Below are positions 1-64,000 of a stretch of DNA of 64,000 nt, piece by piece. This DNA comes from Saxidomus purpurata. Its lineage: Eukaryota; Mollusca; Bivalvia; Venerida; Veneridae. The notes under the pieces were generated by a model. It worked only from the letters and a program-made list of their open reading frames with translations. It made no database searches and was not told the origin of the DNA. Location of the stretch: positions 24,066,768 to 24,130,767 of the forward strand of contig JAFMSR010000002.1 in the NCBI GenBank assembly GCA_022818135.1, read 5' to 3'. The position numbers and the translations under genes are program-made. Numbering within the stretch: position 1 is the stretch's first letter; each line of letters opens with the position of its first letter.

Positions 1-1800
1 TTTTTTGCTACTTTCAGAGTGATGCTTACATGGTAAATGAAATATTTTTTTATCATGATTATTCAATTAAATGTATTTTATAATTAAATAAAATAAATGT
101 AAGAATAGCACTAAAAGAAAAGTTCTTTTGCTATTATCATACATATTACTAGTTTCGAACTGTTAAAAAATCATTCTGTTAGTCTATTTAAATGGCGGGA
201 TATTTTTTTTGGAAGATCTAACAATTAAAAGAGTGCTATTTCCCCTAAAACATACAAATTACAATTTAAAGGACTATGACAAAACTCTATTTTAAAGTGC
301 AAACATCGACTTATCCTTCACAAATTTAAATTCTTTCATGTGATGTTTTAATATATGATTTGATATTTAGGAGACTGACATGAACCATTGAGTTAAGAAT
401 ATGTTTCACATCTAGTTCTTGCATTGTGGCGAACAATTTACTGAATGATTCCAATATATGTTTCTTCCAGTTTAATGACGAATTTAATGCTTAGGCCAAT
501 TTGATTCCTTGACTATATAATAATATTCTGCTACGATCTGTAATTGTATGAGAAGCTTATACGTATTATCAAAATCCCTGTCTGCTACAAAATAACAATC
601 ATACAGTGTCAAAAGAACACAAATATTTAGAGTCTTGGCTTACCTTGAAGTGTCGGAATGGGTTTTTCAGTATGATTTTGTTTGAATTAGTACACTGTTG
701 CATTTTATAAGACGTCTGATTCTTCATGGTTCTTGGAAATGTATGCATTATTTAAATATAACCAACATGTGTTTTCTAAAACTTAAGAATGAAACAGAAC
801 CTCTTGCTTTGGACCAGGTTAAAAATATTATTATTATTAAAAAGATATGAACTGCTATTTCCCTGGGAAACTGATTGAACCTAAGAACCCATTGATATTA
901 AGAAGTTGTGTACAGATTAGGACACCATTTTAATTTTTCCATATTAAGTTTTAACTTCAATTCCTAACAACAGTAACATATTTTAATTCATTGGAACACG
1001 TTTATAACTTTCAAATGTGGCTTCCACTTACCTAATAGTCAGAACTAACTGTACATATAAAAATAATAAATGTTCAGCATGGGTCAACTACAGACTGTGT
1101 AGATATTAGTCAGTAATTGACAACATCTTCATGATGGTTTTAGCATAATCACAATATACGTTTAGTTTAATCTAAGTGATATATGATCCTTTAACAGCTG
1201 CCTTGCTCATACCGTAGTTCCTAAACTACTAGCACCCCTTTTAATGACAGCTCTTAACATTTAAACATTCTTATGAAAAAAGGCTATGTTGACTTTTGTA
1301 TGCAAACAGGTTAAAAAATTACATGTCCAAGTTTCTTTGGTTTTCCTTTCTTATCAAATTAAGGTTTTTTAAGTGGAATGTGAATGACTTAATTTAATTT
1401 CGAATGAAAGAATGTTGTATTACAGGTACAAACTTGCCAGAGAAATTGCAAATGGCGCCTGTACAAAACGAAACTAGGGTCGGCACAGATTAATTTATAA
1501 CATCTTATTTAATATAAGTTATTACTTTTATAGTATTGCATCTTTTAAATATGATTCGAATGATAATATGTGTAATATGTAAGTAAAAGACACAACTCTG
1601 TTTCATATCTAATCAAAAGCATTGCCTAAACACGGAAGCAAAATCGAAACCAAATTAGACATTTTGATATAAAATACCCAGAACTATGGTTTATAGTACA
1701 TTTAATTTGATCAATGCTGATAAATCAAGTTTAATGATAAATTATACAATAAATATGGTTTAAAAGCATACTTTACCCATAATATAAAATACGTTATTTC
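1..1800. repeat. Diverged duplicated block, copy I
   Basis: No coding potential is seen. Bases 1-170 recur, diverged, at about 9500-9660 and 14590-14730; shared words include AGAATAGCAC and TTCTTTTGCTATTA. Bases about 400-780 recur at about 15090-15360, sharing CTGATTCTTCATGGT. Bases about 1020-1790 recur at about 5780-6600, sharing TTTTAATGACAGCTCTTAA. Copies differ by many substitutions and indels, so the duplication is old. The family is not identified. Confidence 0.6.
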
Positions 1801-2942
1801 GTCTTCCGGTGGAAACAGGAAGATGTCGAACCGTCTGCGTGACAAGAGGGGCGTTCGATAAGTATCTAGATAACTCTTATATCTCTTTATTTCAACAACA
1901 AAATTTGACCGAAAGTTAACTGTTAATACCGATACATTAATGTATAAAATATCAACAACAGTGGTCTATTCACCATACCGTAGGTTAAGCACATTTTATA
2001 GGCGTGAACGGGATAGCTTCAACTAATTTAATACTTTTCATCCGAACAATTTCAAAACGTGCTTTTGGAAATCTGTCTTAATATTCATTTTCTGTACTAC
2101 AAAATAAGTTTACTCACATTTATTTATTTATAATTTGAACTGTTATGTTATGTATGCATGTGTTTCTGTATGCATTCACGCGGATTTAATATGCGTCTTC
2201 CCGTTACCGGACATTTAACATCTTTTTAACATTACTATTCAAATGTAATTAGACATGGCATCACTCAATCTCTTAGATACTTTGAATACGTTTCATTTCT
2301 GATAAGTATCAGTTCATTTTGATTAAATACTTACAAAGTCAATAACATCGTACAAAAATCGTATGAAAGGTTGTCGTCACATTGTGTACAAGAACAGAAT
2401 CAATGCGAGGCATGAAAGGCGCCGCACATAATCATGATTTTTTTTAATTTTTCTTTTCGTATGAGGTAATATTGGAATAAGGCATTCAGATCACCCTGAA
2501 TGTTCTAATAACTACGGCGAACTGTTGGTTATAAAACGTATCCGCCGTAGACACCTGCTTTGGATAAAGATACAAACATGTTCTCCAGTTCTTTACAACA
2601 ATGTAGACGTATTTTTAATAAAATGTTTCCGATTTGACACTTAATATTAAAAACTGTACCGCTCTCAAGGACGGCGCAAATAATTCAATACAATTTTCAC
2701 CGGGACAGTTTGAACAGTAACTGATATCGCCAAGAATGTGCTATATAGACTATAGCATATAAATTTTATATTAGGTAGAAATAGTCTATTTGATTTAGTC
2801 TAGCGTAACTACGGTCAAAATCTTGTCTAGTTAAATCGATTTTTACTGAAAAGAACTTTCTGGAAATTTTTCGAAAAACCCTCATACAAATTCACTTAGG
2901 TCAGTATGAGCTGGGAACCGGTAAATATACCCGGCAACTTGA
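1801..2942. other. AT-rich interval, nothing recognised
   Basis: No ORF with recognisable similarity, no structured RNA and no clear repeat is seen in this non-coding interval. Confidence 0.5.
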
Positions 2943-2960
2943 CCCCCCCCCCCCCGCCCC
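2943..2960. repeat. Poly(C) run
   Basis: Thirteen consecutive C, one G, then four C. The minus strand is a G-run that could form a quadruplex. Length may be unreliable because homopolymers are error-prone. Confidence 0.85.
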
Positions 2961-3454
2961 ACTCGGCAACTATTTTCTTAGCGAAAAAAAACTGAAGAAA
3001 ATGTGCTAACATTATTAATTTGGTTTATCAATTAGCTTATTATTTTTAGTTAAGTAACCAATGTTCCGCGCAATTACCTCGCAGTATGTCGGCATTAGTC
3101 TATCCTTCTAAGGAATTTTCTGTGTTGATTTTCACATACAATTGGCCTATTATTTTCATTATATTGCATAAATCAATAGTGTTTATAATTACTCGTAAGT
3201 ATATTGATTATTGCGTCATACAGGTGCTAAATTTATGCTAAGGGCTTTTTATTCACACGGAAATTTATTTTTAGGGACATGTTTGAAGACAAAATATTTT
3301 TCAATAATCAAATATGTGTCATAAAATGGGTGTAAATTTATTAACTATACAAAAACAATTATTTAGATTGATAAAAATAAAACGTAATCTTTCAGAAAAG
3401 TGAAAAGTCGGGAGAACAAATCGTCCGTAATAATGAACCTTGCGGGCACTAGAT

Positions 3455-3478
3455 GTTATTATTATTATTATTATTTAT
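3455..3478. repeat. (ATT)n microsatellite
   Basis: About seven ATT units in AT-rich non-coding DNA. Such tracts often mark LINE 3' tails, and LINE-derived relics lie just downstream. Confidence 0.8.
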
Positions 3479-3749
3479 TTCGGCATGTGAAAGACATAAC
3501 TTAAAACAATTTTTATGACTAATACAATTACATTAAAATTTTACCAAGTGGAACATGCTTTATTTCACAAACATAGGATAACACAAAAAATGGAATGTGA
3601 ATTCCCTAATTTCCATTGTGGTCCTATTGTTGAAGGTAGCATGGCCCAGTGAGGTAAAACATTAATATGTAAAGTAAATATTGCACATTATAATGACATA
3701 ATAGTACAGAAATATCACAGATGATAATTCATATGGTTCATTTATACAT

Positions 3750-3960
3750 ATAACCAATAGCAGTCAACTTGCAAGATGTCTCTTAACCTCTACTTTAACT
3801 TTTTTTAGTTTAGTAGTGAGCTTAATCTCTTATGGTAACTTATTTCTTTCATAGAGAACAACTATTGTGACTACGTACAAAACTAGCTTGATTAAAATAT
3901 TCACTTATATAACCAGTATGGATTTCAAAAAGCATCATTCATTATATTTGTCAACTTGTT
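3750..3960 (-). pseudogene. LINE ORF2 C-terminal relic
   Basis: The minus strand around 3780-3870 reads a decayed form of EIKL-T-KLKKVK, the motif that ends ORF2 of CR1/Jockey-type LINEs (pattern WNxLPxEIK...FK). It parallels the clearer relics at 4240-4550 and 5340-5670. It has internal stops and is a short fragment of a dead element. Confidence 0.5.
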
Positions 3961-3964
3961 TTGC

Positions 3965-4235
3965 TTGCCAATTTCTGTTTTCCATACAAGAACTTTAACC
4001 TGTCACTAGCCTTTGTGATTAATGAAGAAACCAAGGATTCAAAACTTTAATATTTGTCTCAAAATACTCCTAGATATATAATGTTGTTTTTTATTACAGT
4101 ACTATTAAAAGCTATGTTAAGATCAGACTCCTTCAGTCTAGTTCCTGATCCAAATAAAATTGATCCAGTCTTAGATCAAAGATGTAAAGACAGTTTATTG
4201 TCATCTTACCATTCACTAACTCTCTGGGTCCTCAG
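3965..4235. repeat. Dispersed block 'AACCAAGGATTCAAAAC'
   Basis: This is one of about eight diverged local copies of a block carrying AACCAAGGATTCAAAACT, then a variant of ATTACTC-ATATTTAACAG, then TTATTACAGTACCATTA and a CTTGATCCAAATAAAATTGATTC-type segment. Others lie at about 4905-5215, 6660-6830, 7640-7760, 8565-8785, 10045-10160 and 14005-14250. It is non-coding, and the small ORFs in the copies are not conserved. Confidence 0.6.
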
Positions 4236-4239
4236 TTAA

Positions 4240-4550
4240 TAAACGTTATGCTAAGTTGGCTACGATTTGCAGCTTTGAATCGTGTTTTAAAAATACAAAC
4301 TGGTACTGCTCTAGAGTATCTGAGTGAACATTTTATTCCAGCTAGTTCTGTACATAGTCACACTTAGTGTAGAAGATTAAGTAAAATTTCAAGTATCACC
4401 ATCCCTTAAGGTAATGGTTTGGGTATATAATCCCTCTAATGAAAGTTTGTACTATATGGAATGAGTTACCATCAGAGATTAAGCTCATTACTGAACTAAA
4501 GAAATTTAAAGTAGTGATTAAGAGACTTTACCTATTGTACCTTTCCAAAT
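4240..4550 (+). pseudogene. LINE ORF2 C-terminal relic (CR1/Jockey-like)
   Basis: Frame-broken translation gives KIQTGTALEYLSEHFIPASS at 4291-4350 and TIWNELPSEIKLITELKKFK at about 4453-4512. These correspond to the C-terminal region of CR1/Jockey-group LINE ORF2 proteins, where a 'hGxAPxYL' motif is followed by 'WNxLPxEIKxxxxLxxFKxxLK'. A stop follows the first motif and the two motifs are in different frames, so it is dead. It lies opposite in orientation to the relics at 3750, 5340 and 9700. Confidence 0.7.
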
Positions 4551-4904
4551 TGCAGTTATTCTCACAATAAAAATCAGTCACCTTAATATTAAATCATATA
4601 GTAAAACATCACATGAAAGAATTTTGATTTGTAAAGGATAAGTCATCTAAACATCATTATGCAACAATAAGACAAACATATTTTGTATGCAGATTTCTCT
4701 TCTGATAAAATACATCCTTATATATTAAATATATATAATTATAAATATATATAATGTTAATGACATGACAAGTGTTGTAACAAATATAAACTGTTATTGT
4801 ATGCTGATGAATTAGGTATTTTAGTTCATGGCAAGTGCAAACATGATAGTGAACGTTTATTGAAATAGCTTATTTGCTTATTTTGACTAATTTGTAGCCT
4901 ATTT

Positions 4905-5215
4905 TTAAAATGTTGTGAAATACCATTGTACTATACAGGATAGACATAGTCAAAATGACATTGAATTTGATGACAAAGCTAACAGTCATTTATATTGCTT
5001 GGAAAAAACATATATTTTCTATATGAGAACCAAGGATTCAAAACTAAAATATTGGTCTAAAATTACTCAACAATATTTAACAGTTGTTGTTTTCTTTATC
5101 ACAGTACTATAACAAACTATGTTACGATCAGACTCATTCTTCAATCTAGGTCTTGATCCAAATAAAATTGATTCAGTCTGACCACATGTAAATGGTGAAA
5201 AGTGACATGGCCCTG
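4905..5215. repeat. Dispersed block 'AACCAAGGATTCAAAAC', copy
   Basis: Carries GACAAAGCTAACAGTC, CCAAGGATTCAAAACT and CTTGATCCAAATAAAATTGATTC-like segments shared with the copy at 3965-4235. Confidence 0.6.
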
Positions 5216-5339
5216 TGAGGTAAAACATTAATATTTAAAGTAGGTATTGCACATTATAATGACAAAGTATTACAGAAATAGTATTACAGAAATATCACAG
5301 TTGGTAATTCACATGGTTCATTTATAAATATAAACTCAT

Positions 5340-5670
5340 GGAAGTCAACTTGCAAGACGTTTCCTAGAATCAACTTTAAATTTCTTTAGCTCAGTAATGA
5401 GCTTTATCTCTGATTGTAACTTATTCCATAATGTACAACCTTTGAAAGAGAAGGATTGTTTACCTAAACCTGGTGAAACTTACATTTTTACTAATTCTTA
5501 CATTGTGACTATGTAAAGAACTAGATGGCATGAAATGTTCACTCAGATAATCTAGAGCAGTACCAGTATGTATTTGGAAACTTGATTCAAAGTAATTTGT
5601 TCAACTCGTTTTGCAAATGGTAGCCAACTTTGCATAGACAAAAGCTGATAACTTATTATGACAACTCTGA
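5340..5670 (-). pseudogene. LINE ORF2 C-terminal relic
   Basis: The minus strand reads FQIHTGTALDYLSEHFMPSS (about 5520-5580), then further 3' FSFKGCTLWNKLQSEIKLIT and ELKKFK (about 5370-5455). This is the typical C-terminus of a CR1/Jockey-group LINE ORF2, with the invariant TLWN and EIK words. Upstream YAKLATICK is also shared with the plus-strand relic. Stops and frame changes show it is inactive. Confidence 0.72.
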
Positions 5671-5779
5671 TCAAAACTTAGAACAAATCTAAATTGAAAT
5701 GTTTTAGTCTGTTTTTAAAATATTTTGAAATAACATAATACCATATAAAACAGGCAAAGTCAAAATGACATTGAGTGAA

Positions 5780-6600
5780 CACTTACTCAATAGTTAGAAG
5801 TTACTGTACTGATAAAATAATGAATATCAGTATTGGTCAACTTCATACTGTATAGACATTGGTCAATAATGGACAACATCTTGATGGTTTGAGCATTGTT
5901 ACTATAAAAGTCTAGGTAAATCTTTGTGATATATGATACTTAAACAGCTGTCTTACTTACATTGTTGTTCTAAAACTTATGTTAACTACTTCCCATCTCT
6001 ATACTCCTTTTAATGACAGCTCTTAATATTATATATACTTCTGAAAAAAGGCCAAGTTGACTTTGGCATACAAATAGCTAAAAAACTACATGTCCTAGTT
6101 TCTCAGGTTTTTTTCTTTCGTATCGAATTATGCTTTTAAGTGGGATGTAAATGACTTAGTTTCATTTCAAAGGAATGAAAGTTGTATCACAAGTCTCAAC
6201 ATACAGAAACTCTTGAAATTGCAAATGGCGACTGGACAAACCGGAACTAGGGTCGGTTCAGATTCATTCATAACAGGTTATTAGATTTAAGTAATTACTT
6301 TTTATAGTATATTGTATGCTTTAAATATGATTTATATAATAATGTGTTAAATATCTAAGTAAAATACACAACTCTGTTTCATATAAATTTAATCAAAAGT
6401 ATCGTCTTAACACGGAAGCAAAATCGAAACAGAATTAGATTATTTACTGATCTTTTTGGTATAAAATGCCCCGAACTTAGGTTAATAGTACGTTTAATTG
6501 ATTTAGCTTGATAAATCAGGTTTACGTTTTCAAGAAATACAATAAATGTGGTTAAAAAGCATGATTTTAACCATGATCGAAAAAGCTTCCAGTTAGAAAA
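5780..6600. repeat. Diverged duplicated block, copy II
   Basis: Collinear with bases 1020-1790 from GGTCAACTTCATACTG through TTTTAATGACAGCTCTTAA to GCAAATGGCGACTGGAC. The small minus-strand ORF inside has no counterpart in copy I and is not called a gene. Confidence 0.65.
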
Positions 6601-6659
6601 CATGTATACGTTTTAGAGGATACAATCTGTACATTAATAGCGATACTTTAGTGTTAAAT

Positions 6660-6830
6660 GATATTGAGTCAATGACAAAGCTAACAGATTTTTGGTTTGC
6701 TTGACGACATTTCTATTTGTTTATTATAAGAACTTAAACCTTGCATTAGCCTTTTTGATTAATGAAGTAACCAAAGATTCAAAACTTAAATATCAGTCTA
6801 AAATTACTCCTAGATATTTAAACGGACACT
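6660..6830. repeat. Dispersed block 'AACCAAGGATTCAAAAC', copy
   Basis: Shares AATGACAAAGCTAACAG and the AACCAAAGATTCAAAACTTAAATAT segment with the copies at 3965 and 4905. Confidence 0.55.
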
Positions 6831-7042
6831 CCGTACATCTACCAGATTATATTCTCAAGATATAAATAATGCGATCAATGAACGTAACATGATAAATAAA
6901 TGCATTTTTTAAAGCGACTGCACTCCAAATTTTTTTTTAATTTTAATTTTTTGGTAAAATTAATATATATTCAATTTGTCAGCATCAAGATTATTTTCTT
7001 TGTGTAAGAGCTAAAAATAAAGGTAGAAAAAAAATATTTACC

Positions 7043-7122
7043 CGAGCCAGGTTTTGAACTCGGATCTTTGCGCTTACAAAAAATTTACAGCGGCTTAACC
7101 TACTACACTACGGAGTCAGCTG
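7043..7122 (-). repeat. tRNA-derived SINE head
   Basis: The minus strand contains an A-box-like TAGTGTAGTAGGTTAAGC and, about 40 nt further, a B-box-like GAGTTCAAAACC, the spacing of an internal RNA polymerase III promoter. Arms do not pair as a functional tRNA. The T/A-rich stretch 3' of it fits a SINE body. Family not identified. Confidence 0.5.
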
Positions 7123-7990
7123 ATTTGATGCGAGTTAAAAATATTGATATACCAAAGAGCCCACCCCGTTAGTCACGGGGTGATATTTTCTACAATAAAA
7201 GTAAGCAAAACAACACATTTTAATTGTTTCTTTTGTTAGAAAACTTGTCACGTTATCAATGTCACAATACAATGCCCTTGACACAGTAATGACAATCGTT
7301 TTCTTGAAATTGAAAATTTTCTTTTTTTTAGCGTAACTTGTCCATCTGGAGTGCAGTCGCTTTAAAGGCAACATATAAAAACAATGCCTCATTTTAGCAC
7401 AAATAATCAACATAGAGACATTCTGTAATAAATCGCTATCCACCAATTAATTGTACAACAGCAACTTTACATAGATAATTGCCTGTTAAACGGTATTGCA
7501 ATATGTTTTAAAACGCTGGTAATTTCAGGAATGCATAGCTTCAACCTTTAGGTTAAGTAATAAAATACTTGCTTATATTCTATAATTTATGCTTTTGATG
7601 TTATTTAATGTGACACCAGCTTTAGGGAGTGCCTCTTAAACAGATGGTTTTTCTTTATTACAGTGCCATTATAAACTATATTAAGATCAGACTTCTTCTT
7701 CAATTTAGGTATTGATTCAAATAAAACTAATTCGGTCTTACCAAGTATAAAGACAGTTATGTTTATTGTGCTTTAATTTGATTGATTTTGATCAATGAAG
7801 TTTGACAGTTTCATAGAAATACAATAAATATGGCTTAAGATAAGAAAATTACCTTTGACCAATAATTATGTCTTCCAGTGGACCGTTTCAAAACTGCATA
7901 CATGTATACGTTATAAGATGATGTAATTTTTGGCGTTTTCGGGTGTCTTTGGGTAGTCTTGGTGTGCCTTCGGGTAAAAAGTCGAGATGA

Positions 7991-8557
7991 CAATAGACGG
8001 TTGCGATGTGGTAGTTCTGAATTCGGAATTCATTCCTAAAAGCGTTCAATTAAGCTTTTATACTCCTTCAATTCCGGAAGACGGTTCTAAATTGAGAACT
8101 GATTCCTATAAGCACTTCTGATTAGCGTTCGATTAAGCATTTTTGCTTTTCGAATTTAATTACTTTAATTCCGGAAGACAGTTATGAATTCAGAATTGTT
8201 CCTAGAAGCACTTCTAAAGCATTCGATTAAGCCTTTTTACATCTCAAAATCAATTCCTTTAATTCCGGATTTCAAGCAGAATTGCTGAAGTCACGTGATC
8301 AGATACCTGGCGTCCAGGAGCGTGATTACCGCTTGCTGAAACGAAATTGGGTGCATACTTGGGTGCATATTTTTATATCATCTCATTTTATACAGTTTAT
8401 CACTAGTGCTGTAATCTTTTAAATCAGTTTTGGCTTTTTTGATTAACTCCTTAGTGAAGAGCTTAGCTTATATAAAAAAAAAGAATTGTTCGGATTAGAA
8501 TCAGTTCTGTCACATGACATTCTGATTCTAGAAACACCAAATCGCACCCGTCTATTG
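7991..8557. mobile_element. Non-autonomous element with ~22-bp inverted ends and internal tandem repeat
   Basis: The left end CAATAGACGGTTGCGATGTG matches the reverse complement of the right end at 8535-8557 with about three mismatches. Between the ends, 8010-8285 holds three imperfect tandem units of about 70-97 bp; each carries a GATTAAGC-like word and ends near AATTCCGGAAGAC. A CACGTG E-box lies near 8292. There is no ORF, so this is MITE-like. The right flank is the AAAGCTAACAGTC dispersed block, so the element landed in an older repeat. No clear target-site duplication is seen. Confidence 0.7.
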
Positions 8558-8564
8558 AATTAAT

Positions 8565-8785
8565 AACAAAGCTAACTGTCTTTTTGTTTTGCTTGACAAC
8601 GATTTCTGTTTTCTGTGCAAGCACTTTAACCTAGCATTAGGTTTTTTTATTAATGAAGTAACCAAGGATTCAAAACTTAAAAATTGGTTTAAATTACTCC
8701 ACGATATCTAACAGATGTTGTTTTTCTTTATTACAGTACCATTACAAGCTACGTTAAAATAATACTCCTTGTTTAAAATTTGCTT
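8565..8785. repeat. Dispersed block 'AACCAAGGATTCAAAAC', copy
   Basis: Shares AACAAAGCTAACTGTC, AACCAAGGATTCAAAACTTA and TTTATTACAGTACCATTA with the other copies. Confidence 0.6.
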
Positions 8786-9337
8786 TTTACAACACCTATT
8801 ATGTCATGAACATATTTAGGAGCCCTTCTTCCAAAATATGTTTGTCTTTCACGGTTAAAAGGTTCCATTAGAGCCTGTTAGTATTTATAAACTGACCAGA
8901 TACGAAAAACACTTGTAAATTTTACCTCTCTGGACAAAGTATAGTTTGCATTCTGCATTGGGTGTTCAACCCACATCTATTGGACTACCCTTTCTCACCT
9001 GGAAGTAAAAATGTTGGAATGGAATTATGTTGAATGTTACAGTGTAAAAGCAAACTAAGACAACATCTTTTTACTCTAAAATAGTTATTAATAAGAATAC
9101 AAAATTTAAATATTCAACGAAAGATCATGGTTTACTCGTACACTGTCATGTAAGAAAATAATTATTCACGTTTGCTTTAACAAATATCATTTCAAGTTAA
9201 AACCTAAATGAAATAGGGGGTCTTTTTACAAACGAGAAATCTACATATCATCATTGAATATGGTTGTCTTATTGTTTTATATTCATGTTCAAAACTGTTG
9301 AGACATAAGCTTAGCTATAAAAGATTAATAAACCCCC

Positions 9338-9660
9338 ATGTGTTGTAGAGCAGCAATCTCCCACCAGAAGGCAATCTGCATATTAGCTTGTAGTTACATG
9401 TATTACTTTTTAAGAAGATACTATTCTTCTTTGAGAACAACAGAAACCAATTCATCCAGATATGTTACAATGACATATACTCACCTTTTTAATTTTCTGA
9501 GTTTTATTTTCTACTTTCAGAGTGAATGAAAGATGATAAATCATGTTTATTCAATTATATAATCATTAAATAATGTAAGAATAGCACCAGAAAAAATTGT
9601 TCTTTTGCTATTATCATCACTAGTTTCGATGTTACAAACTTTTACGAAATATCAGCCTGA
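9338..9660. repeat. Diverged duplicated block, copy III
   Basis: 9338-9400 (TGTTGTAGAGCAGCAATCTC) recurs at about 14441-14510 and 14963-15030. 9500-9660 matches bases 1-170. The short ORF beginning here is not conserved in the other copies. Confidence 0.6.
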
Positions 9661-9699
9661 CATAAATTGTTAGAATTACTGCAATTTGGAGAGAAACAA

Positions 9700-9965
9700 T
9701 AGGTAAAGTGTCTAAACCTCTACTTCCTCTTTCTCAAATTCAGCAATGAACTTAATCTCTCATGGTTACTCATGCCATAGAAAAGAAGGATTTTATAACA
9801 AAACCATTTAGGGATGGTGAAACATGTGACTATGTACAGACCTAGCTGGAATAAAATTTTCACTTAGATAATCTGGAGCAGTACCAATATGTATTTTAAA
9901 AACATGATTCAAAGTACATGTAATCTGTTCAACTTTTGCAAATTGAAGCCAACTTAGCGTAGAAA
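9700..9965 (-). pseudogene. LINE ORF2 C-terminal relic
   Basis: The minus strand reads YAKLASICKS and GTAPDYLS (about 9870-9955) and a decayed WNxLPxEIK-type segment at 9720-9790. It is homologous to the relics at 3750, 4240 and 5340. Stops interrupt every frame. Confidence 0.6.
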
Positions 9966-10164
9966 TGTTGATCACTTATATGACACCTCTTATCAAGTCT
10001 GAGAACAAATTTAAATAGCTTATTTTGAGTATTTTGTAGCCTGTTTTTGAAATGTTGTGAAATACCATAGTACTTAACAATACAGACATAGTAAAAAAAT
10101 TACATCGATGATTGACAAAGCTAACAGTCTTTTTGTTTTGCTTGACAAAATTCTGTCCCTTTTT

Positions 10165-10194
10165 AAATGTAAGGATTTTCAAATCCTTACATTT
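10165..10194. other. Perfect 14-bp inverted repeat
   Basis: AAATGTAAGGATTT, a 2-nt spacer TC, then its exact reverse complement. It sits at the end of a dispersed-block copy, where similarity to the other copies stops, so it may mark a fold-back junction. Confidence 0.85.
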
Positions 10195-10199
10195 ATTGT

Positions 10200-11525
10200 A
10201 CCCGGTTTCTGAGAAGAGCAGTTTCTACTTTTAAAACCGAACTACCCCTAAATTCTAAATAATCCTTCAGATTGATCACACCTCATATTTATAGAAAGTA
10301 ACATAAGTAATCAATAGTTTTGGTGTGGTATGATTGCAAAGATTTATATTGTTTCAAAGATAAGAAAAATATGCGACAATTAATCATAAAAAATAATTTA
10401 GTCAATTTTTCTAAGTTAATGTGCATAGGTTGTAAGTACTTCTTAAGCGTTCGACAGATACAGCATTATGGCACGTAAGTGGTCTGTTTCTTACTACGCA
10501 GTTTAGACATGCACTACTTTAATAAGCAGCCGATCAAAACGCAGTGAAAGTGACACACCACATATACCATTTATACTGGGAATACTTTACCTACATTGCA
10601 TTTATAAACGCCATTTCATCAGTTATTTGATGAAAATGTAGGTTTTGATAACAGACGGAATGTCGTTCTTGTTAACTTCTCAGTTACGATATGTTTTCAC
10701 TCCAAAATCGAAAGTAGCGAAGTCACGAAGATACTACGCAGTATGGAGTTTAAAAATGATTGTTATTTAACTATAGAATTTATGTAAAAAAGAGTCAGTT
10801 TTTAAGTTGCTATCGCTATTAGCGATAATTGTGAAATATACCCTTTAACTGCCATATTCAGGGAAGTACCGTGGTGTGCATTTGTTAAATATAGTTGAAC
10901 ATGCGGAATAAACTGTTAAAATGCACCGAAGATTTTGTTAGTAAGCTAGTAGCAAAACAGTTTCGTCTTAAACTACCTTTTCAACAGTGTTTCAACAGAC
11001 AGAGTTCCTAACTATTTATGAATGCAATTATTGATTGATTACTATGATTATTTATAATAATATACTGTGATTCATTCATTTTGAAATACCTACCATTCGT
11101 ATGTTTTGCATGGTTCTGTGTAATAAAATAACAAAAACTGAGCCGTGTCATGGAAAAACCAACATAATGGACTTTGCGACCATGCAAGCAGGCTGGTCTG
11201 GATCGATACTGGTCGCCTATCAATGTGTAAGCAGTTTCTGTTTAATGGTGTGTTTTAAAGTATATGTTACATGTACCATACGACTGTTTATCGTGAACGG
11301 GCTAGATAGGAATGTTCGGGTTTAACACCCGGCGGGAAACAATTTGTTATGAATGGAACACCAATATAAAGCTGTTTCATTATTTCGCGTATATTATGTA
11401 TTATACCATGAATGCAATCGATCATTAATTTTCATGTCGGTATTAAAACAAAAATAATATCAAACAGGGAATGCCACGTACCAAAAACGCAGCCTCCCCA
11501 AAACGAGCCCCACAGCACCCAGAAG
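10200..11525. other. AT-rich interval, nothing recognised
   Basis: Short overlapping ORFs on both strands have no recognisable similarity. No repeat or RNA is seen. Confidence 0.5.
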
Positions 11526-11537
11526 TGCACACCACCA

Positions 11538-11640
11538 ACACACACACACACACACACACGCACACACACACACACACACAACACACACACACACAATCAT
11601 GTACACACACAAACATACACTACCAACACACACAAGCATA
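11538..11640. repeat. (CA)n microsatellite
   Basis: Long interrupted CA/CACACG tract. The His/Thr-rich and Cys/Val-rich ORFs crossing it on both strands are translations of the dinucleotide repeat. Confidence 0.95.
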
Positions 11641-11659
11641 CAAAGGTATATAATTAGAA

Positions 11660-12357
11660 TTTGGACATGTAAAAGATTTGTTAGAAACTTTAACATTTGA
11701 TCGTTTACACTCATTTATGTTCACTTAGCGCTTAATTCAAGTAAGATTTTCACTGGAGGTATTTTTAAAATTTGATTTCCCTATCCTGGTTGCCCAACGA
11801 AGATAGGGTTATCTTATCATAAGTAAACATTTGATACATATACTTTGCCTAAGGAAAGATATAAAAGTAAGACCTATTGTATTATATTTGTGAAATATTT
11901 GCATCAAAAAATATATATTTAGATGGAATTCATTAGAAATGCAAGTTTGAAAAATTATTATTACCTCCCTTTACCTATCTTGTGTTCGCATCCAAGATAG
12001 ATTGGAAATAAATGAATTCAGAAGCTACACTAGTTTTAAAACTTGCATTTTGGTTCAGAATGTTGAAATATTTGTATATCTAACTAATTCAAATGTAAAA
12101 GTAGAAATAATATTGAAATAAAAAAGAAATAATCAACGTTTTAAATACTTTCATAGTAAAGGGGAGTAATAACAATTTTTTTTTAAAGTTAATAAAATGT
12201 AAATTTCTGATAGGGATCTAACTCTATGTAATGGGTCTTTTTGTTCATTAAATAAATCTCTAACAGAATATACAAAAAGTAACAATTGTCATAAAATGTT
12301 GCTCAAAAGTAATTGACCACCTTCAAGGAAAAGTGTTGTGTTAATGTTTACAATGGT
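11660..12357. other. AT-rich interval, nothing recognised
   Basis: No coding or structured signal is seen between the CA repeat and repeat A copy 1. Confidence 0.5.
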
Positions 12358-12360
12358 AAA

Positions 12361-13512
12361 TCAAAGGACTGAAAGTGCTGGAGGGTCGATTGTCTCTGAA
12401 CAACACAGACTGTACACATACATGTGTAAATATCAGGGCAACCCATACATGAGTAAAGTTATCAACAGACTGGAGACACAAATGTCCACAGAGTTTCACC
12501 TTTAACCATATGTGTAAACTTTACTTTTGATAGGAACCCATGTGCTTACCTTTTGCATTCAGTGACAACATGTATGTTCAACTACCCTATAAAGTATCAT
12601 AGCTGTGAATGGTAACTGAGAAGTGGAATTTTACAAACCTGAACTGAAAATTCAGTTTGCACAACTTTGAATGTCATTCAAAAGTTATGGGATTTGCCCA
12701 TAGGGTTGAGTGTATTGTGTCAATAATACAAAATAAATTCCTACCCTAAATTGTAGGCAAAAACCGAACAATGAGCAAGATCAAAGAAGACACAGAGTAA
12801 ATCAATAACTGAACAAGAAAACAGTGATATGGGCCCACAAACAAAACTGACATGTAAATATTCTAGAAATTGGTGATGATTGATGTTGAGGCATGGCCCC
12901 AAAAGAACCCAAGGAAACCAATTCTGGTTGTACAAGCAAAACCTGACACGACTACTGACTGAACTTTACTGTTATCGAATAATATGTATACAGTATGTCT
13001 TATTAACATTATCCTTATAAGTTTGACATGAATGAAGTTTTCTATGATTATTTGCTGTAAAACATTTAAAATGGTTTAAAGTCTTAAAATTATAAGTAAA
13101 ACAGAAAAAAAAAATGTAAAACAAAACCTGTATTAGATGGGTTTCAAACTCGTGTCCGCCGCAGTAAGTCAGCACATTTCAATTTCCAGCATCTCAACCA
13201 ACTGCTCTATGTCCGCCGACTATAGAGTTACAGGTAAAAAAGTTGTTATAAATTTGTATGTCCACGTCGTTCGTTCGCGCATTAATAGTATTTACGATTA
13301 ATTACACATTTAAAGAATAACAACGAAATAATATTATTCTATTCTGAAATGTTTTTAAATTATTTAGATTTATTACTATATAATTTTGAAAACAGAAATC
13401 GCTATAATGCCTAACAACTGTTTATATGGAACTACTTGTTTGTATGTTGTGCGTTCGGCCGTAAGGGGCCGATATACTCTGTTAACTTTGGTTCGATTTT
13501 AACAATCGACCC
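12361..13512. mobile_element. Repeat A, copy 1 (1.15 kb, possibly helentron-derived)
   Basis: One of three near-full-length copies (others 20506-21656 and 35116-36267). It starts TCAAAGGACTGAAAG after an A-run and ends in ACAATCGACCC. An 11-bp motif GGGTCGATTGT lies 22 bp inside the left end (12383-12393), and its exact complement forms the right end (13502-13512). In the other copies the right-end motif is also one arm of a hairpin. Paired subterminal motifs plus a 3' hairpin, without coding capacity, resemble non-autonomous helentron-like elements (HINE/DINE type). The expected insertion dinucleotide and CTRR-type end are not evident, so the class is an inference. A tRNA-like segment lies inside on the minus strand at about 13137-13222. 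Confidence 0.8.
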
Positions 13513-13744
13513 AAAAATGACGTTGTAAGTCATGCTCAAGTGCTCAGTACAATGTATACTATGTATTAAATATTCCGACTTTGTTCTTTATGCATGCCTT
13601 AATCTAGAAAAAAGATCTACGTCAAAGGAAATACATTTCAGTTACATGTACGTTTATTTACAGGCGGACAGTTAATATTACGATAATTCCTCGTAAGGAC
13701 CAGTACTATAACTATTATCTTTTTAAAAAATTGCAAACTTTCTC

Positions 13745-13860
13745 ACATAAAGAGACGTGGTCAGTAGCGGGACTCGATCCCAAGACTCTCAATGATTGAG
13801 AAGTTTCAGCTTCTCTAACCACTTGACCAAATAGGAATCTCACCGTCGGTAACATTGCTC
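13745..13860 (-). repeat. tRNA-derived SINE head
   Basis: The minus strand carries A box TGGTCAAGTGGTTAGAG and B box GGGATCGAGTCCC, with a tRNA-like overall length and a longer variable region. It is followed by CACGTCTCTTTATGTGAGAA, which may be the conserved SINE core. It is not an intact tRNA because the acceptor ends do not pair. Confidence 0.65.
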
Positions 13861-14004
13861 AATATGCTGTTACATCAAGTGGTCAGATGTCCCACTTAAA
13901 ACTATTAGACATATTGCAAAACATGTGTTCAACATTCCTCTCCTAAGTACCAATCATTACGATAATCTATGTTTCAGCCCGAACATTTTCAGTGCCTTCA
14001 GCGC

Positions 14005-14250
14005 TTTGATTGATAAATGAAATAACCAAGGATTCAAAACTTAAATATTGGTCTAAATTTACTCTTCGATATTTAACAGATGTTTTTTTCTTTATAACAG
14101 TACCATTACAAACTATCTTTAGATAAGACTCCTTTAATTTAGGTCTTGATCGAATTAAAATTGATTCCGTTTTACCAGGGTGTAAAAACAGTTAATTGTC
14201 AACTAACCATTTACTAACTCTCACATGGTCCTAGGTCAATAAACGTTCAA
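14005..14250. repeat. Dispersed block 'AACCAAGGATTCAAAAC', copy
   Basis: AACCAAGGATTCAAAACTTAAATATTGGTCTAAA-type block with the AGGTCTTGATC-AAAATTGATTC segment, as in the copies between 3.9 and 10.2 kb. Confidence 0.6.
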
Positions 14251-14429
14251 TATCATATTTGCACTTGCTAGAAAATAAAATACCTGAGTAATATACATAG
14301 AATAAAAGTTTTTGTTTTACAATACCTGTCATGTCATTAACATATATCAGGGGCTTTTTTAATCATAAATCTACATACCAAAATATGTTTTTCTTCTTGT
14401 TGTTCATTGGATTGATAAACCCCTATTCT

Positions 14430-15380
14430 GCATATGCGTTATGTTGTAGAGCAGCAGTCTCCCATCAGATGATGCAATTTGCATAATAGCTTGACGCTAC
14501 TTCTTTTTACGACGAAACAATTCCTCTTTGAAAACAATACAAACCAATTCAACCACATGATCTATTCTCATCGTTTTGTACATTTTCTGATTTTTTCTAC
14601 ACTCAGAGCGATGATCAAATGGTAAATGAAGGTGATTCTGTCTTGGTTTTTTTTTTTCAATTATATAATCATTAAATAATGAAAAAAAATACCATTAAGA
14701 AAACATGTTCTTTTGCTATTACCAATTCCACCCGATTCAAAATTAGTGAAAAAATCAATCTGTTAGTCTATTTAAATGGTGCGATATTCTTTTTTGGAAG
14801 TACATGTAATGCTCCCAATATCTTACAATTCTGCTACGATCTGAAATTGTATTAGAAACTTGCTTAAACCACTGTTTGCTCTTTTAAGAAAGAGAAGTCT
14901 ACATACAAAAATAATAGGTCTTATATTAAAAAAAAAAACATTATCTATAAAGATTATCTAAATGTGTGTTATGTTGCAGATAAGCAGTATCCCATCAATT
15001 GATTCTATTTGCACGTTAGCTTGTAACTACAAACTTTTACGAAGTGCCACTTGTGTTAATTACATGTTGATTTACTGAATGATTCTATGATTTTTTATGA
15101 TGTGTTATAATTAATTTTATTATACTTAGATGCAGATAATAATATTCCATACTAAGGCTATTCTGATTCCTTGATCATATAAAAGTATTCTGTATTCTGT
15201 AATTGTATGTGAACATTGCTTTAACCACTGTGAATCACACTATTTAACGTCTTGACTTAGGTTGTAATATTACTATGACTTTGAATTAGTACATTGTCAC
15301 ATTCTAGAAAACCTCTGATTCTTCATGGTACACAAGTGTACTGGTAATTGAGTGCATTTATTTTAAATACATGTAATGTA
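14430..15380. repeat. Diverged duplicated block, copy IV
   Basis: Contains two tandem versions of the TTATGTTG(T/C)AGA...AGCAGT segment (14441 and 14963), the 1-170 segment at 14590-14730 and the 400-780 segment at 15090-15360. The order is partly scrambled relative to copy I. Non-coding. Confidence 0.6.
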
Positions 15381-15769
15381 ATTATATTATATATACCAGT
15401 GCTGAATGCCCCGTTTCAAGACATATTTGATCACGGAGGAGAAGATTCTCAGAAAGTTTCGTGAATAAATCTAAAGGGCGGCATAATTTGAACCATTTTG
15501 GTAACAAATAAAATATCTAAACTCAATGCTTTACGGTTTTGAATAAAAATGTTATCAAACAAAATCAGTTTTCCCAAAATATAGACAATTTTCTTGATAA
15601 GTGGACTTCGTGTCAGAATAGGTTCGAATACTGTGAATACAGTAAATGGGTAGGGCAAATAGTAATTATGTACCTTCTGTAATCAAGAAATAGAATCCAT
15701 TGTACATTTATTCTGAGAAAGTGACATTATAAAAGATTTCTGGACAAATGTTCAGGTACGGATTAATAG

Positions 15770-16046
15770 AACATGTAATGAATGTATTGCAGATTGTTCA
15801 TGCACCGATATTGTGTTGGGTAATGTATCATTCCAGCCAGCTTTGAATACCATAGCTTTGACTGCAAAGTTGTTTGTATATCATTGCAAGTTAAATTTAA
15901 ATCTGCCAGTATTGAGTGTTCTAAAAACGAAAATTTCTTTACTGTTCCATGCTGAAAAAATAAATGCAATAAAATCATTTACTATTGATAAGTTTAACAA
16001 AATGTGGAGACCATTTGCAGTGCTTGCCAACACAAATTTGTAAACA
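15770..16046 (+). pseudogene. LINE ORF2 C-terminal relic (L1/Tx1-like)
   Basis: An open stretch ending at 16043 reads LNTIALTAKLFVYHCKLNLN and later FNKMWRPF. This fits the C-terminal tail of L1/Tx1-group ORF2 proteins, where a reverse-transcriptase-linked region ends with 'hhLhAKxhIYxCKLxxxxP...W'. No reverse transcriptase motif remains upstream, so it is an isolated fragment. The overlapping minus-strand ORFs are shadows. Recognition rests on a loose pattern. Confidence 0.45.
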
Positions 16047-16049
16047 TAT

Positions 16050-17195
16050 GCGGTGAAATTATTTTTAAGTAGTTCCACTTGTTTCAAGAACCTTATTCCC
16101 CCACCACATCCATAGGTACGCTTTTCTACCCGGATTGCTTTGATCTTTTTATATTTTTCCCTTTTCTTTTCTATAAACAAAATAACTCCAAGTCTAAGTA
16201 TTATATATCCTTTGAACGCCGATAGGTAATAAACCGTATACGCGGGTTAAGACAGGTTTGGCATTCCATAGAAGTGACAGTTACCGCATTGAACACGTTT
16301 TCTGTATGAATTTAAAGGCTATGCCGACAGCTCCTGAATGTTGAAAACTCAGACGTCCGAGGCAAATGCTGACACTTTAAGACAACCTTGAAAATGACCT
16401 TGGACACAATTTTACCAGGTTTGAAAATTTTCATTTTACCAACGTTCGCGTACAGGCCCCTGTGGGATAGTGTTTTGAGCGCGTGCAAATATTTTTTCAC
16501 AGACATAAAGCAGACATGTCGTACTCAAACCTAGGTATATTGACATCTTATGAGAACGCTTAAAATTCACCTCCCGTTAGCAAAAAAAATAAATAAATAA
16601 AAGAAGTCCATGCGCAGGTTAGCAGACAGGGTGGCCCCTGCGCGTGACGTCTGTAGGTGGGCCAATGGAAATTTTACTTTCATGTTACAGCTCAATCTAT
16701 TTGCTGACGTATACAACACGCGCAGTAAACCGAAAGTAGCATAACGTGATGTACAGTGTTTACAAAAACACATGCATGTCTGTCGAGTGTGTAACAAAAT
16801 ATGCCGGTGTGCAAAGGATATATAACCATCAGTAATGCAGTATTTTGATACATACAGGTTTTAAGGGAGGTAACTCAATCAAAATTATTGCATCAAGTTT
16901 AGAGCAGTTGTCTATCTTAGATTTGTACTACAGTACAAATAGTATTGTTAAAATCGTGGTATATCACCTCTTGTATATGTGTACACATACATCTAGTACG
17001 TAACTGTCATATTATCCTAAATGAAATGTAAGTCCTTTGCTAAAAAAAAGTACCATTACCGAGTAAATATCTTCCTGTAATTATATTGTACTATGAATAC
17101 CTTCATGTATTGTATTATACTATGCTAATGTGTTTAACATCATGTATGAATGTAAGGTGAGAACAAAAATAAATTATAAAAAAACTGTCTTGACA
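16050..17195. other. Interval without recognisable gene
   Basis: 16560-16800 is more GC-rich than its surroundings and carries a TGACGTCT and a CCAAT word, but no coherent exon is seen on either strand. 16921-16940 is a short palindrome (ATTTGTACT, AC, AGTACAAAT). Confidence 0.45.
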
Positions 17196-17620
17196 TTGTG
17201 ACAGTATCTAGAAAGTTAAAAGGACACAACTACATCCCTCAACTTTAAGTATCTACCACATGGTTAATGTTACTGTGCTTTATGTAAATATGATTGTTTC
17301 TAAAATCATGCAGCATTATATTGTTAGGCATTGTTGAAAGATTTGTATTATATTAATCGTATCTGGACACATGAATAAGGAAAAATAACATAATTAATTC
17401 AAGATTAAATTACATTAAGGATGTTATAGACAGAAGTTCATGAAGTAAAAATGGTTGATTAATTATTTTAATTCCTCGTAAGTTCACATACATTCGTAGT
17501 TTTCTTATGAGCTAATAATATGCTGTCGTATTGTTAAAAAAAATCGTAATCGGTAACTTATTTGTAGGTCACAATAACGCAAATCCACGGGGCAAAGTAC
17601 GCATTTACATATGGGACATT
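17196..17620. repeat. Segmental duplication, arm 1 first anchor
   Basis: Aligns collinearly with 28178-28610, sharing GTGACAGTATCTAGAAA, CACCACATGGTTAATGTTAC, TTGTTAGGCATTGTTGAAA and TGTAGGTCACAATAAC. Non-coding. It is the first of four anchors of an arm extending to about 22545. Confidence 0.75.
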
Positions 17621-20505
17621 TTGTTTTCTATTCGCTAGCAATGATAAGGTTGGTCAGAAAATCGATAAACAGGTAAAAGCGGCCGGACAGTTCGCTTGCG
17701 GTCGAAAATTTTCCGAAGCACCGCTGATTGTTTCGGCAACTCAATCAATAAATATCGATATTTGCTTGCGTAATACCATTCTCGTACGTCCAGAGCATTC
17801 GTTACATAATTTCATGTTTGTCTGAAAGGTTGGCGAACCACTGATGCATGAGGATGGCGTAATACTAGCCCGAGGATATTAAGATGTACTGTGTATTACG
17901 CTAAAATAGAAATCTTTATCTTATGCATTCATCCCAGCTATCTTTTTGTGCTATTACATTGTATGTTTAAAAAGCAACTGTTGTAAAATAAAGATTACAG
18001 TGAAATGAAGCAACACTGATTTGAATTATAGAGCTATTATAGATTTATTAGTTTGAGGGGGGAAACGTTTTATTTTTTTTTTGATAAATATTCCCTCGAA
18101 TTTCATTAACTTTTGTTAAATCTATGCAATGCACAGAGCTATTCGTGTAATAATTGTTGACAGGATCATGCCGACAAACTACAAGAGTAATAAGCTATTC
18201 ATCTTTTTATTGTTGAATTAATTTTATTAAATTGAATCATATACTATATTAAAGCATCCGTATTTAATGTAACTAAGTGAAGCTTCACAAAATAAATCAT
18301 ACACGGCATCACCAACTTGAAACGCAATGACAGTCACACTTTCATAGTTTTCTTTTTTCTTCGCACGTGCTTAAAGGCCTTAAGTGGTTGTATATCTTTA
18401 AAGCAATAAGTTCTCTAAACTTAAAAGCTAACAAAAACTACCTTTAAAAAGATGGTCCACGCAATTTTTAGTATATGAAAGCGATTGGTAGCTTGATTCT
18501 AACATTGAATTGTGAAACAATGAAATAACTTTATAAGTTTTCTTTAGGCATATACAAAATCGATGTCATCGATTTCATATCTGTGGAAAAAAAAACATCA
18601 CGATAGACACAATGCATGAACGTGTGCATCATCTTTGAAAATTTGTTATTTACATAACTTAGAAGGTAGATGTTACTATCGTTTAATTAATTACGGTACT
18701 GTTTCCCGTGTGATTGACGCCAACGGTACACGTGCGTAAATTCTACGAGACAGATATAAATGTGCTACAGCAGAAGCTTGAACGACTCACTTCAGTGTCG
18801 AGGATTATTTTGAAATTATAAATATGAAATCATGAAAGTTTCTTCGAAAAAATTATTTCAAAGTGTGGGTTATTTTAAGGTTACTTTTGTTAATAAAAGG
18901 AATAATTAAGTGTGGTTTTTTTTTCGTTGTCCCTTTCCACAGTAGTTAATTGTTCTTTAAAAACAAACAGAAATACATTTATTAAACTAACTAAAATACA
19001 TTTCATTGTTTCTGAGATGGGTGTACAATAAAAAGATATATATAATACATACATTTAGGGTAATAAATTACAAAGACTAAAATAGACTTTTATTGCACCC
19101 TAATAATCCATATCCGTTCTAGTGTTTTATTGCCCCGGGGTATATTGTAAAACGCAAGTGGTAATTCTTATGACAGGTTATTAAAGTTTCTTTAAAATAT
19201 GTAAGTTTACCGTAATTACATCTTATTTGCATTTTCTTTTTCAATTTCTAATATTTGATCAAAATACTAGAAGTACATAATTCACAAACATTAATTTTCG
19301 ACATTACATGTACCTGATTTCGATTTCTGACCGGTCTTAACTTTTTCATTAAGTTACAAAATATTTATAGGGGGCCATAGTAGAAGTAAACGAGTGTCAA
19401 AATACGCACAAATAGCAAAGCAAAAAAACAAAACAACATCACCACATTTATGACGGGAGAGATCTACCCGGACGAACGGACTCTGAAAACAAATTCTTTC
19501 ATATAAAATAAGCGTCACAATTTGAAAGTGACATACGTACTTGTGTATATGTGTGTTTGTGTGACATTACAACAGTCCCGTGAAAATGTGTAAAAATTAC
19601 AATGTATACACAAAATATTTTTTTCACAAATGTAACATTTGCCTGTTTACGTTAAGTTGAAACAAGTGTGAAATTTAGTCACTTTGCTACAATACAGATA
19701 TAACTTTAACCAAATGCAGTCTTTTTAATTTACTCATTTAATTTACACATAAATAAAGGATACCGCGACTCGTTCAAAGATTGGTACAATCATTATTCAC
19801 TTTTTTCCTCTTCATATTAGTTATGCCATCCTTACGTTTTAAAGCAACACTACGTACAAAATCATCACGATTTTAACACGATAGAAATCGACAATTTCCG
19901 TGAAAATTACGGACGCGCCCGATCTTTGTTACGATTACATTTTTAACTGACTGTACTTATAAAAAATATTTAAAAGGTAAGCGAAATCCTCCAAATATTT
20001 TATTTATTTTTACACCAATTTATAGTTGATATAATTCCCTTGCCGATATCACTGAAGCCAAAACAATCTTATAATTTATGTTCTATGTATGGGTCAAAGT
20101 ATTTAGACAAATGGCCCAAAAAATATATTAAAATTATTATACCAAAGATATATATTATCGACAGCTGCAATAAAATGACTTTAATCTACAATGGGATTGA
20201 GTTTATTGAACGTTTTCTGATATGGGATTAGGAGTTACTGCAAAAACTGATTTTATCAGCATGACTTTCGCTTTCAAGCTAGCACTACACTCTTAAAAGA
20301 TAGGTGGTAGCACAATTACAGTAAGAGCGGACCAACTTGTTAATAATGAGCTCACTTTCGTTCTCTCCAATTTACTTTCGGAACGAAGCGTAAAGAAATA
20401 GAATAGTCACACAAGAAAGTGCAAGTTTTCAAAAATATTGAATTTTGAACGTATAATCAGCGAGTGTTAATGGTCCGTTTTAAACGAACTCATTTGGTCC
20501 AATAA
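17621..20505. other. AT-rich interval inside segmental duplication arm 1
   Basis: Most of this has no counterpart in arm 2, which jumps from about 28610 to about 28690, so it was gained in arm 1 or lost from arm 2. About 20380-20480 (ACGTATAATCAGCGA) matches 28705-28850. No gene, RNA or recognisable element is seen in the rest. Confidence 0.5.
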
Positions 20506-21656
20506 TCAAAGGACTGAAAGTGCTGGAGGGTCGATTGTCTCTGAACAACACAGACTGTACACATACATGTGTAAATATCAGGACAACCCATGCATGAGTA
20601 AAGTTATCAACAAATTGGAGACACAAATGTCCACAGAGACTGACCTTTAACCATATGTGTATGTAACTTTACTTTTGATAGGAACCCATGTGCTTACCTT
20701 TTGCATTCAGTGACTACATGTATGTTCAACTACCCTATAAAGTATCATAGCTGTGAATGGTAACTGAGAAGTGGATGTTTACAAACCTGAACTGAAAATT
20801 CAATGTCATTCAAAAGTTATGGGATTTACCCATAGGGTTGATTGTATTGTGTCAATAATACAAAATAAATTCCTACCCTAAATTGTAGGCAAAAACTGAA
20901 CAATGAGCAAGATCAAAGAAGACACAGAGTAAATTAATAACTGAACAAGAAAAACAGTGATACAAAGTATCACAGCGGGCCCACAAACAAAACTGACATG
21001 TAAATATTCTAGAAATTGGTGATGATTGATGTTGAGGCATGGCCCCAAAAGAACCCAAGGAAACCAATTCTGGTTGTACAAGCAAAACCTGACACGACTA
21101 CTGACTGAACTTTACTGTTATCGAATAATATGTATACAGTATGTCTTATTAACATTATCCTTATAAGTTTGACATGAATGAAGTTTTCTATGATTATTTG
21201 CTGTAAAACATTTAAAATGGTTTAAAGTCTTAAAATTATAAGTAAAACAGAAGAAAAATGTAAAAAAAACTGTATTAGATGAGTTTCGAACTCGCGTCTG
21301 CCACAGTAAGTCAGCGCAGATTTAATTTCCAGCATCTCTACCAACTGCTCTACGTCCGCCGACTATAGAGTTAATGATAAAAAACGAGTTCTTATAAATT
21401 TTTATGTCCAAGTCGTTCGTTCGCGCATTAATAGTATTTACGATTAATTACACATTTAAAGAACAATAACGAAATAATATTATTCTATTCTGAAATGTTT
21501 TTAAATTATTTAGATTTATTACTATATAATTTTGAAAACAGAAATTGCTATAATGCCTAATAACTGTTTATATGGAACTACTTGTTTGTATGTTGTGCGT
21601 TCGGCCGTAAGGCCGATATACTCTGTTAACATTGGCTCGATTTTAACAATCGACCC
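20506..21656. mobile_element. Repeat A, copy 2 (with matching empty site)
   Basis: Starts TCAAAGGACTG and ends ACAATCGACCC. Left subterminal GGGTCGATTGT is at 20528-20538 and its complement at 21646-21656. The right flank AGCGGTTCAAATAGC matches the paralogous sequence at 28864, where the element is absent, so this boundary is supported by an empty site. A tRNA-like stretch on the minus strand (21281-21367) has A box TAGAGCAGTTGGTAGAG and B box GAGTTCGAAAC. Minus-strand ORFs of 67-70 codons recur in other copies with frame differences and are not treated as genes. Confidence 0.85.
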
Positions 21657-21725
21657 AAAAAGCGGTTCAAATAGCAAAAGCATAGATAATTACTATTATA
21701 ATCATATTTTTTCCAAATAGAGGAT

Positions 21726-21876
21726 AATTGTTGGTTTCGGTGTAAGATCACGTTATAATTTCACCGAGTGGGCACCAAAAGTGATATTTTCACGAGTGGC
21801 GCAGCCACGAGTGAAAATGACAACTTTTGGTGTTCACGAGTGAAATTAACATGATATTACACCGATACCAACAATT
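21726..21876. mobile_element. 151-bp fold-back (MITE-like) element
   Basis: A near-continuous imperfect palindrome: the left arm begins AATTGTTGGTTTCGGTGTAA and the right arm ends TTACACCGATACCAACAATT. The centre is the perfect hairpin GTGGC-GCA-GCCAC. Each arm carries CACGAGTG and CACCAAAAGT-type words. A partial copy of one end lies at 61652-61714. No coding capacity. Confidence 0.85.
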
Positions 21877-22089
21877 TTTCTGTTTATTTTATGGTTAAAA
21901 CTCTACTTTTATTGAGTTTGTTTCTATAAAATAACGAAAATCGCGGGAAACGTCATCAAAAAAACATAGCGCAAATGACGTCATTTTAACGACGTCATCG
22001 TCGCATGGTTTCCAGCATTAATTACGCTCGGTATACTTTTTGACGTAAATCCGGGTAGAAGATTGCAAAAACAGTGAAAAATAAAAATG

Positions 22090-22118
22090 GTAATCCACTG
22101 TTTCAAAACTGTGGATTA
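22090..22118. other. Hairpin
   Basis: TAATCCACTGTTT and its complement (one mismatch) separated by about 2 nt. It lies downstream of the fold-back element and may belong to the same larger repeat. Confidence 0.6.
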
Positions 22119-22224
22119 TCACTTTTATTTCACTGAGAAAACTCTATAATTCACTCGAAAACATTAAATAAAAGTAAATAATCAAGATATTATAAAAAGT
22201 ATATTAAATGTTTGATTCTTTTCC

Positions 22225-22545
22225 TGTAGCCCTGACGGAGCATTTTTATTTTGCCGATATTGTTTTATACAAATTAAAATTAAGTCGGTAATAAGTGACA
22301 AATAGAGACTTATCTTAAATTGTACCGGTTTTGAGTGAAGTAAAGATCGATATCTTGACTGAGTCGGAAACAATATTCTGAAACTATAATTATTCAACTG
22401 GTTTTGTTTAGCTCGTACTCGTTACTACCGAACACATTACTTTAGAATGTCTGGATGAGAAAACTGTAAGTGAAAACCAAAACTGAATGTACAATATTGT
22501 CTTTTATGATATCATTTTGATAGAATTAGAGGTACATGCACTGGA
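22225..22545. repeat. Segmental duplication, arm 1 last anchor
   Basis: Matches 30538-31000, sharing AGTCGGTAATAA, AATTGTACCGGTTTT and ACTGAATGTACAATAT. Here CTACCGAA runs directly into CACATTA, the uninterrupted state of the site that carries an insertion in arm 2. Confidence 0.75.
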
Positions 22546-23142
22546 TTCCTAGCGCTACCAGATCTTTTGGCGTTTTTATGTTTCGAACCGCACAGGCTTT
22601 ATACCGTATTTAAGCTCGTAAATTACGGAACCGTGTCACTCATACGATTTTTCTGTTGATGTAAGTTTTCCGATTATGCACACAGATGCTTGGGGTATGG
22701 ACTTGCCACCCAATCTATATTTGTCCCATGTTGTACGGAACGTATATAAATACAAGATTTGAAAACTCCAATCGCATATTTAAGGCATTCGTGTAAATAA
22801 GGAATAACTAACCGGTTTTTCCGATGCAAAACAATATTCTGAATAAAATCCCACTCCAAATTGCATCGAATACGGTTGAATTAAGAGAATTTCGAGGAAA
22901 AACACTTCTTTCACTTGCGCACAAATCAGATTTAGTATATACATGATGATATAGATATGATCATTATGATGTTTTCAGTAAAACATCCTACAATACTTTG
23001 TACATTTTCAAATATTTCTGAACAAAGAAGTTTATATGTGATGTGTATGAATGTATATAAGAGTAATGTGATGTGTTTGTCAAAGTCTAATTGAAAATTA
23101 TCACACTATTATTTTTTCTGTTAGGTTAATGATATTGATAAT

Positions 23143-23275
23143 TCAATATATATATATATAATTTTTATTGTTGTAGAAGGCCACATTGAAATATTAGGTA
23201 TGTGTATTGTTTATATGTATCTAAATGTGCATCCTTCGTTAAATAAAGATGTTATTATTATTATTATTATAAAAA
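23143..23275. repeat. (AT)n and (TTA)n tracts, likely 3' tail of another repeat
   Basis: An AT dinucleotide run at 23143-23160, then AATAAAGATG followed by a (TTA)n tract at 23250-23270. An AATAAA-like word plus simple tail is typical of a retroelement 3' end. The next LINE begins immediately after. Confidence 0.5.
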
Positions 23276-23297
23276 TAGGTTCCCCGTATCGCACTAT

Positions 23298-24894
23298 ATG
23301 AAAAAGGCTAGCCTTGACGCTCAAAAGGCATTCGATACAGTTGACCATGAAGTACTGTTCAATAAATTATACCATCTAGGTATCAAAGGTCACCTATGGT
23401 TACTATTAAGAAATCTCTACAGAAATGCTAATGTCAGAGTGAAGTGGAATGGAAATCTCTCAGACGAATTCACCATGCTACAGGGTACCAAGCAAGGGGC
23501 TAAATTGTCAACGACTTTGTATAAATGTTACAATAACAGCACACTTGACTGTCTAGTAAGAAGTAACCTAGGAGCATACATAGGAAACATCCCAGTTGCG
23601 GCACCGACATGTGCAGATGACATCGCACTCCTAGCCAATTCACAGGAAAACCTGCAATCCATGCTTAATATAATAGAATTCTGCTCCAAGAAGGACAAGG
23701 TTACCATCAATCCTGAGAAGTCAGAAATCTTACCAATTAAAGCAAAGCATCTTAACCCAATGTTCTTAAATGGAAAAGAAATCAACCAAACAGATAATCT
23801 TAAACATCTTGGTATAGTAAGAACTTCTAAAAACACCTTAAACACAGAAGATCGGTTAAAAATAGCACGGCAAACTATTTACGCATTATTAGGACCTGGA
23901 CTTCATGCCAGAAGAGGTCTGTCTCCAAAAGTGGCAGTCAAACTTTGGAAAACATATGTACTACAAAGATCACTGTATGGAATGAAGTCTTGCAAACCAA
24001 AAAACTGACATCGAAAGGTTAGAAAAACAACAACGACAAATGCTCAAGCACTTCCAGGGACTCCCTGAAAGAACTGCAACAGTAGGAGTACACATTCTCT
24101 TGGGCGCAGAACCAATTGAATCGATCATAGACAAGCAAAAATTGTCCCTTTTTATGAATATCTGCAGACATAGTGATTCAACAGAGTGCAAAGTTTTATC
24201 TCGACATCTAGTAATGTCTAAACCGACTGACCGGTCATTTGCATCAAACATCAGGTATACCTTACAAAAGTACTCTCCACCAAGTGCGAGGTCCTTGATA
24301 AACAATCCGGTGAATAAACCTAGATGGAAACAGATGGTGGACAAAGCTGTCTCTAACTATTGGTACCTTGAATTGGTTACTCAACTACAAGAAAAATCAA
24401 CATTAAAATACTTACAAATACAAGATAGTCCAATTCAGAAAGCACACAATTTTTGGAATGCAGTACAACCATATGAGCATGATGTAAAACAAGCGGAAGT
24501 AAAGGCAAGACTAATCACAGGGACCTATATACTACAGACAAATGCCGCAAAATTTAATCAAGCAGAAATATTAGGTAGATGCCTTTTATGTCAAAAAGCA
24601 GATGAAAATCTACAGCATTTCCTTCTGGATTGTCCCGAACTCCAGACCTCAAGAACTAAAGGGAACCAGCTCCTCAAGGCCACATTGGATAAAATTCACC
24701 CAGAGGGCTATAATAAAGTGAAAGAACCTATAAAAATGCTTCAGGTAATCTCTGATTGCACTCACAAAGATGTTGCACAATGGATTTACCTAAAAGAAAA
24801 AGATCTACATGATATAGAAAGAGCTACACAAGCCTATTGCTTCCACCTACATAACCAAAGACTGCTCAAACTTACAACTAGCTCAAATAGTTAA
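23298..24894 (+). pseudogene. 5'-truncated non-LTR retrotransposon ORF2
   Basis: Encodes the back half of a LINE reverse transcriptase. Domain A DAQKAFD comes within the first 15 residues, GTKQGAKLSTTLY is the RT 4/5 region, and CADDIAL is the catalytic box (Asp pair at 23616-23621, with Cys in place of the usual Tyr/Phe). A thumb and connection region follow, then a C-terminal zinc-binding motif CLLCQKADENLQHFLLDC. The style (LST-x-YK-x-YNN) resembles a CR1/I-group family I know from marine invertebrates; the clade is not certain. The endonuclease and RT domains 0-2 are missing, which is typical 5' truncation. A 1-nt slip in an A-run near 23995-24003 splits the frame, and the downstream frame reads continuously from KTDIERLEKQQRQ to the stop at 24894. 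It probably died recently, as this is its only obvious lesion. Confidence 0.88.
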
Positions 24895-25190
24895 ACCCCT
24901 ATAATTAAACACACTCGTTTTTCTTATTTATAATGAATTAGTTAATTAAAAATCCGTCAGAAAGTACAACGGCCAATGAATTATAAACTATGCAAATTGT
25001 AAAACTATCAATTTAGTCGTAAGAAATAGACTATACACCCACATTGAACGGGATATAGATAACCTTGAATGAAAATCTATAAATAAATGCTAGCTACACA
25101 AAGACAGCGTGTACAACGGGTCGTACCGACTATAGCCTCTTTAGAGGATGGTGGACCCACTAAGCACAATTAAACAAACAAACAGCGTGC
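24895..25190 (+). repeat. LINE 3' UTR and tail
   Basis: Non-coding sequence after the LINE stop, ending near a short (AAAC)n tract at 25167-25181 that may be the simple tail. Boundary uncertain. Confidence 0.45.
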
Positions 25191-25734
25191 ACAGTAACTA
25201 CATAGTGTTGTTATAAGAGGTTTATGCATGATTCAAGTTGGATTATCGTGATTCATTCTATACTATTGGATTTATTATTGGATTTACTATCTCAGCAGTA
25301 CAGCTGGGCGTGCCACTATTCAAGAGTGGGGATTTACCTATACAACAACAATAGCGTGCGCGGGGTACCATTACGTTTACAGCGGGGATTTCGTCTTGTG
25401 GGAATGCGATATATAGCGGTAAAGTTTAAAGCAGATTTATAAATAAAACGACTGGTTACATTTTTATTGCCTAAAGTTTTCGAATCGTTACTATTTTTAG
25501 AAACAGTAAAGTGATAGAGGAAATCGATTTGTTTCAAATCTAATATACATTGTCACCATACACATGTGATCAGTAGGTAAGTAGAATAAGGACTTGCATT
25601 TGTAATTGGTTAGCTAACACGCAGTTGTAGGATGTATATAAGGTACTGCAGTGAGCAGGGGCGAGGGTCAGGCCTAAGGGGATGAGGTCCAGACCCCAAG
25701 CATCTGTGATTATGCATGCGCTGTCTCGGTCACA
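25191..25734. other. Interval without recognisable gene
   Basis: Short ORFs without similarity and no repeat recognised. The sequence becomes more GC-rich towards 25650. Confidence 0.4.
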
Positions 25735-26001
25735 TATCACGATCTTTTAAAATCCGTACGGTCTCCCTACAATCGTACTTTCTGGTCACATGCCTACGGG
25801 TCCCGATCTTTTGGAGGATGCAATCGCAGGATATCCGTACGGACATCGCAGACAAGTCGTGCGGAGCTCGGAGGTACCTCATATGATTCTCGTACGGTAC
25901 CACGCCTCGAACTCAACGGTCAACGATGTCCGTACGTGCTATTTTGCAAAATTTCGACTTAAGACCAACTCGTACGGAGCTAGTAGCGTGGATGTGACCA
26001 G
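25735..26001. mobile_element. CGTACG-rich MITE-like repeat, copy 1
   Basis: CTGGTCACAT (25782-25791) and its exact complement ATGTGACCAG (25992-26001) enclose 220 bp, with related sequence to the left. The palindrome CGTACG occurs about five times here. Shared words in inverted orientation with 38386-38900 include GTCGAAATTTTGCAAAAT, GTCCGTACGGACATCG and CTGGTCACAT. No plausible protein; the ORF through it is a by-product of higher GC. Confidence 0.7.
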
Positions 26002-27869
26002 TGGCCGAGTGCATGAAGCGGTCGTAGGCCTACGTCCAGCTCATCTAGAGCGTAGATAACGGTCGCAAAATTTAATCCGAGTGCATAAACGAGACGTAGC
26101 GTAAGTCAAGTAGTAAATCTAGCACGAAAGTCACGACTGCTATGGAGTAGGCGTAACTATAGCGTACTTGAATTTTTTTATACTTTATCATGTCAAATAT
26201 CAGTAAAGGCAATATTTTTGGTGCAATAGTCTGTTGGAGACATATGGTTTTGTCTTGGGTGTCCATCTGTTTGCTCGTCTGTCTGTTATATAGCGTTTCA
26301 AGTGATATCTCTTGAACTACTCGGTTTTAGAACAAAATTTTAAGATATCAAGTCGATATACGGAACTCCTGTTTCATCCGGCTCGGTTCGAGGGTAAGGC
26401 AACATTCGGCTTTAAATCGTTTCCGTTCTGTCTTTCATGAAAGCCTTCACGGGTAATAAAAAATTCACCTGATCGAGGCGATGCCAAGACATCTATAGAT
26501 CAGTTCAGGGTTATGGACACCGGGTACAACGGTTAAATTCTAGAGACATATAAATCAATCTATGAAAGGAAAGCGTATACTCAGACTTTTAACATTTCGG
26601 TATTTAAAAGTAGGTGAAAAGGTTAAAATTTCATACATATATTCTATTTTATAATTTAAGTAACATATCTTTCGGCACACTTTATTCTCTCATTTATACC
26701 ACTTAATTAAAAAATAATTAACTAACGTAATGATAAGTCAAATAAAAGTAGGACAACAATTTATTAAAAAGGGGAGTTTACATTACAAATCTCAAATGCA
26801 TACTTCCTGTTATCAAAATTCACAAAAGAAAAGTTAGGCTTCCACGATCCAGACATTCAAACTAGGTCAATCACACTCACAGATCAAATTGGTCACCGCG
26901 ATTGGCCTACTTTTTGGCAATCAATCAAATTCAATGTTTGGCTAAAACTGACTTGAAATTGCAATCAGGTAAATCTCTCCTCTTTTCGGCTTCAAAATTC
27001 TACTTTTCTAGGCATGAAGGGAGACATGCCGGGGTCTCATCCAAAACATAAGCTAAAAAATTAGCTTTTGGACGGACCTTGATAAAATCTCTTTCCAATC
27101 AAATCAAATCAAATCAAATCAGACTTTTAACAACTACAGTTTGTACTGATTACATGTACTTACATGTAATTGGTTTCATCTAAAGAAAACGTTTGAAGAA
27201 GTTCGAGTCTCAAGTTGGTGCTTTAGATATAAAGAAATCGGACTGATAAAATGATAGTTGATTGTGTCGTTGTTGATGTTGGTAGAGATTTCGGCAATGG
27301 AAGGGAAGCAACTCCTGCATGAAGTTGTTCTTTTCTTAAATCGACTCTCCCAGTCAAATAAGAAAATCAATATTTGGAAAGTTATTACTTCATACTGGTA
27401 GCGTGAAGAGTTTGGTCTATTGGGTTAAAAGCTATTATTTCCTCTACGCTTTTGTACACACGCCATATTCAGCTGGATCTTTACTTGAAAAAAATGCGCA
27501 TAATGTCACTTTAAGTTCCTAGACATGTTGATATTCTCGTATTCATACAAAACAGGCAATTTTAAATTTTAGAAATACTTTTTCTAAAAAAAGTGGTTTA
27601 TTTCTAGACATGTTCCCATTATTTAAAACAGATTATCTTAACATATGCATATAAAGTCTCATGCATTGAAACAAGAAAAACAATGATTTTGCACGAGAAA
27701 CATGTGGTACAATAATTAAGACAGTCGTAACCCGGGCGTATCTACGACGGACGTACGCTCGCTTTATGCACTCGACTTAAAATCCCGTTGTACGACAGGA
27801 CTAGTTACGCCAGCGCAGACCGTTTACGATAGCGCAATCTACGCCTTCTTTATGCACTCGGCCACTGGT
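25997..27869. mobile_element. Element with inverted ends ACCAGTGGCCGAGTGCAT
   Basis: ACCAGTGGCCGAGTGCATGAAG-type sequence at 25997 is matched in inverted orientation at 27848-27869 with about one mismatch. Both arms (about 25997-26170 and 27720-27869) repeat a GAGTGCATAAA word about 80-100 bp further in and are rich in CGTAG and GCGTA words. The 1.5-kb interior has no transposase and holds an (AATCA)n tract. It could be a non-autonomous transposon or two facing copies of one repeat. The left end overlaps by five bases the right end of the CTGGTCACAT element. Confidence 0.55.
27094..27121. repeat. (AATCA)n microsatellite
   Basis: Five consecutive AATCA units in the interior of the inverted-end element. 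Confidence 0.85.
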
Positions 27870-28177
27870 TTTGAATTATCTAGGTCGATCTTTTTGAAAA
27901 ATAGATATATATAACGTACAATTTGAACTCTGTAATATTGATCATTAAAGATCCTATCTCTTTTTTTTTAAAGTATTCTATCGTCCGTAATGTCTTATAG
28001 AGTCCGTACTTATTGTACTTCCGGTACAATACTAAAACGAACGTGTGGCTTGCATACGAACAGAATTCAGTTAGACATCTTTAAATAGATGTATTGTTTT
28101 ATGTTTTCCCTAAAAGTGCATAGTTCACGGATTCTACTGTTTATCTATAAAGAACATAAACTTTTTTATCGGGATTA

Positions 28178-28925
28178 TTGTGACAGTATCTAGAAACTTT
28201 AAGTTAAAGGGACACAACTACATCCACTCCACTTCAAGTATCCACCACATGGTTAATGTTACTATATAACGGTCTCTTAAATCCTACAGCAATCTATTGT
28301 TAGGCATTGTTGAAAACTTTGTATCACATTGAATATTATCTGGAAACCTGAATAAGGAAAAATAACATAATTTATTTACGATAAAATAAAATTAAAGATA
28401 TTATATACAGTTGTTTCATGAAGTACAAATGGTTGATAAATTATTTAAATTCCTCGTATGTACTCATTTTCTTCCGTCTTAAGAGCTGATAATGTATGTT
28501 GCCTTCATCAGTCTGTCAGTTTGTTTTCAAATCCAAGAAAAACTCATTGTAATCGGTATTTTGTAGGTCACAATAACAAAAATCCACGTGATAAAATACA
28601 CATTTAGATCTATCAACACTTTAGAATCTTTAATCTTTAATGGGTCTGACTTCATTTAACATTTTCTGAAAAATGAAACAGATAGATAGATAATCTTTCA
28701 GAACGAAGCACTCGTAAAGAAATATAATCACGTGACATAAGCACTGAGAGCTACATCAAAGTGCAAGTTTAAGTAAATATTGAACTTTGAGATTCAGTTA
28801 CACGTCTCAGTTAAATTGTACACGTATAATCAGCGACTGTTTGTGATCGTTTTTCGTTCCATAAAGCGGTTAAAATAGCATTAGTATAGATAATTACTAT
28901 TTTTATCATAATTTGATAATAAAAG
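28178..28925. repeat. Segmental duplication, arm 2, with repeat A empty site
   Basis: 28178-28610 matches 17196-17620, 28705-28850 matches 20380-20480, and 28862-28925 matches 21657-21712. At about 28861 the sequence runs from TCGTTCCAT straight into AAAGCGGTTAAAATAGC, while arm 1 has 1.15 kb of repeat A between the equivalent points. Confidence 0.75.
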
Positions 28926-29124
28926 TATTTAGGAAAAAGAATTAACTTTTGAATGATAAACCGGATCCTAAATTGATAACGATTTGGTGTTCAGATATGT
29001 AGTAACCTAATCGCGATGGTCGAAAATGAAGTCGCTTCCGTTGATATAAACTTTGAACTCGATTTTGGATGTTCCTTTTTGCTATATGTCTTTTTTTGTT
29101 GTTGAAGCTGCTGATATTGCAGAC

Positions 29125-29185
29125 GATATCACAGCGGGCCTAGAAACAAGGCTTTCATGTAAATATTTTGAAATGGGAGATGCAA
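29125..29185. repeat. Repeat A internal fragment (diverged)
   Basis: ATCACAGCGGGCC and CATGTAAATATT words align with the interior of repeat A (about 20967-21015). It is short and diverged. Confidence 0.5.
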
Positions 29186-29740
29186 ATTAATTTTACAGAC
29201 TTTTTAACAGAAACAGAATAAATGTATATACTAGGTTCGTGCAAAGCAAATACTTGACTATCTGGTTTGTGCATTACAATGTAGTAACCGTTTCTCATTT
29301 TCAGTGTATCATTTATGACTTAAAAAGAAACAAAACATATTCATGAAAACACTTTTAATAGTCTATACGCTCTTTCCGAGTTTTTCATCAGGATTTATTA
29401 GATTGCATATACGATCCCTGTTCTCATTCGGCGTTAATTAAAACAAAGTTGACACAGCAATATTGAATATATTCTACGCTTTGTTCCATTAAAGTGATTC
29501 TTAGATATACAATACTATTCCTACCTCTATCCTCACAATTTCGTTTGAAGTCAAAATGTTTGTAAACAAACCAACGCACATTTTTACGACTATAAAAGTC
29601 CTCATATGATAACTTGATAGCGCGTCATAGGATTAGGTTCAACTTGACAGGTAAATCAGGGATATAACGGTTATCTCTGTACCTGTTATGGAGAATATCA
29701 CATAAATAGTTAACAAATCGCGGGAAAATAATAATTGCCT
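29186..29740. other. AT-rich interval, nothing recognised
   Basis: No gene, RNA or repeat is recognised. Confidence 0.45.
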
Positions 29741-29745
29741 GAATA

Positions 29746-29815
29746 GCTCAATTGGTTAGTGCGTAGACAATTTGATCGTAGTTTTGACGGTTCACGTAAA
29801 CCTTTCGTCAATACA
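29746..29815 (+). repeat. tRNA-derived SINE head
   Basis: GCCTGAATAGCTCAATTGG starts a tRNA-like 5' half with A box TAGCTCAATTGGTTAGTGCG. A decayed B box GGTTCACGTAAACC follows at the correct distance. The anticodon arm does not form a clean stem, so it is a relic and not a tRNA gene. Confidence 0.55.
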
Positions 29816-30017
29816 GAACTCGTTTTGCCAGATTTTGTATGTAGATATTTCATACCCTATACAAATGTATGAATTAATTTTAATGCATTTCTCGCATTCT
29901 TATTTAGAACTTTACGAGAACAGATGTTAATATTTCCATGAAATGGGTTAACTCTTGAATATCAAAGAATTTAAACGGGATTTAGAAAACAAAAAACAAA
30001 AAAAGAAACCCTAACAT

Positions 30018-30098
30018 TCTGGGATTCGAACCAACGACCTTGTCATAAAATAATGCAATTTCACTGCCGTTACCACTAAGCCAATGACTAGTTTTATA
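30018..30098 (-). repeat. tRNA-derived SINE head
   Basis: The minus strand has A box TGGCTTAGTGGTAACGGC and B box GTTGGTTCGAATCCC with tRNA spacing. The acceptor ends do not pair. It is adjacent to an A-rich stretch, as expected for a SINE. Confidence 0.6.
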
Positions 30099-30345
30099 TT
30101 AACTATGTGAAAAACAAATACTTATTGTATTGACAAAAAGCTGTCTTACCTGTTTTGGTGTTTTCATAATACCAGCAAACGTAAACATCATGTGACGCAA
30201 CTTTCAAGTTATCATAAAAGGACTATACTGACAAGTCTCGTTATTTAAAAGCGCATCCCGACCTATGATTAACTTTTTTGACGTTTACATGGATAAAAGA
30301 TAGAAATATCAACTTTTAGACAATTTTAAAGCTAAACAATGAACA

Positions 30346-30612
30346 GTGGTTTTAACCCATTTTTCATCGTATACCTTCCTATGCGATTTTCATTCATTTC
30401 ATAACCTTTTGTTCAAAGAACTATACACTATTCCACTTACATGTTACATTGTCCAACCACGTATTAAATATAGCGGGCCGCTTTTATGGCCAGCAATAAA
30501 TTGTTTGGTTCTTTTTATGTTGTTATATATTTTTAGCCCTGGCGGAACAGTTTTGTTTAGTCGAAATTGCTGTACACAAATTAAAAGTAGGTCGGTAATA
30601 ACTGATAAATAG
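30346..30612. other. Sequence leading into duplicated anchor
   Basis: An open frame of 88 codons exists here, but its right part lies in the duplicated anchor 30538-31000, whose paralogue at 22225 has no corresponding frame. Not called a gene. Confidence 0.35.
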
Positions 30613-31000
30613 GGACAAATCTTAAATTGTACCGGTTTTAGTAAAATAAATAAACATCGATATCTTTACTTAGAAGGAAAAAATCTCGAAAACAATATTC
30701 TGAAATTATTTCTTTGAATTAACTAGTAATGTTCAGCTCGTACACGTTTCTACCGAATTTAATATCATCAGATTGCCATTTTTCTATTGGGCAAGCTACA
30801 TTAAGAACCTCTTTCACTACTTTAGATTTTAACTTTTGAATTGATTCGTTGTCGTCCTCTTGCAGCCCAAAAATTCTCATATTGAATATTGATACCGAAT
30901 ACACCAATTTTGAATGTTTGAATGAGAAACAAAGACTGAATGTACAATATACTTTTTTATGATATCATTTATCATAGAATTAGATGTACATGCATATCTC
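30538..31000. repeat. Segmental duplication, arm 2 last anchor
   Basis: Collinear with 22225-22545 apart from a 135-bp insertion at 30758-30892. Confidence 0.75.
30758..30892 (-). mobile_element. Inserted LINE ORF1 fragment with 7-bp target duplication
   Basis: The insert is flanked by direct repeats TACCGAA (30751-30757 and 30893-30899); the paralogous site in arm 1 has TACCGAA once. On the minus strand it reads NMRIFGLQEDDNESIQKLKS and continues to the end of the insert. This resembles the RRM-like core of L1/Tx1-type ORF1 proteins (pattern NLRIxGLxEDxxE). The piece has no 3' tail, so it is an internal fragment. A short internal retroelement fragment with a target duplication could come from an aberrant reverse-transcription event or filler repair. 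The family match is by pattern recognition only. Confidence 0.65.
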
Positions 31001-31405
31001 TATAAATTTTCTTCTTTTTATGTCAAGTTTTAGTGTTGGTGATTAATTCAATGATTTCTGAATAAATAAATCTGTAAATAAATGAAATAAGAATTGATTG
31101 ATTGATTATTCCGCAGGGCTTTTCCCCTCATTTAAAAAGAAACAAAATTGTCTAACTTACCCCTTATTATGATCTTTATATGACATCTTTTGAATCTTTA
31201 ATATTAACATTTTGAAACCCGTAACACATCTGTATTGGAATTATCTATATGTACACATTTACTTTATACGTCTATCTTTTTTGCAAGGCTGTCCAAAATC
31301 ACTTGAGTTAAATGTTATCTACAGTAATAATACTATCTATATTCAGATAAGCTATCTAACAAAATGTCATTCGACAATAATATATATGTTACATTATATA
31401 GTAAA

Positions 31406-31519
31406 TCAAAGGACTGAAAGTTCTGGAGGATCGATTGTCTCTGAACAACACAGTCTGCACACATACATGTGTAAATATCAGGACAACACAAACTGTACAC
31501 ATACATGTGTGAATATCAG
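31406..31519. mobile_element. Repeat A, left-end-only copy
   Basis: Begins TCAAAGGACTGAAAG after AAA, like the full copies. It carries the left motif as GGATCGATTGT (one mismatch). A CACATACATGTGTGAATATC-type segment is duplicated near its right edge, where similarity stops. Confidence 0.8.
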
Positions 31520-31894
31520 AATTTTAAGGGGTCATTTCACTTATTTGTGACCCCCTGTATCAGTATTTGGGGGTCATTTAGAAATTCCGAGGGTCATACT
31601 CTTTATGGTAAAAAAATAAAAGGCATGACTATATGTTAAAGAAGTTTTATTCAGTTTACTTCTGTAAAACTGCATGTGATATATCACAAAATGGTGGGTA
31701 ATCAAAGGGTTGGCAAGACAACAGGTGTTTCTCTTTGGATGCTTTCTATTTTGTCACTGCATCTTCAAAAGTCAACTTTGTCCACAAAGCGAATTTTTCA
31801 TAAGTGCATTCAATCATAGACATTAAACTGAAAAATGATCATTAAAACAAAATGATCACTAAAATCACTCAGAAAGACGTTTTTGTATCTTCTG

Positions 31895-32428
31895 TTAAGG
31901 TGGAATGCGCCTCAAACTAATTTCTCGAATTTTCTTCTCATATTTGCACCATGTATATTTCAGCATATTTCCGATTTCACAGCGAATTTCTCTTTGTAAT
32001 ATCTTGTCATCTTTTTCTTCAGTAGTGCTTCAAACATAGCTTCTGACGTCACTTTTTTACCACCGCGCTTTCTTACGCTGTCGGCAGGTTTTTAAGCTGT
32101 AGCGTTTTGCCTTTGTAAAATATTTCCAACCTTCTGATTTTCTCTTATATCTTTCAATAAGAGCTACAAACTGATATAAAATTGGACGTGAAAAGTTTGA
32201 CGTTGTAACCGCTATGCACGAATTTGTGACGTCAAAATGGAAATAAATGACTTCGAGTTTTGTTAAAATTTTAGCGTAGAATTAAATTTGTAAGAAATCG
32301 GCTCGATGAAAAAACGTTAAAGTTCAATATGTTTTGTGAAAACGATATTGCTATTAGTTGACATTGTAAAAATTAGGGGTCACCGACTTTAGTATTTCGT
32401 AATTTTACGAATTCGTACCCCTACCCCA
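31895..32428 (-). repeat. Repeat B, copy 1
   Basis: Inverted relative to a second copy at 36324-36856. Shared words include TTTTTTCATCGAGC, TTTTGACGTCACAAA, AGTGACGTCAG, AAGCGCGGTG and, at the end, TTGAGGCGCATT-CACCTTAA. It is about 535 bp, has no ORF and contains several TGACGTCA-type palindromes. Class not determined. Confidence 0.75.
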
Positions 32429-32639
32429 TGTCTGATATAAGCGTTTAAATGCAATATTCACATGTGTCCTTGGAATAATGAAAGATTTATGCACAAATTT
32501 ATACTTTGTCAGATATATAAATACTGTTTATGACAAAATACCAATGATCTAAAGACATGAAATTAGCAGTATGTAAAATGTGATTACGTATAAACGTACT
32601 GAAAAATAAAATATCTACTTCATTTAATTTTAGTTTTAC

Positions 32640-32850
32640 ATCAATTGTCGCATACTCTTGCATGCCATAATAACTATATATATAATATCGATGGATTCTT
32701 CCTGGAGTACGACCAGTTGTTGCACAGACAAGAGGAATTGAAGAGGCCCCGGTCAAATTCCCCTGATGGGATTCGAACCGGCAACCTTCGAATGAGGTGT
32801 CCGCAGCTCTACATCTACACATCGGCGTCACCCTACATAGTGTTAACTTC
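32640..32850 (-). repeat. tRNA-derived SINE
   Basis: The minus strand has B box GCCGGTTCGAATCCC near 32775 and an A-box-like segment GATGTGTAGATGTAGAG near 32840. The following sequence to about 32640 may be the body. A 176-codon minus-strand ORF crosses it but is explained by the SINE. Confidence 0.6.
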
Positions 32851-33385
32851 ATATAAGAACGTTTACTACACAGTCTTGTTCGATTTTTCATGCGATAAAA
32901 ATGACCATTTTCAATCATAGTGCATGATACAAACCAAAATGCCATCTGCAGTCTATCGTCATGTTTAATAATATAACGATTTTGATTGTCCGGGTGTTCG
33001 AAAAGGCAAGTAAGAAATGTTTTCTTCACTTTAATTTGGCCGTTTAAACTATTTTTTCATATTTTAGATGTGAGAGACTGCTATCTATTGATTATTTCAA
33101 GAAAACATTTATTACGTTACACAATTTCAAAAAAAATAAGATGAATTTCATGTATGCGCTAAAAGCTTGTCTCATGTCGAGATTTAAATCATGGAATATA
33201 GGTATGGGTGGATATGTGAATAAGGATGAGACACTGCTTTACTCCGTATTGACCTAGGTGTGATCCCCGGCAAGGAAACAGGGTATGTGCCAAACGACAA
33301 TGCACTTAGCAGAACACCAAGCTGTGAATGAGTTTATCACTCGGGCAAATTAACCAGGCCTCATGATTATAAAACTTACAAATAG

Positions 33386-33730
33386 ATGGGACGGATGGTG
33401 CGGTTGTTAACGCTCTGGACTACCAATCCGGAGGTCCCCGGTTCGAATCCCGGCCGGGGCACTGGAAATTTCAGAAAAAACACATCAGTGTTTCCCACCC
33501 ATTAGAAACCAATAGGTAGTATCACGTGTATCGGTGCTATACACCGGGCATGTAAATGAATCAAGGGGTCTATTTGTAAAAGAGCTAGCGTCTGGTACCC
33601 GGATTCTCTTGTATCTGAGTATGTCTCTCTTCAACCTGCGTCTGTCAGGAGTCTACGCAAGTTCAACCAAGGAGAAGTCCCAGGATCGGCCGGGACTTTT
33701 AAACAATCAAAGAAAAAAACAAATAGAAGT
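33386..33730 (+). repeat. tRNA-derived SINE with well-preserved head
   Basis: 33388-33462 is strongly tRNA-like. A five-pair anticodon stem CTGGA/TCCGG encloses the seven-base loop CTACCAA, and a TTCGAAT T-loop sits in a C/G-rich stem with one mismatch. The A-box region is TGGTGCGGTTGTTAACGC. The acceptor stem is poor, so it is more likely a SINE head than a working tRNA gene. A body of about 270 bp follows and ends in an A-rich segment. Confidence 0.65.
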
Positions 33731-34045
33731 GTATCGTCGCTCAGTTACAATATAGCGCACGATTTTTTTTCTGTACTTTGTGAGTTTTACCCTAGCAAAA
33801 GTAGGTAAACTAGTGAGGAAAAAAAACTGGCTTTAGCTAATTTAATAATTAAAACTTTTAATATTCAAAGCATATAAATTTAATTCATATTACAATAAAT
33901 GAATTCTATAAGCTTACATCACATCTGCAGTTTATTAACCCCTTCTTCTTCAGCGCTTTATAAAGAATTTCTTGAGGTTTTAATCAGTATAATTGCGCGT
34001 TCATTTGCACTATATATCGAAATGTCGAAACAGTAAGTTTCAAAG

Positions 34046-34115
34046 ATTCGAACCCGCATGCTGCTTGACTTGAATTCTTCACGCAACCCACTCCACTGCG
34101 GATTTATCGTCGGTT
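34046..34115 (-). repeat. tRNA-derived SINE head
   Basis: The minus strand has an A-box-like CAGTGGAGTGGGTTGCG and B box GCGGGTTCGAATC. Partial and decayed. Confidence 0.5.
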
Positions 34116-35112
34116 ATTAGCAAAGTGTAAAAGAATTATATTGCACCTACAATATTCGTGATCTCGCACTTACGGAAATTTATTTATTCGAAGTAATCGC
34201 TGGAAAATATATTCATGTAAAAAGGTCAGGATCAGGTTAATTTGTTCGCATAATACGTGTACCACTAATGAAAAGTCGCTGGTTCTTCCACTCATTAGTG
34301 ATTCGGTGTGTGGAGAACGATAAGTAACAAAACAACGAGCGAAAACAAATCATATATGTAGTTTTAAAACAGACTCGCATGTGAAACTAGGGGTGGCGAC
34401 TTTGATCTCGATCTCCACAAACAAAAGTTATTAGCTGTCTTAAAATTCAGATTTCATATGCTGGTGCTTTACACCGGAGAAAAAGAATACGTATGGTTTT
34501 GAAAGGATGTGCAATCTTCTCGAAAACTCAAAGATACATACTAATCTTGAAAACTTAAAAACACAAAGGAATGTAGACCTGTGTATACTTTACACTGTAT
34601 TCAGATGACGCACGGTGTGAATGGGGAATACAGACACTGTTCAGGCGATACTTTCAGTGATGAGGTGAAAAAATACTTTTACTGTGATAAACTCGAATTA
34701 AATTTAACGTTATTATTTGACACTGACACATGGTAATCACAAGCATACACGGAAATACCATTATGAATACTAGTATAATTATTTAGTACTTTGACGACAA
34801 TTTTAAAGCTGCGAGAATCATTTCCGGAAAGACTGTATTAATTTTTCTGCCTTTAGAAGTATTTGTAATTCATATTAAGCCACTGGAGTATCTGAATTAA
34901 TTCTATTTGGCACCGTCTTTTGCTACTATGTACATGACGGGAGGGTGTAAATCCAATCTAAACGCTATAGAAAAGCACTGGTCAAAGATCACATTAACCT
35001 ATAAATTGTTTCAGGCAGATAAAGATGTGTAGCATTTGAAATAGCCCATCCGGGTACATAAAATGCTTTATTGAAAACATGAGCCTGTTAGTAAATAAAC
35101 GTATCCATGTTT
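34116..35112. other. AT-rich interval, nothing recognised
   Basis: No ORF, RNA or repeat is recognised before repeat A copy 3. Confidence 0.45.
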
Positions 35113-35115
35113 AAA

Positions 35116-36267
35116 TCAAAGGACTGAAAGTGCTGGAGGGTCGATTGTCTCTGAACACATGTGTAAATATCAGGGCAACCCTACATGAGTAAAGTTATCA
35201 ACAAACTGGAGACACAAATGTCCACAGAGTTTGACCTTTAACCATATGTGTAAACTTTACTTTTGATAGGAACCCATGTGCTTACCTTTTGCATTCTGTG
35301 ACTACATGTATGTTCAACTACCCTATAAAGTATCATAGCTGTGAATGGTAACTGAGAAGTGGAACTTTACAAACCTGAACTGAAAATTCAAAGTTTGCAC
35401 AACTTTTAATGTCATTCAAAAGTTATGGGATTTGCCCATAGGGTTGAGTGTATTGTGTCAATAATACAAAATAAATTCCTATCCTAAATTGTAGGCAAAA
35501 ACTGAACAATGAGCAAGATCAAAGAAGACACAGAGTAAATTAATAACTGAACAAGAAAAACAGTGATACAAAGTATCACAGCGGGTCCACAAACAAAACT
35601 GACATGTAAATATTCTAGACATTGGTGATGATTGCTGTTGAGGCATGGCCCGAAAAGAACCCAAGGAACCAATTCTGGTTGTACAAGCAAAACCTGACAC
35701 GACTACTGACTGAACTTTACTGTTATCGAATAATATGTATACAGTATGTCTTATTAACATTATCCTTATAAGTTTGACATGAATGAAGTTTTCTATGATT
35801 ATTTGCTGTAAAACATTTAAAATGGTTTAAAGTCTTAAAATTATAAGTAAAACAGAAGAAAAATGTAAATAAAAAAAAAACTGTATTAAATGGGTTTCGA
35901 ACTCGCGTCCGCCGCAGTAAGTCAGCGCAAATTCAATTTCCAGCATCTCTACCAACTGCTCTATGTCCGCCGAATATAGAGTTATTGGTAAAAAACAAGT
36001 TGTTATAAATTTGTATGTCCAAGTCGTTCGTTCGCGCATTAATAGTATTTACGATTAATTACACATTTAAAGAACAATAACGAAATAATATTATTCTATT
36101 CTGAAATGTTTTTAAATTATTTAGATTTATTACTATATAATTTTGAAAACAGAAATCGCTATAATGCCTAACAACTGTTTATATGGAACTACTTGTTTGT
36201 ATGTTGTGCGTTCGGCCGTAAGGGCGATATACTCTGTTAACTTTAGGTCGATTTTAACAATCGACCC
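35116..36267. mobile_element. Repeat A, copy 3
   Basis: Starts TCAAAGGACTG. Left motif GGGTCGATTGT is at 35138-35148 and its complement at 36257-36267. The right end forms the hairpin GGTCGATT-TTAAC-AATCGACC. The left part lacks about 20 bp present in copies 1 and 2. The tRNA-like minus-strand segment is at about 35889-35985 with B box GAGTTCGAAACCC. The copy remains very similar to copies 1 and 2, so the family spread relatively recently. Confidence 0.85.
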
Positions 36268-36323
36268 AAAAAAGAAAACGTACAAAGTAACTCCTAGTAC
36301 ATCACAACGTCAAAACTACGTTT

Positions 36324-36856
36324 GGGGTAGGGGTGAAATCTCGTGGAATTGTAAAAATAGTAAGCCGGTGACCCATCCTTTTTATCATATCAAATGAATG
36401 TAAAATAATTTTTATACAGCATATCAAACGTATGCGTTTTTTCATCGAGCTGATTTTTCATAACTCCAATTGTAAGGCAAAATTTTAAGCAAAACCCTCA
36501 TAGAATTTTCCCGTTTTGACGTCACAAAATCGCGACTAGCGTATGGAGCGTCGTAATGTTTCCATCAAATTTTATACCATTATAAAGAATGTCTTACATG
36601 CAAGGCGCATGTTATTTTATATTGTCTATAAATTTAAAATTAAAAGCGCGGTGAGGGAAAACTCGAGGAATAACATGAAATAGCGTGCTGTGCAAAAAGT
36701 GACGTCAGTGGCAATGTTTGAAGCATAACAGCATAGAAACCGTCAGAGATATCAAAACAAAGAAATCGGATTTCCATCAGAAATAGCTTCAACTATGCAC
36801 AGTGTAAATTTCATGAGAAAACTCGAACAAAATATTTGAGGCGCATTTCACCTTAA
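36324..36856 (+). repeat. Repeat B, copy 2
   Basis: Starts GGGGTAGGGGT and ends TTGAGGCGCATTTCACCTTAA-like. It is the inverted counterpart of 31895-32428. Non-coding. Confidence 0.75.
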
Positions 36857-37317
36857 GGTTCGTCGACCATCTCTTGTTATGCGTCTACGATACCATGATG
36901 ACGGTATCATACGAACCAATACACACAAAAACGCAATTGTACAAAATGCGGGTCGATCCGAAATCAGACGACAACGACGACGGAATAAGGTCAAAATTAG
37001 ACATAACTCATACCGGAAGCGTATTTTGTAAACAACTTATCATGCATTTCGAAGCGTTTTGAGAGGTTTTGAAATGTTGTTTTTGTAGTAATTTGATCAT
37101 ACACATTTTAATTGCCTCATAGAAGACGCTCTTTGCTATTACTGTTGCGTCATTGAAAAAATGAGTGCGTCAAAAACGCAGAAAACGCGCTATCGCGGAA
37201 ACACTAAATTAGTGTCTCCGGTCTGACTAGAAGATGCGATCAAAAATAGTTCTATACAAAACAGATACCTCGTTGATTTTTAGTTACAAATTATAAGAAA
37301 AGCAACAATTTAATAAT

Positions 37318-37570
37318 CTGCTATTCTGAAATGTTTTGATATTATTAAGATCTGTTATTATATAATTTTTAAAACAGAAGACAGTTTAATTCGAAACACC
37401 TGAATAAATGGAATTGCTTTTTTGTATGTAAAGCGTTCGGCCGTAAGGAAGCTTACACGAAACTATCCTATCTTCTTTTATTTTCATAAACACGTAGACT
37501 AGTTTTGCCTTGACCCCTCGTTATACTCTGTTAACATTGGACCGATTGAAAATTCAATCGATCCAAAGAG
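37318..37570. mobile_element. Repeat A, diverged right-end relic
   Basis: 37320-37449 aligns with 36105-36225 (TCTGAAATGTTTT, GCGTTCGGCCGTAAGG). An unrelated stretch of about 70 bp interrupts it, and 37520-37564 resumes with ATACTCTGTTAACATTGG and the terminal hairpin. The hairpin arms have changed in sequence yet still pair. Confidence 0.7.
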
Positions 37571-38385
37571 GCACTAAGGCACTTCAGGTTTTTCACAACA
37601 TGGACGCCGTGAAAGTAGATTGCGTTCTTGAAGATTTCATGCCACACGTAAAGGATTCTGGGTTACTTTATCAGGCAGATACGTCACATCCAACGCGCGT
37701 GCACTGACATACTTCCTGTCATCTGTTTATTTTTGTTAATCAATAACAACAACGTACTAAAGTCTGTCCCACCTAATTTTGAGACCTCGATTGCCGAGCC
37801 ATTTTACACAAATATTTGTTAGCACTTACATTTTTCAAAGTAGAACAACGATATCTCTAGACATGTTTTTTGTTTTTTATTTTTATTTGATGTTGATGTC
37901 ATAAATCGTATTTTTCATATTTTTCCCATAGAGCGTAATGCAAACGTCATAACGTCACTGTTTCAATATGGCGGCGCCCGCGTCAGGGGCTTACTCAAAA
38001 TTAACAATGCGCAAATTACACTGGCAGACAGAATGCTCAACATGCGTTCGCGAATTTTTGATTTTGAGTTTTAACTAAAATTTAAAGTACTGAATACATT
38101 GTGTGTTTTAACTAGCTCTCAATTAGGGGCCTATTAAAACACTTTTTTAAAAATCTTTTGTTTAAGTTACGACCATTACAAAACACCACCAACAGTACAA
38201 AAACGGACAACCGGCTTCTGCATATCCGAGTTATACCTTATCACTAAAAATATTGTGTAATACTGCGTTTTGCTTGCGAACACGGTCTCTCCCATAAGCA
38301 GGCGCGTAACGGTGCGAAACTTATCACCTACAGACATAGTGACCCATGCATTCTTTTGATGTGGCATGTTAGGATGCGTTATGCC

Positions 38386-38900
38386 CTGGTCACATTTACG
38401 CTACTAAGCTACGTACGTCGAAATTTTGCAAAATCGAACGGAGTCCGTACGGACATCGTAGACTCTTGCGAGCATCGTACGGATATTTTTAACTCGTAGA
38501 GGATTCGGGGACTTGGTGAAAATGTTTTTGATGTCGGGAGCACCTCACAAGGGCCCCATAAAGGCACCACAATGGCCACGATAGAGCTCAAACGTCCCTG
38601 CGGATTTGGAACACCGCGAGGCCCGTAAGAGCTTGCCGATGCTCGCACGACTGACATAGGAGAGTCGAACGTTCAACGTAAGGTGTTCGTACGATACTAC
38701 ACGAGGCCCGCAGGTTGTTACGTTCGCCATATGGGCTTCGTACGACATCCTTGACGATTATAGTTAAAAAAGAAAAAATTTCAGATATCGCCGAACTGGT
38801 TTATTCTTGCCGTTCGGACACCCGTGCACCGTACAAACACACGTGCAGACCGTACCGAATTTAAAAGATGTACGAATCGTACGGACATCGTACGGATATA
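38386..38900. mobile_element. CGTACG-rich repeat, copy 2
   Basis: Begins CTGGTCACATTTACGCTACT and carries about seven CGTACG or near-CGTACG words plus GTCGAAATTTTGCAAAAT, matching copy 1 in inverted orientation. It is markedly more GC-rich than its surroundings. The right terminus is not identified. The minus-strand ORFs here follow from the base composition. Confidence 0.65.
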
Positions 38901-40783
38901 GCGGTGTTTCTATTTTTCTTTATCGTTTATAAGTAAACACGTACGGTAATCTGGCCCCGCCCGATCAACAATGATACTTAATTCTTTTGCAATCAAAATA
39001 TAACTTTCAAAACTTGGATATGTGGCGAAAGTAACGATCATAACAAAATTGTTGTTTCGATGAATTCTCTTCAGAGATGTATTTCTTTATGTCAGAAGTC
39101 TGTCATGTTCGCATTTCGTTATTTCATAAGAAATGGATGATAACTGATTTAGTGTATTAACCAATTTTAACAAGTCATATGACTAGTACTTTCATCATTT
39201 CCAGTTTAAGTTACCATGGCACGGTTCTGTAGATTAGGTTTTATCCGTCGGTTTTCTACACGGTTATGCGATATGGTCGGCAGTATGCATAAATAGATAC
39301 ATATGCATTCCATTTTGTCAAATGTCATAATAGATCTACAGTATGTAAGATTATTTTATAAAAAAATAAAAATATATTGATATGAACCAAACGTGTGCAT
39401 TGTCGTATGCAGGGCGATGTGAAACGACCACCCGATTGCCGGGGATATAACTAGTTAAATTATGTAAAACGTTTCTTTCTTAAACATTAAAATATATTTT
39501 ATGAAAACAGGCGCAAAATATTACACAGGAAAATATAACTATAATTCATGTCTATGTTTGAGTTTATAGGTTTGAAATTAATGAATAAAATATGTGGGTC
39601 CCGTCCCATACCCCAATCGCGAGCCTGTCAGTGTAAAACACAAATAACTACATCTTTATATATGTGATAGAGATCTATATAACTTTAATCCTGTAAAGGG
39701 AGTTTAAGGAGTACACTGGAGTCAAATTGTCCGTATAAGCCAAATTTTAGTTACATTTCAGTCAGACTATTTATTAAAATACACGATATTCTGAAAATGA
39801 AACGTAGGTCTACTAAACGAAACTTCTAACGCACCACTTGCCTTTTTTCTTCTTTATTATTTAATAATCAACATTTCCTATTATATGCTAGCTTATTTTA
39901 AGCTGTCAGTGCACAAAAGATCTATACAGAATATATTTAAGATTTAAGCTTGTTCGAACTATAATGTGAATGCTGAGCGCACCCCTTAATTGCTTACTTG
40001 TTTAATACGCTAATGATTAGTGACGTAAAATTACTACGTCATCAGATAAATATGTCACGAGCACAGTAAGGTTAAATACACACTGCCACTCGAGTGACAT
40101 TATGTTGAGAACTTAGGAATAGGATTTAAGTATTTGTCGAGAAATGGATGGATTTAGATCTGTGAAAAACGGGAGTTTCTTTAGAAATTATTCAGGGTCA
40201 TACCGTGATATGCTTTTGGAACATAGTTGAATAGATGTGTTTCATTCGCATGTCCCATACTTCGCCTGACAAGACATCCCTCATAATTATATCATACTGA
40301 GACTCTGTGTAAACAATGTAAATATCGCGTTGAACATAAACATAAGGACTCGGGAGTATGATTAATATACAGTCTTCTAGGATTGTAATATTACGGAAAA
40401 TAAATTTGTATAACGTAAGAAACGATTTTTATTTAAATTTGTTAGAAGGTAATATGATTATTGAGTCTGTTTCTTGTCCAAATTCAACGGAAAATCGTTC
40501 ATTTTGCTTGATTTAATGTTTCATTTAATGTTTTGATACACCCCCTAATAAATTCAAGGAAAACGTGCAAGGTTTCCCGAAAAATCTCCAAAATAAGAGA
40601 GTCAATGTCATAATGGCGTCCATGTAAACAATAGAGAAATTTTAAAAACGAGCCAACTGATGCACAAACGATTGAAATTCTCGAGGGTGACTTTTTTCTA
40701 GATCACAAAACATGTATTTAATTTTGAAGAAACATTCGAATTATTTTAGCTAGTGTAGGTCAAAATTGATGTCCACAGTGGGA
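38901..40783. other. Interior of the 3.0-kb element, non-coding
   Basis: AT-rich, with no ORF above background and no recognised domain. Confidence 0.45.
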
Positions 40784-41579
40784 TGGGACAGACTTTATTT
40801 GATACATTTGGAAAGAAAACATTATATTATTATTACAACCGAGCAGTTAATAGTCACATGTAGTTACAACAATTGGTGTTAGAACCGAGAGATACATGGT
40901 AGGTGGGTGTTTATTAAAATGACTCTGTCCAAACTTTAAAAAATAGAGAATGTAGTTGTGACGACTAAAATTAGCCTTCTGATTGATCTGCTTAAAAATA
41001 AAATATTTGATTTTGAACAGGTTTTTTTTTTTTGCTTTTGTAGTGAAATGTTACATGTAGATCTAGATCTACTATTATAGTTTATAATGCTTTGAACACA
41101 TTTGCATGGGTTGGTACGTGTTCGTACTCCCTATACTTCTGTATGGTATCGTCGCGTCCCCCGTTCTCGAGCGTCACCTATTCCCGAGCTAGTTTCCGTT
41201 TTGCGCTATAACGAGGCTATGACGCGATTTGACAGAAGGAAATCCCACTTCCGGTGTAAACAAACGCTGTTTTTGCACTTGCAAGAAGATGAGCAGTATG
41301 CTGCGCATCAAGGTATTATTGTGAAAAATACACAAACTGGTGTAGAATTACCTGTTTTAACTAACAACTATTTATTCCATTCATTAACCAACCTGTATTT
41401 TACAAAATTCAAAGTATTGTCTGGTCCGAATGCATCAGTGATAACCTACATTATGAATACTTCCTGTCAGGTAAAAACCACTACCATACCGTACTGTTTC
41501 TTGTCTGAAGGGGGTGTTATATTGGGTACACTCCCTTATTACATGTATCTATTTTGGCACATTTCTATTTGGTTTTCAG

Positions 41580-42930
41580 CTTCAGCCTTCTTCAAACAAG
41601 GCTGTCTTACGTCAGTATTCCCCTACCAGCATGGCAAATGCATATAAAATGGTGAAGGAGAGGGGTGTCTCAGTGTATATGGCTGCTAAATTACATGGTG
41701 TCCCTACTACAACCTTACGTGATAGAGTTGATAATAGAGTTTCAGTTGATACTGTTAAATCTGGACCAGAGCCAGTATTAAATATAGAGGAGGAAGCAAA
41801 TCTTTGTGCTCATCTTAAGGAGCTGGCAGGTAGGTTATGGCTACACTCGTGCTGAAACTATAACATTAGCATCTGATTATGCAGTAGCCCTTGGAAAGAG
41901 AACATTGGACAATCCTTTCAGTATGAAATGGTTCTATGGTTTCATGAAAAGATGGCCAGAGCTGAATGTAATGCGCCCTTCTAGTTTGTCTGAACAACGT
42001 GCAAAGTGTGCCAATGATACATGTATTAACAATTATTTCTGTGAACTTGCTAGAATAGTAAACAAGTATGATCCTAGTGATAAGCCTCAGAACATCTACA
42101 ACATCGATGAAAAAGGTATAAACACTGAATTTAGACCACCTAACATAGTTGCAGGTAAGGCTTCAAAGCCACAGGCCATCATGGCTGAACGCTCAAAAAC
42201 AGTGACAATCATTGGTGGAGGTAATGCTTTGGGTCAGAGTATCCCACCATTCTTTGTTTTTCCAGGTGAAAGATTTGTAGATGGTCTTATGGATGGTAAA
42301 ACTACAGGGGCTGATGGTGTAATGACCAAAACAGTCTGGTCAAATACTGAAGTTTTTCAAAAATATCTAAAGAGTCATTTCATTTTATATAAAAGTTTGT
42401 ACAGGGTAGAGACAAGTCTGATACCATTCTTGTTCTTTACGATGGTCATAGAAGTCATAATTCTGTTGATTTAATTGAATGGGTCAAAGCAATAACATTG
42501 TTCTGTTTGTTTTACCACCACACACATCCCACTTGCTTCAACCCATGGATGTTGGATATTTCGGACCCCTTCAGCTGAAGTACAGTCAAGAGTGTACCAC
42601 TTTTGCACGTCTGAACCATAGGGTTGTGAGCAGGTATGATGTGTGTGGTCTTGCATGCAAAGCCTATGCAGCTGCTATAAGCCCTATAAACCTGCAATCT
42701 TCATTTAAAAGGGCAGGTATTTGTCCTCTGTTGGATGGCAAGATCATCTGTTAGTCTTTAGGTTCTAAGATAAAACCTTCGATACTTTATAGTATCAGTA
42801 ACGAAGAAAATGACAAGGACACAGTCTCACCTAGCAGCAATTTCAACATTAGTGTTGAACATACTGCACCTTCATCTACTGACAATAGTCCTGGTAAGGA
42901 TGAATCCCTTCAGGTACCTGAAACTTTTTT
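41580..42930 (+). pseudogene. pogo/Tigger-type (Tc1/mariner superfamily) transposase, frameshifted
   Basis: A DNA-cutting transposase remnant with a pipsqueak/CENP-B-like helix-turn-helix (MANAYKMVKERGVS to VPTTTLRDRV, 41631-41735). A linker with VGYGYTRAE follows, then a DDE_1 catalytic core: first Asp in YNIDEKG (42106), second in LVLYDGHRSH (42441), third in PPHTSHLLQPMDVGYFGPLQ (42548). The second and third Asp are about 36 codons apart, in the pogo range. Three 1-nt frame changes (near 41829, 42385 and 42490) break the gene, and a Ser/Asp-rich tail continues in another frame to about 42930. A polypyrimidine-CAG just before 41580 suggests an upstream exon. All three catalytic Asp codons survive. 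Terminal inverted repeats were not found. Confidence 0.88.
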
Positions 42931-43019
42931 CTGGTGTTATTGATGATTATACTGAAAATTTCATGGATCCTCGCTATAAAGACGATATCATGTATATCCG
43001 GTTTCAATGAAAGGTTTTG

Positions 43020-43245
43020 CCTTTTTATGAACAAAAAACTGAAGATTCTAACCCAGTTTGCATTTTAATGTAAAACAAAACCCAATATACAACGTTTTAA
43101 AGATCATGGTAAATGTTACGTAATGTCCGGCCATAAAACTTATCGATGGCCTGAAGCAGTTAGATCAATCATTCGGAAGTGTTCGGCCAGCATTACGGAA
43201 GCAACCGAGCTCCGATCGTAAAAATGAAATTATATACCTGTTAAA
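43020..43245. other. Interval downstream of transposase
   Basis: Nothing recognised; probably the 3' end of the pogo element. Confidence 0.35.
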
Positions 43246-43249
43246 CAAA

Positions 43250-43595
43250 ACCTTAAAAAAAGACCATTCTCTTCTTTCTTTATTTTTATATAAATAAATC
43301 ACTTAAATGACGAATGATTGTTTTATTCAATCCCGTTTGTGATTCTAAAATTAGTGTTATAGTTTTTGAACAAATTGAAGATAAGCTGCAAAATTTTCAC
43401 TTAAAATTGTGACATTTTGGGCGTTTTACTATATATCATATAGTAAAACGACGGGTAGAGTTTTTAAGTTAAAAAAAGACCAAACAAATAAAGTCTCAGA
43501 AAAATAAAAATATATTCATTAAAAAGGGGAAATGTTATATTTCATCATCCCGTTTGTGATTTTAAAATAACTTTATTAGTTAAAATGTTATCGTG
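43250..43595. repeat. Two imperfect direct repeats around a palindrome
   Basis: 43250-43370 and 43467-43590 share AAAAAAAGACCA and ATCCCGTTTGTGATT-TAAAAT in the same order. Between them, 43422-43450 is the perfect palindrome CGTTTTACTATAT-ATC-ATATAGTAAAACG. Confidence 0.7.
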
Positions 43596-43611
43596 AGTTA
43601 ATGACAGCGCT

Positions 43612-43649
43612 CCAATACACACCTATAGTAAATTTGTGGCGTGTATTGG
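43612..43649. other. Hairpin CCAATACAC
   Basis: CCAATACACACC pairs with GGCGTGTATTGG around a 14-nt loop with one mismatch. Partial complementarity extends outwards (GACAGC / GGCTGT). Confidence 0.7.
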
Positions 43650-44544
43650 CCCTGGCTGTGACACTTTTTCTGCCACATGCAACGATAAAATTTACGAAAC
43701 AAATTATTGTTTCAACACACAAATTATTGTTTTGATTCTAATACATCATTTTCTTGGAAAACTATCCCGAACTTTATTGAACTCATAATAGACAGCATGG
43801 TACCTTTAAAACGCGAAATGTTATTTGACGGGCATGTTTACATACGTTACATCATTAAAGGCACAACATCCTAGGAAAAACATTCTTATCATAATATGAA
43901 ATACAGACTTTTCCTTATATGTTTATATATGAAAAGCGACTGCTTGTGTTACAATGTTTGGTATTTGCAACTCTAATATAAGTTTAGTCTCAATAATTCG
44001 ACTCCAAATGCAGACCCATTTTACATACTGACATTTTATATCGCCTAGCCAAACATATAGCGATATTCATCCGTTGAGTACAATTATTTGGACTAATATA
44101 AGTTATGAATTGTACTTGTATTTTAATTTCAGGTTAATGAGCTTACTCGGATAGAATGGATTGTGAGCAACCTTTTGGAGATATTGCTCAAAGAAAATTG
44201 ATTGTGAATAAATTTTCAGAGATTTTAAGATGATTAAGAAATTTCTAAGAAAGTGTACATGTTTATAAACTCTTTATCAGTGGAAATAAATAAATACAAT
44301 TTAATCTGTAAAATTTGGGAATAAAGCTTTGATCATCTATCAAAGGATAATGCTCATCCATGAATCTCATCCTGAAATGAATAGTGAATTTCAACCACAT
44401 GTTGATAATGGACTGTGTTACCCAAGACGAGCTGGCCGGTTTGTCAATTTCCTCAACCGTTATTGGCTGTACAGTGTACAGTTTTTGTTTTGCTGAAATT
44501 TACATGTTTAATTTCACGGTACCGATCCCACGTGACTTTTCCGG

Positions 44545-45555
44545 CTCTGTGTGGGACTCAGAAAAGACAACAAACGCCGATTCGGGTAACATTTTTTATG
44601 ATATCTTCCTTAATCCTGCATAGAATTTAACCAAATAAAGACGAGAGCCCGGCCATAGGAAAGATACAACCACTGCTTATCAGTATCAGTAGAAAATATC
44701 GTACTTTTTACAAAAAGTGCAACCGCGCATTTTCCGAGAAGAAAATTGACGTGCTATGTGTGGGACCCCGATGTATAAATTGTTTATAATTTTTTGCAAT
44801 TGTGTTACACCACGCAGTTTAAAGAGCGGAGAACGTATTTTTACCTAATGTAACAGCTGACAAAAGTTGGTCAAGAAAATTCACTTGTTTCACTAGATTT
44901 TTAAAAAGAATATAAAATGCCATGTGTGGGACCCGAAAAAAATTCTATGTGTGGGACACATATTATGAAACCGGTTTCTTTTCATGATGAGATGATCTTA
45001 AAAACGCCAATGACGCACACAATTCTATAACTGCAATGAAATAGTATGTTAAATGTTAGTCGAATGCGAATCGTACGTTGTTGTAGTCGAAAGGAAGAGG
45101 AATTCAGGATATGAGCCTATAATAGGCAAACATGTTATAAAAGTGAATTAAAACGTTTTTCATGTGTTATTCTTTGTTATCCTTGTACTGTGTTTAGCCA
45201 TGAGAGTTCCAGATAAATGTACTTTAACTGATTCATCGTATTACATCATAGTAATGAATTTAACTTCTTTCAACTGACATTGACCAATCACTCAAGGAAA
45301 AAATGCCGTATTTCACTGCACAACTTGTTAATGAAGCAGCATATTTTTTGAGGCTTAATTAATATTCCGGTAAATAGTGTACTAACTTTGACTCTTATAT
45401 TTTCCGGACCTCTATCATTATCAAAGTAAAAACAACAGCTCCTAAGGATTTGTAACACTCATCATGTTTAGAATTCTTATACAACTTTTTCTCGTTCTGT
45501 CGCCAATATAATTTAAGTTTCAAAGTTTATATATTTTGCTATGTGTGGGACGCAA
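44545..45555. repeat. Cluster of GTGTGGGAC repeats
   Basis: (T/C)(A/C)TGTGTGGGAC occurs near 44755, 44921, 44945 and 45540, with a related TGTGTGGGACTC at 44547. At 44945 and 45540 it runs into ATTATGAA-CC-GTTTCTTTTCATGATGAGA, the terminal sequence of the adjacent element. So the region holds extra copies of that end. Confidence 0.65.
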
Positions 45556-46912
45556 ATTATGAACCCCGTTTCTTTTCATGATGAGAGCAAAATCAACGTT
45601 ATGCATGGCTTTGGCCATTAAACAATACAAAAAATGCATATATATATTGTATAACTGTTCTGTGACGTCTTCGTTTACGTTGGCTATTATTTTTTTTATT
45701 TCTTGATGGGTTGTTTTTATCCTCACAGTCATCGACACTTAATGTTACATTGCTATAGCTTTCAAACATGAAAGATATCTCTTTAACGTTTGCAGATGGC
45801 TCCTGAAATAATATTTCTATCTCATTGAGATATAAGGAAACAATTTAAAGATATCTTTGAGTGGAGTGTAACTTTTTGAAAACTGACCCCTCCAAAAGTT
45901 TCTAAAGGCATTTCTATACAGCACTATTTCCTGTAGTCACTTAATATAGGCGATGACTCATCAAATACTAGAAAGTAATTGCCAGCGTCATGATTACTTA
46001 ATGGTTCTTTTTAATTTGGCAGTCCCACTGAAGGTCAATGTCATATTTCTAAACATTAGTACATAATACTTGTAAGTAGAAATGATATTTCACAAACTCG
46101 ATCATTTTTTAAGCCGCAAGTAGAATATGCTTTTCACATTTACAAACGTTCGTTAGCAGCATGTAAAGTCCTCTTTCATACCTATTGACATATACGTGCT
46201 TGCAATGCTTCACAATACTAAGCGAACTACATGTTGCAATTTTTTCAGATCCAGAATGAAAAGCAAGAGATCATCTAACTTAAGTCTGCATGCAGCCAGC
46301 CGCCGACGCAAGCGCGTGTCAAAAAGAAACGTTTAATGCCACTTCCGTTTGCAGAGGGAGTTATGTCTTGTTAACAAGCCACGTGTAAATCATTCAAGAC
46401 GCCAGTCTCAGACGGACGAAAACTTCATGTACCAAAATCGCCATTTGTGACTTTGATTGAAAATGACTTAAATGTGCTATGGGCCAATGCTTTTTCAACA
46501 TTAAAAGAAAAGGGATTTGATAGAGTTTTCTTAATTTTTTCAAGACTGTTATGCGGTGGCAAATTTCGACTTTGTGTCTTTATGACAACTGTCAACTTTA
46601 AAAACGTTACACTCAAAGATATCTTTAAAATGTTAGCTTATATCTTAAAAAGATAGAAATATTATCTCAAGAGCTATCTGTGTGATATTTTTCATGTTTG
46701 AAAGCTAGCAATATAATATTAAGTGTCGATATGTGGGAGAAGGAAAGCAATCAATCATGAAATAAAACATTAATAGCCAACGTAAACGAAGACGTCACAG
46801 AACAGTTATATAATATATATGCCATTTTTGTATCGTTTAATGGCCAACGGCATGTACATGTGTATAACGTTGATTTTGCTCTCATCATGAAAAGAAACGG
46901 GGTTCATAATTT
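45554..46912. mobile_element. 1.36-kb element with long (~330 bp) terminal inverted repeats
   Basis: Left arm 45554-45886 begins AAATTATGAACCCCGTTTC and is the imperfect reverse complement of right arm 46586-46912, which ends GAAACGGGGTTCATAATTT. Shared words along the arms include GCTCTCATCATGAAAAGAAA, CGTAAACGAAGACGTCACAG and AAAGATATCTTTGAGTG. The arms differ by small indels. The interior of about 0.7 kb has a 69-codon plus ORF and a 63-codon minus ORF without recognisable similarity. This fits a non-autonomous long-TIR (fold-back) transposon. No target duplication is clear. Confidence 0.8.
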
Positions 46913-46914
46913 AC

Positions 46915-48060
46915 TAAGATTGTGTTGTAGGAGTTAAACGCCTGTTCCAACCTTGTTTTTGGTCATTTTAACAGACAGGCAGTTTACTAAACAATCGTTC
47001 CTTGGAAGAACCAGTACTAGACTATTGTTTTTAAAAACTAAACTATTGTTTTAGTCTGAAATAACATGTTGCAATAGGTTTTGCGCTAATGATACATGTT
47101 TTGGGGGTATAATTTTAAATGAAAATTTGCCATATTCACGGAAGTCATTCAAAATTTGTAAGAAAAAGGGGTTCAATTTACAAATTTGATGCTTAAAATA
47201 GTGGTTTCATCAGCAAAATAAGGGGATTGTAGCCAAGTTTTAATAAAATTACAAAATGAATACACATACCAGATTTTTACGATTTTCGGGGATTTTAAAA
47301 ATCCGTTTTCATTTGGTAATGATAAACAGTATCACTGTTAACTTGTTTTTATTAGGAGACCTAAATTCTTAACATATTGCTCTGTGTACATTTTCGAAAA
47401 CATTACAGAATCAAAATGTAAATGCAAATATTGATTTTTATGATTTTTGCACTTTCAATACTTTTTCGTGTCGTGTTTAAGAAAACTACACCGCATGACG
47501 AGTCAATGGATGGACAATTAAAATCTTTGCATTTGTTTGTTTTTTTCATAAAATTGTTTAATCAAAATATTGGACTTAAAAGGAATACTATAACAGTCGG
47601 TTGATCTGCTCGCTGGCTGCATAGTACAGGATCATACTCGAGGCTCCGCCTCTTGTATGAGCCAACTCAAAAGGTACGGCCCCACAGATCACCCTACTGC
47701 TATTATATTCCGTTTTTAGCAGCAAAATAAATTAATGTTGCACTGTCGGAGTGTTACGTGTCACATTCTTTCGACTGATAAACAATAGCGAGCTTCTGAG
47801 ATAATTTATTGAACTTAATTTAAGGAATATCGATCGTATAAAGATTGAAGAGTAATATGTAAAATGTTACTTAAGAAATCATCATCGTGCCAATGAGTGT
47901 TTTGTTTCATAGAACATTTAAAGTCCAAGGATCACTTTGAACTCACTGGTGTAGAAAAATAAATTTACTGACAGAATAATGATCGAAATGTGTTTTATTC
48001 ACTCTAACACAATGTTTATGTATGCTTTTTAAGCAGTTTTTTTTTTAAAAAAAACATGCG
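46915..48060. other. Interval without recognisable gene
   Basis: A 60-codon ORF at 47422-47604 has no recognisable similarity. 47585-47700 is more GC-rich. Nothing else is seen. Confidence 0.4.
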
Positions 48061-48150
48061 TATTAGGATGGCGTTGTCGTGTGTCGGACGGGCGCTGGGC
48101 GAACGGGCGCCTGAGCGGTTGTTAAACATTTGCCGTGTATTTAGTTAGCG

Positions 48151-48360
48151 GGGAGAGGAAGCTTGTGACTGTATTTGGGGTCACTAGGGTCAAGGTCACT
48201 GCTACTAAAATAGAAGAAAGGTTTCCGCTAAACTAACTGTAGTTAAGAATGACCAATTGCAATGGAACTTGGGGTGTAGGTATCTTGCGTAGAGAGGAAG
48301 TTTGAATTTGTACTTGGGGTCACTAGGGTCAGGGTCAAGGTCACTGTTACTTAAATAGAA
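48151..48360. repeat. Tandem duplication with AGGTCA-type half-sites
   Basis: Two units of about 68 bp, 75 bp apart, share GAGAGGAAG-TTG, TTGGGGTCACTAGGGTCA and AAGGTCACTG-TACT-AAATAGAA. Unit 1 carries AGGGTCAAGGTCA and unit 2 AGGGTCAGGGTCAAGGTCA, which are direct repeats of nuclear-receptor-like half-sites. I have seen this motif as a widespread repeat in bivalve sequence, so it need not be regulatory. Confidence 0.7.
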
Positions 48361-48687
48361 AAACAATTAAATTCTAAAATTGTTTAAACAAATCAATTTG
48401 TTTCACCAGCTTCAATGTCACTGTCATTAATAAAAGAATTTTAAAAAATTGTCATGTAATGTATTTAAATGGTTAATTGACAAGAGAAGTACGGTAATAT
48501 TATACAATGTACTTGAATTTCGACCAGCGCGATCAATTCAATTTTTTTATCTGTCACACAAGGGGCTTATCAAGTACGGTAAAATATTGAACAGATAAAT
48601 AAATACAAGGACTTACACCGACAGTTTGATATCAAAAAAGCTCGCATTTAAACAACGCGCTTTTAGAACAACGCGCTTTTAGAACAC

Positions 48688-48910
48688 ACTTGTGAACACT
48701 CTAGAGGCCACATCAGACGACTCGTAATCTAGAATGTTAGTCAAAATGTTTGTTAACGAATTTTATGTCAAGATCGACAGCAGAACATACAGAGAGATGT
48801 CGTCACGAATGTCTGTCTTTTGCCTACGAGCCGGAAGTACATTTCATGAATTATGGAAAACAGAATAAACTTACCAACATATTTCAAAAGAGGAAAAGCA
48901 TAATGGCTGA
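48688..48910. repeat. Tandem-type repeat unit 1 (GTGAACACTCTAGAGGCCACA)
   Basis: Carries GTGAACACTCTAGAGGCCAC, then TTAGTCAAAATGTTTGTTAA and a TCAAGATCGACAG segment. Unit 4 at 49795-50005 matches over its whole length. The ORFs in both units align with each other only because the DNA does. Confidence 0.7.
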
Positions 48911-49514
48911 TTACAGATCTCTAGACATTAAAAAAATCACCATTCTTTGCTATTATATTAAGAATTGCATATAGACCAGACTTATCAGAGTGGAATTGGT
49001 GCCCCATTCATAAAAGTCTTATTTTGCTTTGATTTTTATCCCATTGACCTTTTTTTGGTTAAAATGTTTTGAACTTTTTAATCATACACCTCACGATACT
49101 TTGAGCAGGCTCATTAGTTGGTGTTGTTTCTGTAAGTTTACAGTGTATTCCGAATACTTTAAAGCATTAATGAAGTGACAGTTGTTTTTCCGAACAAATA
49201 GTAAAGGGCGTGTAAAGTGTTTCCTATATAAAACTGTATTATTGTTTTGAATAAATAGGCTATAGGCTTACTGCCGCCAGATGTATTGGTATAGTGTAAT
49301 TGTCTTTTTAACACTGTTTACTTTCCTGTGGAATAATATATGTGCGTCGATACTGAGTGTTTTCATTTTTCATAGGTGATAGGATAGATAACGAAAATAT
49401 TCTATAAAAGCACTAATAAATCATACCAAAAATAAAGTTCTTTTTTGTATATCTCTTGATATATCATTGCTTAGGTTTTATATTATATAAACTGGGTAAC
49501 GTCAAATCATAAAA

Positions 49515-49735
49515 AACCCTTGTGAACCCCTAGACGCCACATTTTGCACACACTCGTCCTGAGAGTTGGTCAGAACATATGTTTTGATAAACTGTAGCAA
49601 ATTTTTTAACTTGATTACAAGGAGTTAATAAGTAATTATCCAGGTCAAATCATAGAAAACCTTAATCATCATCTTAGAATCCACATTTCAAAACGATCGT
49701 CTTGAAAGTTAGACAAAATGTATGAACTCTAGGTT
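49515..49735. repeat. Repeat units 2 and 3 (same family)
   Basis: 49515-49600 has GTGAACCCCTAGACGCCACATT and GTTGGTCAGAACATATGTTT. 49660-49735 has TAGAATCCACATTTC and TTAGACAAAATGTATGAA. Both are decayed versions of unit 1. Confidence 0.6.
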
Positions 49736-49794
49736 AGATTTTAAACCCGGTCTCGTAAGGTCACAAAACTAGGACGCAAGGCTAAATCCCAAAA

Positions 49795-50005
49795 TATACT
49801 GTGATCACTCTGGAGGCTACATTACACACAAAATCATTTTAAAATTAGTCCAAAATGTTTTTCTTAATGAATTCTATGCCAAGATCGACAGAAGAATGTA
49901 CATACAGATATCAGCACAAATGTGTTACTTTTTCTACCGAGTTACGTTTCAGGAATTTTAGCAAACAGCATATACTTCCAGATATTTCAAAACAAGAAAA
50001 GCAAA
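49795..50005. repeat. Repeat unit 4 (same family)
   Basis: GTGATCACTCTGGAGGCTACAT, TTAGTCCAAAATGTTTTTCT and CCAAGATCGACAGAAGAA segments match unit 1. The 64-codon ORF is not regarded as a gene. Confidence 0.65.
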
Positions 50006-50699
50006 ACTTTAGACTCTTCCTCTTTTTTTCAAAGAGAAAGCCCCGCTGACTAGTCAATCATTTTGCCGACCGAAAACGATAGATGCTGTTCGTATGAATA
50101 TGGTACAGGTTAACGATAGGATTAGGGAACAAAAGACTGGAAGTGGTGATTGCTTGGTTGAAATAGTTGTGGCTGTACAAACGATAATTATGAAGTTTTG
50201 CAAGTACTTCATTTTGAGATCGTGACGACTATAATAAGATTAAAAGATTTATCTCCCTTCGTGAAAGCCATCCTGTTAAGAGAATAAATATATAACGAAT
50301 CACTTAAAGGGAGAGAAAACTTCTTTTAAAACCATATAACCTATCATGAACTGCATTTTGATCCCTCTTGCAAAAAGGATAGGAATTATGAAAGGAGTGC
50401 ATATCAAAAGAATAGTCAAACCTCTTTAATACTATGACTGAACAGAAAGTTAAAAAACGACAATATAGTTATAGAATGCAAACAAGTAAAATGTAAGTCT
50501 TTTTAACAGTTAAAATCCTTTGTTGTTCCTTGCTACCTTCATTTGTAAAATCTGGAAAGCAAATCGTGTCCTTAACGTGGAATTCACATGAGTGACACTA
50601 TTTTAGAAAAGAGTTCAATTACATAGATATGAAATGATTAAGAGGTTAAATTCACGTTTTAAAATGAAAAGTTTTCTTAGATGTTCCACTGCTTTCAAC
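50006..50699. other. Interval without recognisable gene
   Basis: Probably includes the 5' part of the Tc1-like element, but no terminal inverted repeat was identified. Confidence 0.4.
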
Positions 50700-52549
50700 A
50701 TGCCACGTGTTTCTAAAAACGAGCGAAATCAAGCAATTGGGACGCTAATGTGAGATAGGATGAATGTCAGCAAAAGCGGTCGCGCGTCTAATCGGATGAT
50801 GTCGTGAAATGTTTGAGCGCCTTAAAGCTTGTTACAGACAGACCGTTGCTGTTCAGGATCGCCCAAGACCTGGAAGACCCCGCGTGACAATCGTTACATA
50901 ACAATGATGCACTTACGTAATCGTCGGTTGCCAGCCACTGTCACGTCTAGACAGTACGGCGTCTCAGCGCAGACTATTCGTAATCGTTTGTGTCGCAACG
51001 GCCAACCAATCAGATCACGACTTTCTTAAACCGGTCAAAAAATGACCCGACGTCATCGGGCTTTCATGGGCGGGCGCGACGTCATTTTAATTGGAAAAGG
51101 GCAGACTTGAATCAAATATTGTTGATTCACTGTCATACACAAAGATGGTAGGTTACGCGTCTACAGGCACAAAAATGAGCGCTCTGCAGACTGCTGCGTC
51201 ACAGAGAAGGATAGGTGTAGAGGAGGGGTGATGGTCTTGGGCGTTATTATGGGTGACCGCAAGACTTGGCTGTTTTACACGGAAACCTTAAGGGGGTCAC
51301 TGGTGAGGTTTATGATTCTTGCACTTCCGGAAATTTGCATTTGTTATATTCGAAAATGATTATTTAACTGAGAGAAAAAAACAATGATGCAGTTGTAAAC
51401 TTAGGCACAATTGGAATATTTTAGTGCAAAAAAATTGAACATTTTTGAGAAAAAATATTTTGACCTCACATTTTGTGAGTAAATTGACAAATTTTGCCAT
51501 ATGCCAAAATGGAGATAGGGGTATAAAAATAGTCATTTCTCAAAAACCGTTTAAGATATTTACTTTGTTCAAACTTTATTACAAGAAGAATTGTTAGGGT
51601 ATATTTATAACTAGTTCTTTTTACAGTTTTTTGTCATATCTCAAAGCTCGTCGAATTCTAAAAAACACATTTTTTATCAGTTTTTATTGAATTTCGTTCT
51701 AATATGCACATTGACCCCTATTTTTTATTTTTGCAATCTAAAACAAAGGTTTCAATCAAAGTGTAGGCAAAATATCTGAAAAACCTTGTTATTCCTTTAT
51801 CATGAAAATATTCATTTATCATTTATTGAAAAAATGAATTTTAGTAAAGTGGGAGAGGTAATAATAAGGAGCGTAATATTTATTCAGATGCTGATAGAAA
51901 TACCACTATCTCTAATTTTTCATCCTAAAGTATGACATACTACATTAGAAAAGATTCAAAATTGATATCCTATCTGAAAAATACACCACATGCGTAAACG
52001 TTTACAATACCAAACTTCCAGCTAATTCTGCATTTAGCACCTTGATGTAATAGTGTATCACTAAAGATTAATATTGCGAAAAAGTTAAATCATTGACCCA
52101 TCATTTTTTTCCAGAAATAGCTAGCAATATGTTAGTCTCCATAAAAAACAGGGTCAATGAAATTTCTTGTTATTTTGAATTTCAGAAGTGATCCCCCTTA
52201 ATGCTCAACGCTATGTTGCTGAGATATTAAATGCACATGCCTTACCATTTATTCGTCGCCATGACCCTGGTGTAATACTACAGCAAGATAATTCTCGCCC
52301 TCATGTAGCAAGGTTCAGCAAGGAAGAACGTTAACGTTCTCACATTGCTGGCGATTTCTCATGATCTCAGCTCAATTGAGCACATATGTGATAAGTTTGG
52401 TCGTAAAGCAAGAGCCAAATTGATAATTTTCATGACCGGACTTATAATGGAGAAATTTGCCAAATGCACTCATTTTAATGTACGTTGCGTCAATGCGCCG
52501 TAGAATAACTGCGTGCATTCGTGCAAATGGTGGTCGTACACGCTATTGA
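50700..52549 (+). pseudogene. Tc1-like transposase, dead and split by an insertion
   Basis: A mobile-element transposase of the Tc1 family. The N-terminal start is MPRVSKNERNQAIGTLM, followed by a stop. DRPRPGRPR is the GRPR-like hook between the two DNA-binding helix-turn-helices, then HLRNRRLPATVTSRQYG and VSAQTIRNRL. The catalytic core reads DGRLRVYRHKNERSADCCVT then GGVMVLGVI, QQDNSRPHVAR (second Asp) and DLSSIEHICDKFGRKARAK (final Glu), and ends ANGGRTRY-stop at 52549, a typical Tc1 C-terminus. The first catalytic Asp region is decayed. Several stops and frameshifts are present. The gene is interrupted at 51288 by a 906-bp element; the frame GNLNAQRYVAE resumes exactly after the second TTAA. 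Confidence 0.92.
51292..52197. mobile_element. 906-bp TTAA-flanked non-autonomous element (piggyBac-type)
   Basis: The left end GGGGGTCACT and right end AGTGATCCCCC are inverted repeats with one indel. TTAA flanks both sides (51288-51291 and 52198-52201). The host Tc1 coding sequence becomes contiguous if the element and one TTAA are removed, so both boundaries are exact. TTAA duplication is the signature of piggyBac-type insertion. No transposase is encoded, so it is a MITE or internally deleted relative. Confidence 0.88.
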
Positions 52550-52559
52550 GAAAAAATAA

Positions 52560-52835
52560 TGGAGAATACTAAACTTCAAATTAACTCAATGTCCTAAAAC
52601 ATAATGTAACATCGATCCGATATTCTAGTGCTTTTTCATTTGGACCCCTACCGATTTTTTCAAGAGCAGCCTTTCCAGCCATAGGTTTTGAACAGAAATC
52701 GACGCACAAATGAAGACAATTTCAGTCTGGTTATTATTCATGAGTGTTACATCCTCAGTTTCCTGGAAAACTTCATCTAAACAATGAGGGACATTTCTAT
52801 TTTTACTGATGTATATTTATATAAGTTACACACTT
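52560..52835. other. Spacer between Tc1 relic and LINE
   Basis: Nothing recognised. It may include the Tc1 3' end. Confidence 0.35.
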
Positions 52836-55800
52836 TGATACTATAACGGATGTTACAGACTTTTAAAGAAAAGAAAAAAGAAAATCTTGATCCAGCTGAT
52901 TAGAAAATTTACTCTTACAATTGTAGGGGACTGAGAGGGGCCAAGAAGAGGCTGGATATCATAAATCTTTTTAAAGAAAAGAAAGTTGATATTTTGTGTT
53001 TACAGGAATTACACTTTACTCAGGAAATTGAAAAAACGGTATATTCAGAATGGAATGGAAATTGTTTTCTTAGTCATGGACAATCTGATGCACGAGGTGT
53101 AGCAATACTTTTCAAGAAACAGTTAGATATTAAGATAATTCATAGCAAGACAGATGTAAATGGCAATTTTTTTTATTTTAGACTTAACATATAATGACAC
53201 GAAAATTGTACTGATTAATGTTTATACACCAAATATTGCAGCACCAGATTTTTTTAGTAAAATGTTTGAGGTGGTTGATACTTTAGAGACTGAAGATATT
53301 ATCATGTGCGGGGACTTTAACCGTGTATTAGATCCAGAAATGGATTATAACAACTATAAATCTATAAAGCATAATGTACATGGAAGACAAAATCTTTTAT
53401 CAATAATTGATAACAGAAATCTTGTTGATCCGTTTTGAGAATTTCATGGTAACCTAAGAAAATATACATGAAGAAGAATGAACCCATTACAACAGGGCAG
53501 ACTTGATTTCTTTCTCATTTCAAACAATTTGTTAAATTCTGTCAGGAAAAGTAGTATTGATATATTAAAGTTATAAATCTGACCATTCAAGTATAATCTC
53601 TGTCACCTTCAGTACATGGAAAGGGTTTTGGGAAATTTAATAATTCTCTACTTTATGACAACAACTTTTTAAAAAGTGTTAATGCAAAGATAGATGAAAT
53701 TATTCTACAATTATAGTGTGTACCAGTATATGATAGATCAAATGTTTTAAATATGGGTATAACTCATATACAATTTGTAATTAACGATGAGTTATTCTTA
53801 GAGACCCTGTTAATGGAAATTAGAGGGAAATGTATATCATATGGAAGTTACATAGTAAAGGACAGGAACACCAGAGAAATGAAAATCTTGAAAGAAATTA
53901 CTAAAATTGAATCATGTTTATCTATTGAAAATAAAGAAAAGCTAATTTTATTAAAAGGTCAATTAGAAGAACTGAGGAATACTTAACTAAGGGGTTCGTT
54001 CATTAGATCTCGAGCAGATTGGATTGAAAATGGTGAAAAAACTACAAGATATTTCTGTAACTTAGAAAAAAAACTTATATTTCAAATAAAACTATACCAT
54101 TCATTGAAAAAGATGATGGATCAATTATTTTTGACCAGAGTGAAATTTTACAAGAAACTAGAAAATATTACGAAACTCTTTATAGTAAAAAACTATGATA
54201 GATGATTTTGAAATAGAAAATGAAATAGATGATAGTGAAATACAAAAACTAAGTTCTAAACAAGCTAAGGAACTTGAAGGTCTTTTAACTGATAGTGAAG
54301 TAAGTGAAACACTAAAAAATGTGAAAAATGACAAAAGTCCTAGATGTGATGGCTTTACCTCTGAGTTTTACGAAGTATTTTGGAACATATTAGGACAGTT
54401 TGTTGTAAGAGCCATAAACCATGCTTTTTTGTCTAACTCTTTTTCAAGGAATATTAAATTAGGCACTATAACGTATATACCTAAGGAGAACAAACCTAAA
54501 CAATTTTTTAAAAAACTGGAAACCAATAACACTTTTAAATGTTTTATATAAACTTGCATCTGGTAGCATAGAAAATAGGTTGAAAAAAGTATTGAACTCA
54601 CTTGTTTAAAAAGACAATCCGGTTTTGTTAAAGGACGATTCATCGGTGAAAATACAAGATTATTATATGACATTATGCATTACACTGAGGCAAATAATAT
54701 CCCTGTTCTAGTAATGCTGATAGATTTTGAAAAGGCATTTGATTCAATATCATTGAAATTCATTGAAAAATCATTAAGTTTCTTTAATTTTGGAGTCATG
54801 TTTAAAAAATGGGTTCACCTGTTCTTGTATAACACAGAAGTTTGTGTACAACTGAATGGATTTTTATCAAACTTTTTTAAAGAAGAAAGAGGCTGCAGAC
54901 AAGGAGATCCAATTTCGCCTTATATTTTCATATTATGTGCAGAAATTCTAGCAATCAAAATAAGACAATGCAAAGATATTACAGGAATAAAGATTAAAGA
55001 TGAAGAATATATAATATCTCAGTTTACAGATGACACTTCTCTTCTACTAAACGGAAATGATAAGTCATTGAACTCTGTCTTAGATATATTACATAGATTT
55101 TCATTGATAACTGGCCTAAATATAAACTTTGAAAAGACTAAATTGATATGGATAGGCTCTCTCAAATATAGTACAAGGTCGATTAAAACAAGATGGAAAC
55201 TTTCATGGGGTGATACTCAATTCAAATTACTAGGCATACTTTTTGACGTTGATTTAAAAAGGATGCATGGATTAAATTCTAAGGATAAAATAATGAAAAT
55301 GAAAAACAGTATCGAATACTGGAAAAGACGTCAGTTAACAACAATAAGTAGAATAGCTGTTGTTAAAACAACGTTACTTCCCTTGATGACTCGTTTATTT
55401 GTAAGTCTGCCAAATCTCAATGAGAAGTTCATCAAGAATTTTACTGATATGCTAAATGAATTTGTAAGGTGTGGCAAAAATAGAATAAAGAATACAGTAC
55501 TGATCAAAGGTTTAAAAATGATTGATATTCCAAGTTACATGAAAAGGCTAAACGTTAAATGGCTAAGAAACTATGTTAGAAATAGTAGCAGTAAATGCTA
55601 CAATTTGATAAATTCTGTGTTTGACATGGATAAACTATTTAACTGTGGTAAAAATATATAGTGAAACCATTATAGCCAATATTAAGAACGCATTCTGGAT
55701 AGATGTACTCAAGGCTTACATGTGCTACATAGAGAAATTGCCTATTGGTAATACAACACAACTTCTTAATATGCCACTCTTTTAAAATGATAACTTCCTC

Positions 55801-57060
55801 ATAAATAAAAACATATATTTTTACCCTCTTTATACTTTAATGGGATAAGGTTTGTAAAAGATATTATTGATGGTAACGGAAAGTTTGTAAGTTTATATGA
55901 TTTAGAAGAAACAACTGGGAGAACACAAAATTTCCTTCAATTTTATGGCTTAAGAAATGCTGTAAGTAGCTACATAAGGAAAAATAACATACCATTACGG
56001 AAAACTAAAGAATTCCTTTATCCGAAAATAAGTTATTACACACATCCAATTTTATTAAGGACAGACATTGATAAATTTATATATAAAATTCTTATAAGAA
56101 ATGAAGAGAAGCCCACAAGCCAAATTAAGTGGAAATCCATGAGTGAAAACACTATAAACTGGAATTTGATTTATAGTTATGTTTTAAGTGCTCAAGAGAT
56201 ACGTATATACAGTGGTTACAGACGAGAATTTCACATAGAATCTTAGCAACAAATTCATTACTTTGCAAAATGAAGATCTAGAATGATAAGTTTTGCACTT
56301 TCTGTAAGAGCCACGAAGAAACATTATCCCACCTTTTTTGGGAATTTCACAATGTCAAACCAATTATACAATACTTAATTGTAATGATTTAGATCATTTT
56401 GATCAAGATTTTGAAATAAACAAGTTCACGGTTTTGTTAGGGTCTGGAAAACAAGATTACATGTTAGATATTCTTTTTTTAGAAGTGAAGAAGTATATAT
56501 ACCTTAGTAGAAAAAAAGAAGTATTGCCTTGCATTATAGGTTTAAAAAACAGTCTAAAATTAGCATGGGAGATATATAAAATCTCGAACATTACTTATTT
56601 TGAGTATAACAGATGGACAATTGTAAGACACTTTCTATCATAACTACAATTGGTACTTTTTCTAACAAAAACCTTTGTATTTTCAAGCTAAACACAAGAT
56701 TTTACTGACACAGAAATAACAATATACTTTACATAATAAACCTACAAACATCTTTTTTTTTAATCAACAGAAAGAAGGAAACAATTTGTTAAATATATGA
56801 TTTCTCTTTTCGTTCAGACAGATAGATCCCAATTTTTATGTTTGTGTTGTATTTTTTCAATATATAAAATAGGGGCTACACATCAAGTTATTTACAATGA
56901 ATATGTTTTGTAACTTTTCATGTAAAACGTTGTATGTGCTTTTCTTTTCTTCCTTTGTTCTATTTATATAATGTATATGTCTTTGCCATAATATCTTGAT
57001 GTAAATGGCCAAAGGCAATATTTATTGCTGATATGCCAATAAACTTGAATTGAATTGAAT
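52836..57060 (+). pseudogene. L1/Tx1-like LINE, ORF2 nearly complete but dead
   Basis: A non-LTR retrotransposon ORF2. The AP-endonuclease starts near YSYNCRGLRGAKKR (52910), with catalytic-type motifs LCLQELHF, NVYTPN, MCGDFNRVLD and QGRLDFFLIS. The reverse transcriptase follows: KSPRCDGFTSEFYEVFW, VMLIDFEKAFD, GCRQGDPISPYIF, and the catalytic box QFTDDTSLL (Asp pair at 55029-55034). The C-terminal domain has a zinc motif FCTFCKSHEETLSHLFWEFH, whose last Cys is replaced by Phe. The longest open part is 54675-55661. Frames break near 53170 (T-run), 53436 (stop), 53470 (stop), 53986, 54180-54195, 54530-54610, 55661 and in 55670-56340. ORF1 is absent. A 3' UTR of about 400 bp ends in an AATAAA-containing (TTGAA)n tail near 57040-57060. 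The clade is assigned from motif style only. Confidence 0.88.
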
Positions 57061-58069
57061 TTACAATCATGTATGTTAATTTTATGAACTTTGTAAAACA
57101 GGGAACTGAATAGGTTATATATTATTGTTTCATATAATAGTATTTGGTACTTACATCTATGTTAATATAGTCTTTGAAAAAGCCATAGAGCTTGTTTGTA
57201 ATTATAAACATGTATTTTGAAATAAAAGATTATTCCCCCTGAAAAAAAAACCCGCGCATCATGGTGGAAGGGCACGAAAAGATATTGTAATTCAAAACTA
57301 AAGTATTCAGTTGCTTGTGTTCTTGGCGGTCTTTTGATCCCTATGATGCATCTTTGAGTAATTACGCTGACTTTCTTACATATTTATGAAGCAGAACAGC
57401 TAATAAAGCCCCTTACATGTGACATTAATATGAGAAAAGTGAAATACAGGGCAATAAGTGGCTACAGATTAATGTTGTTTGCAGTTTTACTACCTGTTGG
57501 GAGTAGGTCAGCATCTTTAGATTATTCGTTTATTAAAGAGTCTGTTAATTGAAAGACCACCAAAACAGATTGCAACACCTGAAAGGGATCTTATTTTTGT
57601 TTTTGGTTGTTCGAACCTTTACGAATGTTCCCTCGAAACACTTGACATGGATGACACACTTGTTTATAGCTATCACAACGAACTGTTTTGATTTTTTTGA
57701 ATTGTACAATGTAATATGAAAGACAAAATATTAATCGGTAGGTACGTATCACAAGATCTGGTTCATTGGATAAACTATGTACGCTATAGACGAGCCTCGC
57801 GTTCATGCGTATCCGAACTTTAAATGCCTAGCAGAAATGCATCTAGCTATAAGAACAGAAACTTAGAATTAAGTTTGTATGACACTATTATTTCCATTAC
57901 AAAGAAAGTTTCTGCAGCCTATTGAATCACCCTCGAACACTTAAACCCTATGTCACTGAGCTCATGAGAGAGAGGAGGGAGGGACGGGGCGGGGGCAGCG
58001 AGTTTTTCATAACTACGAAGAATTAATGTTTGTTTTAAGACCAAAAGAAACAAAGATGTGATTTACATA
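57061..58069. other. Interval downstream of LINE
   Basis: No gene is seen. It contains the G-rich tract at 57961-57999. Confidence 0.45.
57977..57995 (+). other. G-quadruplex-forming motif
   Basis: GGGAGGGACGGGGCGGGGG has four G-runs with loops of 1-2 nt. It lies about 80 bp beyond the putative poly(A) signal of the minus-strand gene, on the opposite strand. Confidence 0.7.
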
Positions 58070-58075
58070 TTTATT
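58070..58075 (-). terminator. Candidate poly(A) signal
   Basis: AATAAA on the minus strand, 198 bp after the stop codon of the secreted-protein gene. The placement gives a 3' UTR of about 0.2 kb. No cleavage-site evidence. Confidence 0.5.
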
Positions 58076-58272
58076 GCACAAAATTTTGGAACAATACCAG
58101 CTAGCTGGGAAATGGCAACAAGAATGATGTACATGTATGACTTCATCAAATAAATATTGAGGTAAATGTAGAAAACCAACACGGTCAATAATTAAAACAT
58201 TTTAAACATATCAGTGTCATTTTAATTAAAGTCCCGTTGTGTTTTATGTAATGATCCTTTTGCTGAAAGCGT

Positions 58273-60608
58273 TTAATAGGTTACTGGATACACGGGTCTG
58301 ACAGGTCTAATTGGGTTGACTGGGTACACTGGTTTGACTGGGTACACTGGTTTCACTGGGTTGACTGGGTACACTGGATTGACTGGGTACACTGGTTTCG
58401 CTGGGTTGACTGGGTATATTGGCTTAACTGGTCTTACTGGATACACTGGTTTAACTGGCTGGATGATATCATCTCCGCAGTACCTCCTTGTGCATACAGT
58501 TGGCTGTAAGATAATAAAATATTAAAGATACCATATCCTATTTTATCAATGACACATGCACTTTTAAGAAATGAAGATAAAGAAAATTCAGTAACACATG
58601 TAAACAGAAAAAACTCCCACTACTTCCTATTGCTTGTTATATACTTTAAAAATCTATTTTAATTTATTTGGTCTGACAGTTAAGTTAATTAACTCAGAAC
58701 CGGCTATGTTTATACTTTTCATCTTTGAATTTGGAAAGTACATGGTTTTTTGGCCCACATGGAGATTTTTAATTGTTAAATAAAAAAAATTGACTAAATA
58801 AAAAGTGAAAATCAAAATTAACCTACATTAATGTGCAGACTGGTTTTGGGGTTTATTAATTTCAAACAAGTACCATTACCACCATCAATTTAAGAGTAGC
58901 CGATGTGAAACGTGTACATTATACTTTCAGTCAGAATAAAATCTGATATTTTGTAATCATTCGGAAAATGCCGGTCATCTATCCAGTGAATCTACGTAAG
59001 TTTATAATTTTAAACAAATATGCAAGCAGACTGAAAAACACCACTTCTAACCACACCGTGTTCTGGTCCACGTGCAGATTTCAATATTAAACGAAAAAGA
59101 GGTTCACTCTTTTTCAATATCTACACCAATAGAGCACTCCTGACAAAGAACACGGACCAGGTACAGACACAGCTTGAAGGTTGTTGATCTACAGTTTTTG
59201 CACGTATAAAATAATAGGTTTACATTTCATCAATATGGAAGATAACACATTGTCTAGTCAAATGGAATGTATTTTCTCTTATGATACCTTTCTTTACGCT
59301 ATCTGGAGCCACTATCGTGTCCGGACAAAAGTGAAATATCTTTTCATCTAATTAATACTAAAACGCCTACACATATTATGATTGTGATAATTTCAAATAT
59401 TTTATACAAATATAACTCTTTGAACCCTTCCTATAAATTTGTTTAAACTTTACAATCAAGTAATGTAATGAGACATACCCTTCCAAATGATCCACAAGTA
59501 CACGTGTTACAACCATCATAGTAATTCTGACCAGATAATACAGGTCGTCCCAGGTAGTCGTAGCAATAATCTAAAAATACGTACAAATATATTTAGGATT
59601 ATTGCGTAACGAACATGTTGAGTATATTTTCTAGCTCTCCGAAACTCTAGCAAAATAACGTACGATTCAGCGCTGTCACTCTTTATTAATGTTCAATAAC
59701 TCATTTCTTTCTCGGATTGTAAGCTCTCAAGTACTGACTATGTTCCCACTTTCTACGGATAATACCTGACCGTTGTTATTTACGTGAAATTGACTATCAT
59801 TATTTGAAAAATGTCGTCTAGTACTGGTTTATACTCTTAGAAATAAAATGGAATTAATTACTTATTGCTGAAAGTAATTGCTAAAATACATTCATCTGTA
59901 CAAAATATATCTCTATTGAATATTATGAAAATCTATTTTGACTAGCCAAGTTAAATTTGATAGAATATATACAATGAGTAGCGTAATATTATTTCATTTC
60001 TCTCTGCTAATATGAGAACCAAATCATTTATTTGTTATGGCAGTTACTATGTTTTCAAAGCATTCATTGTGTTGAAGCAACTTTATTTGTCTTAACGCAA
60101 GATTGTCAATTTGAGCTGTAATATAAACAATTTCTTTCATAATCATTTTGCTTTTTCTCTTACATTTGATTAACTTGAGCTCATTTTATGTAAATAATCG
60201 ATAAGGTGAATGAGAAAAATATATTTATCTGCTATTAATGTATAAAAATGTAACTTACTTTGTTCTGCTGGATATTTGGGCTTTATATACCCTGCAAAAA
60301 ACGTAGAAACGTGTTTAAAGTGTATTTGAAATCAATTTTAAGAGTATTAGGAGAAGATAACTATGTACTTATTAAATAAGTCAGTAGTCTAAGAAATACT
60401 AACACGATCTTAACATAAACATGAAATTGTAGTTATACATCTATGACATAATAATTTAATATCCCTATAAAAGATTCAGTATCACGTGATAAAATCAGTT
60501 ATAATTTATTATTAACTACGACAAATATAAATAATTATTAAACTACGTACTAGCTTGTCCCAATACCATGCATCCCAGCAACAAACAGACGACAGCCACT
60601 GTGTTCAT
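58273..60608 (-). CDS. Secreted pacifastin-like cysteine-rich protein with Pro-Val-X repeat tail (4 exons)
   Basis: Reconstructed by eye as 137 residues. Coding exons are 60551-60608, 60259-60291, 59479-59570 and 58273-58503. Every intron has GT...AG ends (donors GTACGT, GTAAGT, GTATGT; acceptors TTTTGCAG, ATTTTTAG, ATCTTACAG) and the phases join without a stop. Residues 1-19, [19 protein letters not shown], are a signal peptide, so the product is secreted. Residues 33-70 hold six Cys: C33, C51, C54, C56, C65, C70, as [10 protein letters not shown] then CTRRYC. This fits the pacifastin serine-protease-inhibitor pattern (CNxCxC, G, CTx3C) except that the first spacing is 17 rather than about 9-12; a VWC-like half-domain is the alternative. 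By family analogy Arg67 would be P1, pointing to trypsin-like targets. Residues 77-136 are 20 Pro-Val-X triplets (X mostly Tyr, Lys, Asn, Arg), suggesting a structural or adhesive role. A TATA box lies 84 bp upstream. Function is inferred. Confidence 0.82.
58276..58458 (-). repeat. Coding minisatellite (PVX)20
   Basis: A 9/18-bp tandem repeat that encodes P-V-X triplets in the last exon on the minus strand; the dominant unit is 18 bp (PVYPVN/K). X is Tyr seven times, Lys five, Asn four, Arg three and Thr once, and a final Tyr precedes the stop. Units differ largely at synonymous positions. The plus strand of the same DNA gives a Gly/Thr-rich ORF that is a shadow. Confidence 0.9.
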
Positions 60609-60691
60609 GTTTACTCTAAAGTCTCAGTGTTAGGATAAAGTCCCGAAGTAAAACAAAAAGTTCATCTGGTAAAACAAGTCTTTTCGGTTCA

Positions 60692-60699
60692 TATTTATA
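60692..60699 (-). promoter_or_regulatory. TATA box of the secreted-protein gene
   Basis: TATAAATA on the minus strand, 84 bp upstream of the ATG. Initiation about 30 bp downstream would give a 5' UTR of about 55 nt. No upstream ATG occurs in that stretch of the mRNA except ATGAACTT (about 60643), in a different frame. Confidence 0.6.
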
Positions 60700-61650
60700 C
60701 CTTTTTTTTAAGGAAATACATTTTTTTCCACAATATATGGTTAAGTCAGACAATTACGTCTACATGAAGTTAACAATAAAATCCTTGTGGCTTTTTGCCT
60801 ATCCAATGGCTGAATATTATTGATATAGTGGTCATACGCAAACAGTCGACGGACGTTTTTTCATATAATTATATTAAATGTCACACTATGTCATAGAAAA
60901 TAACCACGCATTACAACATTATTATAGCGTTCTAAGTCATTAGCCCGTAACGGAACGTGCATATCCTTGTCAATTGTCAGCATTGCTTACGTTACGTCAG
61001 TATGATGCACTTAAAAGCAGTAATGTGGTTATTAACCTGTATCTTACGTTTCATTTAGTGTTGTGTTTTTATATCATTCATACAACTGAAACATTAGTGG
61101 TAGTGGTTCACTCAATATATAGCGTAAGATCAGTGGTTCAAGTTCAATATAAATTGTACGTGACCTTCCTTCCGACTACTTGATGTTGTATGTGTGTGCG
61201 GTAATATTTGGGGCTGCCACAGTACAAGGACGGTCATTTGATTGTGTGTTAATAACAAATTTACCATTCTTTTTATTGGTTTATGTGCATTCAGAGATCT
61301 TGAGCAGATGAAAAAATAGGCCGGCATTAATGCTCATGGAATCCTTAGACAGGATAGACGGGTATGGTGGTCAAACTTAATGGCTGCTGACTTGGATAGT
61401 GGCGGTTCATGGGTTGTATTTGACGATCAATTTCAATGATACCATAAAATAGAAAATAAAAGACATTTACGGTGACTATCTATTACTTTGAAACTTGGTG
61501 GTAAGATATCTTGGGTTAGAATATACTCACGATTTAGCGATCACGATCAAAGTCATTTTATGCGAGACGATATGGTTTCTGCTTTATAATGTTAGCCGTA
61601 CCTCCACAAAATCTGATATTAATGCATCAAGTTTGGCTATTGTGTTTTTC
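60700..61650. other. Intergenic region
   Basis: Lies upstream of the secreted-protein gene. Short ORFs on both strands have no recognisable similarity. Confidence 0.45.
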
Positions 61651-61651
61651 T

Positions 61652-61714
61652 TGGCATATCACGTTAATTTCAAATATAACGTGATCTTACACCGAAACCG
61701 ACATTTATCCTCTA
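61652..61714. mobile_element. Collapsed copy of the 151-bp fold-back element
   Basis: GTGATCTTACACCGAAACCGACATTTATCCTCTAT-like sequence is the reverse complement of the left edge of the element at 21718-21760. The neighbouring ATCACGTTA-ATTTC-AAATATAACGTGAT forms a short stem, suggesting that most of the palindrome was deleted. Confidence 0.6.
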
Positions 61715-61719
61715 TATAA

Positions 61720-62350
61720 TTGGATCTTATTAGAAACATTGTATATATCAAAGTGACTATAGACGAAGCTTCAAATATTTCCATGCTAAATTATAAAATT
61801 ATATGTACAGGGCGAGTATTTTGGATGCAAACAAATTTTTTAGCCATGGACGCGAGTCTATAAATAGTTTCGTGAATTTTTTTTATTTGAACACGTAATT
61901 TTTCTACATTCAGGACCCATGCGGCATGAACTTTAATATGTACACAAACTTCAAGAACAGATACGTAAATCAAAACCATGCCCGCAAGCTTAACTCCTTA
62001 ATAAATACAATAAAATAGGAAAATTTAAATGAAAAGATGAAAATCACACTGAATAGATTTTTTAAAGAGTCAACTTACAACTGAATACATTCGATGAAAA
62101 TAACAAAATCTGTTATGTTTTATATAATTTATTTAATTCATGTAATTTTGATAATGAATACAATTTATTCTATCATTTAATGTTATAATAAAAAAAGAGA
62201 AATATAAATTTCGTTATAAAAATCTATTCTGTCTGAAACAAAAGTATGCATTCTATAAATATCAGTTGCGAAGCAGAACACCGAATCAATATACAAGTTA
62301 AAAGGGAATTATACTATATGTGTATGTATTATAATGATAAAAACACTTTG
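61720..62350. other. Intergenic, 3' flank of the receptor gene
   Basis: AT-rich. Minus-strand AATAAA words at 62164-62169 and 62128-62133, about 190-230 bp past the receptor stop codon, could serve as poly(A) signals. Confidence 0.45.
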
Positions 62351-62358
62351 AAACTATT

Positions 62359-64000
62359 TTAAATATTGATGGTCTGCTCCTGCGAGTTCTGAAAATCATC
62401 TTCATACTTCAAGGCCTTTTGAAGACGTGTTTTGAATTTCTGATCGGATAGGCTTACTGTGACATATTTGTTTATATAATTTTCCACGTCATTAGGTATG
62501 GCAGAAGCTACGATATTACCAAATGTTAATAAAAGCAAATAGTTGTAGTTACTTAGAACAGATTTTGATATCACAGTTGAAAGAATATACATTTTAACAT
62601 CATCTTGAATCGTTTCCATAGAAAAGATAAAAATAAAATGTCCAGATCGATTCAATTTGTTGTCAATTTCATCACGTATATCTGTACCAGGCATAAAATC
62701 CTGCTCTAAAATTCTTACATCAACATGTTCTCGTATTAGTTCAGGTATAAGTTTTCTCCTGACCTCATGGTCAAGCTCATCTGGATATGTAACATATACT
62801 AAGTTACTAATATAGTTATCAGAGACCTGTCTGTCTTGTATCATTGGAATATCACTTTCGTCAGTTAGTTCTCTCATGTCGTGCTTATCCAATTTCGGCA
62901 TCAAATACAAAACACTTGATTGTAGAAACCTTGATTTCTTATTGATAAATTTTCCACATTTTATGTATCTCCTCAGTTTTTGGTCCATACATTTGCTTTT
63001 TACGTCACTGTCCACGAGTAATACGATAGAATCTGTAAAATTGTTAATAGCTCTTTCATATGCGATATTCCATGCAGACATTAGAATTTCGTCTTGTAGC
63101 ATGTCTTCTGTCCATGAGAATATGATTTTTCTCGACTTGTTAATTACCTGTTCAATATTTTCTAGAATAGAAAACCCGACAATTAAGTCTTCATACAAAT
63201 TACAAACACTGTAGCCTTTGCTTAAAAGCATATCCACAATATTACATCGAACGAAGATGGAGTCCAGATGTGAACATATCACAAAAACATCATATTCCGT
63301 ATTTTCATCATTTTGTTTTTGCTTATCGAACGAATGCACTCCGCAATACATAAAGAGCAAAACTTTGATAGTAAAACTCTGAAAATATATCAAAAGAGAC
63401 AGTGAAACTAGTACAAACAAAGTACATCCTATTATTACAGCTGGCAGAACAACATGCTCAGCAATTCTTACTGGTGATACGGACGGACAGACGAAATAGA
63501 AATCGGGAACAGCTACCATTTGCTTTACTTTGCTCATATTGTAGGAACATTCAACTGTATTCCAGTCACTCACTGGACTTGTTCTCTTTACGAGCCAATT
63601 TTTCATCCATTTTGTGTTGCAGTCGCAAAGAAAAGGATTACTTCCAAGTGTTAATGTAATGATGTTCGCCGACGTTATTTGAATGGGTAAACTTGTTAAG
63701 TTGTTGTGATCTAGTTTCAAAGATGTCACGTTTGTCATTTCAAGTGCCTCATTTACAGTTAAAACATTTATTCTGTTGTGTGACGCATCAAACTCTGTAG
63801 CATTTTTGAAATACTCCCTGGCACTTATTTGTGTGAGGTTTGCATTCTGAAACCATAATTCCAGTTTTCCTGCTGGCATATTTTCCGGCATGTGTGTCAT
63901 GTTTATATTTCTGCAGTCGATTATAATTCTATTAACTGGAGTATTGGAGTGGTTTGATGTTTGCCCGTCCATACGTTCGAAACAAGTACAGCGCTTTGGA
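62359..64000 (-). CDS. Toll-like receptor with two TIR domains (3' part)
   Basis: A single-pass pattern-recognition or cytokine-type receptor signalling through TIR adaptors. Numbering is from the first in-window ATG (63972; 537 residues). The frame stays open to the window edge and encodes PKRCTCFER upstream of that Met. This looks like an LRRNT cap, so the Met is probably internal and more ectodomain lies beyond 64000. Residues 20-115 hold leucine-rich repeats (such as LKLDHNNLTSLP), 115-162 an LRRCT cap with CDC...C...C, and about 174-197 the membrane helix. TIR-1 spans about 225-360 (box 1 YDVFVICS; BB loop EDLIVG, lacking the usual Pro). TIR-2 spans about 390-522 (box 1 LVYVTYPDE; BB loop QDFMPG, canonical). 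Ordinary Tolls have one TIR. The coding frame is intact with no intron in this part. I recall reports of twin-TIR Tolls in bivalves but could not verify them here. Confidence 0.93.
   Translation of the reverse strand, partial: PKRCTCFERMDGQTSNHSNTPVNRIIIDCRNINMTHMPENMPAGKLELWFQNANLTQISAREYFKNATEFDASHNRINVLTVNEALEMTNVTSLKLDHNNLTSLPIQITSANIITLTLGSNPFLCDCNTKWMKNWLVKRTSPVSDWNTVECSYNMSKVKQMVAVPDFYFVCPSVSPVRIAEHVVLPAVIIGCTLFVLVSLSLLIYFQSFTIKVLLFMYCGVHSFDKQKQNDENTEYDVFVICSHLDSIFVRCNIVDMLLSKGYSVCNLYEDLIVGFSILENIEQVINKSRKIIFSWTEDMLQDEILMSAWNIAYERAINNFTDSIVLLVDSDVKSKCMDQKLRRYIKCGKFINKKSRFLQSSVLYLMPKLDKHDMRELTDESDIPMIQDRQVSDNYISNLVYVTYPDELDHEVRRKLIPELIREHVDVRILEQDFMPGTDIRDEIDNKLNRSGHFIFIFSMETIQDDVKMYILSTVISKSVLSNYNYLLLLTFGNIVASAIPNDVENYINKYVTVSLSDQKFKTRLQKALKYEDDFQNSQEQTINI

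Follow-up and report, generated by a model that had tools for sequence, protein, structure and literature searches.

Here we show that the minus strand of a 64,000-nucleotide stretch of Saxidomus purpurata DNA (hereafter, the window) carries what is, judged from its sequence, a genuine four-exon gene, predicted to encode a small secreted pacifastin-like protein with a repetitive proline tail. We consider it on balance probable that the product is a secreted long-loop pacifastin, which would act as a canonical serine-protease inhibitor and would be held in extracellular material by a rod of P-x-x triplets. The gene is under purifying selection.

Gene structure and the Mercenaria relative

The four exons, joined on the minus strand, gave 414 nt in frame, coding for 137 residues and a stop. 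Exon 1 (60551..60608, 58 nt) contains the start codon, a 19-residue signal-peptide-like stretch (60608-60552) and the first base of codon 20; it has a counterpart exon in all four paralogues described below and corresponding residues in a protein of Mercenaria mercenaria. Exon 2 (60259..60291, 33 nt, flanked by phase-1 introns) codes for a linker, also present in paralogues B, C and D and in Mercenaria. Exon 3 (59479..59570, 92 nt) encodes Cys1 to Cys4 of the pacifastin-like module, with 17 residues in the C1-C2 loop, and exon 4 (58273..58503, 231 nt) encodes the Cys5-Cys6 reactive-site loop CTRRYC, followed by the P-x-x tail and the stop. Introns 1-3 measured 259, 688 and 975 nt, were all of the GT..AG type and had phases 1, 1 and 0. 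The exons, the compatible phases and the length of the product were thus all as the original prediction had given them. The hydrophobic stretch proposed to follow the ATG was also present: the mean Kyte-Doolittle hydropathy of residues 4-17 was 2.85, and from hydropathy alone we infer that the protein would be secreted. A possible TATA box, TATAAATA, at 60692..60699 (minus strand, 91 nt upstream of the ATG) and a possible polyadenylation signal, AATAAA, at 58070..58075 (minus strand, 197 nt after the stop) are consensus matches only.

A search of 5.8 billion proteins returned 13 rows, one of which was a full-length relative, the uncharacterized protein LOC123562974 of M. mercenaria (P0001, 106 residues). 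It shared 75 of 105 aligned residues (71%) with residues 1-105 of the window protein, with one gap, and the alignment reached into the P-x-x tail; all three predicted junctions therefore lie inside conserved sequence. LOC123562974 has the same signal-peptide-like start, linker, module with a 17-residue C1-C2 loop and P-x-x tail, but its tail comprises 10 triplets instead of 20 and its predicted P1 residue is Tyr instead of Arg. The other 12 rows (P0002-P0013) were set aside as low-complexity matches, P0002-P0007 and P0009 sharing, by eye, only P-x-x-like stretches. Two fragments from public data, P0014 and P0015, resembled unspliced exon 3, their similarity ending at or within one residue of the end of that exon. 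Chance assembly of the exons is ruled out by the orthologue and the paralogues. The Pfam match, the Mercenaria relative and the paralogues all support a gene with predicted splicing, whose product would be secreted and pacifastin-like. The gene had been called hidden, which holds within the window only, since the uncharacterised Mercenaria orthologue already bears a precomputed Pfam Pacifastin label.

A literature search found no paper on LOC123562974, and searches with the tail repeat strings returned only unrelated titles (sea ice, bridge vibration). The combination of this head with this tail was not found in the openly accessible papers searched on pacifastin with mussel, clam, Crassostrea or proline-rich mollusc proteins, which include two octopus papers that mention pacifastin (PMC7693380, PMC10142993). 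The window gene is thus a variant of the pacifastin kind whose tail combination is new to the literature searched.

The head is a long-loop pacifastin-like module

The six cysteines, predicted in the order CNTCTC...G...CTRRYC, were located at C33, C51, C54, C56, C65 and C70. In a pacifastin these would pair as C1-4, C2-6 and C3-5, and the C5-C6 loop would be the part that inhibits serine proteases. The window protein passed the Pfam Pacifastin_I profile (PF05375) with 33.6 bits against a curated cut-off of 27.9, the match spanning residues 44-72 and leaving Cys1 outside. Mercenaria P0001 (34.9 bits) and paralogues C (32.1), D (29.4) and E (30.9, scanned over residues 1-78) also exceeded the cut-off, so that all five proteins scanned whole or nearly so were positive; paralogue B was left out of the scan, its module being identical to that of the window gene. 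The exon-3 fragments P0014 (24.6 bits) and P0015 (22 bits) fell below 27.9. The core C2-N-x-C3-x-C4-x2-3-G-x3-6-C5-T-x3-C6 was found in six of six proteins (five gene models and Mercenaria). Solved pacifastin inhibitors were matched by sequence, the best being SGPI-2 (E 3.7e-5). A profile search with both Pacifastin_I and VWC had been proposed; the former gave the match described above, whereas no VWC or fibronectin type I (FnI) row appeared for the full window protein at E up to 1, a search in which HMMER filters can drop weak matches. Amelogenin and Bflower rows were below cut-off and were taken as compositional.

Arthropod pacifastins (LCMI/PMP, SGPI; PF05375) share with the window protein the core CNxCxC...G...CTxxxC and the reactive loop, but, according to PMC2689174, their conventional C1-C2 loop has 9-12 residues and they are mostly multi-domain precursors. 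The C1-C2 spacing of 17 residues, constant in all six proteins, lies outside that conventional range. A 2026 report, PMC13388995, describes a mollusc-rich class of long-loop 'Ancestral' pacifastins with six Cys, a C1-C2 extension of 13-20 residues rich in Tyr/Phe and Gly, a conserved Asn after C2 and a Gly in C4-C5. All these features recur in the window protein, whose 17-residue loop contains 4 Tyr and 3 Gly. The pacifastin module as such is well supported, and by its sequence the head is a putative member of the long-loop 'Ancestral' class, for which PMC13388995 also asks a structural match with a TM-score of 0.5 or more. The available text mentions no P-x-x tail for this class. K-M, K-K and R-M are among the P1-P1' pairs it names as dominant in molluscs and in non-metazoans, as against R-R in the window protein.

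The predicted structure was middling, with block pLDDT values of 64-78 over residues 31-70; of 106 residues, 31 scored at least 70. Pacifastins ranked first and second in the Foldseek list from this model, yet the fold matches had little strength and extended to fibronectin type I and VWF modules, and a second, weak structural look placed FnI chains on top and a VWF chain at rank 5. VWC and FnI modules may have a similar small beta fold, as far as such a weak look with a middling model can tell. These matches bear on the alternative that the gene encodes a structural protein of matrix, shell or periostracum, in which the head would be a non-inhibitory VWC/FnI-like knob for binding or assembly and the tail the working part. 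The long Tyr/Gly-rich C1-C2 loop recalls VWC and FnI modules, the sub-threshold Amelogenin match falls on the tail, and PMC13388995 links long-loop pacifastins with Laminin G, Lustrin and VWC. The same paper gives 67.4% of long-loop proteins as solitary; a matrix role is therefore not general among them, which counts against the matrix retention proposed below. Pacifastin_I scores above cut-off in every protein scanned and an exact cysteine core in all six argue for a pacifastin head, and we regard the structural alternative as unlikely, though deserving of some weight.

A family of paralogues on the same contig

Within a 1.13 Gb assembly, the window is part of contig C2. A protein search of this assembly, in which 150 of 311 candidates were scored, gave 17 rows, a lower bound; 13 of them fell in five genes, A to E, so that the genome holds at least five. 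Gene A is that of the window, B lies at C2:23.336 Mb, and C, D and E form a same-strand cluster at C2:55.077-55.093 Mb. One of the remaining four rows, on contig C824, was a GPVGPA-like repeat. Exon lengths of 58, 33 and 92 nt with a variable last exon were found in A-D, and the junctions were kept in B, C and D. Paralogue E keeps the lengths of 58 and 92, and a look for motifs found no recognisable exon 2 in it.

The similarity between A and B covers a unit of about 3.2 kb in inverted orientation, whose copies lie about 787 kb apart and align as two blocks, one 95% and the other 89% identical in nucleotides. A comparison of window 57001-62300 with 6.5 kb showed no match in the flanks. Since the unit is discrete, inverted and on the same contig with unmatched flanks, B is not favoured as a haplotype copy; it may be an assembly error. 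About 320 nt of intron 3 of the window gene (58811-59131), perhaps a mobile element, are missing from B, and no second copy of this piece was found within the window.

Pairwise dN/dS was 0-0.41 in 10 of 10 pairs (Nei-Gojobori; small samples of 58-70 codons, highest dS 1.23). Exon 3 of A and C was 93.5% identical, as against 58-76% for the introns. Taken together, these values place the gene under purifying selection. In assembly G000, pacifastin domain matches were densely clustered on contigs C13 and C16, as at C16:29.670-29.690 Mb and C13:1.161-1.171 Mb; such clusters probably represent bivalve pacifastin genes with several domains, or arrays.

The predicted reactive site varies among copies

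The position rule Cys5-x-P1-P1'-x-Cys6, taken from PMC13388995, places P1 of the window protein (Cys5-Thr-P1-P1'-x-Cys6) at Arg67, with its codon at 58486..58488 on the minus strand. The predicted P1 residue was R, R, M, Y and L in A, B, C, D and E, respectively, and Y in Mercenaria, while Thr at P2 and Arg at P1' were constant in six of six proteins. The fixing of these two residues amid variable loop neighbours is a further point against a non-inhibitory head. Four or more residue types were seen at 3 of 5 non-Cys positions among P4, P2, P1, P1' and P2'; of the 27 positions outside this group, 2 reached that number (Fisher p 0.018, with the threshold of four types set after looking and with A and B identical in this region). 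The largest number of residue types was found at column 26, which corresponds to P10; a P6-P10 loop is named in connection with trypsin selectivity in the title of PDB entry 1wo9. P1 is not uniquely variable, because P2', P4 and P10 vary as much or more.

The variation of P1 among paralogues strengthens the inhibitor reading, and the window protein is likely a serine-protease inhibitor. The N-terminal module would inhibit serine proteases in the canonical, substrate-like manner, Arg67 at P1 directing the window copy to trypsin-like targets and Met, Tyr and Leu directing the paralogues to chymotrypsin-like ones. The pattern suggests that members of the family act on different proteases.

The P-x-x tail

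The C-terminal tail (58276..58458, minus strand) consists of 20 P-x-x triplets and a final Tyr. A tail of the form (Pro-Val-X)20 had been proposed. The 20 uninterrupted triplets stood, far beyond chance, and 17 of them were P-V-X, the others being two P-I-X and one P-A-X. The period is exactly 3, the pI about 10, and the 61 residues include 8 Tyr and 8 Lys plus Arg, every Lys, Arg and Tyr, except the final Tyr, preceding a Pro. Lys, Arg and Tyr before Pro make poor trypsin and chymotrypsin sites; these enzymes would thus hardly cut the tail, and standard tryptic proteomics would miss it. A turn of the polyproline-II helix takes three residues, matching the strict Pro period of three. We propose that the triplets make up an extended rod of the polyproline-II type, presenting a Pro face, a Val face and a Lys/Arg/Tyr/Asn face, which would resist trypsin and chymotrypsin through the Pro that follows Lys, Arg or Tyr.

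Triplets numbered 20 in A and 26 in B, where one of them carries Thr in place of Pro. The longest run was 11 triplets for C, 7 for D, 16 for E and 10 for Mercenaria. Between the near-identical A and B its length differs by 18 residues, and in C (L010) and E (L012) a frameshift replaces the end of the tail with a different, Cys-containing one; these frameshifts are either true variants or assembly errors. With 7 to 26 triplets and frameshifted ends in C and E, tail length is not strictly constrained. Such drift, together with the strong tandem repeat at the DNA level, would be expected if the tail were an unconstrained coding minisatellite, its triplets gained and lost by slippage of 9-nt units, and only the head mattered. 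Against this, the P-x-x period largely persisted in Mercenaria and in each of the five copies even as the X residues changed; B and E show single breaks, and in C and E the period holds as far as the frameshift. The ending PV-T/P-Y is shared by A, B, D and Mercenaria. We therefore consider a tail free of constraint rather unlikely; by the sequences compared, the period is largely kept while the length drifts.

The cationic, proline-rich nature of the tail also brings to mind a two-part immune effector, in which the head would block microbial or parasite proteases, with the tail serving as an antimicrobial peptide. Penaeidins likewise join a proline-rich part to a cysteine-rich part. The P1 differences with gene duplication would fit such a role, as would, weakly, the upstream neighbour of the gene. 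This is a 546-residue open frame at 62362-63999 (minus strand), running to the edge of the window, with TIR domain matches above cut-off plus a leucine-rich repeat match that stays below threshold, which by its domains is a putative Toll-like receptor piece. The tail, however, is rich in Val and Tyr, not Arg-Pro-rich. In paralogue D it is down to 7 triplets, one of which contains Glu, and the tail of E is, by eye, Gln/Asn-rich and hardly cationic. An immune effector of this kind appears quite improbable to us.

Other features in the window were of mobile-element type. LINE-like reverse transcriptase domains (RVT_1 above cut-off) were found on the plus strand at 54579-55658 and 23247-24005, with a sub-threshold zf-RVT match at 23986-24891. 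An open frame at 41788-42471 (plus strand), which by eye we take to resemble a pogo/Tigger-type transposase, gave no Pfam match at E 0.1.

Implications

For the favoured reading of a secreted, rod-bearing inhibitor, we conjecture, from the composition of the tail and from reports on related proteins, that the tail anchors the inhibitor in extracellular material, an anchoring that had been suggested for shell matrix, byssus or mucus. The rod would retain it in mucus, periostracum or shell matrix through charge, hydrophobic contact or Tyr cross-linking. More tentatively, and with considerable doubt on our part, the clam genes may form a family of matrix-tethered inhibitors in which P1 has diversified (R, M, Y, L) while its loop neighbours stayed fixed, and in which a protease-proof rod sets place and reach. 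The paralogue set with its changing P1 is the most useful addition made here, as it makes the inhibitor reading directly testable. With one small head domain, a near-pure period-3 tail and natural P1 duplicates, inhibition, specificity and tethering are each separately measurable with a few constructs, and the family is a small system in which the recent idea of long-loop pacifastins as matrix-bound inhibitors can be put to the test. The P-x-x tail is possibly of interest for the design of extended protein linkers or wet materials. If the proposal is true, the clam would possess a modular, self-anchoring protease shield for its mucus or shell matrix.
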